Origin: Henriciella mobilis
GTDB lineage: Bacteria > Pseudomonadota > Alphaproteobacteria > Caulobacterales > Hyphomonadaceae
Assembly (NCBI RefSeq): GCF_003576315.1
Contig: NZ_QWFZ01000039.1
Span: 124,001-188,000, forward strand
Length of the DNA stretch: 64,000 nt
Reading direction: 5' to 3'
Shown here: positions 1 through 64,000 of the stretch, one piece after another
Layout of the letters: every line of letters begins with the position of its first letter
How positions within the stretch are numbered: the first letter of the stretch is position 1
Notes under the pieces: model-generated
What the model was told of the DNA's origin: nothing
The model's database searches: none
Seen by the model: the letters and a program-made list of their open reading frames with translations, nothing else
Translations under genes and position numbers: made by a program

Positions 1-38
1 CGTAATTGTTCCTGACACGTTCATTACAGGAGGCCGCT

Positions 39-1496
39 CTGCCCAAAGAAACCCAGCAGCCAACCCTGGTCTGGCTTCGAAATGATCTCAGGCTCACCGA
101 TCACCCCGCAATCGCTGCCGCGGCCGAGAGAGGCGGCGAGGTGATCTGTGTCTACATTCTCGAAGAAACGGACGCATTGCGTACGAAAGGTGGCGCCTCA
201 CTCTGGTGGCTCGACAAATCTCTGAGAGCCCTTCGCTCTGACATATCTTCGTTGGGCGGGAAGCTTGTTTGCCGCAAAGGCGATCCGGAGAAAATCGTTC
301 CAGCATTGATTGAAGAAACGAAAGCGACATCAGTTTTCTGGGGCAGGCGCTATGGCAAGGCTGAACGCGAGATCGATGGTCGTATGAAGCAGGCGCTTCA
401 GGATAACGGCATTGACGCCAGGAGTTTCAATACAACCCTCCTGACAGAGCCGTGGCAGATCGAAACGGGGTCCGGGGGCTATTACAAGGTCTTTACGCCG
501 TACTGGAAAGCAGTGCGAGAAAGCTATGAGGCGCCATCCACGCTACCTCGACCAGAGAAGCTGGGAGGTATGGGGGTTAATGGTGAAAGGATTGAGGATT
601 GGGGGCTGCACCCAACCCAACCTGATTGGTCCGAAGGTTTCGCGACGATGTGGACTCCCGGAGAGGCCGGAGCCGCTGATCGTTTGTCGGATTTCCTTGA
701 TCATGGCGTGCGCGAGTACGAGGATATGCGAAATCGTCCAGACTGTGACGGAACGTCTGGACTGTCACCCCATCTGCACTTCGGCGAATTAAGCCCGGTG
801 CAGGTCTGGCGCGCTGTGAAGTCCAGGATCGATAGCGGTCTCCAACCGGAGAGCAGCGCCTGGTCTTTCCTGTCCGAAATTGTCTGGCGCGAGTTCTCTT
901 ATGTTCTTCTGTACTTCAACCCGGATATGGGCTGGGAGAACTACAATCCGAAATTCAATGCCATGCCCTGGAAGAAAGACAGCGCATCACTGACGGCGTG
1001 GAAAAAAGGACAAACTGGGTATCCCATCGTGGATGCGGGCATGCGGCAGCTCTGGGCACGTGGCTGGATGCACAATCGAGTGCGTATGATTGTCGCGTCC
1101 TTCCTTACCAAACACCTTTTGATACACTGGCGAGATGGCGAGGACTGGTTCTGGGACACGCTCGTGGACGCAGACCCGGCATCCAATTCATCAGGATGGC
1201 AATGGACCGCCGGCTCCGGTGCCGATGCTGCGCCATACTTCAGGGTCTTTAATCCCATCACCCAAGGACAAAAGTTCGATGTCAGTGGACGATATGTTCG
1301 AGAGTGGTGCCCGGAATTGAAGGATCTGCCGACCAAGTACCTGCATGCGCCATGGACGGCAGACCCCGAAACCCTGAAGCGTGCCAAAGTTGATCTGGGT
1401 ACCACCTATCCGAAGCCGATTATTGATCATGCTGAGGGCCGTGAGCGCGCACGGTCGGCCTGGGAAGCTCTAAAAGAAAAGCAGGACGCCGCATGA
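39..1496 (+). CDS. phr: Deoxyribodipyrimidine photolyase (cryptochrome/photolyase family), probable CTG start
   Basis: This is a light-driven DNA repair enzyme that uses reduced FAD to split cyclobutane pyrimidine dimers. The N-terminal Rossmann antenna domain opens with LVWLRNDLRLTDHP. The C-terminal FAD domain carries VWREFSYVLLYFNP, the MHNRVRM helix and DADPASNSSGWQW at about residues 375-388, whose Asn and Trp pattern is that of class I CPD photolyases. In-frame TAA at 3-5 bars an upstream start. TTG at 6 lacks a visible ribosome binding site, while CTG at 39 lies 5 nt after GGAGG and gives a family-like N-terminus, about 485 residues. The gene is first in a coupled four-gene set, and its TGA overlaps the next ATG. 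The family is certain; the start is not. Confidence 0.93.
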   Translation: MPKETQQPTLVWLRNDLRLTDHPAIAAAAERGGEVICVYILEETDALRTKGGASLWWLDKSLRALRSDISSLGGKLVCRKGDPEKIVPALIEETKATSVFWGRRYGKAEREIDGRMKQALQDNGIDARSFNTTLLTEPWQIETGSGGYYKVFTPYWKAVRESYEAPSTLPRPEKLGGMGVNGERIEDWGLHPTQPDWSEGFATMWTPGEAGAADRLSDFLDHGVREYEDMRNRPDCDGTSGLSPHLHFGELSPVQVWRAVKSRIDSGLQPESSAWSFLSEIVWREFSYVLLYFNPDMGWENYNPKFNAMPWKKDSASLTAWKKGQTGYPIVDAGMRQLWARGWMHNRVRMIVASFLTKHLLIHWRDGEDWFWDTLVDADPASNSSGWQWTAGSGADAAPYFRVFNPITQGQKFDVSGRYVREWCPELKDLPTKYLHAPWTADPETLKRAKVDLGTTYPKPIIDHAEGRERARSAWEALKEKQDAA

Positions 1497-2821
1497 AGAA
1501 AATAGCGATTATCGGGTCTGGCATCAGCGGTCTGGGCGCAGCTTATGCACTAAGGAATTCAGCCGATATTACGGTTTTCGAGTCACGCGACCGCGCCGGC
1601 GGCCATGCGCACACGGTATCAATCGATTATGACGGAACGCCGATCGATGTGGATGTTGGCTTTATTGTCTATAATGGGCTCAATTATCCGAATCTGACTG
1701 GCTTTTTCGAGGCTCTCGGTGTCGAGACCCAAGCCAGCGATATGAGCTTCGCGGTATCCAATCCGGGAGGTTTTGAGTGGGCGTCGACCGCCTATGGCAT
1801 GTTCGCCCAAAAGCGGAATCTCTTTCGGCCCCGTTTTCATGCCTTCTGGCGAACAATTCTCCGGTTCAATGATGTGGCGCGGGCCGCATTGATGAATGGC
1901 GAAGTCACCGAGGAGAGTCTTGGAATTTGGCTGCGTCGGCATGATTTCAGCGACGACTTCTGCCAGAATTATATTCTACCCATGGGGGGCGCGATCTGGT
2001 CCACCCCACCGGGCAAGATACTCGACTATCCAGCGCGAAGCTTCTTTCAGTTCTTCGAAAATCACAGGCTGATGCATCGTGAGCGCCCGAAATGGCGCAC
2101 AGTGTCAGGCGGTTCAAGGCACTATGTGGCCAAGGCTTCAGAGCTGATCGGCGATAAACTGCTTCTTGGCTCAGGTGTTGAACGCGTCACCCCGTTTGGA
2201 ACGGGCGTCCGGCTGGATTTCGACGATAGGCGAAGCGAAATTTTTGATGAAGTGATCATGGCCACCCATGCCGATACGACTCGTCGTCTCTTGTCTGGCA
2301 CCTATCCGGAAGCGCAATTCCTACTCAAATCCGTTCACTATCGACCCAACCGAATTTTTCTGCACAGGGATCCATCATACATGCCCCGCAGGAAGTCCGC
2401 CTGGGCGAGCTGGAATGTGCTTGGCAAGCATTCAACGGATAACGACATCTGCCTCAGCTATTGGATGAACCGGCTTCAGGGTCTGCCCCGCCAATGCCCA
2501 TTATTCGTCACGCTGAACCCTGAAACGCCGCCCAATGAGAATCTGGTGTTTAAAGAGGTCGTGTTCGACCACCCGCAGTACGACGGCGCCGCATATGCCG
2601 CTGTTCGATCTCTTGAGCGCATCCAGGGGCGGCACGGCATATGGTTTGCTGGCGCTTGGCTCGGTAGCGGATTCCACGAGGACGGTCTGAAGAGCGGCTT
2701 GCGGGCGGCCCTATCGCTTGGCGGGCAGGTTGAGTGGGACCCCGTCGGCGTCGAAACGGTTTACCTGCCGGACCGGCACGCGCCAACCCAAGCAGATCGC
2801 CGACTATCGGTGGTGAAATGA
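1493..2821 (+). CDS. FAD/NAD(P)-dependent amine-oxidase-like oxidoreductase (COG2907 type)
   Basis: This is a predicted flavoprotein of 442 residues. The N-terminal dinucleotide-binding fold is clear: GSGISG at residues 8-13, Glu30 at the end of strand 2 for the ribose hydroxyls, then RAGGHAHTV, the arginine-glycine motif of the amine oxidase/phytoene desaturase superfamily. Near the C-terminus WFAGAWLGSGFHEDGLKSG is the second FAD contact. Its substrate is unknown. Members of this group usually sit, as here, beside DUF1365 and a cyclopropane fatty acid synthase, which suggests a role in modifying membrane lipid acyl chains. The start overlaps the photolyase stop (ATGA), and its own TGA overlaps the next ATG, so translation is coupled in both directions. 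Confidence 0.88.
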   Translation: MKKIAIIGSGISGLGAAYALRNSADITVFESRDRAGGHAHTVSIDYDGTPIDVDVGFIVYNGLNYPNLTGFFEALGVETQASDMSFAVSNPGGFEWASTAYGMFAQKRNLFRPRFHAFWRTILRFNDVARAALMNGEVTEESLGIWLRRHDFSDDFCQNYILPMGGAIWSTPPGKILDYPARSFFQFFENHRLMHRERPKWRTVSGGSRHYVAKASELIGDKLLLGSGVERVTPFGTGVRLDFDDRRSEIFDEVIMATHADTTRRLLSGTYPEAQFLLKSVHYRPNRIFLHRDPSYMPRRKSAWASWNVLGKHSTDNDICLSYWMNRLQGLPRQCPLFVTLNPETPPNENLVFKEVVFDHPQYDGAAYAAVRSLERIQGRHGIWFAGAWLGSGFHEDGLKSGLRAALSLGGQVEWDPVGVETVYLPDRHAPTQADRRLSVVK

Positions 2822-3606
2822 CAACCACGCCGCCTGCTTTGCGACTTCATTTGGGGGAGACGCGCCACAGGCGTTTCACCCCCTTCAAGTCGTCCTTTCG
2901 TTATCGGGTCGCAATGATCGATGTCGATATCGACCGACTTGAAGAGGCTAGCCGACAGACACGCCTTTTTTCAGTCGAAAAGCTTGGGCTCTTTGGCTTT
3001 CGCCGGAATGACCATGGCTCACTACAGCGAACTGCTTTGCGTCCTTGGGCTGAGACGACCTTTCGCGATGCCGGTATAGAGCCCCCCAAAGGCGCTATTC
3101 GCCTGGTTACATTTCCAAGGCACGCCTTCTATAAGTTCGCCCCCATTTCGCTCTGGATCGCGCACACTCCAGAGGGGCACCCCGAGGCGATTTTGTATGA
3201 GGTACGCAATACGTTTGGCGAACGTCATACATATGCTGCGTCCCTCCAAGGCAATTGGAGCCGGCACGAAGCCCCCAAGCGGTTTCACGTCTCTCCGTTT
3301 TTTGATGTGACCGGCCGATACAGCTTCTCACTGAGGTATGATGCCGACGCATTGCGGCTTGGTGTAACGACGATCCAGAATGGCCGCCCCGTCCATTCGG
3401 CCGGCCTTGCCACGTCGGTTGCACCAGCCAGCGACCGCTCTCTCGCCGCCTTGGCGATGCGTATGCCATTCTCCACGATAGGTGTTACACTAGGCATCCA
3501 TTGGGAGGCAGCGAAACTGTGGGCTATGGGTGCCAGGTACCACAAGAAACCGCTGAAAGTACAAAACGATCCGACACTGGCCCGAACTTCCGGTCAGGAA
3601 AATTGA
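2818..3606 (+). CDS. DUF1365 family protein
   Basis: This is a 262-residue protein of unknown biochemical function belonging to the DUF1365 family, recognised by the early RHRRFTPFKSSFRYRVAMIDVDID segment (residues about 17-40), the LFGFRRNDHG block and the C-terminal LGIHWEAAKLWAMGARYHKKP. An in-frame ATG at 2734 exists, but the ATG at 2818 overlaps the upstream stop as ATGA, matches the family N-terminus and is preferred. The family occurs almost always between a COG2907 flavoprotein and a cyclopropane fatty acid synthase, as here, so a shared role in acyl-chain modification is likely. The downstream gene starts 11 nt later. Confidence 0.88.
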   Translation: MTTTPPALRLHLGETRHRRFTPFKSSFRYRVAMIDVDIDRLEEASRQTRLFSVEKLGLFGFRRNDHGSLQRTALRPWAETTFRDAGIEPPKGAIRLVTFPRHAFYKFAPISLWIAHTPEGHPEAILYEVRNTFGERHTYAASLQGNWSRHEAPKRFHVSPFFDVTGRYSFSLRYDADALRLGVTTIQNGRPVHSAGLATSVAPASDRSLAALAMRMPFSTIGVTLGIHWEAAKLWAMGARYHKKPLKVQNDPTLARTSGQEN

Positions 3607-3617
3607 GGACGCAAGAG

Positions 3618-4847
3618 ATGAAAACGGAAAAGATTGTTCCTACCAGCGTTTCAACCATCCGCGCGATGAACGATTTGCCAGCGTCCTTCAAGCTTGCGGG
3701 CATAATGCTCTTGCGGGCAGAAAACGGATCACTTCAGTTCAATTTGCCCGACGGCAGGATTGTCTTGTTTGATCAAGGAAAATCGGGTCCACGTGCCGTT
3801 GTCGACGTGCATGATTTTTCCTTCGCCAAACGTGCATTGGCCGGTGGCGACATCGGCTTTGCGGAAAGCTACATGGACGGCGCTTGGTCGACTCCCGATC
3901 TGACGGCGGTTCTTGAGTTCTTTTCGGAGAACTTTGAGGCGGCCGGCAAACTTGCCGTCGGCGGTTCCGTTGTAAAATTCTTCAACAATATCCGGCACTT
4001 CTTCAACAGAAACAGTAAAGCTGGTGCGCGCCGAAATATCATGGCGCACTATGACCTTGGCAATGCGTTCTACGAGTCGTGGCTTGACGACACAATGACC
4101 TACTCCTCAGCGCTTTTCGAAAAGCCCAATCTTTCTCTCGAACAGGCGCAAGCAGCGAAGTATCAAGCCATCGCCGACCGTATTGGCGCTGGCCCCGATA
4201 GTCATTTGCTTGAGATCGGGTGCGGCTGGGGCGGATTTGCTGAATATGCAGCGAAGGTCCGGGGATCCAAGGTGACCTGCCTTACCATTTCGGAGGCGCA
4301 GCGGGCGTATGCAATAAACCGCATTCAGAAGAACGGATTGTCGGACCGCGTCGAGATCCGTCTGGAAGACTATCGCGATCACAGGGGATCCTATGATGGC
4401 GTCGCCTCAATTGAAATGTTTGAAGCGGTCGGTGAATCCTACTGGCCCAGTTATTTTGCAAAAGTCCGGGAGTGCCTGAAGGACGGCGCACGGGCGGCGC
4501 TGCAGATCATCACGATCGATGACGATCTTTTCAAACGTTATCGCAAGCGGGCCGATTTCATTCAGCACTATATTTTTCCCGGTGGCATGCTTCCAAGCGA
4601 ATCTGCGCTCAAAGCGTCATTCTCGCAGGCCGGCTTGAGATATGAAGGTGTCCAGTATTTCGGTCAGGACTATGCGAGGACGCTCAAGCTATGGGCTCAG
4701 CGGTTTGAAGACGCGTGGGATCACATCCAGTCGCTGGGATTTGATGAGCGTTTTCATCGCCTTTGGCGATTTTACCTGAGTTATTGCGAAGCCGGTTTCC
4801 GCAATGGCCGCATCAATGTCGGCCAGTTTCAGGTGTCGTCGGCCTGA
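3618..4847 (+). CDS. cfa: Cyclopropane-fatty-acyl-phospholipid synthase (SAM-dependent)
   Basis: The product methylenates unsaturated phospholipid acyl chains using S-adenosylmethionine, acting at the membrane. Of 409 residues, the C-terminal two thirds form the methyltransferase: YDLGNAFYESWLDDTMTYSSA at about 144, the SAM-binding LEIGCGWGGFAEYA at about 199-212, then SIEMFEAVGESYWPSYF and FIQHYIFPGGMLPS. The ATG at 3618 follows GAGGACGCAAGAG and is preferred to the in-frame ATG at 3501, which lies inside DUF1365. In Rhodobacter sphaeroides a cfa gene and a photolyase belong to the RpoE-ChrR singlet-oxygen regulon. The same pairing, with a ChrR-like gene nearby, suggests the same stimulus here. 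Its stop abuts the stop of the convergent gene with no base between. Confidence 0.93.
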   Translation: MKTEKIVPTSVSTIRAMNDLPASFKLAGIMLLRAENGSLQFNLPDGRIVLFDQGKSGPRAVVDVHDFSFAKRALAGGDIGFAESYMDGAWSTPDLTAVLEFFSENFEAAGKLAVGGSVVKFFNNIRHFFNRNSKAGARRNIMAHYDLGNAFYESWLDDTMTYSSALFEKPNLSLEQAQAAKYQAIADRIGAGPDSHLLEIGCGWGGFAEYAAKVRGSKVTCLTISEAQRAYAINRIQKNGLSDRVEIRLEDYRDHRGSYDGVASIEMFEAVGESYWPSYFAKVRECLKDGARAALQIITIDDDLFKRYRKRADFIQHYIFPGGMLPSESALKASFSQAGLRYEGVQYFGQDYARTLKLWAQRFEDAWDHIQSLGFDERFHRLWRFYLSYCEAGFRNGRINVGQFQVSSA

Positions 4848-5555
4848 TCAATAAAGGCGGGATAGACGATAATCAATCTTTTGGCCGCGTGCTTCAAAAC
4901 TTAGCTGAACCCAACGGTTCTGATCATCATACCACAGATCAACCGTCAGGTCTGAAACAAGCCTGTAGTGCGTGGCCTCTACGGGCTTGCCGTTGATCTG
5001 GATCGTGTCCGTGCCCAGCCTGGTCACGCTAGTATCCAGAATTTCCCCATTCTCTGTGGACAAGATCGCCTTACTGAAAACCTGCTGGATGTTCCAATGG
5101 CTGGAGGGAATTATCCCTAAAGGCACCTCGCCGGAATAGCCCGATCCGGTCACTTCAAGCGCGTTTCCCTTGACGGAAGCGGTCACGCGCTTCGTGTCGC
5201 CGTCATCATTCGTTTGACCGTCGAGGGCGACAAGACGATCTTCATCCCATGTTTCAACGGAGTCCAACGAATAGCGGAACAGCGTGATCGGGCCGAGCCC
5301 AGCCTTGAGATCCACGTCAGAGGTGACGATTAGCTGACCGTCTTGTCCGGAATCGAATTTGACAATGTGAGAGCCAAACTTCTTGTCACCTTGGCGGAAA
5401 ACGTCAAAACGGATTTCGTCACCCGCTTGAGGGCTCCAAGGCTGTGGAGCCTTTGCACTTACCAGCGCTGATTGCTGATCCGGGGTTCCGCTGTCGGCGA
5501 ACGCAACCCCGGATCCTATGCCAATAATTGCGACAACAGCAGCGACATGCTTCAT
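4848..5555 (-). CDS. Exported DUF6134-like protein
   Basis: This 235-residue protein has a signal peptide: KH after the start Met, a hydrophobic stretch and a probable cleavage after AFA at residue 20. The mature part is rich in beta-forming segments, for example EIRFDVFRQGDKKFGSHIVKF and LTVDLWYDDQNRWVQLSFEA, as in the DUF6134 family of periplasmic proteins found near ChrR/photolyase clusters. Its function is unknown. The ATG at 5555 overlaps the stop of the upstream chrR-like gene (ATGA), so the two are translationally coupled and presumably share the promoter at 6114-6143. An in-frame ATG at 5609 would lie inside that gene and lacks a signal-like N-terminus. Confidence 0.78.
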   Translation of the reverse strand: MKHVAAVVAIIGIGSGVAFADSGTPDQQSALVSAKAPQPWSPQAGDEIRFDVFRQGDKKFGSHIVKFDSGQDGQLIVTSDVDLKAGLGPITLFRYSLDSVETWDEDRLVALDGQTNDDGDTKRVTASVKGNALEVTGSGYSGEVPLGIIPSSHWNIQQVFSKAILSTENGEILDTSVTRLGTDTIQINGKPVEATHYRLVSDLTVDLWYDDQNRWVQLSFEARGQKIDYRLSRLY

Positions 5556-6082
5556 GTCAGCCTCCAGAATGGTCTCGGCGACCGGGCGACATAGCAAGTG
5601 CAGGCGCACTGACCGAGTGCGGCGGGCCTATGTTTAACCCCGGGTATAGCAAGTAGGATGTCACCTTGCTGGTATGATCCGTGCCCATCTTCCAAAGCGC
5701 CTTCCAGAATGACCGTCGCTTCCAAAGCTGAGTGGCCATGGGCAAATACGTTTTGCCCCGGTTCCAGCCGCATCAGCTGCCCGGAAGCGCTCGAGACATT
5801 GGAATACCGGACGCCGGACAGTCCACGCCTCCACCGTACCTCTTCGTAGTCCATGTGGATGATATCCAGAGCAGCCGATACGGCTGCATCGTCTTGCGCC
5901 TGCTGACCAGGGTTTGCGTCGTCTTCAAGAAGCACTTCTCTCACGCTTTCCCAGAGCGTAGCCGCCTCGTCTCCACAGCTCGACATAAGTCGATGGATGC
6001 TTGCCGCGACCTTCAGACTTGGCGCCAGGTTGCCGGCTGCATAATCCAGCATAAATGCGTGATAGGTGTCTTGCGTCGTCAT
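5552..6082 (-). CDS. chrR: ChrR-like anti-sigma factor with C-terminal cupin domain
   Basis: In Rhodobacter, ChrR holds the ECF sigma factor RpoE inactive until singlet oxygen appears. This 176-residue homologue has the N-terminal module (His8, DYAAGNL at 13-19, His30) and a cupin with ligands His115, His117, Glu121 and His151, followed by CACTC (Cys159, 161, 163). The normal H-x3-C-x2-C zinc motif is eroded: after His30 only Cys36 is found, with Ser and Gly at the expected cysteine positions. No sigma gene is adjacent; the next gene upstream is the divergent cysK. The gene has its own sigma-E-like promoter and is coupled to the downstream DUF6134 gene. It may control a distant sigma factor or have become a cupin sensor. 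Confidence 0.8.
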   Translation of the reverse strand: MTTQDTYHAFMLDYAAGNLAPSLKVAASIHRLMSSCGDEAATLWESVREVLLEDDANPGQQAQDDAAVSAALDIIHMDYEEVRWRRGLSGVRYSNVSSASGQLMRLEPGQNVFAHGHSALEATVILEGALEDGHGSYQQGDILLAIPGVKHRPAALGQCACTCYVARSPRPFWRLT

Positions 6083-6113
6083 CCCGCGGAAACTTCCCTT
6101 TTCGTGATAACTT

Positions 6114-6143
6114 GCTTTACGTCGCCGAATGCATTTCGGATCA
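6114..6143 (-). promoter_or_regulatory. Candidate ECF (RpoE/ChrR-type) sigma promoter of chrR
   Basis: Read on the minus strand, TGATCC (6143-6138) is followed by exactly 18 bp and then TAAAGC (6119-6114). The published Rhodobacter RpoE promoter pattern is TGATCC, 18 bp, then TAAGA-like. The predicted transcript would start near 6107, about 25 nt before the chrR ATG. This is a match by eye; no matrix scan was done. Confidence 0.6.
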
Positions 6144-6207
6144 CCCCGCAGAGTGTTGTCACTGCATGGCGTGGCAGCTAAACGGGTTCGAAGACTGGAG
6201 TGTAGAC

Positions 6208-7209
6208 ATGGTGCTGAATTCGGTTCTCGATGCTATCGGGAATACCCCGCTGATCAAACTCAAACGCGTTTCCGAACAAACCGGTTGCACAATCCTTGGG
6301 AAGGCGGAGTTTTTGAACCCGGGCCAGTCTGTCAAAGACAGGGCTGCTTTGGGCATTGTACGCGATGCTGAGGAATCCGGCCTGTTGAAGCCGGGCGGCA
6401 CGATCGTGGAAGGCACTGCGGGCAATACCGGCATCGGCCTCGCACTTGTCGGCAGCGCACTTGGCTACCGTGTTGTTATCGTGATGCCACGAACACAAAG
6501 CACGGAAAAAAAGAACGCAGTCCGGTTGCTGGGGGCCAAGCTCATTGAAGTCGATGCTGTTCCCTATTCCAATCCGAACCACTATGCCCGTTATTCAGGC
6601 CGGTTGGCAGAAGAGCTCGCCAAGTCGGAGCCGAACGGAGCGATTTGGGCCAACCAGTTCGATAACATCGCGAACCGCGACGCCCATTACAATACAACCG
6701 GTCAGGAAATCTGGACGCAGACTGAGGGTGCCGTTGATGGTTTTATCTGCGCCGTCGGATCGGGCGGAACGCTTGCCGGGGTTGCAAAGGCGCTCAAGGA
6801 AAAGAACGCCGACGTGAAAATCGGTATCGCCGATCCAGGAGGCGCTGCGCTCTACCAGTATTACAATACCGGTGAACTCAAGGCCGAAGGCACATCGATC
6901 ACTGAAGGAATTGGGCAAGGTCGCATTACCAAGAACATCGAGGAACTCGAGGTCGACTACGCCTACCGCTGCACGGATACCGAAGCTCTGGAAATCCTGT
7001 ACGATCTCATTTTGCACGAAGGGCTGTGCCTGGGGGGATCAGCTGGTATCAATATCGCCGGCGCTGTACGCTTGGCGAAGGATCTTGGACCTGGGCATAC
7101 AATCGTGACCATTCTCTGCGACTACGGCAATCGATACCAGTCCAAGCTTTTCAATCCGGAATTCCTTCGCTCAAAGGATCTGCCTACGCCCCCATGGATG
7201 GAGGACTAA
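6208..7209 (+). CDS. cysK: Cysteine synthase A (O-acetylserine sulfhydrylase)
   Basis: This PLP enzyme converts O-acetylserine and sulfide to cysteine in the cytoplasm. The 333-residue protein has AIGNTPLIKLKRV at the N-terminus, NPGQSVKDRAA with the PLP lysine at residue 43, the phosphate/substrate loop EGTAGNTGIGLA (Ala where many CysK have Ser), VGSGGTLAG, and GLCLGGSAGINIAGA near the C-terminus. The ATG at 6208 is preceded by GGAG with a 7-nt spacer; further upstream in-frame codons give a non-homologous extension. It is the first gene of a sulfur amino acid cluster with sseA (4 nt downstream) and metC. The 125-bp gap to chrR is a divergent promoter region. Confidence 0.94.
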   Translation: MVLNSVLDAIGNTPLIKLKRVSEQTGCTILGKAEFLNPGQSVKDRAALGIVRDAEESGLLKPGGTIVEGTAGNTGIGLALVGSALGYRVVIVMPRTQSTEKKNAVRLLGAKLIEVDAVPYSNPNHYARYSGRLAEELAKSEPNGAIWANQFDNIANRDAHYNTTGQEIWTQTEGAVDGFICAVGSGGTLAGVAKALKEKNADVKIGIADPGGAALYQYYNTGELKAEGTSITEGIGQGRITKNIEELEVDYAYRCTDTEALEILYDLILHEGLCLGGSAGINIAGAVRLAKDLGPGHTIVTILCDYGNRYQSKLFNPEFLRSKDLPTPPWMED

Positions 7210-7213
7210 ACTC

Positions 7214-8059
7214 ATGACCTCCCCGCTCGTCTCAGCCGCCTGGCTCAAATCCAATATTTCGGCACCCGACTTGCGCATTATCGACGCAAGCTGGTTTCCT
7301 TCATGGATCGCGTCGGCTAATGCCGGTCGCGCCGCATATGAGCGAGGCCACATACCGGGCGCCGTCTATTTTGATATTGACGACATTTGTGCCGAGGAAA
7401 GCGACCTGCCCCACATGATGCCCGACTCGGTGAAGTTCTCTTCCCGGGTCCGCAAACTGGGCGTTGGGGACGGCAACCGCATCGTCGTCTACGACTCCAA
7501 TGACTTCATTGCCTCCGCAAGGGTATGGTGGATGTTCAGGGTCATGGGACATGAAGACGTCGTAGTCCTGGACGGCGGATTACGAGCGTGGGAAGCGGAG
7601 GGAGGCGATCTTGAGGATCTCCCTCCAATTGTCACTGGGGGACGGCATTTTACACCCCGCGTGCAGGCACACCTCATAAAATCCCGGGAACAGGTCCGCG
7701 AAGCATCGTCAGGTGCGACGCTTCCAATTCTGGACGCCAGGCCTGCCGGACGTTTTAACGGCACCGAGGACGAGCCTCGCGCTGGCCTGCCTTCCGGACA
7801 TATCCCCGGCAGCGTCAACATTCCATCCGCGAAACTGGTCGCCCCTGATGGTCGTATGGCTGATGAAATCCAGCTAAAAAAACTCTTCGACGACTACAGA
7901 GCTGGGCCGGTTGTTGCCACTTGTGGCTCTGGCGTTTCTGCAGCCGTGCTAGCGCTTGGACTGGCTCAATTGGGCAACTGGGAAGCGGCGCTGTATGACG
8001 GTTCCTGGACTGAGTGGGCGAGCGACAAGGATAATCCGGTAGAAACGTCCACAGCATGA
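7214..8059 (+). CDS. sseA: 3-mercaptopyruvate/thiosulfate sulfurtransferase (double rhodanese)
   Basis: This enzyme transfers sulfur from 3-mercaptopyruvate or thiosulfate to thiophilic acceptors. The 281 residues contain two rhodanese domains: the non-catalytic N-terminal one (SWFPSWIASANAGRAAYERGHIPGA) and the catalytic one ending in VVATCGSGVSAAV with the active-site cysteine at about 237. CGSGVSA is the loop of mercaptopyruvate sulfurtransferases rather than of thiosulfate-specific rhodaneses (CRxGx). The gene starts just after cysK, with GGAG of the cysK tail as its ribosome binding site. Its TGA overlaps the metC ATG. Position between cysteine synthase and cystathionine lyase supports a role in cysteine-derived sulfur handling. 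Confidence 0.92.
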   Translation: MTSPLVSAAWLKSNISAPDLRIIDASWFPSWIASANAGRAAYERGHIPGAVYFDIDDICAEESDLPHMMPDSVKFSSRVRKLGVGDGNRIVVYDSNDFIASARVWWMFRVMGHEDVVVLDGGLRAWEAEGGDLEDLPPIVTGGRHFTPRVQAHLIKSREQVREASSGATLPILDARPAGRFNGTEDEPRAGLPSGHIPGSVNIPSAKLVAPDGRMADEIQLKKLFDDYRAGPVVATCGSGVSAAVLALGLAQLGNWEAALYDGSWTEWASDKDNPVETSTA

Positions 8060-9216
8060 AACGATCCACCCGCCTCATTCATAACAGAGCGGGTACCGGT
8101 CCGAGACGAACGGTGAATCCACCGCTTGAGCGCGCCTCTACGGTCATTTTACCAGATGCTGCCTCCTTGTACTCGCAGAACCCCGCCTATGGCCGGATGG
8201 GACTGTCAGTTCATCAGGAGCTCGAAGCAGCGCTTTGCACGCTGGAAAAAGCCGATTTCACCAGGCTGACTCCGTCGGGCCTAAGCGCATGCGCCGTTGC
8301 CGCCGCAGCTCTGGTCAAGGCAGGTGACCGCATCCTGGTATCAGATTCCATCTACGGTCCTTCCCGTCGCTTCTGTGAGCGCCGTCTAAAGCGCATGGGA
8401 GTTGAATCTGAGCGCTTTGACCCTCGAAATCTGGGTCAGATCGAAATGCTCATGTCTGAGGGCGCCGCCGCAATTTTTCTGGAGTCGCCGGGCTCGTTGA
8501 CATTCGAAATCTCGGATACGCCCGCGATCGTTACCCTTGCGAGGGCACACAACGTAAAAACGATAATGGATAATACGTGGTCTGCCGGTGTCTTTTGCCA
8601 GCCGCTCGACCTCGGTGTCGACGTCTCGGTACAAGCCTTGACCAAGTATGTTGTTGGTCATGCTGATGCTTTTGGCGGCGCAGTCATGACAAACGATCCC
8701 GGCATCGTGCGGGAAATTCGAGACCTGACGGAGGACTGGGGCATCTCAATCGGGCCCGATGACGCTTATTCAGCCCTCAGGGGCACCAGGACGCTCGAAA
8801 CCCGCCTCTCGCAACATCAAGCCTCGGCGCTCCAGCTTGCGAATTGGTTGAGCGGCGTGCCAGGCGTCAACCAGGTTATCCACCCTGCCCTGCCGTCGCA
8901 TCCCGATCACGCACTTTGGCTGCGCGATTTCAGCGGCAGCTCCGGCCTTTTTGGCTTTCTGCTCGATGCTTCAAACCAATCAGAGCTCGATGCCTTTCTT
9001 GGTGCGTTGGAACTATTCAAGCTCGGCTTTTCCTGGGGCGGCTTCGAAAGCCTCATTATCCCTTGCGATGCGCAGCTTACGCGGTTGAAATCCGATTGGA
9101 CGTCCGAGAAAAACGGACAGCTGTTACGCGTTCATGCAGGCCTTGAGGACCCTGACGATCTCATTGCCGATTTTCAGCGCGGTTTCGATGCACTAAGCCG
9201 GAAAAAAAATACTTGA
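8056..9216 (+). CDS. metC: Cystathionine beta-lyase
   Basis: This PLP enzyme of the Cys/Met metabolism family cleaves cystathionine to homocysteine, pyruvate and ammonia. It has 386 residues: the N-terminal TRLIHN and VNPPLERASTVILP segments, YGRMGLSVHQELE, and the PLP lysine in ALTKYVVGHADAFGG at residue 197. The C-terminal half has the family motif FKLGFSWGGFESL. It starts by an ATGA overlap with sseA. With cysK and sseA it forms a set that can make cysteine, move sulfur and feed methionine synthesis. A cystathionine gamma-lyase function cannot be excluded by motif reading, but SWGGFESL and overall resemblance favour MetC. Confidence 0.9.
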   Translation: MKRSTRLIHNRAGTGPRRTVNPPLERASTVILPDAASLYSQNPAYGRMGLSVHQELEAALCTLEKADFTRLTPSGLSACAVAAAALVKAGDRILVSDSIYGPSRRFCERRLKRMGVESERFDPRNLGQIEMLMSEGAAAIFLESPGSLTFEISDTPAIVTLARAHNVKTIMDNTWSAGVFCQPLDLGVDVSVQALTKYVVGHADAFGGAVMTNDPGIVREIRDLTEDWGISIGPDDAYSALRGTRTLETRLSQHQASALQLANWLSGVPGVNQVIHPALPSHPDHALWLRDFSGSSGLFGFLLDASNQSELDAFLGALELFKLGFSWGGFESLIIPCDAQLTRLKSDWTSEKNGQLLRVHAGLEDPDDLIADFQRGFDALSRKKNT

Positions 9217-9239
9217 TTTGAGGCACATTTTTACATATT

Positions 9240-9598
9240 TCCACCGCCGACAAGCAAGCGAGCTACGACGGTCCCGAAAGGGCGTCAGTACGGGTGAGCC
9301 CAACTGTCTTCACTTCATCACTGGCCGAAAGCCAGTCATGCATGCCGAGGATACTTGGATGACGCCCAACAAGTTCGCTTTTGCGACGATGCAGAGCCGT
9401 AAGGATGTCGCGTTCGACACCGGCCTCTATAATTATTATGATCGGAAATTCGGGGACTATCGGGCCGCTATTGCGGAACTCATAAGGCCCTAGCGGGCTC
9501 GCGCCCGCCGAACCATGCCGCGTTTGATCCGTTAGTGGATTGAGCAGTCAATGAGTTCACTGGCGAACTGCCAGTTACAAATCCGAATCTTTCCGATC
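9240..9598 (+). ncRNA. Structured leader of the ornithine decarboxylase gene, resembling the alphaproteobacterial speF motif
   Basis: The 382 bases between metC and the decarboxylase hold a GC-rich, hairpin-rich block beginning near CTACGACGGTCCCGAAAGGGCGTC (9261-9284), then a hairpin ACTGGC/GCCAGT (9320-9336). A 44-codon ORF and a hairpin GCGGGC/GCCCGC (9493-9508) that starts on the last base of its stop codon follow. A second ACTGGC/GCCAGT hairpin lies at 9559-9575. Known: a conserved RNA motif named speF precedes ornithine decarboxylase genes in alphaproteobacteria. The block looks like that motif, but a covariance search was not possible. The two hairpins with identical arms can exchange partners, which suggests a switching leader. 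Confidence 0.65.
9359..9493 (+). CDS. Small leader ORF (44 aa) upstream of ornithine decarboxylase
   Basis: The ORF starts MTPNKFAFATMQ and is rich in Phe, Tyr, Arg and Lys, with a TGLYNYYDRKF stretch in the middle. The ATG at 9359 follows CGAGG with an 8-nt spacer. In-frame ATGs at 9338 and 9218 would extend it, but the latter runs through the structured leader. The stop (TAG, 9491-9493) leads straight into the GCGGGC hairpin. Enterobacterial speF is controlled by a leader peptide that stalls ribosomes on ornithine. A similar role is a guess based only on position and composition. No homologue is recognised. Confidence 0.45.
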   Translation: MTPNKFAFATMQSRKDVAFDTGLYNYYDRKFGDYRAAIAELIRP

Positions 9599-10786
9599 AT
9601 GTTCAAGTCTGATTACGCCACATTGGCGCGTCCCGCCATTCTTCCCGATTCCACAAACCGCTCCGGCCTTCCGGCTTTCGCGAGCGTGGGAGACGTTCTT
9701 CGCGCTTATGAAGGCGACGATGCCATCTTTGTCCTGTATCCCAAAAAGATCGCGGCGGCAGCGCGAACATTCCTGAACGGATTCCCGGGGAAAGTTATGT
9801 ACGCCGTTAAGGCGAACCCGCACCCGACTGTTCTGAAGACGTTGTGGACGGCGGGCGTTCGGCACTTTGACGTCGCCTCGACCCGCGAAGTCGATCTGGT
9901 GAAGGCAATAGCCCCGTCTGCGAAGCTGTTCTTCATGCATCCTGTAAAGTCGCGTGCGGCCATTCGGCATGCTTATGCCGAGGGTGTTCGCGATTTCTCA
10001 TTCGACTGCATCGACGAACTTCATAAGATTCTCGAAGAAACTGGCTATCCAGGCGACCTTAACCTCCATGTTCGTCTTGCATTGCCAAAAGGCGATGCAG
10101 TCATGCCGCTTTCCGGCAAGTTCGGTGCTGATCGCAGCGAAGCCGTAGACCTGTTGACGTCCGCCCGGCCACACGTGGCGATGCTTGGCATGACGTTCCA
10201 TGTTGGTTCGCAATGCCTGAATACCGATGATTATGGCCGTGCTCTCGCCTGGGCGAGCTCAATCGCTGACGAAGCCGGAGTTGAAATCGACTCAATAGAT
10301 TGCGGCGGCGGCTTCCCAGTTGCTTATCCTGGTATGTCTCCAAGGCCGATGAGTAATTATTTCTCGGCCATAAAGGAGGCTCTCGCGGTTCACGGCTTTG
10401 AGGACATACAAGTCCTCGGAGAGCCTGGGCGCGCGTTGTGCGCCCAAGGCGGCTCGACCCTTGCCCGTGTTGAGCTTCGCAAGGGCGCCGATCTTTATCT
10501 GAATGATGGAAGCTACGGTTCACTGTTCGATGCAGCCCAGTGCGCCTGGAAGTTTCCGGTGAAACTTCACCGTTCAGCGCCCCGCGAAGCGGATAACAAC
10601 ACTGCATTCCGTTTCTTTGGGCCTACCTGTGACAGTCTCGATGTCATGGAAGGGCCGTTCGAACTGCCCGGAGATGTTGAAGAGGGCGACTGGATCGAGA
10701 TTTGCCATCTTGGTGCCTACGGCCAAGCCCTGGCTTCCCGGTTCAACGGTTTCTTTTCGGAGACAACTGTCGCCGTAATGTCCTAA
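9599..10786 (+). CDS. Ornithine/lysine decarboxylase, alanine-racemase-fold (type III PLP) group
   Basis: This is a PLP decarboxylase that makes putrescine from ornithine (or cadaverine from lysine), the first step of polyamine synthesis. Motifs of the eukaryotic-type ODC family are present: YAVKANP with the PLP lysine at residue 71, FDVASTREV, MTFHVGSQ, DCGGGFPVAYPG, GEPGRALCA, and the partner-subunit cysteine in FFGPTCDSLDVM at about 344. The C-terminal HLGAYG completes it. Starting at 9599 gives 395 residues. An in-frame ATG at 9551 would add 16 residues encoded by a hairpin. Neither has a clear ribosome binding site, consistent with translation control by the leader. A deoxyhypusine-synthase-like gene follows 106 nt later. 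Confidence 0.9.
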   Translation: MFKSDYATLARPAILPDSTNRSGLPAFASVGDVLRAYEGDDAIFVLYPKKIAAAARTFLNGFPGKVMYAVKANPHPTVLKTLWTAGVRHFDVASTREVDLVKAIAPSAKLFFMHPVKSRAAIRHAYAEGVRDFSFDCIDELHKILEETGYPGDLNLHVRLALPKGDAVMPLSGKFGADRSEAVDLLTSARPHVAMLGMTFHVGSQCLNTDDYGRALAWASSIADEAGVEIDSIDCGGGFPVAYPGMSPRPMSNYFSAIKEALAVHGFEDIQVLGEPGRALCAQGGSTLARVELRKGADLYLNDGSYGSLFDAAQCAWKFPVKLHRSAPREADNNTAFRFFGPTCDSLDVMEGPFELPGDVEEGDWIEICHLGAYGQALASRFNGFFSETTVAVMS

Positions 10787-10797
10787 CTCACGTCAGT

Positions 10798-10832
10798 CAG
10801 GCGCCTCTGTCAATTCTCGAAAGAGGCGCCTG
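10798..10832 (+). terminator. Perfect 11-bp hairpin between the decarboxylase and the DHS-like gene
   Basis: CAGGCGCCTCT (10798-10808) pairs perfectly with AGAGGCGCCTG (10822-10832) across a 13-nt loop. It follows the decarboxylase stop by about 10 nt. No run of T follows, so it may be a partial or Rho-assisted terminator, an attenuator or an mRNA-stabilising element rather than a classical intrinsic terminator. Confidence 0.5.
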
Positions 10833-10892
10833 TCTGGACCCTACCCTCGCCGCCCGCTAGAAGGCGAGCGAACCCGATTCCGGAGTCCCCAA

Positions 10893-11924
10893 ATGAACGC
10901 ACCCACAAATCGCAAAGCAGAGCTACTCAGCAAGCCAGTCGAACACGTCGATATCACCAAATTCGACGCTCGTCCGATAATCGAGGCGATGGGCAAGATG
11001 TCCTTCTCCTCAAGAGATGCCGCTCGCGCCACCGAGATTTTCAACATGGCAGTCGAAGACCCGGACTGCTCGATCATCCTCACGCTTGCAGGTTCCACGT
11101 CCGCCGGCGGCTGTATGCATGTCTATCGCGATCTCGTGAAATACGGACTAGTCGACTGCATCGTCGCCACCGGTGCTTCAATCGTTGACATGGATTTCTT
11201 CGAGGCACTTGGCTATCAGCACTATCAGGCACCTGAACAAGTCGACGATAACACGCTTCGCGATCTCTACATCGACCGGATCTACGACACGTTCATCGAC
11301 GAGGAAGAACTGCAGGCCTGTGATCACACGATCAAGGACATCGCCGACAGCCTTGAGCGCCGCCCCTATTCTTCCCGGGAATTCATCTGGGAAATGGGTA
11401 AATGGCTCAAGGAAAACGCCAAGAAGAAGGATTCCCTGATCGAGACCTGCTACGATCACCATGTTCCAATCTTTGTGCCGGCATTCTCGGATTGCTCAGC
11501 AGGTTTTGGACTGGTCAAACACCAGGTCGAAAACCTCGGCAACTATATGTCTATCGACAGCGTCGCAGACTTCCGTGAACTGACCGATGTGAAGATTGCG
11601 GCAGGATCTACAGGCCTTCTTATGGTCGGCGGCGGCGTCCCCAAGAACTTTGTCCAGGACACTGTGGTTTGCGCCGAAATTCTCGGCAAGGAAGTCGAGA
11701 TGCACAAATACGCCGTTCAAATCACGGTAGCGGACACTCGCGACGGCGCGTGTTCGTCCTCGACGCTCAAGGAAGCGGCAAGCTGGGGCAAGGTGCAGAC
11801 CGTGTACGAGCAAATGGTCTTTGCGGAAGCAAGCACCGTGATACCGCTCCTCGCTTCAGCATCCTGGCACAAGGGCGAATGGAAGAAACGCAAACCAAGA
11901 GAGTTCGCGAAACTCTTCCTTTAA
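10893..11924 (+). CDS. Deoxyhypusine synthase-like protein (probable polyamine aminobutyltransferase)
   Basis: Bacteria have no hypusine, so bacterial members of this NAD-dependent family are thought to transfer the aminobutyl group of one polyamine to another amine, for example to form homospermidine. The 343-residue protein keeps the family core: TLAGSTSAGG, LVDCIVATGASIVDMDF, MVGGGVPKNFVQ, and EAASWGKVQ whose lysine (about residue 300) matches the catalytic lysine of deoxyhypusine synthase. Coupling to an ornithine decarboxylase, which makes putrescine, supports a homospermidine synthase-like role. A guanidino-substrate variant is also possible. The start follows AACCCGATTCCGGAGTCCCC with GGAG. 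A strong terminator lies just downstream. Confidence 0.85.
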   Translation: MNAPTNRKAELLSKPVEHVDITKFDARPIIEAMGKMSFSSRDAARATEIFNMAVEDPDCSIILTLAGSTSAGGCMHVYRDLVKYGLVDCIVATGASIVDMDFFEALGYQHYQAPEQVDDNTLRDLYIDRIYDTFIDEEELQACDHTIKDIADSLERRPYSSREFIWEMGKWLKENAKKKDSLIETCYDHHVPIFVPAFSDCSAGFGLVKHQVENLGNYMSIDSVADFRELTDVKIAAGSTGLLMVGGGVPKNFVQDTVVCAEILGKEVEMHKYAVQITVADTRDGACSSSTLKEAASWGKVQTVYEQMVFAEASTVIPLLASASWHKGEWKKRKPREFAKLFL

Positions 11925-11952
11925 GGCACCGGCCTTAAGCACAAATTCCATG

Positions 11953-11983
11953 ACGCCGGGGCATCCATTGTCCCGGCGTTTTT
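11953..11983 (+). terminator. Intrinsic terminator after the polyamine genes
   Basis: ACGCCGGG (11953-11960) pairs with CCCGGCGT (11972-11979) across a loop, followed by a run of five T. This is the clearest Rho-independent terminator of the window. It ends the decarboxylase/DHS-like transcription unit and insulates the enoyl-CoA hydratase gene. Confidence 0.85.
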
Positions 11984-12032
11984 GATTCTGCACAGTCCAA
12001 CTTCGCCGTCAGAACCTCAGCGGGAGAAAGCC

Positions 12033-12845
12033 ATGTCGGATCGGATTGAAGTGAAGAATATTGATGGTGTTGCAGACGTGAGACTTGTCCGCACAGACAA
12101 GATGAACGCTCTCGATGAAAAGATGTTCTCAGCTCTCGTCTCCACGACCGAGGAACTGGCAAATGACAATTCGGTCCGGTGCGTCGTTCTCTCCGGCGAG
12201 GGCCGCGCGTTCTGTGCCGGTCTCGACATGGGCAATTTTGGCAAAATGGCCGAAGGCAGCGGTGGCGGGTCACCAACCGCCCGGGCCCCGCTCGCCGAAC
12301 GCACTCATGGAGTCGCCAACCGGCCCCAGCAGGCTGTATGGGGCTGGCACGCGCTCCCGGTTCCAGTCATAGCGGCCGTACACGGCGTGGCCCTCGGCGG
12401 GGGCTTCCAGCTGTCGCTTGGCGCTGATATCCGCATCGTTCATCCGGCAACTAAAATGTCGATCATGGAAATCAAATGGGGTCTTGTCCCCGACATGGCG
12501 GGGACAGCCATCATGCGGAATCTCTGTCGAGATGATATCCTGCGGGAGCTTACCTATACGGGCCGGATCTTCTCAGGCGCGGATGCTCTGAACTATGGAT
12601 TCGCAACTGAGGTCAGCGAAAAGCCCTACGAACGGGCTATGGAGCTGGCCAAGACAATCGCTTCCAAGAACCCCGATGCAATCCGGGCAAACAAGCAGAT
12701 ATTCAACAACCTGCCCGACCTAAATGCTGCGGAATCACTGCTTCAGGAATCTGTCCTTCAGGACAAGATCATTGGTTCAAAGAATCAGATTGAAGCCGTC
12801 ATGGCCGAGCTGCAAAAGCGTGCCCCGGTTTTCGATGACGGGTGA
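12033..12845 (+). CDS. Enoyl-CoA hydratase/isomerase (crotonase) family protein
   Basis: This is a crotonase-fold enzyme acting on CoA thioesters. The 270 residues include the first oxyanion-hole segment SGEGRAFCAGLDMGNF and the second, AVHGVALGGGFQLSLGADIRI, then MEIKWGLVPDMAG. The usual second catalytic Glu region reads KMSIMEIKWGLVPD. The insert after the first oxyanion segment (GKMAEGSGGGSPTARAP) is glycine- and serine-rich and longer than in the Escherichia paralogues. The ATG at 12033 follows GGGAGAAAG, a strong ribosome binding site, so the in-frame ATG at 11982 inside the terminator is rejected. The exact substrate is not predictable. The gene stands alone between two terminators. Confidence 0.88.
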   Translation: MSDRIEVKNIDGVADVRLVRTDKMNALDEKMFSALVSTTEELANDNSVRCVVLSGEGRAFCAGLDMGNFGKMAEGSGGGSPTARAPLAERTHGVANRPQQAVWGWHALPVPVIAAVHGVALGGGFQLSLGADIRIVHPATKMSIMEIKWGLVPDMAGTAIMRNLCRDDILRELTYTGRIFSGADALNYGFATEVSEKPYERAMELAKTIASKNPDAIRANKQIFNNLPDLNAAESLLQESVLQDKIIGSKNQIEAVMAELQKRAPVFDDG

Positions 12846-12870
12846 CTGAAATCAAGCTCCAGAATCAACG

Positions 12871-12898
12871 AAAGCCGGAACCTGAAGGCTCCGGCTTT
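12871..12898. terminator. Bidirectional terminator between enoyl-CoA hydratase and tRNA-Asp
   Basis: AAAGCCGGA (12871-12879) pairs with TCCGGCTTT (12890-12898). The flanking A and T tracts allow use on both strands, serving the converging hydratase gene and tRNA-Asp. Confidence 0.65.
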
Positions 12899-12913
12899 AT
12901 CGTTGGCCTGATC

Positions 12914-12990
12914 TGGCGCGAGTGACGGGGCTCGAACCCGCGACCTCCGGCGTGACAGGCCGGCACTCTAACCAACTGAGCTACACCCGC
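12914..12990 (-). tRNA. tRNA-Asp (GTC), CCA encoded
   Basis: This is a 77-nt cloverleaf on the minus strand. The acceptor arm GCGGGTG pairs with CACTCGC (one G-T pair), the discriminator is G and the CCA end is encoded. The D arm is GTAGCTCAGTTGGTTAGAGT. The anticodon stem CCGGC/GCCGG carries loop CTGTCAC with anticodon GTC. The T arm has GGTTCGAGCCC. Confidence 0.97.
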
Positions 12991-13025
12991 ACAGATCGGC
13001 CACCGCATCCCGCGGTGAGGCGCCT

Positions 13026-13053
13026 GATTAGACAAGGCGGCTTGGCTGGTCAA
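13026..13053 (-). promoter_or_regulatory. Probable promoter of tRNA-Asp
   Basis: On the minus strand TTGACC (13053-13048), a 16-bp spacer and CTAATC (13031-13026) approach the housekeeping sigma consensus, with the -35 close to TTGACA. The -10 ends 35 bp before the mature tRNA 5' end, leaving a short leader. Seen by eye only. Confidence 0.5.
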
Positions 13054-13128
13054 GCGGGAAGTGCCATGAGAATGCCATGACTTGCAGCTAGGGCTTAGCA
13101 GACTTCAGGAATCGGGTGTTCTAGACCT

Positions 13129-15702
13129 ATGAAACGTGTCTTCATTTTCGCCGGTGCCGGACTCGGTCTGCTTCTTATTGTTCTCGCGGCCCTCCCCTTT
13201 TTCATACCTGCGTCTGTTTACAAGGCGCAGATTGAGACGGCTGCAAGCAATGCGCTTGGTCGCCCGGTAAGTGTCGATGGCGAGGCCAGGATATCAATCT
13301 TCCCGGTGATCTCAGCGTCGCTAGAAGACGTGCGCGTTGCCAATCCCGACGGTTTTGAAGCGCCCAATATGATCGAAGCGGGCGCCTTGCGCGGCTCGGT
13401 AAAGTTGCTGCCGCTGTTTTCTCGGCGGGTAGAGGTAAAAGAGATCTCATTCGAGGACGCATCTGTGCGCCTGACCCGTACCGCCGCCGGAGAGGTCAAT
13501 TGGGAGTTTGAGCGCAATACAGCGCCCGACGACGGCGCGAATCCGCAGCCTTCAGGCGACCCTTTCTCTGCCACTATCGACAGGGCGCGGCTGCGCAACG
13601 CGTCAGTGGTCTACGAAGACCTTCAAAGCGGCATTCGGTACGATCTCTCCGACTTCAATGCAGAAGCTTCATTGAAATCGGCTGATCGGCCGATGACCCT
13701 TCGGGCGAATGGCGTCTTCCAGAATGAACGGTTCGAGTTCGATCTGACCTTGACGTCACCTGAAGCTCTCCTGTCCGGTGTTCAGGCCTCAGTCGACGCC
13801 CGGCTCGGTTCGGATCTCGGCAACGTCAGTTTTGACGGAACCATAACCAACGAAGACGCCATGAACGTTTCAGGGCGTTATTCTGCAAACATTCCTCAGT
13901 TAAGCGACGTCACATCCTTCTTGGATATCGCTCTGCCTGTAGATCTGGCACCGCTGGGTGGGCTGCGCGCCAGCGGATCCATTGAGGGCGCGCTGCCAGA
14001 TCTGTCTCTTAATTTTTCTGACCTAACCGTTTCCGGTGACGGGCTGAATCTAAACTACAATGGGCTGCTTCATATCCGCGACACACCAGAGTTCGACGGA
14101 CAGGCCAGTCTGGATGTAAGGGACGCGTTTGCGTTGAGCCGGGAACTTGGACTGCCTCTGCAACCGCTAAGCGCCTTCAAGCAGCTTTCGATTAATTCTA
14201 GACTGGAAGGGCCTGCGACAGCACTTAACTTCGCCGGAATAACGGCTCGCAGCAACAGCCCGTCGCTCAGTGCGTCCTACTCCGGATCAATTTCACTGGC
14301 CGACGACGGCCGGGTCGATGGTGATCTGTCCGCAAAAAGCGACCAGCTGCGCCAACTGCTATCCCAGCTTGGCGTCGAACTACCAGAAGGCACATCGCTG
14401 AAGTCAGCCTCAGTCTCCGGTCGGGCGCGCGGCAACTTCCAGCGACTCGGACTCGAAAGCGGAACATTTGCGCTCGACGACACGCAGGCTACCGGTTCGA
14501 TTTCCGCCGATCTGAGCGCGGCTGTTCCAGCCGTCAAAGCCGACCTGAAGACCAGTCGCCTGGATCTATCCCCGTTCCTTGGCTCAGATGCCGACCAGCC
14601 AGCGGCAAGCCAGCCTTCTGCGTGGAGTGAGGCTCCTCTAGACCTCGCAGCGCTAAATTTGCTGGATGCCGACATTGCTTTGGTGGCCGACGAAATTGAT
14701 ATCGGAAAGATCCAGCTCAAAAACTCGGATCTCTCGGTTTCGCTGAAATCTGGAAAGCTTAATGCCAACCTGAACCGGTTTTCGGCATTTGGTGGAAGCT
14801 GGAACGGCAAGGCGATCGTTGATGCCGCTGGATCGACTCCGGCTTTCGACTTCGAAATGGCAGCCTCGAGCGTCGAAGCGCAATCCCTTTTGTCCAGCCT
14901 TGCCGGTTTCGACAAGCTCAGTGGGGGCGGACAGTTCTCAATTGATGTTGCGGCGTCCGGCGCCAGCATCAATCAGATTGTCAACGCTGTTGATGGCAGC
15001 CTGTCGCTCGAAATTGGCAATGGTGCGTTGCAGGGTGTCAACCTCGGTCAACTCGTCCGTTCCGCGGGCTCGCTGCGCGAAGCATTGTCATCGGGAAATC
15101 TGACGCTGCAGTCACTCGGAGAGGTCGTCTCGCCGCAGGCTGAAACAGACTTCACCAATTTCTCGGCGACTCTGGATATTCAGGATGGATTGGCACAAAT
15201 CCAGTCGCTTTCTCTTGTCAACTCAGTGATGAATGTCAGCGGCGCAGGACAGATTGGTATTGGCGGACGCACACTCGACGTCAAGCTTACCCCGGCCATC
15301 GACCGGGCTGGGCAAGGCAATACAGCAACGGTTCAACTGAACGGAATCCCGGTGCCGCTTCGGGTCCAAGGCAGCTGGAATGCTCCCCGATTTACTCCTG
15401 ACTTCTCCGGAGTCCAGTCGGCGCTGGCGTCGAATGTCCGAGACAGGGCGGCATCGGAGCTTCAGGACCGGATAGGTGGCGAACCGGGAGCTATTGCTTC
15501 GGATGTCATCGGCGGTCGCCAACCTGGCGCATCGGCGGACAAGACGGGAAGTCAGCCACAAAGCCCAGCAGACGATTCGCAAGAGTCTGCGACATCGCCT
15601 GAGGCAGACGCGCCGAACGAGAGTGAGGGCGAGGACGGCGAAGAAAGCGAAAGCGAGAAGGCAATCAAGGATGTATTGGGGCTAATTCTGGGGCCAAATT
15701 AG
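13129..15702 (+). CDS. AsmA family protein
   Basis: This is a large envelope protein of 857 residues. It has one N-terminal membrane anchor (GLGLLLIVLAALPFFIP, about residues 11-27) followed by the AsmA-typical VYKAQIETAASNALGRPVSV and long beta-rich repeats predicted to lie in the periplasm. The AsmA C-terminal domain is recognisable by ANLNRFSAFGGSWNG, GGGQFSIDVAASG and NGALQGVNLGQLV. Family members are implicated in outer-membrane biogenesis and intermembrane phospholipid traffic. The last 70 residues are low-complexity and acidic (SEGEDGEESESE) and end in the hydrophobic DVLGLILGPN. The gene appears monocistronic and converges on the GGDEF-EAL gene with a 3-nt gap. Confidence 0.9.
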   Translation: MKRVFIFAGAGLGLLLIVLAALPFFIPASVYKAQIETAASNALGRPVSVDGEARISIFPVISASLEDVRVANPDGFEAPNMIEAGALRGSVKLLPLFSRRVEVKEISFEDASVRLTRTAAGEVNWEFERNTAPDDGANPQPSGDPFSATIDRARLRNASVVYEDLQSGIRYDLSDFNAEASLKSADRPMTLRANGVFQNERFEFDLTLTSPEALLSGVQASVDARLGSDLGNVSFDGTITNEDAMNVSGRYSANIPQLSDVTSFLDIALPVDLAPLGGLRASGSIEGALPDLSLNFSDLTVSGDGLNLNYNGLLHIRDTPEFDGQASLDVRDAFALSRELGLPLQPLSAFKQLSINSRLEGPATALNFAGITARSNSPSLSASYSGSISLADDGRVDGDLSAKSDQLRQLLSQLGVELPEGTSLKSASVSGRARGNFQRLGLESGTFALDDTQATGSISADLSAAVPAVKADLKTSRLDLSPFLGSDADQPAASQPSAWSEAPLDLAALNLLDADIALVADEIDIGKIQLKNSDLSVSLKSGKLNANLNRFSAFGGSWNGKAIVDAAGSTPAFDFEMAASSVEAQSLLSSLAGFDKLSGGGQFSIDVAASGASINQIVNAVDGSLSLEIGNGALQGVNLGQLVRSAGSLREALSSGNLTLQSLGEVVSPQAETDFTNFSATLDIQDGLAQIQSLSLVNSVMNVSGAGQIGIGGRTLDVKLTPAIDRAGQGNTATVQLNGIPVPLRVQGSWNAPRFTPDFSGVQSALASNVRDRAASELQDRIGGEPGAIASDVIGGRQPGASADKTGSQPQSPADDSQESATSPEADAPNESEGEDGEESESEKAIKDVLGLILGPN

Positions 15703-15705
15703 GCC

Positions 15706-18135
15706 TCACCCCGCCGCATATTTTTTCGGAAATCTGTCTGCGGAATCGTTGCCGGTTCTATCCCCTTCCTCAACGTGTTCATCCGGTCCGGACGGCACGT
15801 CTCGAATGTCGATGAGGTGGGTCAGTTTGTCGAGCGGCTGGGGACGACTGATCAGGAAGCCTTGAAGTTCATCGCACCCGTTTTCGGTCAGAAACTGTTT
15901 CTGGCCTTCGGTTTCCACGCCTTCCGCTGTGCAGACCATATTGAGCGCCTTGGCGAGTTGCAGTGTCGCCCTCGCGATCGCTCTACACTCTTCGCTGTGA
16001 TCAATATCTTGAACGAAACCTTTGTCGATTTTGAGCTTGTCGAATGGAAACCGTCTCAAATAACTCAGCGAAGAATATCCTGTACCAAAGTCATCGAGCG
16101 AAATCCGCACGCCCAACTCCTTGAACTTGCGAAGGCGTTCAAGTGTGAACTCGGTGTCGCTGAGCAATACGGATTCGGTAATTTCCAACTCTAACCGCGA
16201 CGGGGCGATCTCGTTGACCGCCAGAGCATTGACAATTGTGTTCAACAGATTGGCGCTATGTATCTGGAGTGGCGAAATGTTCACCGCGACACGCATATTG
16301 TCAGGAAATCGCCTGGCGACACGCAGAGCTTCTCGCAAGGTCCAGTCGCCAAGCCGGGTGATAAAACCGGTGTCTTCGGCGTGTTTGATGAAACTTCCAG
16401 GACCTATCAGGCCTCGCGTCGGATGCTTCCACCGAAGCAGAGTCTCGCAGCCAACAATTTCACCTGTGCTGGCGCACATTTGTGGCTGGAAGTAGGTCAG
16501 CAGTTCGTTGTTCTCAAGTGCCCGATGGAGGTCGACTTCGGTCTCACGGCGAATGCGAGCTCTTTCGGCAAGCTCATCTGAAAAGATGCACCAGGTTCGT
16601 TTGCCCGATTCTTTCGCCTGGTAGAGGGCAAGGTCGGCGTGTTTGAGGAGCGTGGAGATGTCTGTGCTGTAGTTATCGATGATCTTGACGCCAATACTCG
16701 CGCCACAATGGGCTGAAGATCCCCAGATTTCGTATGGCGTATTGAGCGTTTCGCTCAAGGCTCGAACTTGCGCGACCAGTTCTTCCTTCCCGCGGCTTTC
16801 AACCAGGATAGCAAATTCATCACCACCCAGACGCGCAATGATGAGAGCGTCCTTTGTCCCTTGTTTGAGCCGCGATGCGACCTGGCAGAGCAACTCATCG
16901 CCTGCCGGATGTCCAAGCGTATCATTCACCCACTTGAAGTTATCGAGGTCCAGCCAGAGAAGTGCGCGAAGCATCCCGTCAGGCGCGGGTGTTTGGGATA
17001 ACTGATCCAGACGTTCGTTAAGGCAGGCGCGGTTTGGCAAAGACGTCAGCGGATCAAAGTGCGCCATGAACGCAATACGATCTTCGATCTCTTTTGACTG
17101 CGAAATGTCTGATGCAACGCCCCGAAAGCCGGAAAAACTGCCCGCGCTGTCAAACACCGGCTTGCCTGTTAGTGACCACCAGACGCCATCCTCGCCGGCG
17201 ACTTGAAGAGCAATGTCACGGAACGGCTGACGGTTCTCCAGATTGCTTATCAGCTGGGTTTTCGCATCATTGTCCGTGAACAGGGATGAGATTGCCGTTC
17301 CCTGCACCATCGCACTTACGGCTGACTTCTTTCCCGAGACCGGAAGTGGGATATCTTCCAGCAATCCGGCTTCATCGGTTTGCCACAACCAGTCCGAGGT
17401 GCTCTCTTCGAAATCACGAAGCAAAAGTCCAATTAGCTGCGCCTGATGCTGAACAGCAGCCCCGCTGAGATGTTGTTCAACGAACTGTCGATAAGACCAG
17501 CGAATCGATATCCAGAGCACGGATGCGTAAACCAGGGCCAGGATGGACAGAAAATCATTTCTTGGGTCGTTGCCGAGCTGAAGTCCAACAACAAATCCGA
17601 TCGTTGTTGGGATGAGGAAAGCCTGGGCCGCTTCCGGGATCCGGCTAATCAGAACAACACCGCCAAACATCATGCCGGCCATGATAATGCTGACAGCCAA
17701 CTGGCTCGTTGCATCATCAAAAGGCATGATCAGGAGCGGAAGAATGCCCCAGATCAGCCCAACAAAAGATGCGAGGCGAGAAAACCGTTCAATCCCCTGC
17801 TGGGTCTTATCGGTCGAACCGGCTATTCCATTCTGCTTTCGAAGTTTGGCCTTCCGACGGGCACGCATATTTGCAATCAGCAGGATGGCCGAGGCGACGA
17901 AAAGCAGGGCCGCCCACAGGCCAAGTAGCCTTATGGCAGGTGAATGCCAGAAGGAAACAATAACCACGGATGCGTTGACGAGGTTTGCCAGCACCATCAC
18001 TGGCGTCAGGCGCCCGGCTGTTTCCAGCTGTCTTGCCCTTATACTGGCCGCCTGATCATCAGGGACGTCGATCGACTGAACCAGGGCGGCCAGTGAATGG
18101 CTATCGCTGTCAATCGCCCGAAAAAACTTTCTCAC
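15706..18135 (-). CDS. Membrane GGDEF-EAL protein with PAS domain (c-di-GMP metabolism)
   Basis: The predicted protein synthesises and/or degrades cyclic di-GMP. Its 809 residues comprise an N-terminal region with about five to six membrane helices (about 45-205), a PAS/PAC sensor (about 225-355, ending FRGVASDISQSKEIEDRI), a GGDEF domain with intact GGDEF at 437-441, and an EAL domain whose signature reads ETL (Glu564 kept), with DDFGTGYSSLSYLRRFPFDKLKID present. The inhibitory RxxD site before GGDEF is replaced by KDAL, so product inhibition is probably lost. Start GTG at 18135 has AGGAG upstream at a proper distance. Divergent from glpK. Which activity dominates cannot be told from sequence. 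Confidence 0.93.
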   Translation of the reverse strand: MRKFFRAIDSDSHSLAALVQSIDVPDDQAASIRARQLETAGRLTPVMVLANLVNASVVIVSFWHSPAIRLLGLWAALLFVASAILLIANMRARRKAKLRKQNGIAGSTDKTQQGIERFSRLASFVGLIWGILPLLIMPFDDATSQLAVSIIMAGMMFGGVVLISRIPEAAQAFLIPTTIGFVVGLQLGNDPRNDFLSILALVYASVLWISIRWSYRQFVEQHLSGAAVQHQAQLIGLLLRDFEESTSDWLWQTDEAGLLEDIPLPVSGKKSAVSAMVQGTAISSLFTDNDAKTQLISNLENRQPFRDIALQVAGEDGVWWSLTGKPVFDSAGSFSGFRGVASDISQSKEIEDRIAFMAHFDPLTSLPNRACLNERLDQLSQTPAPDGMLRALLWLDLDNFKWVNDTLGHPAGDELLCQVASRLKQGTKDALIIARLGGDEFAILVESRGKEELVAQVRALSETLNTPYEIWGSSAHCGASIGVKIIDNYSTDISTLLKHADLALYQAKESGKRTWCIFSDELAERARIRRETEVDLHRALENNELLTYFQPQMCASTGEIVGCETLLRWKHPTRGLIGPGSFIKHAEDTGFITRLGDWTLREALRVARRFPDNMRVAVNISPLQIHSANLLNTIVNALAVNEIAPSRLELEITESVLLSDTEFTLERLRKFKELGVRISLDDFGTGYSSLSYLRRFPFDKLKIDKGFVQDIDHSEECRAIARATLQLAKALNMVCTAEGVETEGQKQFLTENGCDELQGFLISRPQPLDKLTHLIDIRDVPSGPDEHVEEGDRTGNDSADRFPKKYAAG

Positions 18136-18257
18136 CCCGAACTCCTGATCGGAAAATCCGAGTGTGGTTTACGACAAATGTATAAACATCGCAGAAGACC
18201 GAAGCTTGAAATTTGATCTATCTGGTCGCGTGCCTCCAATGCCGCTAGGTTTCCGCT

Positions 18258-19760
18258 ATGGCTTCCACACCTCTCATCCTTTCCATCGACCAGGGGACCA
18301 CTTCTAGCCGATCCCTCGTCTTCGACGCCAACGGCCGAATCGTCTCTTCGGCTCAGTGTGAGTACAAACAGCACTTTCCGAAACCGGGCTGGGTCGAACA
18401 CGTTCCAGACGACATATGGCGCACGACAGTGCAGACGGCTGATGAAGCGATGACTGTGGCGGAACAGCAGACAGGCGGTAAGATCGAGTGCATCGGCATC
18501 ACCAATCAGCGGGAAACCACCATCGTGTGGGACAAGCGGACTGGGCAGGCCTTGGGAAACGCAATTGTATGGCAGGATCGGCGAACTTCCGGCCATTGCG
18601 AGGAACTTCGCTTATCCGGCAAGCTAGACGAAATTGTGCGGCGAACCGGTCTAACGATCGATCCGTATTTTTCGGCAACCAAACTGCGCTGGATTCTCGA
18701 GAACGTCGATGGCGCAATTGATCTGGCCGAGCAAGGCAATCTGGCCTTTGGGACGATTGATACGTTTCTGATCTACAGACTGACAGGCGGCAAGCATCAT
18801 CTGACGGATGAAACGAATGCCAGCCGTACGCTCTTGTACAACATCAACGAAGGCGACTGGGACGACTGGCTTCTGAACCTGTTTGAAATACCAAGGTCTG
18901 TCCTGCCTGATATACGACCAAGCAGCTCTTCATTCGGCGAAACTGATCCTAAAATCTTTGGCCGGAGCATTCCTATACTTGGCGTTGCTGGCGATCAGCA
19001 GGCCGCTGCATTCGGACAAGCGTGCTGGCATCCAGGAATGATCAAGAGCACGTACGGCACTGGATGCTTCATGCTTGCGAGCTCCGGGAACAAGATCGTG
19101 CGCTCCCAAAGCGGACTGTTGTCGACTGTCGCCTGTCGCACAGGCGCTGAACGCCAGTTTGCGGTCGAGGGCTCGATATTCATAGCCGGTGCCGTTTCAC
19201 AATGGCTGAGAGACGAACTCCACATAATCGAGGACGCCGCTGAAACAGAAAGTCTAGCAGCGTCGGTATCAAGCAATGAAGGCGTCTACGTCGTGCCGGC
19301 CTTTACGGGCCTGGGCGCCCCTCACTGGGACAGCACAGCCCGCGGTGCGATATTTGGACTGACACGAAACACCGGCCGGGCGGTCCTGACTCGCGCCGCA
19401 ATCGAAGCGGTCGCTTATCAGACAAACGATCTCGTGGCGTCCCTCATTTCCGACGGTCTCTCAGTCGACGCCATCCGCGTTGATGGTGGCATGGTCGCAA
19501 ATAGCTGGTTTCTGCAATTCCTGTCGGATATTCTGGAAGTGCGTATCGACCGCCCGGTGATTATCGAAAGCACCGCGCGGGGGGCCGCTTTCTTGGCAGG
19601 CCTCAAGGCAGGCATTTTTTCCAATACGGAACAGCTTGAGGAATTGTGGGCGCACGATCGTCAATTTACACCGTCCATGCTGGCCTCAGAACGGCAAGCC
19701 CTTGTTTCGGGCTGGCAAGCAGCCGTAAAGGCTACGCTCTTTCACGCCAGCCTGAATTGA
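18258..19760 (+). CDS. glpK: Glycerol kinase
   Basis: The enzyme phosphorylates glycerol to sn-glycerol 3-phosphate in the cytoplasm with ATP. The 500-residue protein has the FGGY-kinase phosphate motif [16 protein letters not shown] at the N-terminus, [26 protein letters not shown], and the family signatures YGTGCFML and [19 protein letters not shown]. Length and motifs are canonical. There is no glpF or glpD next to it; the neighbours are a divergent c-di-GMP gene and a convergent tRNA. The 122-bp divergent region upstream shows no recognised operator. Confidence 0.96.
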
Positions 19761-19785
19761 CTTAGCAACTTTCAGAACCGGTAAA

Positions 19786-19862
19786 TGGTCGGAGCGGCGG
19801 GATTCGAACCCACGACCCCTTGTCCCCCAGACAAGTGCGCTACCGGGCTGCGCTACGCTCCG
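19786..19862 (-). tRNA. tRNA-Pro (GGG), CCA encoded
   Basis: This is a 77-nt cloverleaf on the minus strand. Acceptor CGGAGCG pairs fully with CGCTCCG, the discriminator is A and CCA is encoded. The anticodon stem CTTGT/ACAAG encloses CTGGGGG with anticodon GGG. The T arm has GGTTCGAATCC. Confidence 0.97.
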
Positions 19863-19872
19863 ACGTCGAGTG

Positions 19873-19900
19873 CTTTAGTCTCGCCTGCAGATGATTGCAA
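19873..19900 (-). promoter_or_regulatory. Possible promoter of tRNA-Pro
   Basis: On the minus strand TTGCAA (19900-19895), 16 bp, then CTAAAG (19878-19873), ending 10 bp before the mature tRNA. The same stretch contains AGTCTCG/CGAGACT arms that could form a hairpin after merR. Weak evidence. Confidence 0.35.
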
Positions 19901-19914
19901 TGACCGAGACTGCT

Positions 19915-20406
19915 TCACGCAGCCTTGGCGAGCCGGGCCTTGTCCAGACGTGCCTTGATGTCGACCAGATCCGCCAGCATCGACTCCAGCCGTTCTCGGG
20001 AATCGCTGTCCTCCGATACCGCTTTCTCGCCAGATGCAAATGCGGTGCGGATACTTTCCTGAAGCTCCCGTGCAGGGCTTCGCTGAGGAACGTCCTGACT
20101 TCCTGCCGAAAGCGTGGCCTGTCCGGCGAGAACGCGTGCGATCCCCTGCTCGTTGATAAGTTGCTGAGCGCCTTTAAGCGTCATGCCACGCTCATGTACG
20201 AGCAACTGGATGGCCCGCAGGGCCTCCATGTCCTCCGGCCGGAACATGCGACGACCATCAGGCCGCTTCAGAGGTTTCAGATGCCGGGTAAACTTCCCCT
20301 CCCAATAGCGCAGCACGTGCGGTTGCAAGCCGAGTTCATCCGCCGCTTCACCGATGGACCGGTAGGCATCGGCGGACTTTTCGACTTTCTTGGCAGCTGC
20401 TGACAT
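19915..20406 (-). CDS. MerR family transcriptional regulator
   Basis: This DNA-binding regulator has 163 residues with the MerR winged-helix segment YRSIGEAADELGLQPHVLRYWEGKF (about residues 15-39) and RRMFRPEDMEALRAIQLLVHERGMTLKGAQQLI. The C-terminal part is coiled-coil-like and lacks the cysteines of metal-sensing MerR proteins. In alphaproteobacteria this member always follows ihfA in the plsX-fabH-ihfA block; its regulon is unknown. It starts 20 nt after ihfA, with GAGGGAATCCCAA upstream. The last gene of the operon, it faces tRNA-Pro in tandem on the same strand. Confidence 0.88.
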   Translation of the reverse strand: MSAAAKKVEKSADAYRSIGEAADELGLQPHVLRYWEGKFTRHLKPLKRPDGRRMFRPEDMEALRAIQLLVHERGMTLKGAQQLINEQGIARVLAGQATLSAGSQDVPQRSPARELQESIRTAFASGEKAVSEDSDSRERLESMLADLVDIKARLDKARLAKAA

Positions 20407-20426
20407 TTGGGATTCCCTCTTTCTAA

Positions 20427-20723
20427 TTAATTGCCGTCTTCGACCTTGCTCTTCAGCATGGGAGAGGGCTTGAACGTGACCACGCGTCTAGCTGAAATCT
20501 TAGCCTCAACACCGGTTTTTGGATTGCGGCCCGCACGGGCAGATTTCTTGCGAACAACGAAATTGCCGAATCTCGAAAGTTTGACCTCGTTCTCGTGTTC
20601 GAGGCTTTTCCCAATCAATTCGAGCATCCGGTCGAGAATGTCGCCGGACTCCTGCCTGGTAATTCCGACTTCCCGTACAATGGCATCGGCTAGTTCGACG
20701 CGAGTTATGGTTTTGCTGGTCAC
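20427..20723 (-). CDS. ihfA: Integration host factor subunit alpha, GTG start
   Basis: This is a DNA-bending nucleoid protein, half of the IHF heterodimer. The 98 residues begin TSKTITRVELADAIVREVG, then GDILDRMLELIGKSLEHENEVKLSRFGNF and the DNA-binding arm region ARAGRNPKTGVEAKISARRVVTFKPSPMLK, in which NPKTG supplies the intercalating proline. Start GTG at 20723 is chosen because AGAGGAG lies 8 nt upstream and the next in-frame ATG at 20801 would run through fabH without homology. It sits 50 nt after the fabH stop within the operon. Confidence 0.95.
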   Translation of the reverse strand: MTSKTITRVELADAIVREVGITRQESGDILDRMLELIGKSLEHENEVKLSRFGNFVVRKKSARAGRNPKTGVEAKISARRVVTFKPSPMLKSKVEDGN

Positions 20724-20773
20724 GTAATCAGCTCCTCTGGTTAACAGATACGGCCGATATCTTAACGAAAGAA

Positions 20774-21742
20774 TTACAGCCGGAAGAGAGTGGCACCCCA
20801 CGAAAAGCCACCCCCCATGGCTTCACTTAGCACAAGATCGCCGGTTTTTATCCTCTGGTCTTCTATTGCCGTGTGTAGGGCGAGCGGTATTGAGGCTGCT
20901 GATGTGTTCCCGTGACGGGAAACAGTCGATACGACCTTGTCTTCATCCAGTCCGAGCCGTTTAGCGACACCATTCAATATCCGCTGGTTGGCCTGGTGGG
21001 GAACAAACCAGTCAACATCATCAATCGTGTGACCTGTATCATCAAGCACACGCTCGATCGCGCTGGAAATATTCGTCACAGCATGCCGGAAAACCTGATT
21101 CCCTTGCATGCGGACATGACCGATGGTGCCTGTCGAAGAGACCCCGCCATCGACGTAGAGCAAATCGCTTTTGGTACCATCCGTCCGGATATGATGCGCG
21201 ATCACACCTTCATCCGCGGCACCTTCGTCCGCCTGCAACACTGCTGCGCCGCTTCCGTCGCCGAAGAGAACGCATGTTGAGCGGTCAGACCAGTCCAGAA
21301 TTCGCGTAAACGTCTCTGCCCCGATAACAAGCGCAGTCTTGAAAAGTCCCTGACGCAACATGGAATCTGCAGTAGCCATGGCGAATAGAAAACCCGAGCA
21401 TACCGCCTGGACGTCAAACGCGGCACCCCCGGAGATGCCGAGTTTGGCCTGAACGGCGGTCGCCGTTGCGGGAAAGGTCCTGTCAGGTGTTGTGGTGGCA
21501 AGAACAATCAAATCAACGTCGCTCGCGACCAGGCCTGCATTCTTCAAGGCAACCTTCGCGGCTTCCGTGGCCAAGTCCGATGTCAGCTCTCCCTCCGCCG
21601 CAATATGGCGTTGATGGATACCCGTCCGTTCGCGGATCCAGTCATCAGACGTGTCGACCATTTTAGCCAGATCGTCATTGGTCAGAACACGGCTTGGCAG
21701 ATAGGCCCCCGTGCCTCGAATAAAACTTTTCGTGGTCTTCAT
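20774..21742 (-). CDS. fabH: Beta-ketoacyl-ACP synthase III
   Basis: The enzyme condenses acetyl-CoA with malonyl-ACP to start fatty acid synthesis. The 322-residue protein shows [28 protein letters not shown], the active-site Cys115 in [10 protein letters not shown], the histidine in VPHQANQRI, Asn in [13 protein letters not shown] and the C-terminal [13 protein letters not shown]. Its ATG shares one base with the plsX stop (TAATG on the minus strand), so it is coupled to plsX. The order plsX-fabH-ihfA-merR is the standard alphaproteobacterial arrangement. Confidence 0.97.
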
Positions 21743-22779
21743 TACTCAACCGTTTCCGGCGCAATTCCGAGTTGGGATACGCGTTTCAAGCCTGAGGAGA
21801 CTTCTTCCATATAGTGGCTGTTGGCAAGGTCCGCCGCCAGTTTAATAGCGGTCGCGAACCCTTCGGCGTCTGTCCCGCCGTGACTTTTAACAATCACACC
21901 GTTGAGACCCAACAGGACCCCGCCGTTTACACTCGAAGGGTTGAGCTTTGTGCGCAGGTCCCGCAATCCAGAGGCTGCGAGCGCTGCACCCGCCTTGGAC
22001 AGCAAACTCGACGTTAGTGCTTCCCTGACATATCGCGACACAAGGCGTGCTGTGCCTTCGGCTGTCTTCAAAGCAACATTGCCCGTGAAGCCATCTGTTA
22101 CGATAACATCGGCGACACCCATCGAAATATCGTTGCCTTCAACGTATCCCTTGAACTCGATTCCAATGTCCCGTGTCCGCATGATTTCACTGGCGAACTT
22201 TACCGCGTCCCGCCCTTTTTCATCTTCCGCCCCAATGTTCAGGAGCCCGACCGTTGGACGCTTCGTGCCAAATACTGCGCGGGCGTAGGCTTCGCCCATG
22301 ACGGCGAACTCAACCAGTTGGTCCGCATCCGCATCGAGATTGGCACCGACATCCAGAACAACCGAACGACCATTCAGAGTTGGCCAGATCGCCGTCATGG
22401 CTGGGCGATGAACGCCGGGCATCTTGCGCAGGATCATCATCGACATGGCCATGAGGGCACCCGTATTCCCCGCGGAAACGCCGGCAGAGGCTTCACCCTG
22501 CTTCACCGATTCGATCATGCCCCACATGCTGGTCGTCTTGCCTTTTCGCAGAGCGGAGGATGGCTTCGCGCTCATGCTGACAACATCGGGGTGATCAATC
22601 AGTGCGCAGCGGCTTGCCAGCTTGTGCTTTGCGACTAGCGGAGCGAGTGCGTCTGATTGGCCGTGAAGAAGAAAATTGACATCCGATCGCCTCTGGCAAA
22701 AGAGCTGCAGCCCTTCCAGAACCACTTCAGGGGCGTGATCGCCCCCCATCGCGTCAATCGATAGAGTTACTGAGGACAT
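21742..22779 (-). CDS. plsX: Phosphate acyltransferase PlsX
   Basis: The enzyme makes acyl-phosphate from acyl-ACP for phosphatidic acid synthesis. The 345 residues include [19 protein letters not shown] at the start, [45 protein letters not shown] and [18 protein letters not shown]. Usually a DUF177 gene and often rpmF precede plsX; here neither does. The gene upstream, 97 nt away, is the CBP3-like chaperone gene. It is coupled to fabH by a one-base overlap. Confidence 0.97.
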
Positions 22780-22876
22780 TTCAAGTTCTTACCCGCTGCC
22801 AGAGTCGGGGAAAGTACGCCCCTGCCCTCCGATCCGCAACATGTGGAACGCAAGCAGGCTGCGCATGACCATGCAC

Positions 22877-23401
22877 CTACCAAGGCGCCTTGCCTGCGAG
22901 AAGAGCTTCATCCGCGACGGACGGGAGCATCTGCGCATCCTGAACGATTATCTCGGCGACCTCCAAAGCCCCTCCTGGAGATGTAACTTCATTTCGTTCG
23001 AAGACGTTGGCCAGAGACTCGACGGCCTGCTCAGACTCGAGAGCCTCCTTGGCCGCCCTGGCCAGACCAAAGAAGCGTTCCCCAAGCTTTCGAACCTTTC
23101 TGGCAATTGACGCATCACCCACACCAGTTTCCCGGAGCGCGCCGTCAATGTCGCTGAAGACCCTATCGTTCAAGATCCTGGAGATCGCCTGTCCCTGCTC
23201 CCCTGCTTTCTCAAGTCTGGGGAACAGCAGAGCCGAGTACAGACAAATTGCATTGAAGCGCCCGTCGAACGTGTCGGGTATTTTATCTTCACCGAACAAG
23301 ACCGGATCACGCGCCTTGCCCACAATTGCATGGTGAAGCCGTTTGGCGACCTCTTCCGACTTTCGACGATTTGAACGCTTGAAGTGCCGCAACAAACTCA
23401 C
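22877..23401 (-). CDS. Ubiquinol-cytochrome c chaperone (CBP3-like) family protein, GTG start
   Basis: Homologues of yeast Cbp3 assist assembly of cytochrome b in the bc1 complex; alphaproteobacterial members are small soluble proteins of this type. The 174 residues contain YSALLFPRLEKAG, FSDIDGALRETGVGDASIARKVRKLGERFFG and LANVFERNEV, the family pattern, with no membrane segment. Start GTG at 23401 has GGAG 8 nt upstream. The position next to bamE (divergent, 70 bp) and plsX is conserved in the class. Its bacterial role is inferred from the family only. Confidence 0.85.
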   Translation of the reverse strand: MSLLRHFKRSNRRKSEEVAKRLHHAIVGKARDPVLFGEDKIPDTFDGRFNAICLYSALLFPRLEKAGEQGQAISRILNDRVFSDIDGALRETGVGDASIARKVRKLGERFFGLARAAKEALESEQAVESLANVFERNEVTSPGGALEVAEIIVQDAQMLPSVADEALLAGKAPW

Positions 23402-23471
23402 TTATGCGCTCCGTAACTTGCCAATCCGATGATGTCGCCTGTAATCCAGTGGGAACAGGAAGGAAAGCCGC

Positions 23472-23951
23472 ATGAGCAAAACGATTATAGCCGCAAGTCT
23501 GGCCCTCGCCTGCTTCTCAGCCACAGGCTGTATATCAACTGTGAAAGCCTATCATGGCTACGCACCAGACGAGATTAACCCGGCCGATGTGGAGCCAGGT
23601 CTCGATACGCGCTCCAGCGTTCTGGCACAGCTTGGCTCTCCGAGCACGGAAAGCGTATTCGACGACAACACCTGGATGTATATCACGACGATACAGGAGC
23701 GCTTCGCTTTTTTCCGTCCGGAGATTTCCACGCGAACCATCACAGCGATTCGATTCAGCGAAGAAGACGTCGTCGAAGAAGTTCTCAAATATAATCAGGA
23801 CGATGGCCGCGTGATTAGCTACGCCTCCAGAGAAACCCCAACACGTGGCCGCGAGCTTGGCCTATGGGAGCAGATCTTTGGCACAGTGGGCCAGGTTGCC
23901 TTGCCTGCAACCGACGAGGCCACGCCTGGCAATCCGACGGGACGCCGCTAG
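23472..23951 (+). CDS. bamE: Outer membrane protein assembly factor BamE (SmpA/OmlA) lipoprotein
   Basis: This is a lipoprotein component of the BAM complex that inserts beta-barrel proteins. The 159 residues start with a lipoprotein signal, MSKTIIAASLALACFSATGC, where the final Cys at 20 would be lipidated. The SmpA domain includes VEPGLDTRSSVLAQLGSPSTES, DDNTWMYITTIQERFAFFRPE and TRTITAIRFSEEDVVEEVLKY. The ribosome binding site AGGAAGGAAAG is strong. A terminator hairpin at 23989-24020 follows. The C-terminal 30 residues are less conserved and proline/threonine-rich. Confidence 0.93.
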   Translation: MSKTIIAASLALACFSATGCISTVKAYHGYAPDEINPADVEPGLDTRSSVLAQLGSPSTESVFDDNTWMYITTIQERFAFFRPEISTRTITAIRFSEEDVVEEVLKYNQDDGRVISYASRETPTRGRELGLWEQIFGTVGQVALPATDEATPGNPTGRR

Positions 23952-23988
23952 AGACGACGGCTTTAGAATTCTTTTTGTTCGAAAATGA

Positions 23989-24020
23989 AAGCCCTCCCGC
24001 TTCGTCTGCGGGAGGGCTTA
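23989..24020. terminator. Bidirectional terminator between bamE and hppA
   Basis: AAGCCCTCCCGC (23989-24000) pairs perfectly with GCGGGAGGGCTT (24008-24019) across a 7-nt loop. Moderately T-rich flanks on both strands suit the two converging genes. Confidence 0.8.
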
Positions 24021-24059
24021 GCTTTTGAAAGCGACCGATTACTGTTCGGCCGCCAGACC

Positions 24060-26210
24060 TTAGAAGTGGGCGAGTACAGCCACCATTAGCAAGGCCACAA
24101 TGTTCGTGATCTTGATCATCGGATTGACCGCCGGTCCCGCGGTATCCTTGTAAGGATCGCCGACGGTATCGCCTGTCACAGCAGCCTTGTGGGCCTCCGA
24201 GCCCTTGCCGCCGTGATTGCCATCTTCAATGTACTTTTTCGCATTATCCCAGGCACCACCGCCTGAGGTCATGGAAATTGCTACGAACAGACCTGTCACA
24301 ATCACGCCAAGCAGCATCGCTCCGACAGAAGCCAGCGCAGACGCCGGACCCGCGATGAGCCAGATGACGGCGAGCAGGACAATTGGCGAAAGCACAGGGA
24401 GCATCGACGGAACGATCATCTCACGGATTGCTGCCTTGGTCAGCAGGTCGACCGCCTTGCTGTAATCCGGCTTGACCTCGCCCTTCATGATGCCGGGCAT
24501 TTCACGGAATTGTCTGCGAACCTCCTCGACCACCGATTGGGCCGCGCGCCCAACAGCCATCATCGACATCCCGCCAAACAAGAATGGCAAGAGGCCGCCG
24601 AACAGGAGGCCAACAACAACGTAAGGGTTGGCAATGGAGAAACTGACCTCTCCTACAGATGCAAAAAAGCTACCCGGCTCTGCTGTTTCCGCAAAGTATT
24701 TGAGGTCTTCATTATAAGCCGCAAACAGCACCAGAGCACCGAGACCGGCGGAGCCGATTGCATAGCCTTTGGTAACCGCTTTGGTCGTGTTGCCAACGGC
24801 ATCGAGCGCATCGGTGGTGTCGCGTACCTCGCTCGGTAGATCGGACATCTCAGCGATGCCGCCTGCATTGTCCGTCACGGGGCCAAAGGCATCCAGCGCG
24901 ACAATCATTCCAGCAAGCGCGAGCATCGTCGTCGTCGCGATGGCGATGCCGTACAGCCCGGCGAGATTGAAGGTCAGAATGATACCCGCGATGATCGTGA
25001 TGGCGGGCAGCGCGGTCGACTCAAGCGAAACGGCCAGCCCCTGGATTACGTTGGTGCCATGCCCGGACTCAGACGATTTGGCCACAGAGCGGACCGGTCG
25101 ATAGCCCGTTCCGGTGTAATACTCCGTAATAACCACGATCAGAGCTGTTACGCCCAGGCCCGCCACACCGCACAGAAACAGGTCAAGACCAGTAACATCA
25201 CCGACCAAACCAAGTTCACTGGCAGCACCATCCAGTACGCCGAAGCCGTTCGGCAGTGCCCAGTTTATGGCGACGGCAAGCCCTGCGAGCGAGAACACGC
25301 CGGTCGCTATGAGCCCCTTGTACAGGGCTCCCATGATGTTGGTTGACCCCTGACCAAGGCGTACGAACCAGGTCCCGGCGATCGACGCCAGGATACAGAC
25401 TGCGCAAATAGCCAGCGGCAGCAACATAATGGAGCCAAGGTAGCCCAGACCACCAAAGTAGATCGCGCCCAGCACCATGGTAGCAACGATGGTGACCGCA
25501 TAGGTCTCGAACAGGTCCGCTGCCATGCCGGCACAGTCTCCGACATTATCGCCAACATTGTCCGCAATCGTCGCAGCGTTGCGCGGGTCATCTTCAGGAA
25601 TACCAGCTTCAACCTTGCCGACCATGTCGCCGCCAACGTCAGCACCTTTTGTAAAGATGCCGCCACCGAGACGCGCGAAGATCGATATCAAGGACGCGCC
25701 GAAGCCGAGTGCGACGAGGCCATCCACGACCGAACGGTCATTCGGCGCAAAGCCGACCAGCCCGGTCAGGATGCCGTAATAGGCAACGACGCCGATTAGC
25801 GCGAGGCCGACCACGAGCAGGCCCGTAACGGCGCCCGACTTGAAAGCCATATCCAAACCGCCCTGCAGACTTTTGCTTGCAGCCTGCGTCGTGCGGACGT
25901 TCGCTTGGACCGACACTTTCATGCCGATGAAACCAGCCGCACCTGACAATACGGCACCGATCAAAAAGCCGAGCGGCACCTCCCAGCTTCTGAAAGCAAT
26001 GAAAAGCAATACAATGACGCCCGCACCAACCATGGCAATCGTTGTATACTGCCGGTTCAGGTAGGCATTGGCGCCCTCCTGAATGGCTGCCGCGATTTCG
26101 CGCATCCGGTCAGACCCGGAGTCTGCTTTCATAATCGAATTCGACTGAAGCCAGCCAAATATTACGGCCGCGAACCCGGCGACCAATGCAATCCAATACC
26201 ATAGGGTCAT
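24060..26210 (-). CDS. hppA: Proton-translocating inorganic pyrophosphatase (K+-independent type)
   Basis: This integral membrane pump couples hydrolysis of PPi to proton export. The 716-residue protein has the expected run of about 16 helices, the catalytic loop [26 protein letters not shown] with the acidic PPi/Mg site, [19 protein letters not shown], and C-terminal [40 protein letters not shown] has Lys477 and Thr480 where K+-dependent enzymes carry Ala and Ala/Gly, so it should be K+-independent. The ATG at 26210 follows GGAGGAAGG; the upstream in-frame ATG at 26291 adds an unrelated extension. Monocistronic, with a 131-bp gap to thiL. Confidence 0.96.
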
Positions 26211-26341
26211 TTGTGCCCTTCCTCCCATTCGGCCGATTCCGCTTGTATAATTACGGATCGAGCCAGTTTGTTTATGACTCGTCACTGCCAAATGCCGCGC
26301 GTTTAAGCAAGCTGGATCGCGTCCGAAGCGACCCGGAAGCC

Positions 26342-27292
26342 CTAATTACCGTGGACGAAGCCTAGTTTCGCAGGTACCGGGACGATTTTCCCTCGATGTT
26401 TCAGCTGGAGTTCGTCACCTGCCGCCACATGCCCGATTCGCGTCAGTCTGATCCCTGCGGATGCGGCGTCCTTGATGGCAATATCAAGCTTCGATTCTGG
26501 TAGCGTCATCAAAACCTGATAGTCGTCTCCACCTGTCCCAAGCTCTATCATGTCAGCCACGGAAGCGCAGTTCCGGGCCCATGGGACGGTTTCCATGTCC
26601 AAGCAGATAGCCTTGCGGCTTGCTCGTCCCACATGAATGGCTTCGGCGATCAGTCCGTCAGAGATATCGATGGCGGCGTTCGCATGCGCCGATAAAATCT
26701 CGGCAATCTCTGGGGCGGGTATATCCGGCACCCTGAAATGCCGGGCGAACGGACTGTCCCTGCCCGCCTTTGCATCATCCAGGCCCTGGTAGCCCGCGCC
26801 TATGGTTCCGGACACACACACAGCGTCGCCCACCATTGCACCGGATCTGGCGACAGGATTCGGAGAAAGGCAGCTTCCGGTTACCGTCATCGTGAGAACC
26901 AGAGGACCGGGCGTTGAAACGAGATCGCCTCCGACAAGTTTCACATTCCACTGCGCCAGGTCATGCCCAAGCCCTCCGCAGAAGCGCTCGAATCGAGGTT
27001 CATCGAACCAGTCTGGCAACGCGACGGATAGTAAGGCTTCTTTTGGAACAGCCCCGTTGCAGAGGATGTCTGACACATTCACACGCAGGATCTTCTTCCC
27101 AAGCGTCTCGGGAGGATCGCCACGGAAGAAGTGAACGCCTTCAACCAGCGTATCCATTGTAGCAATCAGCGGCCGATCAGGGGGCAATGAGGCTAGGATG
27201 CCCACATCGTTTTCAAGCGACATTGCGCCTTCGCTCGTTGCGATAGGCTTCAGGTACTTTGAAATCCAGTCGAATTCGGACACCGGGCCCAT
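26342..27292 (-). CDS. thiL: Thiamine-monophosphate kinase
   Basis: This enzyme phosphorylates thiamine monophosphate to the active cofactor thiamine diphosphate. The 316 residues have the PurM-like fold: [80 protein letters not shown] and [12 protein letters not shown], plus [14 protein letters not shown]. It is the last gene of the minus-strand operon, 6 nt after nusB; nusB-thiL following ribH is a common order in proteobacteria. Confidence 0.95.
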
Positions 27293-27298
27293 CCCGCG

Positions 27299-27775
27299 CT
27301 ATTGCGGCGTTCGTACGTCCTTGGCCATATTCTCAAGGACGGCATTGACGAAATTGGCTTCCGTCTTGTCGAAAAAATCGTGGGCGAGCGACACATACTC
27401 GTCCAGGATAACCGCGTTCGACAATTCCTGATGTTCGATCAGCTCGGCACAAGCAGCACGAAGTATCGCGCGTGTTGTGGAGTCCAGACGCGATAGTTTC
27501 CAGCCCGAGGACAAGCGGGCCAATATTGCCGCATCGATGGTCGCCTGGTTCTTCACAACAGCGTTGACGACTGCCTTGAAGAGATCGGGATCGGCTTCTT
27601 CAACGGGTTCTTCGTCCGGCCCGAAGCCGAGCCTGTCTTCCATGAACTCGCGGATAACGGCTTTCGCGCTCTCGCCCGTCTGTTCCATCTGATACAGAGC
27701 CTGGACGGCCGCCAGCCGGGCTCCTGCCCTGCGCGCGCGGATCACCTCAAATGGCAGTTTCTGGCTCTCGATCAT
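27299..27775 (-). CDS. nusB: Transcription antitermination factor NusB
   Basis: NusB binds BoxA RNA with NusE and supports rRNA antitermination. The 158-residue all-helical protein has RRAGARLAAVQALYQMEQTGE at the N-terminus and the C-terminal LDSTTRAILRAACAELIE and NAVILDEYVSLAHDFFDKTEANFVNAVLENMA, typical of the family. The ATG overlaps the ribH stop (ATGA). Pairing with ribH and thiL is widespread. Confidence 0.96.
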   Translation of the reverse strand: MIESQKLPFEVIRARRAGARLAAVQALYQMEQTGESAKAVIREFMEDRLGFGPDEEPVEEADPDLFKAVVNAVVKNQATIDAAILARLSSGWKLSRLDSTTRAILRAACAELIEHQELSNAVILDEYVSLAHDFFDKTEANFVNAVLENMAKDVRTPQ

Positions 27776-28200
27776 CTAACGAATTTCTTCCGCATCTTGA
27801 GCATGGCGAGACAGGCGTCAGCCGCGTCCTTGCCCTTGTTTTTTTGCTTTCGATCCGCTCGCGCCAGCGCCTGGGCTTCGTTCTCAACTGTGAGAATACC
27901 ATAACCGATCGCGAGACGGCGCTTGACCGCCAGGTCCATCAGGCCTCGCGCACTTTCGCCGCACACATAGTCATAGTGGGACGTTTCGCCTCTGATCACG
28001 CACCCAAGCGCGATGTAACCATCATACTGACCGCTGTCGGCAGCCATTGCGATTATACCGGGTACTTCGAAAGCGCCGGGCACTTCGATCACCTCAGTGA
28101 CCACATCCTCGTCGGAAAGTGCTTCCAGCGCGCCTGCTTCGAGCTCCCGAGAAATGTGATCATAGTAGCGTGAGGTCGCAATCAGAATACGGTGCGCCAT
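27772..28200 (-). CDS. ribH: 6,7-dimethyl-8-ribityllumazine synthase
   Basis: This is the penultimate enzyme of riboflavin synthesis; it joins dihydroxybutanone phosphate to the pyrimidine intermediate and forms large capsid-like oligomers in many species. The 142 residues include IATSRYYDHISRELEAGALEAL, VPGAFEVPGIIAMAADSGQYDGYIALGCVIRGETSHYDYVC with the catalytic region GETxHYDYVC, and PIGYGILTVEN-like IGYGILTVENEAQALARA. It begins 1 nt after the ribB stop and overlaps nusB. Confidence 0.96.
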   Translation of the reverse strand: MAHRILIATSRYYDHISRELEAGALEALSDEDVVTEVIEVPGAFEVPGIIAMAADSGQYDGYIALGCVIRGETSHYDYVCGESARGLMDLAVKRRLAIGYGILTVENEAQALARADRKQKNKGKDAADACLAMLKMRKKFVR

Positions 28201-28201
28201 T

Positions 28202-29329
28202 CTAGTCTTCTTCCTGTGTCAATCGCTGCCAGCCTTCAATGCTGATGCCGTAGCCGTCGAGTCCTGCCACGCGCGTTGGCTGGGTGTCAGATAAAAATAT
28301 CATTCGCCGTACACCCAGTTCGCGAAGGATTTGAGCGCCCACGCCGTATTCTCGAAGCGGCTGGTGGGAGTCATCACCGTCGCTGGTCTTTAGACCAAGA
28401 CGCGCCGCTAAGGAGTTCGGACGCATCGTGTTCACGAATACCACAACCCCTGCTTTCTCTGATTGGGCGATTGCGTTCATCGCCTTCTCCACGAGATTGG
28501 CGCGTGGTCCTTTCTCTCCAAGAATGTCAGCAAGCACGTCCGTGCGATGTACCCGGACCAGCACCGTTTCATCGGAGGAAATCGTACCGTGCACAATGGC
28601 GATATGTTCTGAATTATCGAGCGCGTTGCGGAAGACGACGGACTTGAACCCATCGCCATACTCACTGTCGAGCGGCGCCTCTACGCGGCGTTCGAGATAT
28701 CGGTCGTTCTTCCGGCGCCAAGCTATCAGATCTGCAATCGTACCGATCTTCAAGCCATGCAGCTGAGCAAACGAAACGAGCTCGGGCAACCTCGCCATGG
28801 TGCCGTCGTCATTCATGATCTCGCATATCACGCCGGCTGGATAGAGGCCCGCCAGACGGGAGATGTCGACGGCCGCCTCGGTATGACCGGCCCTCACGAG
28901 CGTGCCGCCATCGCGCGCCACGAGCGGGAACACATGCCCCGGCGAGACGATGTCGTCGTAGTCCTTGGTGGGATCGATCGCCACAGCGACGGTTCGGGAG
29001 CGGTCAGCTGCGGATATACCCGTCGTCACGCCATCCTTTGCTTCGATGGAAACGGTAAAGGCCGTCTGCATACTCTCGCGATTATCACGGGCCATCATGT
29101 CGAGATTAAGCGTCTTTGCACGCTCTCGTGTCATTGCCAGGCAGATCAGACCTCGACCGAACTTGGCCATGAAGTTAACCGCTTCAGGCGTTGCGAAACT
29201 GGCAGGAATCACAAGGTCGCCTTCATTCTCGCGATCTTCAGCATCGACAAGAATGAACATGCGTCCATTGCGGGCATCTTCGATAATCTCATCAATTGAG
29301 GAGATCGCGTCGTGTATAGTGTCGCTCAT
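28202..29329 (-). CDS. ribB: 3,4-dihydroxy-2-butanone 4-phosphate synthase with degenerate GTP cyclohydrolase II domain (RibBX type)
   Basis: The N-terminal half (about residues 1-205) is an intact dihydroxybutanone-phosphate synthase: ILVDAEDRENEGDLVIPA, FGRGLICLAMT, DYDDIVSPGHVFPL, RAGHTEAAVDISRLAG and CEIMNDDGTMARLPEL. The C-terminal half (about 215-375) has the GTP cyclohydrolase II fold outline, with YGVGAQILRELGV kept. The three zinc cysteines (C-GD-GS-RCDCG) and the RQEGRGIGL loop are gone, replaced by VRVHRTDVLADILGEKG and FVNTMRPNSLAARL. Such RibBX proteins are known to lack cyclohydrolase activity, so GTP cyclohydrolase II must be encoded elsewhere. Start overlaps the ribE stop (ATGA). 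Confidence 0.92.
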   Translation of the reverse strand: MSDTIHDAISSIDEIIEDARNGRMFILVDAEDRENEGDLVIPASFATPEAVNFMAKFGRGLICLAMTRERAKTLNLDMMARDNRESMQTAFTVSIEAKDGVTTGISAADRSRTVAVAIDPTKDYDDIVSPGHVFPLVARDGGTLVRAGHTEAAVDISRLAGLYPAGVICEIMNDDGTMARLPELVSFAQLHGLKIGTIADLIAWRRKNDRYLERRVEAPLDSEYGDGFKSVVFRNALDNSEHIAIVHGTISSDETVLVRVHRTDVLADILGEKGPRANLVEKAMNAIAQSEKAGVVVFVNTMRPNSLAARLGLKTSDGDDSHQPLREYGVGAQILRELGVRRMIFLSDTQPTRVAGLDGYGISIEGWQRLTQEED

Positions 29330-29955
29330 CCAGCAGGCCCCTGTCGCGGCGCATCTACGCCGACCATCCGGGCCACGTAACGTGCAAGCATGTCGACCTC
29401 AAGATTGACTTTGCGGCCCACCTGCATTTGTCCGAGCGTCGTCACCTGCCATGTGTGCGGGATGACCGCAACTTCGAAGTCTCCGTTGTCGAGCGCATCG
29501 GCGACAGTAAGGGAGACACCATCGACGGCCACAGAGCCCTTCGTGGCAAAAAAACGTGCCAGCGTTGATGGGGGGCGGATTCGCACCCGGTGGCTCTGGC
29601 CTTCGTCCTGAATCGACACGATTTCACCGAGCCCATCAACGTGACCAAAAACGAAGTGGCCGCCAAGTTCGGAACCAAGTTTCAGTGATAATTCGAGATT
29701 GAGCCTGTCACCTGGGGATAGCTCGCCAAGATTGGTCTTGCTCAGAGTTTCCGGAACGGCCTCTACCTCGAACCAACTTCCATCCTTTTCGGCACCGAAA
29801 TCGACTACCGTCAAGCAAACGCCTGAATGCATGATGGAAGCGCCCATGGAGAGATCGCTAACCGGATAGTTTGACAGCACGCGGAAGCGCCGCAGACCGT
29901 TCCGGTCTTCAGCCGTCATCACCTTACCAATATCTGTCACCAGTCCAGTGAACAT
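29326..29955 (-). CDS. ribE: Riboflavin synthase (alpha subunit)
   Basis: The enzyme dismutates two lumazine molecules to riboflavin. The 209 residues form two similar lumazine-binding barrels: MFTGLVTDIGKV with MGASIMHSGVCLTVVD in the first, and GHFVFGHVDGLGEI with GSVAVDGVSLTVADAL in the second. The ATG at 29955 is preceded by GGAGGGATGGA and gives the canonical MFTGLV start; the longer in-frame start at 30003 is rejected. It lies 81 nt after the ribD-like reductase. Confidence 0.96.
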   Translation of the reverse strand: MFTGLVTDIGKVMTAEDRNGLRRFRVLSNYPVSDLSMGASIMHSGVCLTVVDFGAEKDGSWFEVEAVPETLSKTNLGELSPGDRLNLELSLKLGSELGGHFVFGHVDGLGEIVSIQDEGQSHRVRIRPPSTLARFFATKGSVAVDGVSLTVADALDNGDFEVAVIPHTWQVTTLGQMQVGRKVNLEVDMLARYVARMVGVDAPRQGPAG

Positions 29956-30036
29956 TCCATCCCTCCAGGACGTCGATATAGGAGCCGGAGCCGGCGACGC
30001 CAATCAGTCACGTAAAGTCAAGAAGCGCAGGCTCGC

Positions 30037-30699
30037 CTAATCAGCTTTCACCCAACTTTCCAAAATATCGTTTCCGATCTTCTCAGACTGCTTCAGCCGC
30101 CAGTGACTGGCTTTGCTGATCGCGTCCAGGCCAAGCCCAGCAATTGCGGGCAACCCGTCTCCCCCCAGAATGATCGGCGCTCGAAACCATTCGATACGGT
30201 CCACGAGACCCAGAAGGACAAAACTCGCGGCCAGTTGACCGCCACCTTCCAGGAAAATCCGGTTGAGCCCTTCGCCGCGAGCGCGTCTGAGCAATTCCGA
30301 TGGATCGACCCGCCCGTCCATCCCGCCCACTGCCCAGGTTTCAACGCCAGCGGGCACCGCTTCACGCTTCGAAGCCAACTCGCTGCCATGGGCTATGACG
30401 ACTTTTCCTGCTGACGCCGACTGTAGCAAGCGCGCCGAGGACGGCGCCCGAAAGCGGCTGTCCGCGACGATGCGGACCGGTTGCCTTTGCGGAAGTGGAA
30501 CCGTTCGAGCCGTCAGAAGTGGATCATCAGCGAGAACTGTCCCTATGCCCACCAGCACCGCGTCGTGCGCCGCGCGCATCTGATGTGCACGTGCGCGCGC
30601 CTCCGGTCCCGTTATCCACTGACTGACACCATTGGAAAGCGCTATCCGGCTATCCAGGGACGTCGCAATCTTCAGCGTAACGGATGCTCTCACCGTCAC
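30037..30699 (-). CDS. ribD: Stand-alone riboflavin reductase domain (RibD C-terminal half), GTG start
   Basis: Normal RibD has an N-terminal deaminase and a C-terminal NADPH-dependent reductase for the pyrimidine intermediate. This 220-residue protein is the reductase alone: [25 protein letters not shown] at the start, then [22 protein letters not shown] and [16 protein letters not shown]. The zinc deaminase motifs (H-A-E, PCxxxGxxPPC) are absent. It starts with GTG at 30699 inside a GTGA overlap with nrdR, so no room exists for a lost upstream domain in the same frame. A separate deaminase is needed elsewhere in the genome. Assignment to riboflavin synthesis rests on the operon. Confidence 0.87.
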
Positions 30700-31166
30700 T
30701 CTTCGTCGTTTCCGTCATCAAGCGCCGAGGTCTCGATAAAGCGAGCGAAATCGCTTGGATCCTTGAAATCCTTGTAGACGCTTGCGTATCGGACGTAACC
30801 AACCGGATCGACCGTTTTCAGCGACTCCATGACGAGGTCCCCAATCTCGGCTGACGTTACTTCAGTCTCACCACTGCTTTCCAGCTTGCGCACAATACCG
30901 GATACAAGCCGTTCGACACTCTCGTCGCCGACAGCTCTTTTCCGAAGCGCTATCGTGACGGATTTTGCCACCTTGTCCCGATCAAACAGGGCGCGCTTGC
31001 CATCGCGTTTAACGACGATGATTTCGCGAAGCTGTACCCGCTCAAATGTTGTAAACCGGCCGCCGCAGACCTCGCATGCGCGACGCCGGCGAACGGCCGT
31101 ATTGTCTTCTGCAGGCCGGGAATCCTTAACGGCCGTGTTCTCAGCGGTGCAGAACGGACACTTCAA
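30696..31166 (-). CDS. nrdR: Transcriptional repressor NrdR, TTG start
   Basis: This is an ATP/dATP-sensing zinc-ribbon repressor of ribonucleotide reductase genes. The 156 residues open with the zinc ribbon [17 protein letters not shown] and [15 protein letters not shown] (four cysteines), followed by the ATP-cone [25 protein letters not shown]. The family invariably starts MKCPFC, so the TTG at 31166 is the start. It lies 2 nt after glyA and overlaps the ribD-like gene. glyA-nrdR-rib is a common alphaproteobacterial order. Confidence 0.96.
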
Positions 31167-31168
31167 GT

Positions 31169-32476
31169 TTAAGCCCCCGCACCGCCGTAGATCGGAAATC
31201 TGGCAGTTAGTGCTTTCACTTCCTCGCGAACCCGGGCTTCAACACCTTCCGACTCGCCCTGAGCGACCGCATCGACGATCTCACCGATCCAGCGGCCAAT
31301 TCGACGGAATTCATCTTCTCCAAATCCTCGCGTCGTCCCTGCTGGCGAGCCGACCCGAATGCCACTTGTGACCATCGGCTTTTCGGGATCAAAGGGCACG
31401 CCGTTCTTGTTGCAGGTAATAAAGGCACGGCCAAGCGCCGCTTCGGCATCGCGGCCCGTAACATTTTTGGGCCGCAGATCGATCAGCGCAACGTGAGTAT
31501 CTGTGCCGCCAGAAACGAGATCCAGACCACAGTCTTTTGCTGCTGATGCCATTGCGCGCGCGTTCTGTACCACGCTTGCAGCATAGGTTTTGAATGCCGG
31601 TGTCAATGCTTCGCCGAAGGCAACGGCCTTTGCGGCGATGACATGCATAAGAGGGCCACCCTGGATGCCCGGGAAGACGGCTGAGTTCACCTTCTTGGCG
31701 ATCGCTTCATCATTGGTGAGCACCATGCCGCCACGTGGCCCTCGCAGGGTCTTATGCGTCGTCGTCGTAGCAACGTCGCAATAGTCGAGCGGATTGGGAT
31801 GGACATCTCCGGCGACGAGGCCCGCAAAGTGAGCCATGTCTACCATGAAGTATGCCCCGACTTCGTCCGCGATTTCGCGGAACGTCTTGAAGTCGATCTG
31901 ACGGGGATAGGCCGATCCGCCCGCGATAATCAACTTTGGCTGATGTTCCTTGGCCAGAGAACGAACCTGGTCAAAATCGATGAGATGATCCGACTCCCGT
32001 ACGCCGTACTGGATCGCATTGAACCATTTGCCCGATTGGTTCGGCTTGGCGCCATGCGTCAGGTGACCGCCGGCATCCAGGCTCATTCCAAGGATCGTGT
32101 CGCCCGGTTTGATTAGAGCCTGAAATACAGCCTGATTGGCCTGGCTCCCGGAATTCGGCTGCACATTGGCGAAGTCGCAATCAAACAGCGCCTTGGCACG
32201 ATCGATCGCTAGGTTTTCAGCGATATCTACGAACTGGCAGCCACCATAATAACGTTTGCCGGGATAACCTTCGGCGTACTTGTTCGTGAGAACCGATCCC
32301 TGAACTTCAAGCACAGCACGCGATACAATGTTCTCAGACGCGATGAGCTCAATCTCATGCTGCTGGCGTTCCAGTTCATGCTGAATGGCTTCGGCAACAG
32401 CTGGATCGCTATCCTCAACGCCGGCCGAAAAAAAACGTGTGGCATCGAATTGTGTCGCGGGGGACGTGTCAGGCAT
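31169..32476 (-). CDS. glyA: Serine hydroxymethyltransferase
   Basis: This PLP enzyme interconverts serine and glycine and supplies one-carbon units. The 435 residues include [51 protein letters not shown], the PLP lysine in [17 protein letters not shown], and the C-terminal [22 protein letters not shown]. The ribosome binding site TAGGAGAAG precedes the ATG. It is first in the minus-strand operon that continues with nrdR and the rib genes. The 205-bp divergent region to mucR must carry its promoter, but none was firmly identified. Confidence 0.97.
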
Positions 32477-32681
32477 GTGCAGACTTCTCCTAGCAGCTTC
32501 GAAGTGGGTTTACGTGCGTTGGCCCTTCGCAGCAAGATTGCTCATCACGCATTTCCGCATGGGTCATTACGCCGGTGTACAGTCAGTTTTCAATTTTATC
32601 GACCAAACCTCGCGCATGCTCTTGATATAGTTGAACAAATGGAGTTTGTGTCCGACTTCGCTGGCTGATGGGGGAGAAAAC

Positions 32682-33092
32682 ATGCCGGGGGGCGATCAAG
32701 ATTTACTGCTGGAACTCACAACGGATGTGATTGCTGCATTCGTGTCGAAGAATCCTATACAACAGAACCAGTTGCCCGCTCTTATTCAGGAAGTACATTC
32801 GACCCTGAATTCGCTAGCTGAAGGACGTCCAAGGCGAGCGACGAAAGCTGCACCCGCGATATCACCCGCAAAATCGATCACACCGGAATTTCTGATCTGC
32901 CTGGAAGATGGCCGTAAACTCAAGATGCTGAAGAGGTATCTGCGCAATCGGTACGGGCTAACACCTGAAGAGTACCGCGAAAAATGGTCGCTTCCGGAGG
33001 ATTACCCCATGGTCGCGCCGAACTATGCGGCTGAGCGGTCGAAATTCGCAAAGCAGATTGGTCTGGGACGCAAGCAAAAGCCGGCTATCTAG
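32682..33092 (+). CDS. mucR: MucR/Ros-type transcriptional regulator with degenerate zinc ligands
   Basis: This is a 136-residue regulator of the MucR/Ros family, which in other alphaproteobacteria represses surface polysaccharide, cell-cycle and virulence genes by binding AT-rich sites. The family core [38 protein letters not shown] and [16 protein letters not shown] is intact. Of the four zinc ligands of Ros only Cys73 remains; Asp76, Tyr86 and Tyr91 occupy the other places, so it probably folds without zinc, as some Mesorhizobium homologues do. ATG at 32682 follows GGGGGAGAA. It converges on hemA with a 4-nt overlap. Confidence 0.92.
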
Positions 33093-34306
33093 GCGGCCTG
33101 TTCCAGACCCAGCTGCTTCCACACAGCGAGAATGGCAGAAACAAGCTCATCCATCATTGCTTCGTCGTGGACGGGGCCCGGCGTAAAACGCAGACGCTCG
33201 GTTCCACGCGGGACCGTCGGATAATTGATCGGCTGGACGTAGATTCCGAAGTCGAACAGCAACGTGTCAGAAAGCGCCTTGCACTTTTCCGGGTCACCCA
33301 CCAGCAGTGGAACAATGTGCGTCACGCTATCCATGACGGGCAGCCCAGCTTTTCTGAACTTTTCCTTCAGCAGCGCCGCTTTTGCCTGATGGTCGGCACG
33401 CAGTCGGCGCCCTTCCTCTCCGCGCAGTTTGCGGATGCTGTTCAGCGCTCCAGCTGCCATGACGGGGCATGTAGACGTCGTGAAGATGAATCCGGAGGCC
33501 ATTGAGCGGATTGCATCAATCACGGATTCGTGCGCCGCAATGTAACCGCCCATCACGCCAAACGCCTTGCCAAGCGTTCCTTCAATGATGTCGATGCGGT
33601 CCATCAGGCCTTCGCGCTGCGCGACGCCTGCGCCTTCCTCGCCATACATGCCAACAGCGTGCACTTCATCGAGATAGGTTAGCGCGTTGAATTCATCCGC
33701 CAAATCGCAGAGGGCTTCGATTGGACCGATGTCTCCATCCATCGAATAGACGCTCTCGAAGGCAATCAGCTTCGGACGGTCCGCATCGTCATTCTCAATG
33801 AGCGCACGCAGATGCTCGACATCATTATGGCGGAAGATCCGCCGATCCGCTCCAGACCGGCGGATCCCTTCAATCATGGAGGCGTGATTAAGTTCGTCCG
33901 AATAGATAATCAGACCCGGAAGAATCTTGCCGAGCGTGGAAAGCGTGGCGTCGTTTGCGACATAGCCTGAGGTAAACAGCAATGCGCCGGATTTGCCATG
34001 CAGGTCTGCCAGTTCGTTTTCCAGCTCGACGTGAAATCTGGTGGTACCTGAAATATTCCGTGTGCCACCTGAGCCAGCGCCAAAGCTGTCGATCGCCTCA
34101 TGCATACCGGTCAGGACATCATCGTCCTGCCCCATGCCGAGATAGTCGTTCGAACACCAGACGGTGATTTCCCGCTCGCCATCTTCAAATCGCGCGGTCG
34201 CCTTGGGAAAACGACCGCGGTGGCGATGCAAATCGACAAATACGCGGTATCGTCCTTCGTCGCGGATGGACGTCAACGCATCTTCAAATGCCTTCAGGTG
34301 TTTCAT
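33089..34306 (-). CDS. hemA: 5-aminolevulinate synthase
   Basis: This PLP enzyme condenses glycine and succinyl-CoA to start tetrapyrrole synthesis by the C4 (Shemin) route, a hallmark of alphaproteobacteria. The 405 residues include [64 protein letters not shown], the PLP lysine in [16 protein letters not shown] and [13 protein letters not shown]. Tail of the gene overlaps mucR by 4 nt in convergent orientation. No regulatory motif recognised in the 109-bp gap to the aldolase-like gene, which shows no strong terminator. Confidence 0.97.
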
Positions 34307-34415
34307 AATCGCTGTTCCTGTGCACCGGCTCTTCTTTTGCGGCTATATGGCAAACGACAGGCCTTATCTCCATAGGTGATTGTGCGTAAGCCGCAATTGT
34401 CGCAGTTGATCGCCG

Positions 34416-35192
34416 TTAGGCGTCGTAGCCTGGCAACTCGCGATCGAGCTTGCGTTTCAGGCCAGGCCAGACAAGGCGTTCTGTAAGCGTTTCCATGCCG
34501 CGAGAGCCTTGCCCCGCCACTTTCTCCTGAATATCACGGTCGCATTCCAGAACACCGTCTCGCCCTGCCGAAAGCGCCATGACCTGCATGTTGCAGGCCC
34601 GCTCAAGGAAGAACATCCGCGTAAAGGCCATAGCGGCAGTCGTTCCACATGTCAGCGTGCCATGGTTCTTGAGAAGCATGGTTGACTTTTCCGGGCCGAG
34701 ATCCGCGACGAGACGCTCACGCTCATCGAGATCGAGGGCTATACCTTCGTAGTCATGGTAGGCGAGGTCTTCGCGCACAATCATGGCCGTTTGCGAAATC
34801 GGAAGCAGCCCTTCCTTTTGGGCCGATACCGCCACCCCCTGATCGGTGTGCAGGTGGATCACGACATTCGCATCTTCACGGCTGGCATGGATTGCCGAGT
34901 GAATCGTGAATCCTGCAGGATTGATGAAGTAAGGTGAGTCCATGACAATCTGGCCTTCGAGATCGACCTTGACCAGCGACGAGGCCGTGATTTCCTCAAA
35001 GAACATGCCATAGGGATTGATCAGGAAATGGTGTTCCGGCCCCGGGACACGATGGGAAATATGAGTGAAGATCATGTCATCCCACCCGTGCATCGCAACG
35101 AGCCGGTACAGCATGGCGCAATCGACGCGGGCCTTCCATTCTTCGGCCGAGACTGCATCCTTGACGCTGATTGGTTTCATGTCGTCGGGCAA
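34416..35192 (-). CDS. Class II aldolase/adducin family protein
   Basis: This is a zinc-dependent aldolase-fold protein of 258 residues. MLYRLVAMHGWDDMIFTHISHRVPG and FLINPYGMFFEEITASSLVKVD form the N-terminal part, VVIHLHTDQGVAVSAQKEG holds the two zinc histidines, and MLLKNHGTLTCGTTAAMAFTRMFFLERAC follows. It resembles the non-sugar branch of the family common in alphaproteobacteria, whose substrates are unknown. The start is uncertain: TTG at 35192 lies 5 nt after GGAGG, while the next ATG at 35180 has no spaced ribosome binding site. The ATG at 35309 overlaps nadK and adds unrelated residues. Confidence 0.87.
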   Translation of the reverse strand: MPDDMKPISVKDAVSAEEWKARVDCAMLYRLVAMHGWDDMIFTHISHRVPGPEHHFLINPYGMFFEEITASSLVKVDLEGQIVMDSPYFINPAGFTIHSAIHASREDANVVIHLHTDQGVAVSAQKEGLLPISQTAMIVREDLAYHDYEGIALDLDERERLVADLGPEKSTMLLKNHGTLTCGTTAAMAFTRMFFLERACNMQVMALSAGRDGVLECDRDIQEKVAGQGSRGMETLTERLVWPGLKRKLDRELPGYDA

Positions 35193-35298
35193 TTGATCCT
35201 CCAGATTCTTCTTTTTCTGCCCACACTCTACAGGAAAATAGGCGAACATGGCCAGCGAGAAGAAGTGTTTACTTGACGAGACCTTTTGAGCCGCTGAC

Positions 35299-36072
35299 AT
35301 GACCGCCATGAAGATTCAGATTGCATTCAGGGCCTCACGCCGGCCCGAAGCCCAGGAAGCGCTGCAAAGACTGACAAAGCGCTACGGTCAGTGCTCAGAA
35401 GATGAGGCTGAAATCATTGTTGCGCTGGGCGGCGATGGGTCCATGCTTGAAGCCATGCGCCGCCGCTTCAGCGACCGAAAACCCGTATACGGCATGAACC
35501 GCGGCACGGTCGGCTTCCTGATGAACGACTTCGAGGAAGACAATCTCTACGAGCGGATCAACAAGGCCTCAAAGGCCACGCTCGTGCCGCTGAGGATGAT
35601 TGCTACCGATGTCCACGGCGAACGCTATGAGCGGCTCGCAATCAATGAGGTGTCCCTGTTTCGCGAAACGGCACAGAGCGCGAAGCTCAGCATCCGTGTT
35701 GATGGGCGTGAGCGAATGAGTGAGCTCACTTGCGACGGCATCATGGTCGCCACACCTGCTGGATCTACGGCCTACAACCTATCCGCGCACGGCCCGATCC
35801 TACCCATCGGTGCCAACCTGCTGGCCCTCACGCCCGTCAGCGCGTTTCGGCCACGTCGCTGGCGCGGTGCCCTGCTCCGGCACGACGCGAAGGTCGAGTT
35901 TGATATTGTCGAACCAAATCGCCGTCCTGTCGCCGCCTCGGCTGACAATCAGGAAGTGCGTGACATTGCCCATGTCAGCGTACTCGAGGATCGATCGAAA
36001 CCGCTCACCATGCTTTTCGATCCAGGCCACGCGCTCGATGAGCGAATTCTCCGCGAGCAATTTGCCTTCTGA
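35299..36072 (+). CDS. nadK: NAD kinase
   Basis: The enzyme phosphorylates NAD to NADP. The 257-residue protein has [18 protein letters not shown] (the GGDG motif), [34 protein letters not shown] and the NAD-binding [29 protein letters not shown] at 35299 or at 35308 could start it; both lack a strong ribosome binding site. It converges on secF with no base between the stops. Confidence 0.95.
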
Positions 36073-37041
36073 TCAGACGCCCTGAAAGCCCTGCACTTCG
36101 CGGCGCTGTTTCTCTCCTTGGTCGAGGCCCAGCATAAGCACGACGGCAGACGCAACAAAGACCGACGAATAGGTCCCGATGACAACGCCAAAGATGAGCG
36201 CGAAGCTCATGCCGCTTAGCACCGTCCCGCCGAACAGGTAGATGCTGAAAAGCGCCAGCAGCGTCGTACCAGACGTCAGAAGCGTCCGTGAAAGCGTCTG
36301 ATTGATAGCCAGATCAATAACCTTGGCCGGCTCCATCTTCTTATACTTGCGGGCTTCCTCACGAACCCGGTCAAAGACGATCACCGTATCGTTCATTGAG
36401 TAACCGACAATTGTCAGCAAGGCTGCGATGGTCGACAGGTTAAACTCGAACTGGGTCAATGAAAACATGCCCATCGTGATGAGGACGTCGTGGAACAGCG
36501 CAGCCACGGCGCCAAGGGCATACTTCCACTGGAAGCGCACCGAAATGTACAGCATCATCAGCGCCAGGGCGACGCCGAGCGCGATCAGACCGCTTCGCAG
36601 GAGTTCACTGGAAACTTTGGGTCCCACAGCGGCACTGCTCCGGATCTGCACACCGGGGAAGGCTTCTTCCAGCGCAGCGCGCACGCTGTTATTGGCCACC
36701 TGTTGCGCTTCTTCCTGATCGACGCCCTCTCCGGCTTGCTGCGTCGCGAACCGAATGACGATGACCTCGACTGCATCGACGCCAGTTCCCCGGGCAGCGT
36801 TCACGCCAACTTCACCAAGGTCCAGCGTCTGGAGGACGCTGCGCACATCCTCTTCGTTTACGTCGGCGGGCCTCTCAATCTCGATGACCGATCCACCGGC
36901 GAAGTCGATCCCGAAGTTTAGCCCCTTGGTGAAAATCAATCCGAACGAGGCAGCGATCAATAGAAGAGAAAAGACGAAGGCCGGAAAGCGCAACGCCATG
37001 AATCTGACATTCGTGCTCTGAGGCCAGTATTGAAGTAGCAT
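36073..37041 (-). CDS. secF: Protein translocase subunit SecF
   Basis: This inner-membrane partner of SecD uses proton motive force to help pull proteins through SecYEG. The 322 residues have TM1 near the start, the signature GLNFGIDFAGGSVIEI, a short periplasmic domain, then five helices including the SMNDTVIVFDRVREEARKY loop and LTSGTTLLALFSIYLFGG. Ribosome binding site GAGGAGATAG is clear. It follows secD by 12 nt. Confidence 0.97.
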   Translation of the reverse strand: MLLQYWPQSTNVRFMALRFPAFVFSLLLIAASFGLIFTKGLNFGIDFAGGSVIEIERPADVNEEDVRSVLQTLDLGEVGVNAARGTGVDAVEVIVIRFATQQAGEGVDQEEAQQVANNSVRAALEEAFPGVQIRSSAAVGPKVSSELLRSGLIALGVALALMMLYISVRFQWKYALGAVAALFHDVLITMGMFSLTQFEFNLSTIAALLTIVGYSMNDTVIVFDRVREEARKYKKMEPAKVIDLAINQTLSRTLLTSGTTLLALFSIYLFGGTVLSGMSFALIFGVVIGTYSSVFVASAVVLMLGLDQGEKQRREVQGFQGV

Positions 37042-37053
37042 CGCTCTATCTCC

Positions 37054-38730
37054 TCAGATCGACAGCCGGCGCGGCTTGAAGGTTTTCAGCCACATTGCCG
37101 TGAACCAGCGCGTTACAACGAAAGCGGTAAAGACAGAGGTCACAATGCCGATGGCGAGCGTGACAGCGAAACCTTTTACCGGGCCAGATCCCAGCATGTA
37201 CAGAATGGCCGCCGCAATGAACGTGGTGATGTTTGCGTCAAGAATCGTCGCAAGAGCACGTTCATACCCGGCAACAACCGCGGTCGCGGGAGACCGCCCC
37301 GATCGCTGTTCCTCCCGGATGCGCTCGAACACAATCACATTGGCATCAACGGCCATACCGATCGTCAGGACGATACCGGCGATACCGGGAAGGGTCAGCG
37401 TCGCGCCTAGACCAGAAAGTGCGCCCAGAATGAGGACGATGTTCGCAAACAGCGATCCCACGGCAAAGCCGCCAATCAAGCCATAAGCGATGATCATGAA
37501 AACGCCGACCAGCACCAGGCCAATGATACTCGCGCGTGTGCCGGCCTTGATGGAGTCCGCGCCCAGACCCGGGCCAACCGTTCTTTCTTCAATGAAATTC
37601 AGTTTCGCAGGCAGTTCGCCCGCCTCGATGATAGCTGCAAGGTCCTGGGCTTCCTGCATGGTGAACTGGCCGGTAATCTGGACATTCCCGCCCCAGATCG
37701 GCTCGTTGATCCGAGGGGCTGACATAACCGTTCCGTCGAGGACGATCGCGAAGATCTCGCCGCGGTTATTCGCCGTCGTCCGACCAAAGCGTTCAGCGCC
37801 CGCCCCGGACAGACGGAAATCCACGGCCGGAGAGTTGTCGTCTGGATCGTAGCCTTGATTGGCTGTTGCAATGTCGCTGCCCGTCACCACTGGTGTCCGA
37901 TTAACCAGAATTGGCCGGCCATCCATATCCACCAGCAGCTCCCAGCCCGGCCGCGGCCGCGTGGCTTCCGCGGCACGGATTGCGGAGGGGTCGGTATTGG
38001 CCATGTTGAAGGTCATCCGGCCAGCCTGGCTGAGGATGTTCTTGATACGCCGAGGGTCGGCCTCACCCGGGGCTTCGATAACTATTCGCGTATCGCCCTG
38101 CGGAGTGATCGCGATCTCGCTGACGCCATCCGGGTCGAGACGCCTGCGAATGATCTCGATCATCTTGTCTTGCGCGTCAGCCGCCAGTGCAGCCATCGCA
38201 TCGTCAGACACGCGAATGTCGATGAGACGGTCGCTCTGCCGCTCGATGGTCAGAATTTTCTGGCTTCCGACCGCACCGACAGTCGGATTCAGGCGGCGCA
38301 ACCGACGCAGCGCTTCATCCATGTCTTCGGGATTGTTGAGCATGATCGGCAGCCGGGTGCCCTGTTGCTCGGGCTGCGGGCGTTCAATCAGGGGCGCGCG
38401 GTTCAAGGCCTGCACGATATCGGCCTGCAGCGTTTCAAGACGATTGGCTGCAACTTCTTCCGGTTCGATCTCGGTGAGGAGGTAGACACCGCCTTGAAGG
38501 TCGAGCCCAAGATTGACTTTCCCCGATGGCATGAATCCGGGCCACCATGACGCTTCAGCCGCTTCCATTTGTTCCTGGTATTCCGCAACAGACTGCGCGT
38601 CCGTCGCACCGGTATCCACCGGCCGTACACCAAGAAAGCCGTCGCTAAAGGCATTCGGCAGAGCCAGAAGCCCCCCCCAAAGCAATACGATGGCTATGAG
38701 TGCGACTTTCCAGCCCGGAAAATTCAGCAT
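37054..38730 (-). CDS. secD: Protein translocase subunit SecD
   Basis: SecD forms with SecF and YajC the accessory translocase complex. The 558-residue protein has TM1 (VALIAIVLLWGGLLALPNAF), LGLDLQGGVYLLTEIE, the large periplasmic P1 domain, and TM2-6 with GIVLTIGMAVDANVIVFERIREE, the proton-relay-containing D4-like region. Preceded by yajC (20 nt). Confidence 0.97.
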   Translation of the reverse strand: MLNFPGWKVALIAIVLLWGGLLALPNAFSDGFLGVRPVDTGATDAQSVAEYQEQMEAAEASWWPGFMPSGKVNLGLDLQGGVYLLTEIEPEEVAANRLETLQADIVQALNRAPLIERPQPEQQGTRLPIMLNNPEDMDEALRRLRRLNPTVGAVGSQKILTIERQSDRLIDIRVSDDAMAALAADAQDKMIEIIRRRLDPDGVSEIAITPQGDTRIVIEAPGEADPRRIKNILSQAGRMTFNMANTDPSAIRAAEATRPRPGWELLVDMDGRPILVNRTPVVTGSDIATANQGYDPDDNSPAVDFRLSGAGAERFGRTTANNRGEIFAIVLDGTVMSAPRINEPIWGGNVQITGQFTMQEAQDLAAIIEAGELPAKLNFIEERTVGPGLGADSIKAGTRASIIGLVLVGVFMIIAYGLIGGFAVGSLFANIVLILGALSGLGATLTLPGIAGIVLTIGMAVDANVIVFERIREEQRSGRSPATAVVAGYERALATILDANITTFIAAAILYMLGSGPVKGFAVTLAIGIVTSVFTAFVVTRWFTAMWLKTFKPRRLSI

Positions 38731-38750
38731 CGACTTCGTCCCTGATTAGC

Positions 38751-39131
38751 TCAGCTCGACTTGGTGTCGTTGGCCGGAGCAGGTTCGTTCTTGCCGCGAA
38801 CATCAGCGATCATGCCTTTGACCACGCGCACGCGCACGCCGTCCGCCAGATCTACGCTGAGTTCCTGGTCGCTCACCTTGACGACCTTGCCGATAAGTCC
38901 ACCGGAGGTGATGACCGTATCACCGCGCGCCACCGCCTCGATCATTGCCTTGTGTTTTTTCTGGCGCTGATTGGCGGGGCGGATCAGCAAAAAATAGAAA
39001 ATAAGGATGAGCGGAACGAAAAAGATCAGCTGACCAATTAGGCCGCCGGTGGCACCACCCTGCTCCTGCGCAAGTGCGGCTGGCGCACTGCCGATGATCG
39101 CCGCGGCAGAAACCGCCATTTTGAGTTTCAT
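38751..39131 (-). CDS. yajC: Preprotein translocase subunit YajC
   Basis: YajC is a small membrane protein associated with SecDF. The 126 residues contain an N-terminal signal-like stretch ending AALAQEQ, which is longer than in Escherichia, then the conserved helix IGQLIFFVPLILIFYFLLIRPANQRQKKHKAMI and the soluble GDTVITSGGLIGKVVKV with a C-terminal charged tail. ATG at 39131 follows GGGGAGAACGAGA; the ATG at 39200 is rejected. First gene of yajC-secD-secF; divergent from tetR over 171 bp. Confidence 0.95.
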   Translation of the reverse strand: MKLKMAVSAAAIIGSAPAALAQEQGGATGGLIGQLIFFVPLILIFYFLLIRPANQRQKKHKAMIEAVARGDTVITSGGLIGKVVKVSDQELSVDLADGVRVRVVKGMIADVRGKNEPAPANDTKSS

Positions 39132-39302
39132 TCTCGTTCTCCCCAGATTTTCAGGACCGTGCGTATATCTGTGGAGGGCATACATTGCAAACAAGCCCAT
39201 TCAATGCGCGATTACAGCAAACTCGAAAAACGAATATGTTAGTAAACGCTCACTTGCTTCCGGCAAAGAAACTGGTATTGTGGCGCAAAGGAGATTTCGT
39301 TG

Positions 39303-39890
39303 ATGCCACCACCAGCCAACAATCCGCCAAGACGAGGCGCAAAGCCAAAGATTGAACGCGCCGCATTGAAGCTTTTCGTGGACGAAGGCGTCGATGCCGC
39401 GACGACCCGACAAATAGCCAATCAAGCCGGCGTGTCGGAGGGGGCTCTTTACCGGCACTACAAGGGAAAGGACGAACTGGCGCTCGCCCTTTTCATGGAA
39501 ACCCACAATCGATTAGGCGAAATGCTTAGTGAGGCCCTTTCCCATCCGGGCAGCGTCGAAGAGAGAATCCATCGGGCCGTGTCTTCCTATTGCGGCCTTG
39601 CCGACGAGGACTGGCTCCTTTTTTCCTTTCATCTTGTGTCGCTCAACCGCTTTCTCCCTCATGACACGCGTCGCGAAGACGATCCACTGACGAGAATAGA
39701 GACGATTCTGGCAGCGATGATGTCCAGCGGCGATATTCCAAAGTCGGACCCGGCGCTCGTGACGGCCATGTGTCTCGGCGTGATCACGCAGGCAGGCCAA
39801 AACAAGATCTACAACCGTTTACCCGGCCCGTTCAGTGCTCACGTGGATGCGTTCACGAGAGCCATACTCGCAATCCTGTTTCAGAAGTAA
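39303..39890 (+). CDS. TetR family transcriptional regulator
   Basis: The 195-residue regulator has an N-terminal TetR helix-turn-helix: IERAALKLFVDEGVDAATTRQIANQAGVSEGALYRHYKGKDELALALF. The C-terminal ligand domain carries a TetR_C pattern of no known ligand. AAAGGAG lies upstream; TTG at 39300 and ATG at 39303 are both within range. The downstream acyltransferase gene begins 13 nt after the stop, so the pair is likely co-transcribed, and a role in controlling lipid or envelope genes is plausible. No palindromic operator was found upstream by eye. Confidence 0.9.
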   Translation: MPPPANNPPRRGAKPKIERAALKLFVDEGVDAATTRQIANQAGVSEGALYRHYKGKDELALALFMETHNRLGEMLSEALSHPGSVEERIHRAVSSYCGLADEDWLLFSFHLVSLNRFLPHDTRREDDPLTRIETILAAMMSSGDIPKSDPALVTAMCLGVITQAGQNKIYNRLPGPFSAHVDAFTRAILAILFQK

Positions 39891-39903
39891 GGCGGACTGT
39901 CCC

Positions 39904-40677
39904 ATGATACGAGGCGTGGCCTTCACAGGCATTTACTATGTGCTGTCCTTTTTTTACGTCCTGGCCGCATTGCCGACACTCGCATGGCCGGGGCGCGGCG
40001 CGACCACCTTCGTGATCCGTTCTTATACGAGAGCGATTCGACTCGCCCTGCGGTTTGTCGGTGGAATAGGCCTGAACGTGAAAGGTCGGGAAAACCTGCC
40101 GGACGGCCCCTTTATCGTCGCAGCGAAGCATCAGAGCTGGGGTGATGGTTTCATGATCTATCCGGAGATCAAAAATCTCGCCTTCGTCACCGGCGATCAC
40201 CTCGAAAAATTCCCTTTCGTGAAAGGCATCCTCCGGAAACTTGGGGCGATCGTGATTGATACATGCGGCGGAGGTGACCGTAAGGCCCAGTCGCTGGCCA
40301 ATGGCATGGCCCGTGCGCGTCAGGACGGAAAGCGGATCCTCATCTATCCGGAGGGCCATCTTGCGCCCCCCGGTTACCACTTCCGGTACAAGCCGGGCGT
40401 CTGGCACATGCAAAAGTCGATGGACGTCCCTGTCGTTCCGGTCGCGACAAATCTGGGTTGTTTCTGGAAGCAGGAAGAGATTCGAAAAACGCCGGGAAAG
40501 GCCACAATCGAATTCCTGGAACCCATCAAACCCGGACTGTCCAAGGATGCATTTCTTTCGGAACTGACCGCGGCTATCGAATGGCGATCGGCTGAACTGA
40601 TCGCATTGGCTCAAGATCAAGAGCCGTCGACAACAAGATATCTCCCTGATCCCGTCAAAGGGTCTGTGAGCCGTTGA
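39904..40677 (+). CDS. plsC: 1-acyl-sn-glycerol-3-phosphate acyltransferase
   Basis: The enzyme converts lysophosphatidic acid to phosphatidic acid at the inner membrane. The 257 residues have an N-terminal hydrophobic segment (GIYYVLSFFYVLAALPTLAWP), the catalytic H-x4-D motif as KHQSWGD at about residues 78-84, GDHLEKFPFVKGILRKLGAIVID, and YPEGHLAPPG, where the usual EGTRS is EGHLA. ATG at 39904 chosen; the in-frame ATG at 39835 lies within the TetR gene. It follows tetR closely. Confidence 0.93.
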   Translation: MIRGVAFTGIYYVLSFFYVLAALPTLAWPGRGATTFVIRSYTRAIRLALRFVGGIGLNVKGRENLPDGPFIVAAKHQSWGDGFMIYPEIKNLAFVTGDHLEKFPFVKGILRKLGAIVIDTCGGGDRKAQSLANGMARARQDGKRILIYPEGHLAPPGYHFRYKPGVWHMQKSMDVPVVPVATNLGCFWKQEEIRKTPGKATIEFLEPIKPGLSKDAFLSELTAAIEWRSAELIALAQDQEPSTTRYLPDPVKGSVSR

Positions 40678-40710
40678 AAACACGAAACTTTTTAGGCGCT
40701 ACATCTGCTT

Positions 40711-40773
40711 TTCAATAAACTATTGCCTTTTTTCAATAAGCGGTTATTGTTTATCAATAATCTTATTGAGGAG
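40711..40773 (+). repeat. Three 21-bp direct repeats forming phased inverted repeats upstream of an exported orphan
   Basis: The word TCAATAA recurs at 40712, 40733 and 40754, exactly 21 bp apart, and each copy opens an imperfect palindrome: CAATA-aac-TATTG (40713-40725), CAATAA-gcgg-TTATTG (40734-40749) and CAATAA-tc-TTATTG (40755-40768). Two helical turns separate the units, so bound proteins would sit on one face of the DNA. The last unit touches the ribosome binding site of the next gene. Such a layout suggests an operator array. The binding protein is unknown. Confidence 0.75.
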
Positions 40774-40780
40774 AGTGAAC

Positions 40781-41287
40781 ATGAAAAAGTTTGTTGTTGC
40801 TACAGCCGTCGCGGGCTCTATGGGCTCGCTCGCTTTCGCCAGTGCAAGTGACATGGACACATGGCGCGTTGCATCCACATCGGATGAAGGCACTGTGCTG
40901 ATGGTCGTGTCGGGAACCGACACGAAGGCGGGAACCTTTTTCAGCTGCACCAACGGCACGCTGAAATTTGGTGTCGGCCTGGAAGGTGGAGACCTTGCCG
41001 AAACGCTGGCAACCGATACCCATCGCCAGAGCCGCCGCCAGGCCGAGACCACGATCGGTGACGGCGAAACGTTCGAATCCGACTGGACCTACCTGCCTTC
41101 CATGAAGGTCGCGATTGCACGTAACGAAGTAACGGCCAAGAAGTTTTACAATGCAGCGGTCCGCAAGGACACCGTGAGCTGGAAGCTCGACCGGAAGTCC
41201 GAGATCGAACTGTCATTTCCGGAGCTGAATGACGCGTTCAAGAGCTTCGCGAACGATTGCTCGGTGACGAACCCCGACGCTCAGTAA
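40781..41287 (+). CDS. Exported protein of unknown function
   Basis: This 168-residue protein has a typical signal peptide, MKKFVVATAVAGSMGSLAFA, with likely cleavage after AFA-SA. The mature part is mostly beta-forming (DTWRVASTSDEGTVLMVVSG; FFSCTNGTLKFGVGLEGG) with cysteines at FFSCTNG and NDCSVTN that could form one disulfide. No family is recognised. The ATG follows GAGGAGAG, a strong ribosome binding site, just after the 21-bp repeat array, pointing to tight regulation. Converges on sufA. It could be a periplasmic or secreted protein. Confidence 0.7.
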   Translation: MKKFVVATAVAGSMGSLAFASASDMDTWRVASTSDEGTVLMVVSGTDTKAGTFFSCTNGTLKFGVGLEGGDLAETLATDTHRQSRRQAETTIGDGETFESDWTYLPSMKVAIARNEVTAKKFYNAAVRKDTVSWKLDRKSEIELSFPELNDAFKSFANDCSVTNPDAQ

Positions 41288-41308
41288 TTCAGCGCTAGAC
41301 AGTTTTGC

Positions 41309-41665
41309 CTAAAGTGTGGCGGGAGCGATCGTAACGCTCTCGCCACATCCGCAAGCATCCGTCTGATTGGGATTACGAAACACGAATTTCTCGTGCAGCA
41401 TTGTTGTCTCGAAATCCACTATTGAGCCAAGCAGAAAGAGAACCGCCTTGGCGTCAACGACGATCTTCACGCCATTGTCCTCGACAATCTCGTCCAGCTC
41501 TTCAGGTGCATCGACATAGTCCATAACGTATTCCATGCCTGCACAGCCACCATTCTTGACGCCTACACGAAGGTAGCCCGCGCCTTTTTCTTCCATGATT
41601 TCACACACGCGCTCAGCAGCGGCGTCGGAAAGCGTTACAAGTTTGGGTCTTGGTCGTCTGGCCAT
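41309..41665 (-). CDS. sufA: Iron-sulfur cluster A-type carrier SufA
   Basis: This is an A-type carrier that passes Fe-S clusters from the SUF scaffold to apoproteins. The 118 residues have VTLSDAAAERVCEIMEEKG, then VKNGGCAGMEYVMDY (Cys41) and NACGCGES-like DACGCGES (Cys105, Cys107), the three ligands of the family. ATG at 41665 gives the family N-terminus MARRPRPKLVTLSD; the in-frame ATG at 41755 lies inside sufT. Last gene of the suf operon. Confidence 0.95.
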   Translation of the reverse strand: MARRPRPKLVTLSDAAAERVCEIMEEKGAGYLRVGVKNGGCAGMEYVMDYVDAPEELDEIVEDNGVKIVVDAKAVLFLLGSIVDFETTMLHEKFVFRNPNQTDACGCGESVTIAPATL

Positions 41666-41700
41666 ACCGGTTAGATGAGAAGGCTCACCTTCCCTGTCAA

Positions 41701-42096
41701 CTAGAGCATGTTCAGAGCGAGGCGGGCTTCGTCTGACATTCGCGAAGGATCCCATGGCGGATCAAAGGTAAGCCGAACTTCGACGTCCTTGACCCCATCA
41801 ACGCCCCGCGCGGCCGTTTCCACCCAGCCAGGCATGTCACCAGCGACAGGACAACCCGGCGCTGTCAGCGTCATTTCGACGTCAACCTTGCGGTCATCAT
41901 CGATATCGACCTTGTAAATCAGGCCAAGTTCATAAATGTCGACGGGTATTTCCGGATCGAAGACCGACTTAAATGCCGCAATGAGATCGTCGGTGATCCG
42001 ATTCAGCTCGTCTTGCGGAATTTTGGACGAATCTGCCTCCGCCTCTGGCTGTGCAGAGCCTTCAACAGATTCAGGGAGTCGCATATCGTCTGCCAT
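41701..42096 (-). CDS. sufT: SUF system protein SufT (DUF59/MIP18-like)
   Basis: This MIP18-family protein aids maturation of Fe-S proteins. The 131-residue sequence has a variable acidic N-terminus, then DDLIAAFKSVFDPEIPVDIYELGLIYKVDIDDD and VEMTLTAPGCPVAGDMPGWVETAARGVDGVKDVEVRLTFDPPWDPSRMSDEARLALNML, the canonical C-terminal motif. Nine bases after sufS and followed by sufA at 35 nt. Confidence 0.93.
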   Translation of the reverse strand: MADDMRLPESVEGSAQPEAEADSSKIPQDELNRITDDLIAAFKSVFDPEIPVDIYELGLIYKVDIDDDRKVDVEMTLTAPGCPVAGDMPGWVETAARGVDGVKDVEVRLTFDPPWDPSRMSDEARLALNML

Positions 42097-42104
42097 TCCA
42101 ATCC

Positions 42105-43322
42105 TTATAACAGCATGGAGCGCGCTTTGTGGAGAGCATCAATGAAGGCGTCGACTTCTTCCACTGTATTGTAGATACCAAAGCTCGCCCGCGCCGTGGC
42201 ACTGACTCCTAGATGGGTCATCAAAGGCTGAGCGCAATGGTGGCCTGCACGTACCGCTATACCATACCGGTCCAGCAGCTGCGCGATGTCGTGCGGGTGT
42301 ATTCCGTCTGCGCTGAAAGAGAGAACGGGCCCCTTCCCGCTTGCCTGTCCGTGCATGCGAAGACCATTGATGCCCGACAGCGCGTCGAATGCCCTCCGGT
42401 ACAGGCGGTCTTCGTGTTCGGTGATTTCCTCGAAGTCGAACGCGCAAAGCCAATCTATCGCTGCACCGAGGCCAATGGCTTCCAGGATAGGCGGCGTTCC
42501 GGCTTCGAATTTGTGTGGCGCTTCATTATAGGTCACGCGATCCTGTTCGACGATTTCAATCATTTCGCCGCCGCCCTGATAAGGGGCCAGCCTGTCCAGG
42601 GCTTCGGCGGTTCCGTATAGGGCGCCTATGCCCGTCGGGCCGTAAATCTTGTGCCCCGTCAGCACGTAAAAGTCACAGCCGAGCGCCTCGACATCGATAT
42701 CGAGATGGACACCCGCCTGACAGCCATCCAACAACACCTGTGCGCCGGCGTCGTGAGCAAGGCGGACTATGCGTGCCGCATCGGTGACCGTACCAAGGAC
42801 GTTCGACATATGTGTGACTGAAACGAATTTTGTCCGTTCACTCAGCACGTCCTGGTATGCCTGCATGTCCAGCGAACCGTCTTCGAGTACCGGCACCCAT
42901 TTCAAAACTGCCCCGTAGCGCTCCCTGAGAAAATGCCAGGGGACGATATTGGAGTGGTGCTCCATAACGGACAGCACGATCTCATCGCCTGACTGAATCT
43001 GCTGGCCGATGCCGGAAGCGACGAGGTTCATCGCCTCGGTGCCACCCTTTGTGAATATGATATTCTCCGGTGCCGGAGCATTTATGAAGCGCTGAACGAC
43101 AGCGCGTGCGTTTTCAAAAGCTTCCGTTGTTTCATTCGCCAGCGTGTGGAGGCCACGGTGAACGTTGGCGTATGCATGACTAGCCTGGCCCGTCATGGCT
43201 TTCAGGACCGCTTCCGGCTTCTGGGCGCTGGCTGCATTGTCGAGGTAAACGAGCGGGTGTCCATTCACCTCTCGGCGAAGGATCGGAAACTGCTGGCGTA
43301 TTTGATCAATGTTTAGAGCCAT
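42105..43322 (-). CDS. sufS: Cysteine desulfurase SufS
   Basis: This group II PLP cysteine desulfurase supplies sulfur to the SUF scaffold. The 405 residues include FPILRREVNGHPLVYLDNAASAQKP, FTKGGTEAMNLVASGIG, LTGHKIYGPTGIGALYG with the PLP lysine, and RAGHHCAQPLM with the catalytic cysteine. The SufE partner is not seen in this window. Located between sufD (6 nt upstream) and sufT. Confidence 0.96.
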   Translation of the reverse strand: MALNIDQIRQQFPILRREVNGHPLVYLDNAASAQKPEAVLKAMTGQASHAYANVHRGLHTLANETTEAFENARAVVQRFINAPAPENIIFTKGGTEAMNLVASGIGQQIQSGDEIVLSVMEHHSNIVPWHFLRERYGAVLKWVPVLEDGSLDMQAYQDVLSERTKFVSVTHMSNVLGTVTDAARIVRLAHDAGAQVLLDGCQAGVHLDIDVEALGCDFYVLTGHKIYGPTGIGALYGTAEALDRLAPYQGGGEMIEIVEQDRVTYNEAPHKFEAGTPPILEAIGLGAAIDWLCAFDFEEITEHEDRLYRRAFDALSGINGLRMHGQASGKGPVLSFSADGIHPHDIAQLLDRYGIAVRAGHHCAQPLMTHLGVSATARASFGIYNTVEEVDAFIDALHKARSMLL

Positions 43323-43328
43323 GAGGAC

Positions 43329-44570
43329 CTACTCGCCAGATCCGCGCAGAAAGTCTCGCGACGCATCCAGCAATGTCTGCAGTACATCCGGATGTGCCGT
43401 TTCGAGCGCCTCGGCAATGAATGCTTCCGTTAGCATCGCACGGGCCTCAGCGACCGGGATGCCACGCTGGCGCATGTAGAAGAGAGCGCTTTCATCCAGC
43501 TGACCTGACGTGTTGCCGTGGGCACATTCAACGTCGTCCGCATAGATTTCCAGCTCCGGCTTGGCGAAGACTTCCGCCCCATTCTCAAGAAGAAGGGCCT
43601 GATGCTGCATGTCTGCGTCAGTGTGCTGCCCTACGCTTCGTGGAACGTGAAACTTGCCTTGGAAAACGCCGCGCCCACCATCCGGCACTGCGCCCTTGGT
43701 CAGCTGTCGAGTCGTGCAGGATTCCGCGCCGTGCCAAACATGACTCGTAAAATCGACATGCTTGCCATCCGCTGGCAAGTACGCCGCATTAAGGAATGCC
43801 GCCGCATTTGGGCCAGAATACCGAACTCGCGTCTCGATACGCGCGACCTTTGCACCGAACGCCAGGGCCGTCTGTTGAAACTCGGAATCCTCATCGAGAC
43901 TGACCAGCCCTGTAATTGCTGTGGCTTCCTGATGACCGCCAGATTGCAAAAGCGTACGTGACGCGCTCGCCCCTTTTTGCAGGCCGAACTCGACCAGCAT
44001 GGCACTGAGGCCTGCGCCCCCTGAATGCTGCTCGATGACGTCCACCCGCGCGCCGGGACGGACAACGAATGCGATCCGAGCGAACGCCATTTCCCGGCCG
44101 GCGCCGGCGAAGTCAAGAAAGACGGGCCGCTCCTGCGAAGAACTCACTTCAATCTGCAGGATATCACAGGTCTTCGGCTGCCCGGTCTGGCTCGCGGTCA
44201 GGGCCGCCATGGGCAACTGTTCTGCATTTCCAAGCGCCTGCGCAGTGTCTTTCTCGAACACACGGAAACCGTCGGGCAAACCGTCTGGGACATCCCAGGA
44301 CCGCCCATCAAACCTTAGCACTATTGCATTCGCCGGCGGAGCCATGCGCGGTCCCGACTGCGCCGAAGACGCCTCAATCGACTGAATAGATTGCCGAAAG
44401 TCGCTCCACTTCCATTGCTCAAGCCGCCGGTGCGGCAAACCCGACTGCGCGAACGCGTCGAATGCCCGCGCGCGCCGTCCGTCTTCAGGCAGCTCACCAT
44501 ATCTCGCGATCAGCTGAAGCTCTGCGGGCGTCGGATCCTGAAAGCGGGTGCGCAGCTCAGCAATTGTCAA
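43329..44570 (-). CDS. sufD: Fe-S cluster assembly protein SufD, TTG start
   Basis: SufD is a beta-helix scaffold partner of SufB and SufC. The 413 residues contain GLPHRRLEQWKWSDFR near the start and the C-terminal signature PELEIYADDVECAHGNTSGQLDESALFYMRQRGIPVAEARAMLTEAF. Start codon is TTG at 44570, in a TTGA overlap with the sufC stop, with GGAG of the sufC tail as ribosome binding site. It follows sufC directly. Confidence 0.95.
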   Translation of the reverse strand: MTIAELRTRFQDPTPAELQLIARYGELPEDGRRARAFDAFAQSGLPHRRLEQWKWSDFRQSIQSIEASSAQSGPRMAPPANAIVLRFDGRSWDVPDGLPDGFRVFEKDTAQALGNAEQLPMAALTASQTGQPKTCDILQIEVSSSQERPVFLDFAGAGREMAFARIAFVVRPGARVDVIEQHSGGAGLSAMLVEFGLQKGASASRTLLQSGGHQEATAITGLVSLDEDSEFQQTALAFGAKVARIETRVRYSGPNAAAFLNAAYLPADGKHVDFTSHVWHGAESCTTRQLTKGAVPDGGRGVFQGKFHVPRSVGQHTDADMQHQALLLENGAEVFAKPELEIYADDVECAHGNTSGQLDESALFYMRQRGIPVAEARAMLTEAFIAEALETAHPDVLQTLLDASRDFLRGSGE

Positions 44571-45328
44571 ACCGGCTCTCCCAGGATGCCATCGTATCCT
44601 TCCCGTTCAAGCTGCTCAGCCAGTTCCGGTCCACCGGACTTCACAACCCGGCCCTTGGCGAACACATGAACCTTGTCAGGCCTGATATGATCCAGAAGTC
44701 GCTGATAGTGGGTGATCACAAGCATGCCGCGACCCGGGCTCCGCAAGGCATTCACGCCGTCTGAAACCGTTTTAAGTGCATCGATATCGAGCCCTGAATC
44801 CGTTTCGTCGAGGATGGCGAAGCGCGGCTCCAGCATCATCATCTGGAAAATCTCCAGACGCTTCTTCTCACCACCGGAAAACCCGACATTGACCGGACGC
44901 TTGAGCATTTCAGCATCAATCTTCAATTTTTCGCCTACTTCGCGGGCCTTCTTGATGAAATCTGGCGCTGAAATCTCTTCCTCACCTCGGGCCTTGCGCT
45001 GGGCGTTCATCGCGGCGCGCACAAAGGTCATGACGGGCACACCGGGGATTTCGACCGGGTACTGGAAGGAAAGGAACACGCCCTTGGCCGCGCGTTCTTC
45101 CGGATCCATGTTCAGCAGGTCTTCGCCCGACAGTGTTGCCGACCCACCATCCACTTCGTAGCCATCGCGGCCGGTCAAAACGTAAGCCAGCGTCGACTTG
45201 CCCGCGCCATTCGGCCCCATCACAGCATGGACTTCGCCTGCAGGCACTTCCAGCGTCAGGCCATTGATAATGGACTTGGCTTCGTCGCCCTCACCGATCC
45301 GGGCTGTCAGATTTTCGATTTTCAACAT
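44567..45328 (-). CDS. sufC: Fe-S cluster assembly ATPase SufC
   Basis: SufC is the ABC-type ATPase of the SufBCD scaffold, soluble in the cytoplasm. The 253 residues have Walker A GPNGAGKSTLAYVLTG, the signature NVGFSGGEKKRLEIFQMMMLEPRFAILDETDSGLD that includes Walker B, and VITHYQRLLDHI. Upstream lie two genes unrelated to Fe-S assembly, a break of the usual sufB-sufC adjacency. Confidence 0.97.
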   Translation of the reverse strand: MLKIENLTARIGEGDEAKSIINGLTLEVPAGEVHAVMGPNGAGKSTLAYVLTGRDGYEVDGGSATLSGEDLLNMDPEERAAKGVFLSFQYPVEIPGVPVMTFVRAAMNAQRKARGEEEISAPDFIKKAREVGEKLKIDAEMLKRPVNVGFSGGEKKRLEIFQMMMLEPRFAILDETDSGLDIDALKTVSDGVNALRSPGRGMLVITHYQRLLDHIRPDKVHVFAKGRVVKSGGPELAEQLEREGYDGILGEPV

Positions 45329-45393
45329 GTCGCGGATGTAGAGAGTCGCGCGATAATTTCAAAGCCTGAACTTGCTTATTCAGAGCTTGAATG

Positions 45394-46128
45394 TCAGCGG
45401 ATTCGATCCAGTCCATAAAAGTTCGGTCCCGACATGGCCGCTTCGAGGTCGATCGGCGTCACCAGAAGCTCCGCAACGAACTGCAAGCTTTCCTCATTTC
45501 CCAATAGAATGCGCTTCAGGGCTGTATTGATGGGTGTGGCGACACCTTGGGGACCAACAAGCACAAATGTATCCAGGCCTGCATCGTCACCATAATGTTC
45601 GGTGAAGTAGGGATTGGCGGAAACGAAACGGTCAAATCGCTCCCATCGCCAGTCGAGGGATGAGTTCGCCCGAATGACTTCACCGAGGTAAAGCCCTGCT
45701 AACATTACAGAATTATCACCCCGACCATCGCTTATCAGGGATTCGCCAGCCCGGCCGGGCTCTGCCTGAAGCTTGTTGATCGTATGGATATCCCTGAGCC
45801 AGGCATCAACCAGAGCAAGGCTCTCAATCGAGAAGTCCAGCCTCGACCGGTCGAGACGGTTCGGCAAAAGGATCAGCTTGCTGCCGGAAGGGGCCAAAAA
45901 CTCGTCCAGCGCATTTGGAATCTGCGATACACTTATGGTTTCGGATTCACCCAAACGCTTCAGTTCATAAGACGCTGATACCGTAGGAATTTCGGCTCCG
46001 TAGCCATCGTAAGGTATGTACCGCGGCTCGGTTGCCGGCTTTGCGGCACACGAGGCCAGCAGAAGTCCACTCAGGAAAAGTATGCGGGGCATGAAGCACG
46101 TCAGAATCAGCGAACAGATGCGCAGCAT
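45394..46128 (-). CDS. Putative lipoprotein of unknown function inside the suf operon
   Basis: This is a 244-residue protein whose N-terminus is a lipoprotein-type signal: MPRILFLSGLLLASC from residue 13, with lipobox LLASC and Cys27. Start ATG at 46128 has GGAGGGG at about 9 nt; ATG at 46092 is an alternative giving a shorter signal. The rest shows no recognised domain; it is rich in Leu, Asp and Arg (LAGLYLGEVIRANSSLDWRWERF) and could be a periplasmic globular protein. It sits 66 nt upstream of sufC and 49 nt after the SnoaL-like gene. Its placement between sufB and sufC is unusual. Confidence 0.72.
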   Translation of the reverse strand: MLRICSLILTCFMPRILFLSGLLLASCAAKPATEPRYIPYDGYGAEIPTVSASYELKRLGESETISVSQIPNALDEFLAPSGSKLILLPNRLDRSRLDFSIESLALVDAWLRDIHTINKLQAEPGRAGESLISDGRGDNSVMLAGLYLGEVIRANSSLDWRWERFDRFVSANPYFTEHYGDDAGLDTFVLVGPQGVATPINTALKRILLGNEESLQFVAELLVTPIDLEAAMSGPNFYGLDRIR

Positions 46129-46176
46129 GACCTACCGCCCCTCCATTGACCAGCCAGTCGAAACGACAGGCTTGGA

Positions 46177-46587
46177 TCACGCATCAGTATCTCTCATCAA
46201 ATCCGACTGTCCCGGCTCAATGGAATTCCACCACTGCTGCAGGTGCGTGCAAATACCTGAGCCATCAAGGGCGACCCTCATGATGCCCTCCTGCCGAACT
46301 GGATCGTCTGTTCCAGTGCGAGTAAAGCCGCATGCCCAATGCGCCCAACCCTCATCGTGCGCTGGTGTTATGACTTCAGCAGTAAACCTTATGCTTTCGC
46401 GCGCGGCGAGCGTCTTTCTGAAATGGTCCTCAACGGCTTCGCGCCCCCGGAGAGGCGCGTCAAAAGGTGACAGGTGAAAAACCACATCAGCCGCGAACAG
46501 AGCTGCCAGCGCGTTTGACTCTCCGCTTTCCATGCGCTTTCCGAAAGCGGCGAGCCAGTTCCTGAAGGCCTGCTCTTCCTTAGCCAA
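46177..46587 (-). CDS. SnoaL/NTF2-like domain protein, probable TTG start
   Basis: This is a 136-residue small alpha+beta barrel protein. It starts [55 protein letters not shown], the N-terminal helices and cone entry of SnoaL-like/NTF2 proteins, with the later [12 protein letters not shown] and [24 protein letters not shown] strands. TTG at 46587 with GGAAGG 5 nt upstream is proposed, overlapping the sufB stop by 8 nt. A GTG one codon earlier is possible. No catalytic residues could be assigned. The overlap with sufB ties its translation to the suf operon. Confidence 0.78.
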
Positions 46588-48115
46588 CACTGCCTTCCAG
46601 ACTGACCTCAAGAAGCTTCTGAGCTTCGACCGCAAATTCCATCGGCAGGTGCTGCATGACGTCGCGGACAAAACCGTTCACAAGCAGCGCCACGGCCGCC
46701 TCTTCGTCCAGGCCGCGTTGGCGGGCATAGAAGAGCTGATCATCTGAAAGCTTGGTCGTCGTCGCCTCGTGCTCAAGCTGTGCGTCAGCCCGCCTGTTTT
46801 CTACGTACGGCACCGTGTGGGCACCGCAATCTCCGCCTATCAAAAGCGAGTCGCACTGCGTGAAGTTACGGGCCTTCTCGGCTTTCTTGTGGACCGATAC
46901 CAGCCCTCTGTAGGTGTTGTCCGAACGGCCGGCAGAAATCCCTTTTGAAATAATCCGGGAGCGCGTTCGCTTTCCCAGGTGGATCATTTTCGTTCCGGTA
47001 TCGGCCATCTGGCGGCCGTTCGTTACCGCGATCGAATAGAATTCACCGGAACTGTCGTCGCCACGCAGAATGCAGGACGGATACTTCCAGGTCACAGCAG
47101 AACCCGTTTCGACCTGGGTCCAGCTGATCTTCGAACGCGCGCCGCGGCAGTCGCCGCGCTTGGTTACGAAGTTGTAGATGCCGCCCTTGCCGTTTTCGTC
47201 GCCTGGCCACCAGTTCTGAACTGTCGAGTACTTGATTTCGGCATCCTCGAGCGCAACCAGTTCTACGACTGCAGCGTGCAGCTGGTTCTCATCGCGCATG
47301 GGCGCCGTGCAACCTTCAAGGTACGAGACGTAAGATCCCTTGTCCGCGACGATCAATGTCCGCTCGAACTGGCCCGTATTCTCCGCATTCATACGGAAAT
47401 AGGTCGACAACTCCATCGGACACCGGACGCCTTCAGGCACATAAACGAATGTCCCGTCAGAAAAGACCGCACTATTAAGCGTGGCGAAGAAATTGTCGGA
47501 CTGCGGCACAACTGAGCCGAGATACTTCTTCACCAGCTCTGGATGCTCACGAATAGCTTCCGAGATGGACATGAAGATCACGCCAGCCTTTTCGAGTTCC
47601 TTGCGGAATGTCGTAGCGACGGAAACAGAATCGAACACCGCATCCACGGCAACCTTCGAACTCGTTGCCCCGCCCCTGGCCTCCGCAGCTGTTTCGGACG
47701 CGCCTTCCACGCCAAGCAGCACTTCGGCTTCTCGTAGCGGGATGCCGAGCTTTTCATACGTGTCGAGAATTTCTTGAGGGACGTCGTCGATCGACTCATA
47801 CTTCGCGCCCTGCTTGGGTGCCGCGTAGTAGTAGAGGTCCTGATAACCGATCTTCTCGTACTGAACTTTCGCCCAGCCTGGTTCCGTCATGGTTTTCCAG
47901 CGCTCAAATGCCTTCAGTCTCCAGTCCAGCATCCATTGCGGCTCGCCCTTCTTGTCGGAGATAAAGGCGATGACATCTTCGTTCAGGCCTTTCGGTGCGT
48001 ATTCGGTTTCGATGTCTGTCTTGAAACCGGCCGAATAGTTCTCCGACTGAAGCGCCTTTGCGGCGGCCACCGTACCTTTGTCTATGCCTTCTTTGACTTT
48101 TACATCGTCAGCCAT
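46580..48115 (-). CDS. sufB: Fe-S cluster assembly protein SufB
   Basis: SufB is the cluster-assembling scaffold subunit of SufBC2D. The 511 residues include [71 protein letters not shown], a core typical of SufB, and [61 protein letters not shown] at the end. It follows the NifS/IscS-like desulfurase after 1 nt. Confidence 0.97.
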
Positions 48116-48116
48116 A

Positions 48117-49259
48117 TCAGGCCGTCTCCTTCAGATTTCGGCGATGAAGTATTTCGAGCCAGGCATCCGCCGTGCGATCAAAATCGCTCACCTCACTTCT
48201 CCAACCATAGCTGGTGCGTATTGCAGATTCCGCAAGGGTGTCGGATGCGCCCATGGCCGACAGGACTAGCGAGCGTTTGACCTTGCCACTCGAACATGCA
48301 GAGCCCGATGAAACCGCGACCCCGGCAAGATCCATCGCCATGACCTGCGTTTCCGCACGAAATCCTGCATAAGCGAAGTTCGATGTGTTCGGAAGGCGAG
48401 GCACTCGCTTGCCAAACACCGTTACACCTGCTTCGGAAATGAGCCGCTCCTCCATCGCGTCACGATAGCTCGAAAGCGCTTCCATTTTCGACAGCGCCGC
48501 GACAGCGGCATCCACTGCGGCGCCGAAACCAGCGATGCCCGAAAGGTTTTCCGTGCCGGAACGAATTGAACGTTCTTGACCACCGCCGAAGAGGATCGGC
48601 AGCAGAGGCGCACCGCTGCTAAGCCAAAGCGCCCCAACACCTTGAGGGCCGCCTGCCTTGTGGGCGGACAGCGCGAGATAGTCCACGCCCAGCAAGGACA
48701 CATTCACCGGCAGTTTGCCCAGACCCTGGACGCCATCGCATATTGTCAGCCCGCCTGCATCACGAACCATCGCGGCAGCTTCCTGAACCGGCTGGATCAC
48801 GCCCGTTTCATTGTTCGCTAGCATCAGGACGAGAACGGGCGTTCCAGACTTGGAGCGATCCCAGCGACCCAACCGATCCGCCAGCCAGTCCAGATCAGCC
48901 TTGCCGGTCTCATCGACATACAAAGTCTCGACAGCTACGCCAGAATGCCCGGCATTTTTCGACACCGCCTCGTGCTCGACAGCCGAAACCAGGAGCGTGC
49001 AATCACCGTCCAGCTTCCTGACTGTTCCCTGGATCGCCAAGGCAACAGCTTCGGTGCCACCCGACGTGAAAATCAGGTCCTGAGGCAAGGCGCGAATGGC
49101 CGATGCAACCTGTCCACGCGCCTTTTCCATAAGTTTGCGCGCCTGTCGCCCCGGCCCATGCACGCTCGAGGGGTTCGCTCCGACTTCAAGCGCTGCGAGC
49201 ATCGCGTCCCGCGCTTCTGGCCGTAAAGGCGCCGTTGCGTTGTAATCTGCGTAAATCAT
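48117..49259 (-). CDS. Cysteine desulfurase family protein (IscS/NifS-like, group I)
   Basis: This is a PLP enzyme of group I distinct from SufS. The 380 residues show [69 protein letters not shown] with the PLP lysine, and [15 protein letters not shown] with the catalytic cysteine in the flexible loop. It is first in the suf operon. In many relatives an Rrf2-type repressor precedes it; here the 123-bp divergent region holds only the promoter space. Confidence 0.93.
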
Positions 49260-49382
49260 GATCCGGCACTTAGGGTATCATGCCGCGTCCTTACACAAAA
49301 ACTTGCATTTCCTTGATGCTTTCCTCTAAAGCGCCCAATTCGCACTTTCAGGCTCGCAGCAAATCAAAGAGGCGACTTCCCC

Positions 49383-50141
49383 ATGGCAGAACTCATTATC
49401 CCGGGACCCGCTGGCCGCATCGAAGCTCGCTACACCGAACCGCCACAGGAGGGCGCGCCAATCGCGTTGGTACTCCATCCTCATCCGCGCGCCGGCGGAA
49501 CGATGCAGGACCCGATTGCCATTCGCCTCTATCAGATGTTCGAGCAACGCGGTTTTGGCGTCCTGCGCTTCAACACGCGCGGCGTTGGCCGGTCCCAAGG
49601 CGTCTATGACCAGGGCGTAGGTGAACTCGAAGATGCGGCCTATGTGCTGGATTACATGGAAAACATGACGGAAAGTCCGCGCTTTGTCTGGTGCGCCGGT
49701 TATTCCTTCGGCGCGTGGATCACACTTCAGCTGCTGATGCGCCGACCAGAGATCGACGGCTTCCTCGCCATTGCCCCGCCCTGCAATCACTACGACCTGG
49801 CATTCCTGGCACCCTGCCCTGCATCTGGCCTGATCATCTCCGGTGAGAACGACAAGATTTCGGGGCCGAAAGATGTCGAACGCGCCCTAACAAAAGTCCG
49901 CGTCCAGAAAGGTGAGGTGATCGAGCGCGACTCCATCGCTGGTGCAAACCACTTCTTCCAGGGCAAACAGGACGAGCTCATCGCGAAGTGTGCCGCTTAC
50001 GTTGATCGCCGCCTCATCGAGGATGAGCAGAAATTGCGGGCCGAAGCGGAGACAAAGAAAGTCCGCGGACAAGCCGCAATTACAGATCAGTCTGATGACG
50101 ACGCCGGCGAAGATGACGACGACGGCGACGACGAGGATTAA
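49383..50141 (+). CDS. Alpha/beta hydrolase (COG2945-like) with acidic C-terminal tail
   Basis: This 252-residue serine hydrolase of unknown substrate has the N-terminal IALVLHPHPRAGGTMQDPI, GFGVLRFNTRGVGRSQGVYDQGVGELEDAAYVLDYM and the nucleophile elbow CAGYSFGAWITL with Ser as nucleophile. HisAsp partners are likely in GANHFFQGK and ENDKISGPKDVE. The last 25 residues are almost all acidic (DDDAGEDDDDGDDED), a tail rarely seen in this family. Divergent from the suf operon. Convergent to anmK, with a 2-nt gap. Confidence 0.88.
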   Translation: MAELIIPGPAGRIEARYTEPPQEGAPIALVLHPHPRAGGTMQDPIAIRLYQMFEQRGFGVLRFNTRGVGRSQGVYDQGVGELEDAAYVLDYMENMTESPRFVWCAGYSFGAWITLQLLMRRPEIDGFLAIAPPCNHYDLAFLAPCPASGLIISGENDKISGPKDVERALTKVRVQKGEVIERDSIAGANHFFQGKQDELIAKCAAYVDRRLIEDEQKLRAEAETKKVRGQAAITDQSDDDAGEDDDDGDDED

Positions 50142-50143
50142 GA

Positions 50144-51274
50144 TCAGTCCAGCAACTGGCCGCCAGCCAGTGGCTTTTTGACATTCGTCGTTCCCGGCCA
50201 ACTGATTGGCAGTCTTCTTCGCGTTCTGACGGCCAGAAATGCAAAGGCTTGCGCTTCTATGGAATCGCCAAGCCAGCCAACATCTTCAGCCGTCATAACC
50301 GCGCATGCGCACCGGTTCTTCAGTTCTGAAACGAGCCGGGGATTGTGCCTGCCGCCACCGCAGACAATCAGGTGCGAGGGCGGATCGTCAAACGCTTGAA
50401 GCGCGTAGGCTACCGACGCCGCGGAAAAGGCGGTCAAAGTGGCGGCCCCATCCTCCAGGGACAGCCCCCTGGCGAGGCTGGCATTGAAGTCGAACCGGTC
50501 GAGGCTCTTTGGTGGCGGCGCATCGAACCAAGGGTGACTGAGCCATTGGATCAGCGCTCCCTCATGTACACGCCCTGCACCTGCAAGGGCGCCTCCCACG
50601 TCATGGGTTCCTGCGCCATGGCCCTCTACCCATTCGTCGATCGGACCGTTTGCCGGGCCTGTGTCGAACGCAAAAAGGCTCCCATCACGCTTGCGGTAAG
50701 TAATATTGGCGACGCCACCAAGGTTCAGGACGGCGGCGCTACTTCCCGCTGACAGTCTTTTTAACAGCGCTGCGTGATAGGCCGGCGCGAGCGGTGCGCC
50801 ATGACCACCTTGCTGAACGTCATGGCTCCTGAAATCAAAGGCAAGCGGTACGCCTAACGCGCCGCGCATGGCTGCGGGTTCTATCAATTGAAGTGTCGCG
50901 CCAGTCCTGTCCGGCAGCGGCGCTCGATGCAGAACCGTCTGGCCGTGAACGCCCGCAATGGCTGGCACGGGCCCTTTCCAATCCGTCAGAAGACGCTCCC
51001 AGGTCTCATGGTGGGTCAGTGTCAGGACACTTTTGGCCGCTTCAAAGGCTTCGACAGGAGGCGGGCCTTCCCAGTTCCAGTCTCTCGCTGCCTGAACTGC
51101 AATCTTCAGCACTTCCCGTTCGTCAGGAGCGTATTTGCGTTCAGCGACCGGCCCGAAATCGAGAACATTCACGCCATCTGTCAGGATGAGCGCTGCATCG
51201 ACCGCGTCGATCGAGGTTCCCGACATGAAGCCGGCGGCCCAAACCGGTTCGAATTCATCATTCGGCAGGTTCAA
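50144..51274 (-). CDS. anmK: Anhydro-N-acetylmuramic acid kinase, TTG start
   Basis: The enzyme recycles 1,6-anhydroMurNAc released from murein to MurNAc-6-phosphate. The 376 residues contain GFMSGTSIDAVDAALILTDG, GVHGQTVLHRAP, NLGGVANITYRK, FDTGPANGPIDEWV and LIVCGGGRHNPRLVSELKN. The start is a TTG at 51274 with GGGAG about 9 nt upstream, which places the SGTS phosphate loop near the N-terminus as in other members. Divergent from tyrS. Confidence 0.93.
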   Translation of the reverse strand: MNLPNDEFEPVWAAGFMSGTSIDAVDAALILTDGVNVLDFGPVAERKYAPDEREVLKIAVQAARDWNWEGPPPVEAFEAAKSVLTLTHHETWERLLTDWKGPVPAIAGVHGQTVLHRAPLPDRTGATLQLIEPAAMRGALGVPLAFDFRSHDVQQGGHGAPLAPAYHAALLKRLSAGSSAAVLNLGGVANITYRKRDGSLFAFDTGPANGPIDEWVEGHGAGTHDVGGALAGAGRVHEGALIQWLSHPWFDAPPPKSLDRFDFNASLARGLSLEDGAATLTAFSAASVAYALQAFDDPPSHLIVCGGGRHNPRLVSELKNRCACAVMTAEDVGWLGDSIEAQAFAFLAVRTRRRLPISWPGTTNVKKPLAGGQLLD

Positions 51275-51324
51275 TCTCGGTCTCTCCCGTGCTAGCAGCC
51301 CTCTCCGATCAAGGAGTCGCGCCG

Positions 51325-52578
51325 ATGAGCCAGTTCAAATCTGAGTTTCTTACAACACTCGAGGAACGCGGATTCACCAAGCAGATTACACATCCGGATG
51401 CGCTGGATGAGTATTGCGCATCTGGCACCCCCATAGCTTACATCGGATTCGATGCGACTGCCGACAGCCTTCATGTGGGATCGCTGCTCCAGATCATGAT
51501 GCTTCGGCACCTGCAGAAAAGCGGCGGCAAGCCGATTGTTCTCATGGGGGGCGGCACGACCAAGATCGGCGATCCGACGGACAAGGAGAAGTCCAGGCCG
51601 CTTCTCACCAATGAACAGATCAATGCAAACATCGCCGGAATTCGGAAGGCGTTCGAGCCTTTTCTCACCTTTGGCGATGGTCCGACAGACGCAATTATCG
51701 TCAACAATGCCGACTGGCTGGACAGGCTCGGTTACATTGAGGTGCTTCGCGAAATTGGTGTGCATTTCACGATCAATACGATGGTCAAGCAGGACACAGT
51801 AGCGCGCCGCCTTGCCAATGAGCAGCCTTACACCTTCCTGGAGTTCAATTATCTCCTGCTCCAGTCATACGATTTCCTTGAGCTGTTCCGGCGGCATGAT
51901 TGCCGTCTGCAGCTTGGCGGCTCCGACCAATGGGGAAACATCCTTGGCGGTGTTGACCTCGTTCACAAAGCCGATGGCGGTGAGGCGTATGGCCTGACCG
52001 CACACCTCATTACGACAGCATCCGGCGGAAAGATGGGCAAGACTGCGGACGGCGCGGTCTGGCTGAATGCCGACCGTCGTTCACCGTACGAATACTGGCA
52101 ATTCTGGAGGAACACGGAAGACGCTGATGTGGGGCGGTTCCTGCGCCTTTTCACTGACCTGACGATTGAGGAAATTGAACGCCTGGAAGGCTTGGAAGGC
52201 GCCGAGATCAACTCGGCAAAGATTGCGCTCGCCAATGCAGCAACTACGCTGCTTCACGGCGCCGACGCAGCCGCCGAAGCTGAACGGGCGGCCCAAGCCG
52301 TTTTTGGTGCCGGCAATTCAGATGAGGCGCTGCCCACCGCCGAAGTATCGCGAGCGTCACTCGACGATGGAATACTCGTAGCGGCGGCTTTCACCGAGGC
52401 TGGTTTGAGCCAATCGAACGGAGAGGCTCGGCGCTTGATCAAGCAAGGTGCAGCCAGGGTCAACGATATCGTTGTTAGCGACCAGAATGCGGTCCTGACC
52501 TCGGCTGATATCAGCGATAACGGGTCCATAAAGCTCTCAGCCGGAAAGAAACGCCACGCGCTGATCAAGCCAGTCTAA
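51325..52578 (+). CDS. tyrS: Tyrosyl-tRNA synthetase
   Basis: This is a class I aminoacyl-tRNA synthetase of 417 residues. [17 protein letters not shown] is the HIGH-like motif (HVGS), [20 protein letters not shown] follows, and [17 protein letters not shown] holds the KMSKS-like motif (KMGKT). A C-terminal S4 RNA-binding domain (about 350-417) includes [26 protein letters not shown] at 51325 follows AAGGAG at 8 nt; a longer in-frame start at 51289 is rejected. Convergent to hflX. Confidence 0.97.
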
Positions 52579-53903
52579 GTTTGGGGCCTCAACTCGATCG
52601 CTTCAAAACTGTGTTGAAAGCGACCGCGATACTTGTCGCTCAAACCGACACGCAGCTGCACGTCGCCATCTGCAAGGAAGGTTTCCTCGAGAACGGATCC
52701 ATGTTCATGCAGCCAGGCTCGAGCAGCACCGTCGCTTGGCGCGAGGCGGACCACATAGGCCTGCAATTCCTCTCGGATTGACTGGACAATCAGCTCCAGC
52801 AGTTCATCGAGCCCCTCACCCGTCAGGGCGGACGTAACGACGGCTGGCGTTTCGCCAAGGTCCGCCCGCGCCGACATGCGAAGAGTGTCCTGAATGTCGG
52901 TGGGCAGCAAATCCACCTTGTTCCAGGCTTCGATGATCGGCGGCAGTGGCGCGCCGGTCTCCTTCTGCAAATGCGTCAGCACCTGAAGGACATCGCGTTT
53001 TCTTTCCTCGTCAGCCTCACTGGAGCGGTCCCGTACGTGGACCAGCAGATCTGCTTCAAGCGTCTCCTCGAGTGTGGCCCGGAAACTGTCGATCAGGTGG
53101 GTCGGGAGATCAGAAATAAACCCGACCGTATCAACGAGCGCGGCATCGCCCATACCCGGCAAGTCGAACCGGCGGATGGTCGGGTCCAATGTGGCGAACG
53201 GCATGTCACGCGCGAAAACGTTCGCTCCCGTCAGCCTGTTGAACAGGGTCGACTTTCCAGCATTCGTGTACCCGACAAGCGCGATCACCGGGAAACCAGC
53301 ATCGCGCCGTCCTGAACGCTGCAGACCGCGAGTCCGGCGAACCTCTTCAAGTTCAGCCTTCAGGGACTCCAGTTGCCTGTCCAACATGCGCCGGTCAGAT
53401 TCCAGCTGCGTTTCGCCTGGGCCACCCAGAAATCCGCCGCCACCACGCTGGCGTTCGAGGTGCGTCCAGGTTCGCACAAGGCGCGAGCGCTCATAGGAAA
53501 GGCGGGCAAGCTCGACCTGGAGCTTGCCTTCCTTGGTTCGCGCCCGGAGGCCGAAAATTTCAAGAATCAGGCCTGTTCGGTCGATGACCTTACAATTGAG
53601 CGCACGTTCCAGGTTTCTCTGTTGAACCGGGGTGAGCGCCGCATCGACAACACACATTGTGCAGCCGGCGGACGCAATATCCTCGGCCAGACGCGCAAGG
53701 ATACCGCCTGAAAGCAGGTGGGACGCACTCGGATTGCGAACGTTTTCGCTTCGCAGAAATGCCAGGTTGCATCCAAGGGCCTCAACAAGGCCGGCCGTTT
53801 CAGACAGGCGGTCCCTGTCAGGACGCTCGGAGGGTTGCGTCCAAGGAATGACCACGCCGGCCCGTTCTTCCGGTGGCGTGTGGTCTACCAGGTCGGACGT
53901 CAA
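52575..53903 (-). CDS. hflX: GTPase HflX, probable TTG start
   Basis: This is a ribosome-associated GTPase that splits stalled ribosomes after stress. The 442 residues have the N-terminal HflX domain ([17 protein letters not shown]) with [47 protein letters not shown], the G1 motif [22 protein letters not shown]3 [10 protein letters not shown] and NKVD. Start TTG at 53903 overlaps the hfq stop as TTGA; no separate ribosome binding site is obvious. hfq-hflX is a conserved pair. Confidence 0.95.
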
Positions 53904-54154
53904 TCAGAATCCGAATCTGCAGTCTCATCGAACAGCTGCACGGGCGCGCCCGGCGCGATCGTCGATATCGCGTGCTTGTAAACAAGTTGCGGAGGACGGC
54001 CATCGCCGCGCAGCAAGACGCAAAAATTGTCGAACCAGGTGACAACGCCTTGAAGTTTGACACCGTTGACCAGGAATATGGTGAGTGGAGTCCGGGATTT
54101 TCGGACTGCGTTCAGAAACGTGTCCTGCAAGTTCTGTTTTTTATCTGCCGACAT
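53900..54154 (-). CDS. hfq: RNA chaperone Hfq
   Basis: Hfq is a hexameric Sm-like RNA-binding protein that pairs small RNAs with mRNA. The 84 residues contain [43 protein letters not shown] (Sm1) and [13 protein letters not shown] (Sm2), including the YKH motif of the lateral/distal RNA site. The acidic short tail DETADSDSD is typical of alphaproteobacterial Hfq. ATG at 54154 gives the usual N-terminus; the in-frame ATG at 54205 is rejected. The upstream gap contains a strong inverted repeat. Confidence 0.97.
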
Positions 54155-54197
54155 TTTATTTGCCTGTTCGCTATACGTTTTCGCTGGCGCTATCTGG

Positions 54198-54216
54198 ATT
54201 GCCAATTCTTGGCAAT
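54198..54216. promoter_or_regulatory. 19-nt perfect inverted repeat between trkH and hfq
   Basis: ATTGCCAA, a 3-nt centre TTC, then TTGGCAAT forms a perfect 8-bp arm palindrome 44 nt upstream of the hfq start codon and 11 nt past the trkH stop region. A second, GCTGAC/GTCAGC (54218-54231), overlaps the trkH stop. Either operator DNA or mRNA hairpins; function unknown. Confidence 0.6.
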
Positions 54217-54226
54217 AGCTGACACG

Positions 54227-55633
54227 TCAGCGATGCCAAAATGATGCAGTAAATAGCGGAATGAAGGCAAGTACTTCGAGTCTGCCCAATATCATGCCCA
54301 AAATCAGCCAGACCTGCGTCACCCGATCACCTGGCAGGTCCTGGACGTCGACCAGATGAGCCGAATTCGTCAAACTTCCTACCGTGTTGGAGATAGCGTT
54401 TTCAAATCCCGACCCGGAAAACGAAAACAGAAGCAGACCTCCAACACACGCCATAATGTAAGCGACAAGATACACCCAGACTCCCATGATCGTGCGGTCA
54501 GACTGAATGCGGCGCCGAAACTCAAATGTCAGCAACGACTGCCGGTATCCCATTCGCACAAACTCCTGCCCGACCCTGCGGCTGAGAACGTAAATCCTGG
54601 CAAGCTTGATACCGCCCGTCGTCGACAATGCCGCGCCACCAATGAGCGGGGGCGCAAGCTGCAAGGCCAGCGGCAATGCATGGGTAGACGAAGGGGAAAC
54701 CAGCGCAATACCACTCGTCGAGATCGCCGATACGGCCCAACCGATCGCATTGAAGAAGGACAGACCACAGAAGGCCGCGAGGATGGCAAAGACCGCTATG
54801 GCGACCAGGAGCGTGCCAAGCTCCGGATCGCGGATCCAAGCACTCAGGTTGCCGGAGCCGACTTGCAGCAGGAAGAATAGCCCCAGCGATCCCATCAGCA
54901 GACCAAGGAACAGGGCGAACGCCCGCACGTGCCGGGTAACATCGACCTGGTGCCCTGCCGGATCTGCGAGCCCAGTGCTGAAGGCACTGGCGGCGTCCAG
55001 AAAAGCGGTGTGTGGCGGGATACCGCCGATTACCTCAATCGCGAAAACGATCAGCACGCAGGTCGCCATAACCATGACCGTCATTCTCAGAACGCGCGGC
55101 ATTGAATCGAAGAAACTCTCATCTGAAAGGCTGAAGAGATGTGTGCGGTGAATGCCTGGACCATCCAGGTTCAATGCAGCTAGTACAGTGGCCGCGAACG
55201 TGATTGTCGCGACTGCTCCCGCCAGATTAAGGATCGCTCTCCACAATACCAACGACGCGGGCCAAGGTCCGTTTGATGGGTCAAATGCGGTGTGACCTGT
55301 CGTGCTCAGGCAGGAAACAGCCTCATGTATCGCCGTAATCACGCTGGAATTTGCAACCCCCATGAGAAACGGCGGCGCACTGACCAGCGCCATGACGAAC
55401 CAGAAGATGACCATGAATGCCAGGCCGTCAGATGGCTGGGCACGGCGACGCGGCGTGCCTGTCAGCACAAGTGCTGCAGCGGCGAGTGTCGACATCAGGA
55501 TTGCCGTCACGAGGAACACGAGTAACTGGGTCGTCTCACCAGCAATCAACGCTGCGAGCGCGCAGACAATCATTCCCCCGGAGAACAGCAGAGTGCTGAA
55601 TGAAAGCATCCGGATGAGAGCGGAGAAATTCAT
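54227..55633 (-). CDS. trkH: TrkH-type potassium uptake protein (membrane subunit)
   Basis: This 468-residue membrane protein of the TrkH/KtrB superfamily has about eleven hydrophobic segments and four pore-like loops with the filter region characteristic of the family, for example CLSTTGHTAFDPSNGPWPASLVLWRAILNLAGA, FSTGLADPAGHQ, and AVSAISTSGIALVSPSS. TrkA gene upstream supplies the regulatory NAD-binding subunit. The C-terminus ends LEVLAFIPLFTASFWHR as in TrkH. Placed between trkA and hfq in the conserved ntr block. Ion selectivity not testable here. Confidence 0.93.
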   Translation of the reverse strand: MNFSALIRMLSFSTLLFSGGMIVCALAALIAGETTQLLVFLVTAILMSTLAAAALVLTGTPRRRAQPSDGLAFMVIFWFVMALVSAPPFLMGVANSSVITAIHEAVSCLSTTGHTAFDPSNGPWPASLVLWRAILNLAGAVATITFAATVLAALNLDGPGIHRTHLFSLSDESFFDSMPRVLRMTVMVMATCVLIVFAIEVIGGIPPHTAFLDAASAFSTGLADPAGHQVDVTRHVRAFALFLGLLMGSLGLFFLLQVGSGNLSAWIRDPELGTLLVAIAVFAILAAFCGLSFFNAIGWAVSAISTSGIALVSPSSTHALPLALQLAPPLIGGAALSTTGGIKLARIYVLSRRVGQEFVRMGYRQSLLTFEFRRRIQSDRTIMGVWVYLVAYIMACVGGLLLFSFSGSGFENAISNTVGSLTNSAHLVDVQDLPGDRVTQVWLILGMILGRLEVLAFIPLFTASFWHR

Positions 55634-55666
55634 ACACGGGATCTCCGAATGGACACGTTAATCGGA

Positions 55667-57040
55667 CTAGAAAAAGTCAGCGCTGACCCGGAAAAACTGC
55701 TCAACCTTACTGGTCAGGCTCTGCTCGTAGAATAGCAGGACATGGTCATTCGCCCGAGGCCGCACATCGGGGCCCGCGAAAATGACCTCGTTCTCTCTCA
55801 GAATAGCAGCAGCTGTAATACCCTTGGGTAGCGCATCATATCCAAGCGATTTACCAATCAGCGGCGAGGTCTCCAGTGTCACGCCCTCTGCAATCTCCGC
55901 AGCGCCATCCTCGAGAGACTGCAGCGCCAATATCCGTCCCCTGCGCATTTTCATCAGGATCCGTGACACCGTCAGCGCTTTTGGGTCGAGAACCGCATCC
56001 ACCCCCATCTCGCGAGCGAGGCGGGCCAGTTCTGGCGCATTAACCAGGGCCAAGGACCGTTTCGCGCCAAGTTGCTTGGCCAGTTTCGAGATCAGTATGT
56101 TGGCCTTGTCATCATGGGTCGTCGCGATAACAAGGTCCGCGGTCGGTGCATCGGCTTCTTCGAGGATGTTCCGGCTCAGTCCATCGCCGTTGATGACAAT
56201 TGTCCTGTTGAGCCTCGAAACGGCTGCCTCTGCCTGATCAATATTGGATTCTATAACTCGGACGCGGACATCCGACTGCTTTTCCAAGCCCGCCGCGACG
56301 TACAGGCCCACATTGCCACCACCGACAACAACGACCCGGCGCATATCAGCTTCCGGCCGGTTGAAAATGCTATTCAGCCTGTGAGCGTGAGACTTCAGGA
56401 CAGCGACATAGGCCGTATCGCCGACGAGGAGATTATCATTACCGCGCGGCGCAAAGACGGTGCCGGCGCGGCTGATACCAACAACCCGCGCATTCAGGCT
56501 AGGAAACAGGCCCTGAATCTGGTCCAGTGCCGTATCGAGGACCGGACTGTCTTCCTGCACTTCAAGCCCGACAAGCTGGACATCGCTGCGACCGAAATTC
56601 ACGCTCATCACCGCGCCGGGCGTCTTGAAGCGCTGCAATATAGCGTCGCCAACTTCGATTTCCGGCGAAATGACAAGGTCTATTCCGAGGCCTTCACGCG
56701 AAAAAAGCGACCGCCAACCCGGTTGAAGGTATTGCTGGGCCCGAACGCGCGCGATCTTGTTCGGAACCGAAAACAGCGTGTCTGCGACCTGGCAGATCAC
56801 CATGTTGATTTCATCCGAGTATGTCACCGCGATAATCATGTCGCAGGTATCTGCGCCGGCCGCTTTCAAGACTTCCGGGTGTCCAGCATGTCCCCGCAGC
56901 GCTCGGACGTCGAGTTCGGTCTGAACCAGATCAATCAGGCGCTCATCCTGATCGACCATGATAATATGATGGTTTTCGCGCGCCAGCCGGCGGGCAATCC
57001 CCTGACCGACGCGGCCTGCGCCGCAGATGATGACATGCAT
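55667..57040 (-). CDS. trkA: Trk system potassium transporter subunit TrkA
   Basis: This peripheral NAD-binding protein gates TrkH. The 457 residues are two tandem RCK-type repeats: the first begins MHVIICGAGRVGQGIARRLA, the second RRVVVVGGGNVGLYVAAGLE near residue 230. Each is followed by a TrkA-C domain. It follows ntrX by 4 nt, and is read from the ntr operon, an order shared in many alphaproteobacteria. Confidence 0.96.
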   Translation of the reverse strand: MHVIICGAGRVGQGIARRLARENHHIIMVDQDERLIDLVQTELDVRALRGHAGHPEVLKAAGADTCDMIIAVTYSDEINMVICQVADTLFSVPNKIARVRAQQYLQPGWRSLFSREGLGIDLVISPEIEVGDAILQRFKTPGAVMSVNFGRSDVQLVGLEVQEDSPVLDTALDQIQGLFPSLNARVVGISRAGTVFAPRGNDNLLVGDTAYVAVLKSHAHRLNSIFNRPEADMRRVVVVGGGNVGLYVAAGLEKQSDVRVRVIESNIDQAEAAVSRLNRTIVINGDGLSRNILEEADAPTADLVIATTHDDKANILISKLAKQLGAKRSLALVNAPELARLAREMGVDAVLDPKALTVSRILMKMRRGRILALQSLEDGAAEIAEGVTLETSPLIGKSLGYDALPKGITAAAILRENEVIFAGPDVRPRANDHVLLFYEQSLTSKVEQFFRVSADFF

Positions 57041-57044
57041 ATAA

Positions 57045-58430
57045 TCAGGCTTCCGAACGGTTCGCCGAGGCGTTTACACCAAGAGCCTTCAATTTTCTAT
57101 GAAGCGCGGAACGTTCCATGCCGATGAACTCGGCCGTCCGGGAGATGTTCCCGTCAAAACGCGTGATCTGCAGGGTGAGATATTCTCGCTCAAACTGCTC
57201 GCGCGCGTCGCGTAGGGACAGGCCAACGAGCTCACTGGAGGCTGACGGCCCTTTGCCACTTAGGGCCTGGCGATCCTGGGGCAGTTCATCAACGGATACC
57301 GGTCGCCGTGTATCGTTTGGCGAAAGGATCAGGATGCGCTCGACAAGGTTCTTCAGCTGACGAACGTTACCGGGCCAGTCCATCGATTGCAGGACGGCTA
57401 TAGCTTCGGGAGAGAACTGCCGGGGATTTAGCCCCGAACTATCCGCAATGCGCGCTGTGAAATGGTCGATCAACAGTGGAATATCGTCCCGCCGTTCGGC
57501 GAGCGATGGCACTTTGATAGGAACAACGCTTAGCCGGTAATACAGGTCCTCCCGGAAACGACCTGCCTCGATCTCTTCCTTGAGATCCTTGGTCGATGCC
57601 GACATCACCCTGACGTCGACCCGCACATCAGACTTCCCACCCACGCGCTGGAAGCGCTGCTCCGTCAGCACCCTCAGGATCTTGTTCTGCGTGCCAAGCG
57701 GCATATCCGCGACTTCATCGAGCAGTAGTGTCCCGTCATGGGCTTTTTCGAACAGTCCAATGCGACGGGGACGCCCATCATTGTCCTCTTCACCGAAGAG
57801 TTCCTGCTCCATGCGGTCTGGCGCGATATTGGCGGCGCTGACGACAACGAACGGTCCATCATTCCGGTTTGAATGCGCATGAATAAGGCGAGCCGTGAGC
57901 TCCTTGCCCGCACCTGCAGGGCCGAGGATCATGACCCGCGAATTCGTCGGTCCGACTTTGCCAATCGAGGACCGTAGCGCCGTCGCCGCCGCACTGGAGC
58001 CGATCCAGTCGTCACTGCTTACGACGAGCGTCTTCAGCGAGGCGTTTTCACGCTTGAGAGCCGTCGACTCCAGCGCTCTTTCGACCAGATGGAGGAGTCG
58101 GTCTGCCTTGAAAGGCTTCTCGATGAAATCATAAGCGCCCCGACGAATTGCGGCGACGGCTGTTTCAATGTTTCCGTGACCACTGATGACGATGACCGGA
58201 ATCAATGGATCGATCGATTTGAGATACTTCAGAAGCGACAGGCCATCCATGTCGCTGCCTTGCAGCCAGACATCGAGGATTACCAGGCCCGGTGCCCGCA
58301 TCCTGACCTCTTCGAGCGCCTTTTCGGCGGTCGCAGCACTACGGACGGAGTAGTTCTCATCCTCCAGAACGCCCGAAATGAGCTCCCGGATATCCGGTTC
58401 GTCGTCGATGATTAGAATGTCACTGGTCAT
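57045..58430 (-). CDS. ntrX: Response regulator NtrX (no GAFTGA loop)
   Basis: This 461-residue NtrC-family regulator has a receiver domain with phospho-Asp in LVILDVWLQGSDMDG, an AAA+ domain with Walker A GPAGAGKELTARLIHAHS and Walker B TLLLDEVADMP, and a C-terminal helix-turn-helix GNISRTAEFIGMERSALHRKLKALGV. The sigma-54-binding GAFTGA loop is replaced by GEEDNDGRPRRIG, so sigma-54 activation is unlikely. Such NtrX proteins are common in the class and act as repressor or sigma-70 regulators. Coupled to ntrY (ATGA). Confidence 0.96.
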   Translation of the reverse strand: MTSDILIIDDEPDIRELISGVLEDENYSVRSAATAEKALEEVRMRAPGLVILDVWLQGSDMDGLSLLKYLKSIDPLIPVIVISGHGNIETAVAAIRRGAYDFIEKPFKADRLLHLVERALESTALKRENASLKTLVVSSDDWIGSSAAATALRSSIGKVGPTNSRVMILGPAGAGKELTARLIHAHSNRNDGPFVVVSAANIAPDRMEQELFGEEDNDGRPRRIGLFEKAHDGTLLLDEVADMPLGTQNKILRVLTEQRFQRVGGKSDVRVDVRVMSASTKDLKEEIEAGRFREDLYYRLSVVPIKVPSLAERRDDIPLLIDHFTARIADSSGLNPRQFSPEAIAVLQSMDWPGNVRQLKNLVERILILSPNDTRRPVSVDELPQDRQALSGKGPSASSELVGLSLRDAREQFEREYLTLQITRFDGNISRTAEFIGMERSALHRKLKALGVNASANRSEA

Positions 58431-60622
58431 TGTGGGGCCTCCGCAATCTCTACATCCCCCATGGAAACAAGATCGCTCTGCTTTGGTAGAACGATCCGCA
58501 CGCGTGCGCCCTGAAGCCCATCCGACCGGCCCTCCAGCGCAATCGATCCGCCGTGATCCATGATGATCCGGTTGACGATCGCCAGGCCAAGCCCGGTGCC
58601 TTTTTCACGCGTTGTAACATAGGGTTCCAACAAACGGTCCCGGGCCGCTTCGGGGAAGCCGGGACCATTATCTTCTATGATAATCTCGACAGAGTCGCCC
58701 AGATCATCCGTCGAAATTTCGATCAGGCCCTGCGTCTCTTCCCCCGGTGGCAGGCCATCAATCGCTTCCGCAGCATTCTTGACGATATTGCCGATCGCCT
58801 GCGCGAGAAGCCGTTCATCACCGGAGACGATGAGCGGATTGCTCGAATGGTGTGCCTCGACCGATATCTCCGGGCTGACCACATGTTGGGCAAAGCCGGT
58901 CTCGTCGAGCAAGGATGCAAGATCAAAGCTCTTCAGTGTCGGCTTAGGCATCCGCGCGAAGCCCGAAAACTCCTCGACCATCCGGCCGATGTCGTTCACT
59001 TGCCGTAGTATGGTGTCCGTGCACCTTTCAAAAACGACATCGTCTTCCGGGATGTACTTCGTGTAACGACGCCGAAGACGCTCGGCCGAAAGCTGGATCG
59101 GCGTGAGCGGGTTCCGTATCTCGTGCGCAATGCGGCGCGCCACATCACGCCAGGCCAGCTGACGCTGCGCATTCACCAGACGCGTCGCATCATCGAAGGT
59201 AAGGACGAGCCCTCCCGTCGTATCGCGGGCGATCTTCAGGCGGAAGTGCCTGTGGCCGTTCGGCTCACTGACATCGATAGACGCATCTACAGGATGCCCG
59301 GTCGACGCCGCATCGGTTGAATACCGGTCGAATGCGGGCGCTACGTCGCCTAGCAGCTGCCCCTCAAGTGGCTCTTCCCAGCCCAGGAGCTTGTGAGCCG
59401 ACGGATTCGCCAGTGTGATCCTGAACGACTCGTCGACCCGCACGACGCCGGCGCTGACCTCCTCCAGGAGCGTCTCGAGAAACAGCCGACGGTGCTCAGC
59501 GTCTTCCCGGGCTGTTTCAAGCGCCGAGCGCTGGGCACCAAGTTGTTCCGTCATGACGTTGAAAGAGCGGCTGAGCGCGCGAACCTCATCCTTGCTGCCT
59601 GGCAGGGGCACGCGGACATCCAGGTTGCCGTCACGAACCGATTGGGCCGCACTGGCAAGCCGGCCAATCGGGCCGGTGATCCGGCTCGCGGCTTCAAGCG
59701 CCAGGCGCACGGCCAGGAGCAGGACCAGCGCTACAATCTGCCCGTAGGCAACGACGAACAGCGCCTGCGACCGCGAACTCAGTTGCCCGGCGATCCGATA
59801 TTCTTCCAATGCTTGCTCGGCCCGGCGAAGGCGAGCAAAGGCGTCTCTGTCGAGAGGCTTTGCGAGATAGAGATAGGCATCCTCCATGCCGTCAAGTTTG
59901 ACCAGCGAACTGGCGAAGCCCTCGCCTTCCTGAAGTGAAAGGATAACTTCTCCCTGGTCGGCCTCGTCGAACATCTCGTTGGTAGGTCGGCGGAAATAAC
60001 CGCTCCCACCGGCATTCTCCCCAATCGCCAGGGGGATACCCTTGTCATCAATCACATATGCAGCGGGCATGTTCCGCACATAAGCCTGGATGCCGAGATA
60101 GGATGAAAAACGTTCGGGGTCTTCTGTCAGACCTTGCAGCGCATTGTTCACGTCCGTCGCCATCAGGCGGGTGTCCTGCTCAAGGATGTCGCTGAACTCC
60201 TGGACATTTTCCTGAGCGACGGCTGCCGTCTGCTCAACCAGCGTGACGATCCGCTCACCGAACCAGGTATCGAAACCGCGCGTGATGGCAGCCCAGAGGA
60301 ACAGCGATACGACCAGAGCCGGAATGGCCGCGGAAAAACCGAACAGCAGCAGGAAGCGCCGCGCAAGCCGCTCTCCGCCCTCGCCCCGCTTGTCGTTCCG
60401 GGTCGCCATGTAGCGCTGGGCGATGATCAGGGCGAGTATGCCAATAATGACCGTATTGACGATCAGCAGGACCTGGACGTCTCGGCTGACCGGGTCGATC
60501 GGATCCATATCGGAAACAGCTACAAACGTTACGGTCGCAGCGAGAAACGCGGCAATCAGGAACAACCACTGGAACAGCGTCCATCCCGACTGGGCGTTGT
60601 TGGATTTCAGGAACCCGACCAA
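58427..60622 (-). CDS. ntrY: Sensor histidine kinase NtrY
   Basis: This membrane kinase partners NtrX. The 731 residues show four N-terminal helices framing a periplasmic domain (about residues 20-320), a HAMP linker (RITGPIGRLASAAQSVRDGNLDVRVPLPGSKDEV), a PAS domain, the H-box VARRIAHEIRNPLTPIQLSAERLRRR and the ATPase domain with NAAEAIDGLPPGE, DNGPGFPE and GTGLGLAIVNRI. Its stimulus in other alphaproteobacteria is linked to nitrogen and redox status. Upstream gap of 76 nt to ntrC contains a hairpin (60641-60656). Confidence 0.96.
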   Translation of the reverse strand: MVGFLKSNNAQSGWTLFQWLFLIAAFLAATVTFVAVSDMDPIDPVSRDVQVLLIVNTVIIGILALIIAQRYMATRNDKRGEGGERLARRFLLLFGFSAAIPALVVSLFLWAAITRGFDTWFGERIVTLVEQTAAVAQENVQEFSDILEQDTRLMATDVNNALQGLTEDPERFSSYLGIQAYVRNMPAAYVIDDKGIPLAIGENAGGSGYFRRPTNEMFDEADQGEVILSLQEGEGFASSLVKLDGMEDAYLYLAKPLDRDAFARLRRAEQALEEYRIAGQLSSRSQALFVVAYGQIVALVLLLAVRLALEAASRITGPIGRLASAAQSVRDGNLDVRVPLPGSKDEVRALSRSFNVMTEQLGAQRSALETAREDAEHRRLFLETLLEEVSAGVVRVDESFRITLANPSAHKLLGWEEPLEGQLLGDVAPAFDRYSTDAASTGHPVDASIDVSEPNGHRHFRLKIARDTTGGLVLTFDDATRLVNAQRQLAWRDVARRIAHEIRNPLTPIQLSAERLRRRYTKYIPEDDVVFERCTDTILRQVNDIGRMVEEFSGFARMPKPTLKSFDLASLLDETGFAQHVVSPEISVEAHHSSNPLIVSGDERLLAQAIGNIVKNAAEAIDGLPPGEETQGLIEISTDDLGDSVEIIIEDNGPGFPEAARDRLLEPYVTTREKGTGLGLAIVNRIIMDHGGSIALEGRSDGLQGARVRIVLPKQSDLVSMGDVEIAEAPQ

Positions 60623-60640
60623 ACTAAACCCTCGCAGCTA

Positions 60641-60656
60641 AGCCTGTGCCCAGGCT
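60641..60656. other. Small hairpin between ntrC and ntrY
   Basis: AGCCTG (60641-60646), loop TGCC, CAGGCT (60651-60656). It lies in the 76-nt gap between ntrC and ntrY on the minus strand. No U tract follows, so it might modulate readthrough or mRNA processing between the ntrBC and ntrYX halves of the cluster. Confidence 0.35.
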
Positions 60657-60698
60657 GCAACACTGAGGATTTAGAGCAACACTCAGGCGTCAGGTCAA

Positions 60699-62063
60699 TC
60701 AGTCGTCTGCCAAACCAAGTGAGTTTATTCGTGCGCGAAGCGTGTTTCGGTTTACGCCCAGCAAGGCTGCCGTCCTGAGCTTGTTGCCCGAAGTCACTGA
60801 AAGTGCGAGCTTTATCAAAGGCCGTTCAACCTGCTCAAGGACTTCCTGATGGATTTTGCTATCGTCAGGAGACGCTTGGAGAAGATCGGCCATGATGTAG
60901 CGGTGCAGGAGGGTCTCGACTTCCTTTTCGAAGGACGTATTCGACGAGATGTCTTTCAGCGCCTCTGCGCGTAGCTCGCGCTCGATATCGCGCTGCGAAA
61001 TGACCGGGTCGGGACTGAGGGCCGCAAGGCGCATGATCAGGTTTTCAAGCTCCCGCACATTGCCGGGCCAGTCATAGGCCATCATCAAGTCCATCGCCGC
61101 GGGCTCGATTTGCTTGGCCGCGAGTCCCTTTCGCTGAGCCCGAAGCAGGAATGCACGCACGAGTTCCGGTATATCCTCTTTGCGCTGGCGGAGCGGCGGC
61201 ATGAAGATCCGCACGACGTTGATGCGGTAAAACAGGTCTTCGCGAAAATCGCCATTGTCTACGAGCTTGGCGAGTGGCTGGCGCGTCGACGCTATGATCC
61301 GGGCGCCGCCCGCTTCGCGCATCAGCTTGACGAGTTGGGTCTGCGCTTCAGCCGGAAGATCGCCGATCTCGTCCAGGTAAAGCGTTGCATCTTCCTGGAA
61401 GGCGAGGCCTGGCTCTTCCGGCGTGCCGAACAGGTCCTTGCTGATCTGTTCCGTCGGCATCGCCGCGAGGTCGAGTGCCTTGAAGACTCCACGCTCGCCG
61501 GAGCCCAACTGGTGGATCGCCCGCGCGGCAAGTTCCTTTCCGGTTCCCGACTCGCCCTCGATAAGGACCGTCAGATCCGTATTCATGACGCGGGAAATGA
61601 TGCGATAGACTTCCTGCATCGGATCGGACCGGCCGATCAGCGGGAGGTTTGTCTCAGCATCCCCCTTCCCAGCCCGAGTGGCCGCATCCTTTTTCGGCGG
61701 CCCCTTGAGCGCCCGCCCGACGAGATTGGTCAGCTGATCGATATCGAAAGGCTTTGGGAGATAGTCATAGACACCATGCCGGGCCGCTGACGCAGCCGTC
61801 AAAATGGTATTCTGCCCGCTCATGACGATCACCGGCAGCTCTGGCCGGGCAAGCTTGATTGACGGCAATAATTCGAAGATCGCGGTGTCGCCGAGATAGA
61901 CATCCGTAACGACCACGTCGCCTTCTCCATTGCGGATCCAGCGCTCCAACGCATCAGCCGAACTGGTTGCGCGCACCTGATAGCCCGCGGTGACCAGCGT
62001 CTGGTTCACGACCAGACGGATACTGGCGTCGTCTTCTGCGAGAAGGATTGTCTTCTGACTCAT
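60699..62063 (-). CDS. ntrC: Nitrogen regulator NtrC lacking the GAFTGA loop
   Basis: This 454-residue response regulator of nitrogen assimilation genes has a receiver with Asp in VVVTDVYLGDTAIFELLPSI, an AAA+ domain with Walker A EGESGTGKELAARAIHQLG and Walker B TLYLDEIGDLP, and the C-terminal Fis-type helix-turn-helix NKLRTAALLGVNRNTLRARINSLGL. Where GAFTGA should lie, LFGTPEEPGLAFQEDATLY runs directly on, so contact with sigma-54 is missing, as known for Rhodobacter capsulatus NtrC. It probably works with housekeeping RNA polymerase. ATGA overlap with ntrB. Confidence 0.95.
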   Translation of the reverse strand: MSQKTILLAEDDASIRLVVNQTLVTAGYQVRATSSADALERWIRNGEGDVVVTDVYLGDTAIFELLPSIKLARPELPVIVMSGQNTILTAASAARHGVYDYLPKPFDIDQLTNLVGRALKGPPKKDAATRAGKGDAETNLPLIGRSDPMQEVYRIISRVMNTDLTVLIEGESGTGKELAARAIHQLGSGERGVFKALDLAAMPTEQISKDLFGTPEEPGLAFQEDATLYLDEIGDLPAEAQTQLVKLMREAGGARIIASTRQPLAKLVDNGDFREDLFYRINVVRIFMPPLRQRKEDIPELVRAFLLRAQRKGLAAKQIEPAAMDLMMAYDWPGNVRELENLIMRLAALSPDPVISQRDIERELRAEALKDISSNTSFEKEVETLLHRYIMADLLQASPDDSKIHQEVLEQVERPLIKLALSVTSGNKLRTAALLGVNRNTLRARINSLGLADD

Positions 62064-63112
62064 GCCAAATTGTCCCGCTTCATGGGAAGGTATACGGAAA
62101 ACCGGGTCTGGCCCGGCCTGCTCTCGACTTTGATCCGACCTTCATGCGCCGAAATCACTTCAGATACAACGCTCAGGCCAAGCCCTCGTCCGCCGGCCTT
62201 GGTCGAGGAAAACATGTCGAACATCTGCTCTCTGGCGCGCGGCGGAATGCCCTTGCCATTGTCTTCTACTGTAATGCGGATGGCGCGTTGCAGCCGCTTG
62301 GCGTTTCGCGTCTTGGAAAAAGCAAACCCGGTTTCGAACGCGGTCTGGAGCGTAATCTGTCCCTGACCGGGAACCTCCGCCGCCGCTTCTGCCGCATTTC
62401 GGACGATGTTCTGGAACGCCTCGTGGAGATGATCCTCGTCTCCGTAGATTTCGGGCAGTGAAGGATCGTAGGCGCGCTTCAAGGCAATCTTACCGCCGTG
62501 CGCGGCCTCTTCGGCGAGCAAGACCTTGTCGAGCAGCTCATGGATGTTGAACTTGTCGCGTCGCGGAGCGGAGAAAAGTTCAAACGCGGACAGTCGCGTG
62601 ACAAGACGTTCGATCCGGCTGGCCTCGCTTCTGATGACATTCAGCAAGGAAGCCTGCTCCTCATCGGCCGTTCGCAACAATAGCTGCGCGGCTCCAGAGA
62701 TCCCGGCCAGCGGATTCTTCACTTCATGCCCAAGGATACGGCCAAATCCGGAAATCCCGACTGCGCCAGATGAGCGGTCACTGACAACAGATTCAGTAAC
62801 AGCGATGACGACGCCCTGCGGCGGAACGGGGCGCAGCTTGATATCAAACGTCCGGCTGCCCGAAACTCCGGGGCCGGAAATCGCGACTCCATGTGCGCTT
62901 ACATCGCCGTCCTGCGAAAAAACGCGGTCGAGAAGATCGAACAGCGGCGAGTCATGATAAATGAATTCACTGAGCGCCTTACCTCGAAGGGCAGATTCAG
63001 AATGCCCAAGCAGCATCTGCGCCTCTGTGTTGGCAGCATCGATGCGACGGCGGTCGTCGATCTGGAACAGCGCGAGTGGCGCGACATCCGATAGGTTCAC
63101 AGCCAGGGTCAC
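62060..63112 (-). CDS. ntrB: Nitrogen regulation sensor kinase NtrB, GTG start
   Basis: This soluble kinase/phosphatase of NtrC is controlled by PII proteins in other bacteria. The 350 residues comprise a PAS domain (LFQIDDRRRIDAANTEAQMLLGHSESALRG), the H-box RILGHEVKNPLAGISGAAQLLL, and the ATPase part with QNIVRNAAEAAAEV, DNGKGIPPRARE and GGRGLGLSVVSEVIS. The GTG at 63112 lies in a GTGA overlap with dusB and follows AGGAG by 7 nt; an in-frame ATG at 63187 lies within dusB and is rejected. Confidence 0.95.
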   Translation of the reverse strand: MTLAVNLSDVAPLALFQIDDRRRIDAANTEAQMLLGHSESALRGKALSEFIYHDSPLFDLLDRVFSQDGDVSAHGVAISGPGVSGSRTFDIKLRPVPPQGVVIAVTESVVSDRSSGAVGISGFGRILGHEVKNPLAGISGAAQLLLRTADEEQASLLNVIRSEASRIERLVTRLSAFELFSAPRRDKFNIHELLDKVLLAEEAAHGGKIALKRAYDPSLPEIYGDEDHLHEAFQNIVRNAAEAAAEVPGQGQITLQTAFETGFAFSKTRNAKRLQRAIRITVEDNGKGIPPRAREQMFDMFSSTKAGGRGLGLSVVSEVISAHEGRIKVESRPGQTRFSVYLPMKRDNLA

Positions 63113-64000
63113 GCGGCCACTCCTCTTTCTTCCAGAAATATATCGGCAAGCATCGACGAAAGAGCCTTCGCGCAATCGATCTGGCACGCGGCTGAGCGAG
63201 TCTCACGGCGGTCGCGCTCATCCCAGTGACCGTCTAGCTTGTCGATCGCTGCAGCGACGTGTTTGCGAACAATACGAAGCCCGAGAGACTTGCCATAGAG
63301 GGACTGGCTGTCCTCAATCTGGCTGATAAGGCTGTCCAGCTGTTCAGCTCTCGATGGCATTCTGTAAAAACCGCCCTCGAGTTCGGCGGCAATTTTTGCT
63401 GGCAACCAGGGCTGGCCCATCGCCGCCCGCCCGATCATCACGCCGTATGCGCCGGACTGATCCAAGGCATTTAGCGCTGAAGGCGTGTCGCTGACATCAC
63501 CATTTGCAATGACGGGGACCCCCACGGCGTTGACGGTATCGGCGATGGCTACCCAGTTGGCCTGCCCCTTATAGAACTGGCAGCGTGTCCGACCATGCAC
63601 CGTCAGCATCACGACGCCGGCCTGCTCGGCGTGCCGCGCCAGATCCGGCGCATTGAGCTGTCCATCGTCCCAACCGAGTCGCATTTTCAGTGACACGGGA
63701 ACGCCCTGCCCGCCTTCAACGGCCGCATCGATTATGGCGCGCGCCAGATCGGGTTCGCGCATTAGCGCCGATCCGGAAGCTCCGCCCGTCACCTGGCGCG
63801 ACGGGCAGCCCATATTGATGTCAATCTGATCGACACCCGCTTCAGCGAGCAGTTCAGCGCCCTTGCGCATATCCTCCGGGCGCCGCGCAGCGAGCTGAAC
63901 AATCCAGCGCCCTCGCCCCTCATGGCGGCATGTTCGGCGAACCATGTCCTTGCGATTTGCGGCGAGCGCTTCACCGGCAACCATTTCCGACACCACAGCC
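63109..64000 (-). CDS. dusB: tRNA-dihydrouridine synthase DusB (5' end beyond the window)
   Basis: This FMN enzyme reduces uridine to dihydrouridine in tRNA D-loops. The visible 297 codons lack the first ~30 residues, since the in-window sequence starts at VVSEMVAGEALAANRKDMV, normally internal. Recognisable parts are DINMGCPSRQVTGGASGSALMREPDLARAI with the catalytic cysteine, VMLTVHGRTRCQFYKGQANW, PVIANGDVSD and GVMIGRAAMGQPWL. It opens the ntr operon, as is common in the class. The gene continues off the right edge. Confidence 0.93.
   Translation of the reverse strand, partial: AVVSEMVAGEALAANRKDMVRRTCRHEGRGRWIVQLAARRPEDMRKGAELLAEAGVDQIDINMGCPSRQVTGGASGSALMREPDLARAIIDAAVEGGQGVPVSLKMRLGWDDGQLNAPDLARHAEQAGVVMLTVHGRTRCQFYKGQANWVAIADTVNAVGVPVIANGDVSDTPSALNALDQSGAYGVMIGRAAMGQPWLPAKIAAELEGGFYRMPSRAEQLDSLISQIEDSQSLYGKSLGLRIVRKHVAAAIDKLDGHWDERDRRETRSAACQIDCAKALSSMLADIFLEERGVAA

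Follow-up and report, generated by a model that had tools for sequence, protein, structure and literature searches.

A conserved leader RNA with a small open reading frame and a candidate two-layer control of an ornithine/lysine/arginine-type decarboxylase gene in Henriciella

Introduction

Arrest leader peptides (TnaC, SecM and others) are characterized by a conserved C-terminal core, fixed spacing, a variable N-terminus and a control hairpin nearby. A short upstream open reading frame (uORF) is also found in front of the enteric decarboxylase gene speF, whose product belongs to another fold than the Orn/DAP/Arg decarboxylases. According to the available part of the Salmonella work (PMC6386406), translation of the uORF orf34 acts there against Rho and against hiding of the ribosome-binding site, a hairpin is located downstream of the orf34 stop codon, and the leader structure is said to conceal the ribosome-binding site of the decarboxylase gene. 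In Mycobacterium tuberculosis ppe2, as described in the available part of PMC11260477, a B12 riboswitch masks the ribosome-binding site of a uORF (uPPE2), and the gene requires translation of this uORF. For the alphaproteobacterial speF RNA, the available part of PMC1273637 describes conservation that sets in close to where the RNA begins, followed by a variable-topped stem and then a long bulged stem-loop, and reports no measurable binding of ornithine, lysine, diaminopimelate, putrescine, cadaverine or spermidine.

The leader considered here is located in the marine genus Henriciella (Hyphomonadaceae), in a stretch of 64,000 nucleotides called the window below, between a gene of Cys/Met metabolism and a decarboxylase gene. 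A preliminary description had presented it as a speF-like leader with a small ORF and two hairpins with interchangeable arms. All coordinates are those of the window, and all features are on its forward strand.

Results

Layout and Distribution of the Leader

The product of the gene upstream of the leader is a PLP enzyme of Cys/Met metabolism. The gene downstream (9599..10786; PF02784 and PF00278) encodes an ornithine/lysine/arginine-type decarboxylase of the Orn/DAP/Arg fold, to which the nearest solved chain is 2plj, a lysine/ornithine decarboxylase. A putative promoter, TTGATT-17-TATTTC (9213..9241), keeps its CTTGA in 20 aligned loci and is absent from the list given by the consensus scan; the RNA start is expected near 9249.

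R1, the covariance model built from the Henriciella leader, matched once per genome in 27 of 29 genomes of the same genus. Among the 105 genomes of the family searched, none of the 76 from outside the genus had a match, and among 385 genomes of the class the only match was in the own genome; searches of more than 40 genomes, these two included, were run with stricter filters, at which weak matches are lost, and the absence outside the genus is to be understood at that sensitivity. The decarboxylase gene was found downstream of the leader in all 27 cases (20 by tblastn, six by the translated start, and L080 by the start pattern and the bases themselves), and the two genomes of the genus without an R1 match are also without this decarboxylase, one having only a 29% match and the other none at E 1e-20. 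A leader-pattern scan of named genomes retrieved 17 stretches (14 from Henriciella, two from “Hyphomonadaceae bacterium” and one from Hyphomonas sp.), 14 of which are identical to a same-genus locus over the compared leader stretch. The 15-base start motif alone occurs, among the 385 class genomes, in the own genome and two others.

The neighbour gene at 10893..11924 (NF002699, above cut-off), which points to a use of agmatine, adjoins the decarboxylase gene in 13 of 13 clade A loci. No neighbour of this type was found in any of the eight other leader-keeping genomes tested, and hence the leader goes with the decarboxylase. In two relatives a cobalamin riboswitch is situated downstream of the decarboxylase gene (L015, 2967-3096; L017, 2964-3096).

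Three alignments were used. Alignment A1 comprised 20 of the 23 unique leaders (L007, L008 and L011 equal L006 over that stretch); alignment A2 added four divergent leaders, giving 24 distinct ones (L058, L061 and L063 duplicate L048, L049 and L046); and alignment A3 contained 12 of the 13 clade A leaders, L008 being omitted.

Structure of the 5′ RNA Domain

The 5′ RNA domain spans 9249-9362. Its elements are a putative stem P1, in which GACA (9249..9252) would pair with UGUC (9305-9308); hairpin P2 (9265..9289), with a conserved base (ACGAC/GUC-A-GU) and a variable, covarying tip; hairpin P4 (9316..9340), which is hairpin 1 of the preliminary description extended by CAU/AUG; and a predicted sequestor, whose 5′ arm CCAACUGUCUUC (9300..9311) includes the UGUC common to P1 and whose 3′ arm GAGGAUACUUGG (9347..9358) contains the ribosome-binding site of the uORF.

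Over the 24 distinct leaders, 98.7% of cells are paired (0 of 500 shuffles as high), and 10 of 29 pairs changed on both sides versus 5.8 in shuffles (again 0 of 500 as high; slid versions gave at most 4), these shuffle controls of pair counts being ones that ignore kinship. The number of further pair types, 24 versus 21.9 in shuffles, was reached by 52 of 500 of them and shows no clear excess. All of the two-sided covariation is carried by P2 (four of nine pairs) and P4 (six of nine); it is in these two helices that the compensatory changes, which the preliminary description had proposed to look for in an alignment of relatives, were indeed found. We are thus dealing with a conserved, structured 5′ leader RNA with covariation, as is expected of a riboswitch.

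The sequestor pairing between CCAACUGUCUUC and GAGGAUACUUGG keeps all of its 11 pairs in each of the 24 leaders, its only substitutions being from A-U to a G-U wobble, while its single mismatched position varies. No pair of the sequestor (24 leaders) or of P1 (pairs counted on 20) changed on both sides, so covariation proves neither of them. P1 is only 4 bp long; its GACA and UGUC strings are invariant in the 24 distinct leaders. In folding predictions the probability of the sequestor exceeds 0.5 in 21 of 24 leaders, the exceptions being L004, L010 and L014, of which L004 favours P1 instead; the Shine–Dalgarno (SD) sequence of the uORF has a mean predicted unpaired probability of 0.07 over the 24 leaders, and the predicted P1 fold is less favourable than the ensemble by 0.6 to 7.6 kcal/mol. 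Since UGUC is common to the 5′ arm of the sequestor and to P1, the two folds would be mutually exclusive, as in translational riboswitches. The aligned sequences themselves establish the conservation of the leader, the covariation of P2 and P4 and the keeping of the sequestor pairing.

The folding energy of the domain is unexceptional in the window (z -1.34 versus shuffles, 21 of 200 as good) and in a second leader (z -0.57), and strong in the third leader analysed (z -3.17). Outside the counted helices, the domain contains the invariant stretches GACA.G.AAGCGA.C.ACGAC and GUACG.G..AG.CCAA. These observations bear on another explanation, namely, that the 5′ domain binds no ligand and only tunes initiation at the uORF (to a fixed low level, or in response to temperature or Mg2+), the peptide alone being in control, as for orf34/SpeFL. 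That two of three leaders are about as stable as shuffles and that the sequestor and P1 lack two-sided changes agrees with such a role, as does the Salmonella leader, which in the available part of PMC6386406 works with a uORF and a hairpin past its stop codon. However, the long invariant stretches exceed what a plain sequestor needs and resemble an aptamer core, and we consider the explanation possible, though not probable.

One more feature of alignment A2 is the co-occurrence of bases at columns 17, 19 and 53, where GAGCU goes with a distant U and GAACC with a distant G (for example, L018, L077 and L081 versus L015); it may reflect a tertiary contact or shared descent.

The Small ORF and Its Peptide

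The uORF (9359..9493) has 44 codons, MTPNKFAFATMQSRKDVAFDTGLYNYYDRKFGDYRAAIAELIRP, and is preceded by GAGGAT; its SD match is 4 nt long in 25 of 27 leaders and 3 nt long in L077 and L081. For 13 ORFs of clade A and five of clade B, the ratio pN/pS was calculated (L014, L018, L046, L048 and L049, whose length or frame end differs, were excluded, and L065, L077, L080 and L081 did not enter the count). In frame, it equals 0.32 in clade A (13 ORFs), 0.26 in subgroup A1 (four, including that of the window), 0.24 in subgroup A2 (seven) and 0.12 in clade B/B49 (five), versus 0.88-2.67 in the other two frames. Over the last 29 codons it falls to 0.15 in clade A, 0.08 in subgroup A1, 0.15 in subgroup A2 and 0.07 in clade B, which is the synonymous-biased substitution that the preliminary description had named as a check of the small ORF; the between-clade value for the C-terminal part is 0.55. 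The N-terminal part is nearly free to change in clade A (0.82) and in subgroup A1 (1.07) and is constrained in subgroup A2 (0.39) and in clade B/B49 (0.20). Judging from this substitution pattern, the uORF is selected as coding for a peptide.

Twenty of 20 peptides align without gaps from D20 to E40, so the core has fixed spacing; M1, D20, K30, Y34, A36 and E40 are invariant among them, and the conserved C-terminal core reads DVAxDT...K..DYxAAVAE. The peptide thus has a C-terminal core that is under amino-acid selection in the translated frame and is of fixed spacing, as in arrest peptides, and the distribution of constraint along it fits a nascent-chain effector. The end of the peptide is variable (AELIRP, AELIRA, AELIRR, AEPI, AEPL, AELSRPCGR and others), which makes a fixed arrest at the stop codon unlikely; any arrest would be expected during elongation near AAVAE. 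At its end the uORF carries the rare codons ATA AGG, whose frequencies are 6.1 and 5.1 per 1000 over 43 window frames of at least 200 codons each that were chosen mechanically. An essential role of this pair was considered and rejected, since it is kept in 19 of 27 leaders and missing in L018, in the AEPI group and in the divergent leaders. The window peptide contains no consecutive arginines; among the 27 leaders Arg-Arg is confined to L011 and L080, where it belongs to the peptide tail.

No family in Pfam or NCBIfam corresponds to the peptide. A search of PHROGs gave only two weak matches, to families of unknown function (best E 0.024), and a search of the PDB a single one (E 0.19). In the order set of 220 genomes, the peptide profile matched 17 genomes of the same genus and, weakly, one of another genus; the latter match (E 0.008, within a frame of 305 residues) was taken as chance.

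The selection on amino acids and the fixed length of the core would also be in keeping with a trans-acting small protein, e.g., an antizyme-like decarboxylase inhibitor, the RNA merely regulating its synthesis. Such a product would hardly require the stop codon to be always at a hairpin (see below), and the N-terminus of the peptide drifts in clade A, especially in subgroup A1, though less in subgroup A2 and in B49. Besides, each matching genome has one match, and it is always located at the leader. We therefore regard a protein acting in trans as improbable.

From the uORF Stop Codon to the Decarboxylase Start

The GC hairpin GCGGGC-TCGC-GCCCGC (9493..9508) shares the last base of the TAG codon that ends the uORF. 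In 27 of 27 leaders the stop codon is close to the first base of this hairpin's 5′ arm, being at most 10 nt ahead of that base or 11 nt past it (positions were determined by script in 23 leaders and by eye in L005, L008, L011 and L014), and in L014, L077, L080 and L081 it is within the hairpin. With the stop codon so placed, a ribosome finishing the uORF must disturb the hairpin. An intrinsic terminator at the GC hairpin was considered and rejected, as a scan of 9150-9700 found none.

The 3′ region is exceptionally stable in the window in comparison with shuffles (z -3.18, one of 200 as good). In clade A, and only there, the end of the uORF takes part in a predicted long-range helix, P7, in which GAACUCAU (9476..9483) pairs with AUGAGUUC (9551..9558), i.e., the last uORF codons GAACUYAU pair with a downstream AURAGUUC-like string; in 12 clade A leaders 95.8% of its cells are paired, and one pair changed on both sides. 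Hairpin P6 (9521..9545), seen in clade A folds, lies between the stop hairpin and P7. Hairpin 2 of the preliminary description (9559..9575) is likewise a feature of clade A only (85% of cells paired, 12 leaders), and clade B has neither P7 nor hairpin 2. In the consensus fold of clade B, UGAAC at the uORF end pairs with GUUCA at the decarboxylase start; we give this pairing no weight because both strings are constrained as codons.

The start of the decarboxylase gene at 9599 is conserved (ATGTTY by pattern in 27 of 27 leaders) and has no ribosome-binding site, the complement match to the anti-SD before it being at most 3 nt in the 27 leaders; the preliminary description was right on this point. 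Of 12 aligned clade A leaders, only four have the in-frame ATG at 9551. The uORF stop and the decarboxylase start are separated by 74-116 nt, a distance that we consider too long for simple reinitiation. Coding selection on the uORF, its stop at the hairpin and the absence of an SD sequence before the decarboxylase are established at the level of sequence comparison. Selection on the peptide and covariation in the RNA together bear out the earlier view of a combined peptide-and-RNA leader.

The elements that this view was built on, namely, both hairpins, the 44-codon ORF with GAGGAT upstream and the GC hairpin, are all present where it placed them; its mechanism was that the arms of hairpins 1 and 2 swap partners across the uORF. 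Hairpin 1, ACTGGC-CGAAA-GCCAGT (9320-9336), and hairpin 2, ACTGGC-GAACT-GCCAGT (9559-9575), are together with the GC hairpin the only perfect 6-bp hairpins with a loop of 3-8 in 9217-9598, and among the 124 such hairpins of the window they form the sole arm-sharing pair within 400 nt. The identity of the arms is therefore unusual within this one sequence. In the arm table (12 of 13 clade A leaders), hairpin 1 keeps five or six of its own six pairs in 12 of 12 leaders, and the same is true of pairing between its 3′ arm and the 5′ arm of hairpin 2, as an exchange would require; but the reciprocal combination falls to three of six pairs in five of the 12, and both six-base arms are identical only in the window's leader. 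Cross-pairing is only slightly better for arms taken from one genome than for arms from two (p 0.026 and 0.085 in a permutation of 10 leaders, with kinship not corrected), and in clade B no hairpin 2 with arms of this kind was seen. On the basis of the cross-pairing and permutation tests the exchange is not supported, and we give it very little credence. Competition between the sequestor of the uORF ribosome-binding site and the 5′-terminal GACA/UGUC stem is an alternative structure with better support.

Relation to speF RNA and to Other Decarboxylase Leaders

The label speF-like did not hold. The speF family model RF00518 has no match in the window at the gathering score, nor in the own genome, nor in 9000-9900 even at E up to 10, nor, with E allowed up to 1, in 18 further loci of the genus. 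The search itself works, since it matches 14 of 385 class genomes, 12 of them over the cut-off. In the reverse direction, R1 was run on 20 loci (13 of the 14 speF loci and seven of the 12 loci from other genera) and gave 51 matches of chance level at E up to 10 (best E 0.093), none of those below E 1 being in a leader on the right strand. On the strength of the Rfam scans and of this reverse search, membership in speF was rejected. The leader might still be a diverged member of the extended speF element of alphaproteobacteria, given that the downstream gene family is the same and the layout is as that described for speF in the available part of PMC1273637; against the failure of RF00518 in the own genome and the 18 further loci and the chance-level matches of R1 on 13 speF loci, we hold this to be very improbable.

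An ACGACG box is common to the speF leaders and the Henriciella leader. In 12 of 13 speF loci it is at the same place, with conserved-looking sequence further upstream (in L031 it is another copy; L021 was skipped). The shared box was set aside as chance, as it is not at the RNA start in the speF loci and R1 is unmatched there. By eye, several of the loci L022-L034 have, 3′ of the RF00518 match and before the decarboxylase start, a hairpin-like block with a CUCC loop (GCGYCTCCAWCGC and variants).

In 12 genomes from outside the genus, the best decarboxylases show 43-51% identity to that of the window and have a different leader. These loci (L083-L094), which come from elsewhere in the family and order, share in 12 of 12 cases a conserved leader, GGCGGAC ... 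CTAACGCC, with a variable insert, in which CTAACGCC is mostly followed by a GGGTTTAA-like box. With E allowed up to 0.5 it matches nothing in Rfam, and it is a candidate second leader outside that collection.

Discussion

Proposed Mechanism

We propose that the Henriciella leader is a cis-acting control element of two layers, in which synthesis of a leader peptide depends on an RNA switch and a ribosome at the end of the uORF opens the decarboxylase gene; we see the chances of this reading as about even. In the default fold of the first layer, CCAACUGUCUUC would pair with GAGGAUACUUGG, and the ribosome-binding site of the uORF would be hidden. In the other fold, the 5′-terminal GACA would take UGUC from the sequestor, and the uORF site would be freed. 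A signal would shift the balance between the folds; it is probably a small compound from the arginine/ornithine/polyamine pathway. In the second layer, the uORF would be translated, and the C-terminal core of its peptide would probably slow ribosomes or arrest them close to the ORF's end. In this position a ribosome would cover the last codons and melt or block the stop hairpin and, in clade A, P7. The decarboxylase gene, which is without its own ribosome-binding site, could thereby be expressed owing to the opened structure, to protection from Rho, or to both. That uORF translation is needed for the decarboxylase is proposed by analogy with Salmonella orf34-speF and M. tuberculosis ppe2; what we infer is that the fold switches, that a ligand is involved, that the ribosome is arrested and that the effect is positive.

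Several observations count against the two-layer reading: the ordinary stability of the 5′ domain in two of three leaders, the three of 24 leaders that disfavour the sequestor, the lack of two-sided changes in the sequestor and P1 and the number of further pair types close to that in shuffles, the variable end of the peptide and its N-terminus, free in subgroup A1 and constrained in subgroup A2 and B49, and, finally, the absence of P7 and hairpin 2 from clade B.

A more specific version would be a dual sensor. A new aptamer class, so far observed in Henriciella alone, would bind one metabolite of arginine, ornithine or polyamine metabolism and thereby license translation of an arrest peptide, which would sense another metabolite inside the ribosome. 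We put this forward as a speculative and rather unlikely extension; if it is true, synthesis of the decarboxylase requires both conditions at once. If the two-layer reading is true, the leader is an AND-gate occurring in nature and a small system in which to study the coupling of RNA fold and nascent peptide; with so many distinct leaders in the genus, informative tests are easily chosen.

Comparison with Known Systems

In comparison with peptides of the TnaC/SecM type, the Henriciella peptide is alike in the fixed spacing of its core, the more variable N-terminus and the hairpin nearby, and differs in that no known arrest motif was recognised in it. The speF RNA is similar as a leader of decarboxylases of this fold in alphaproteobacteria and different in that the Henriciella leader does not match its covariance model.

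With M. tuberculosis ppe2, as far as the available part of its description goes, the locus shares a folded 5′ domain over the ribosome-binding site of a uORF and a downstream gene without an SD sequence. In ppe2, however, the ligand and the riboswitch class are known, and the uORF and the gene overlap, with reinitiation, whereas in Henriciella they are 74-116 nt apart.

The Salmonella/Escherichia coli orf34 (SpeFL), again judging from the available part of the source, is likened to the Henriciella uORF by layout and not by peptide sequence: a short conserved uORF stands before a decarboxylase gene (for ornithine in enterics; the Henriciella substrate is putative), and a hairpin just 3′ of the uORF stop is present in the Henriciella leaders too. 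The differences are that consecutive Arg codons are absent from the window uORF, that Henriciella has an extra 5′ RNA domain predicted to conceal the uORF's own ribosome-binding site, and that its decarboxylase is of the Orn/DAP/Arg fold.

The preliminary statement that no combined peptide-and-RNA switch had been reported stands for this particular leader, of which no account was found in the open-access literature, but not for the joint use of a uORF and RNA switching, which is described in the available parts of PMC6386406 and PMC11260477. As far as we searched, the RNA, the peptide and their order are new, while control of a polyamine decarboxylase by a uORF plus RNA is already known. Decarboxylases that start polyamine synthesis are thus placed under leaders unrelated in sequence: a uORF in enterics, speF RNA in other alphaproteobacteria, apparently an RNA plus a uORF in Henriciella and, in its sister genera, apparently yet another conserved leader before the decarboxylase.
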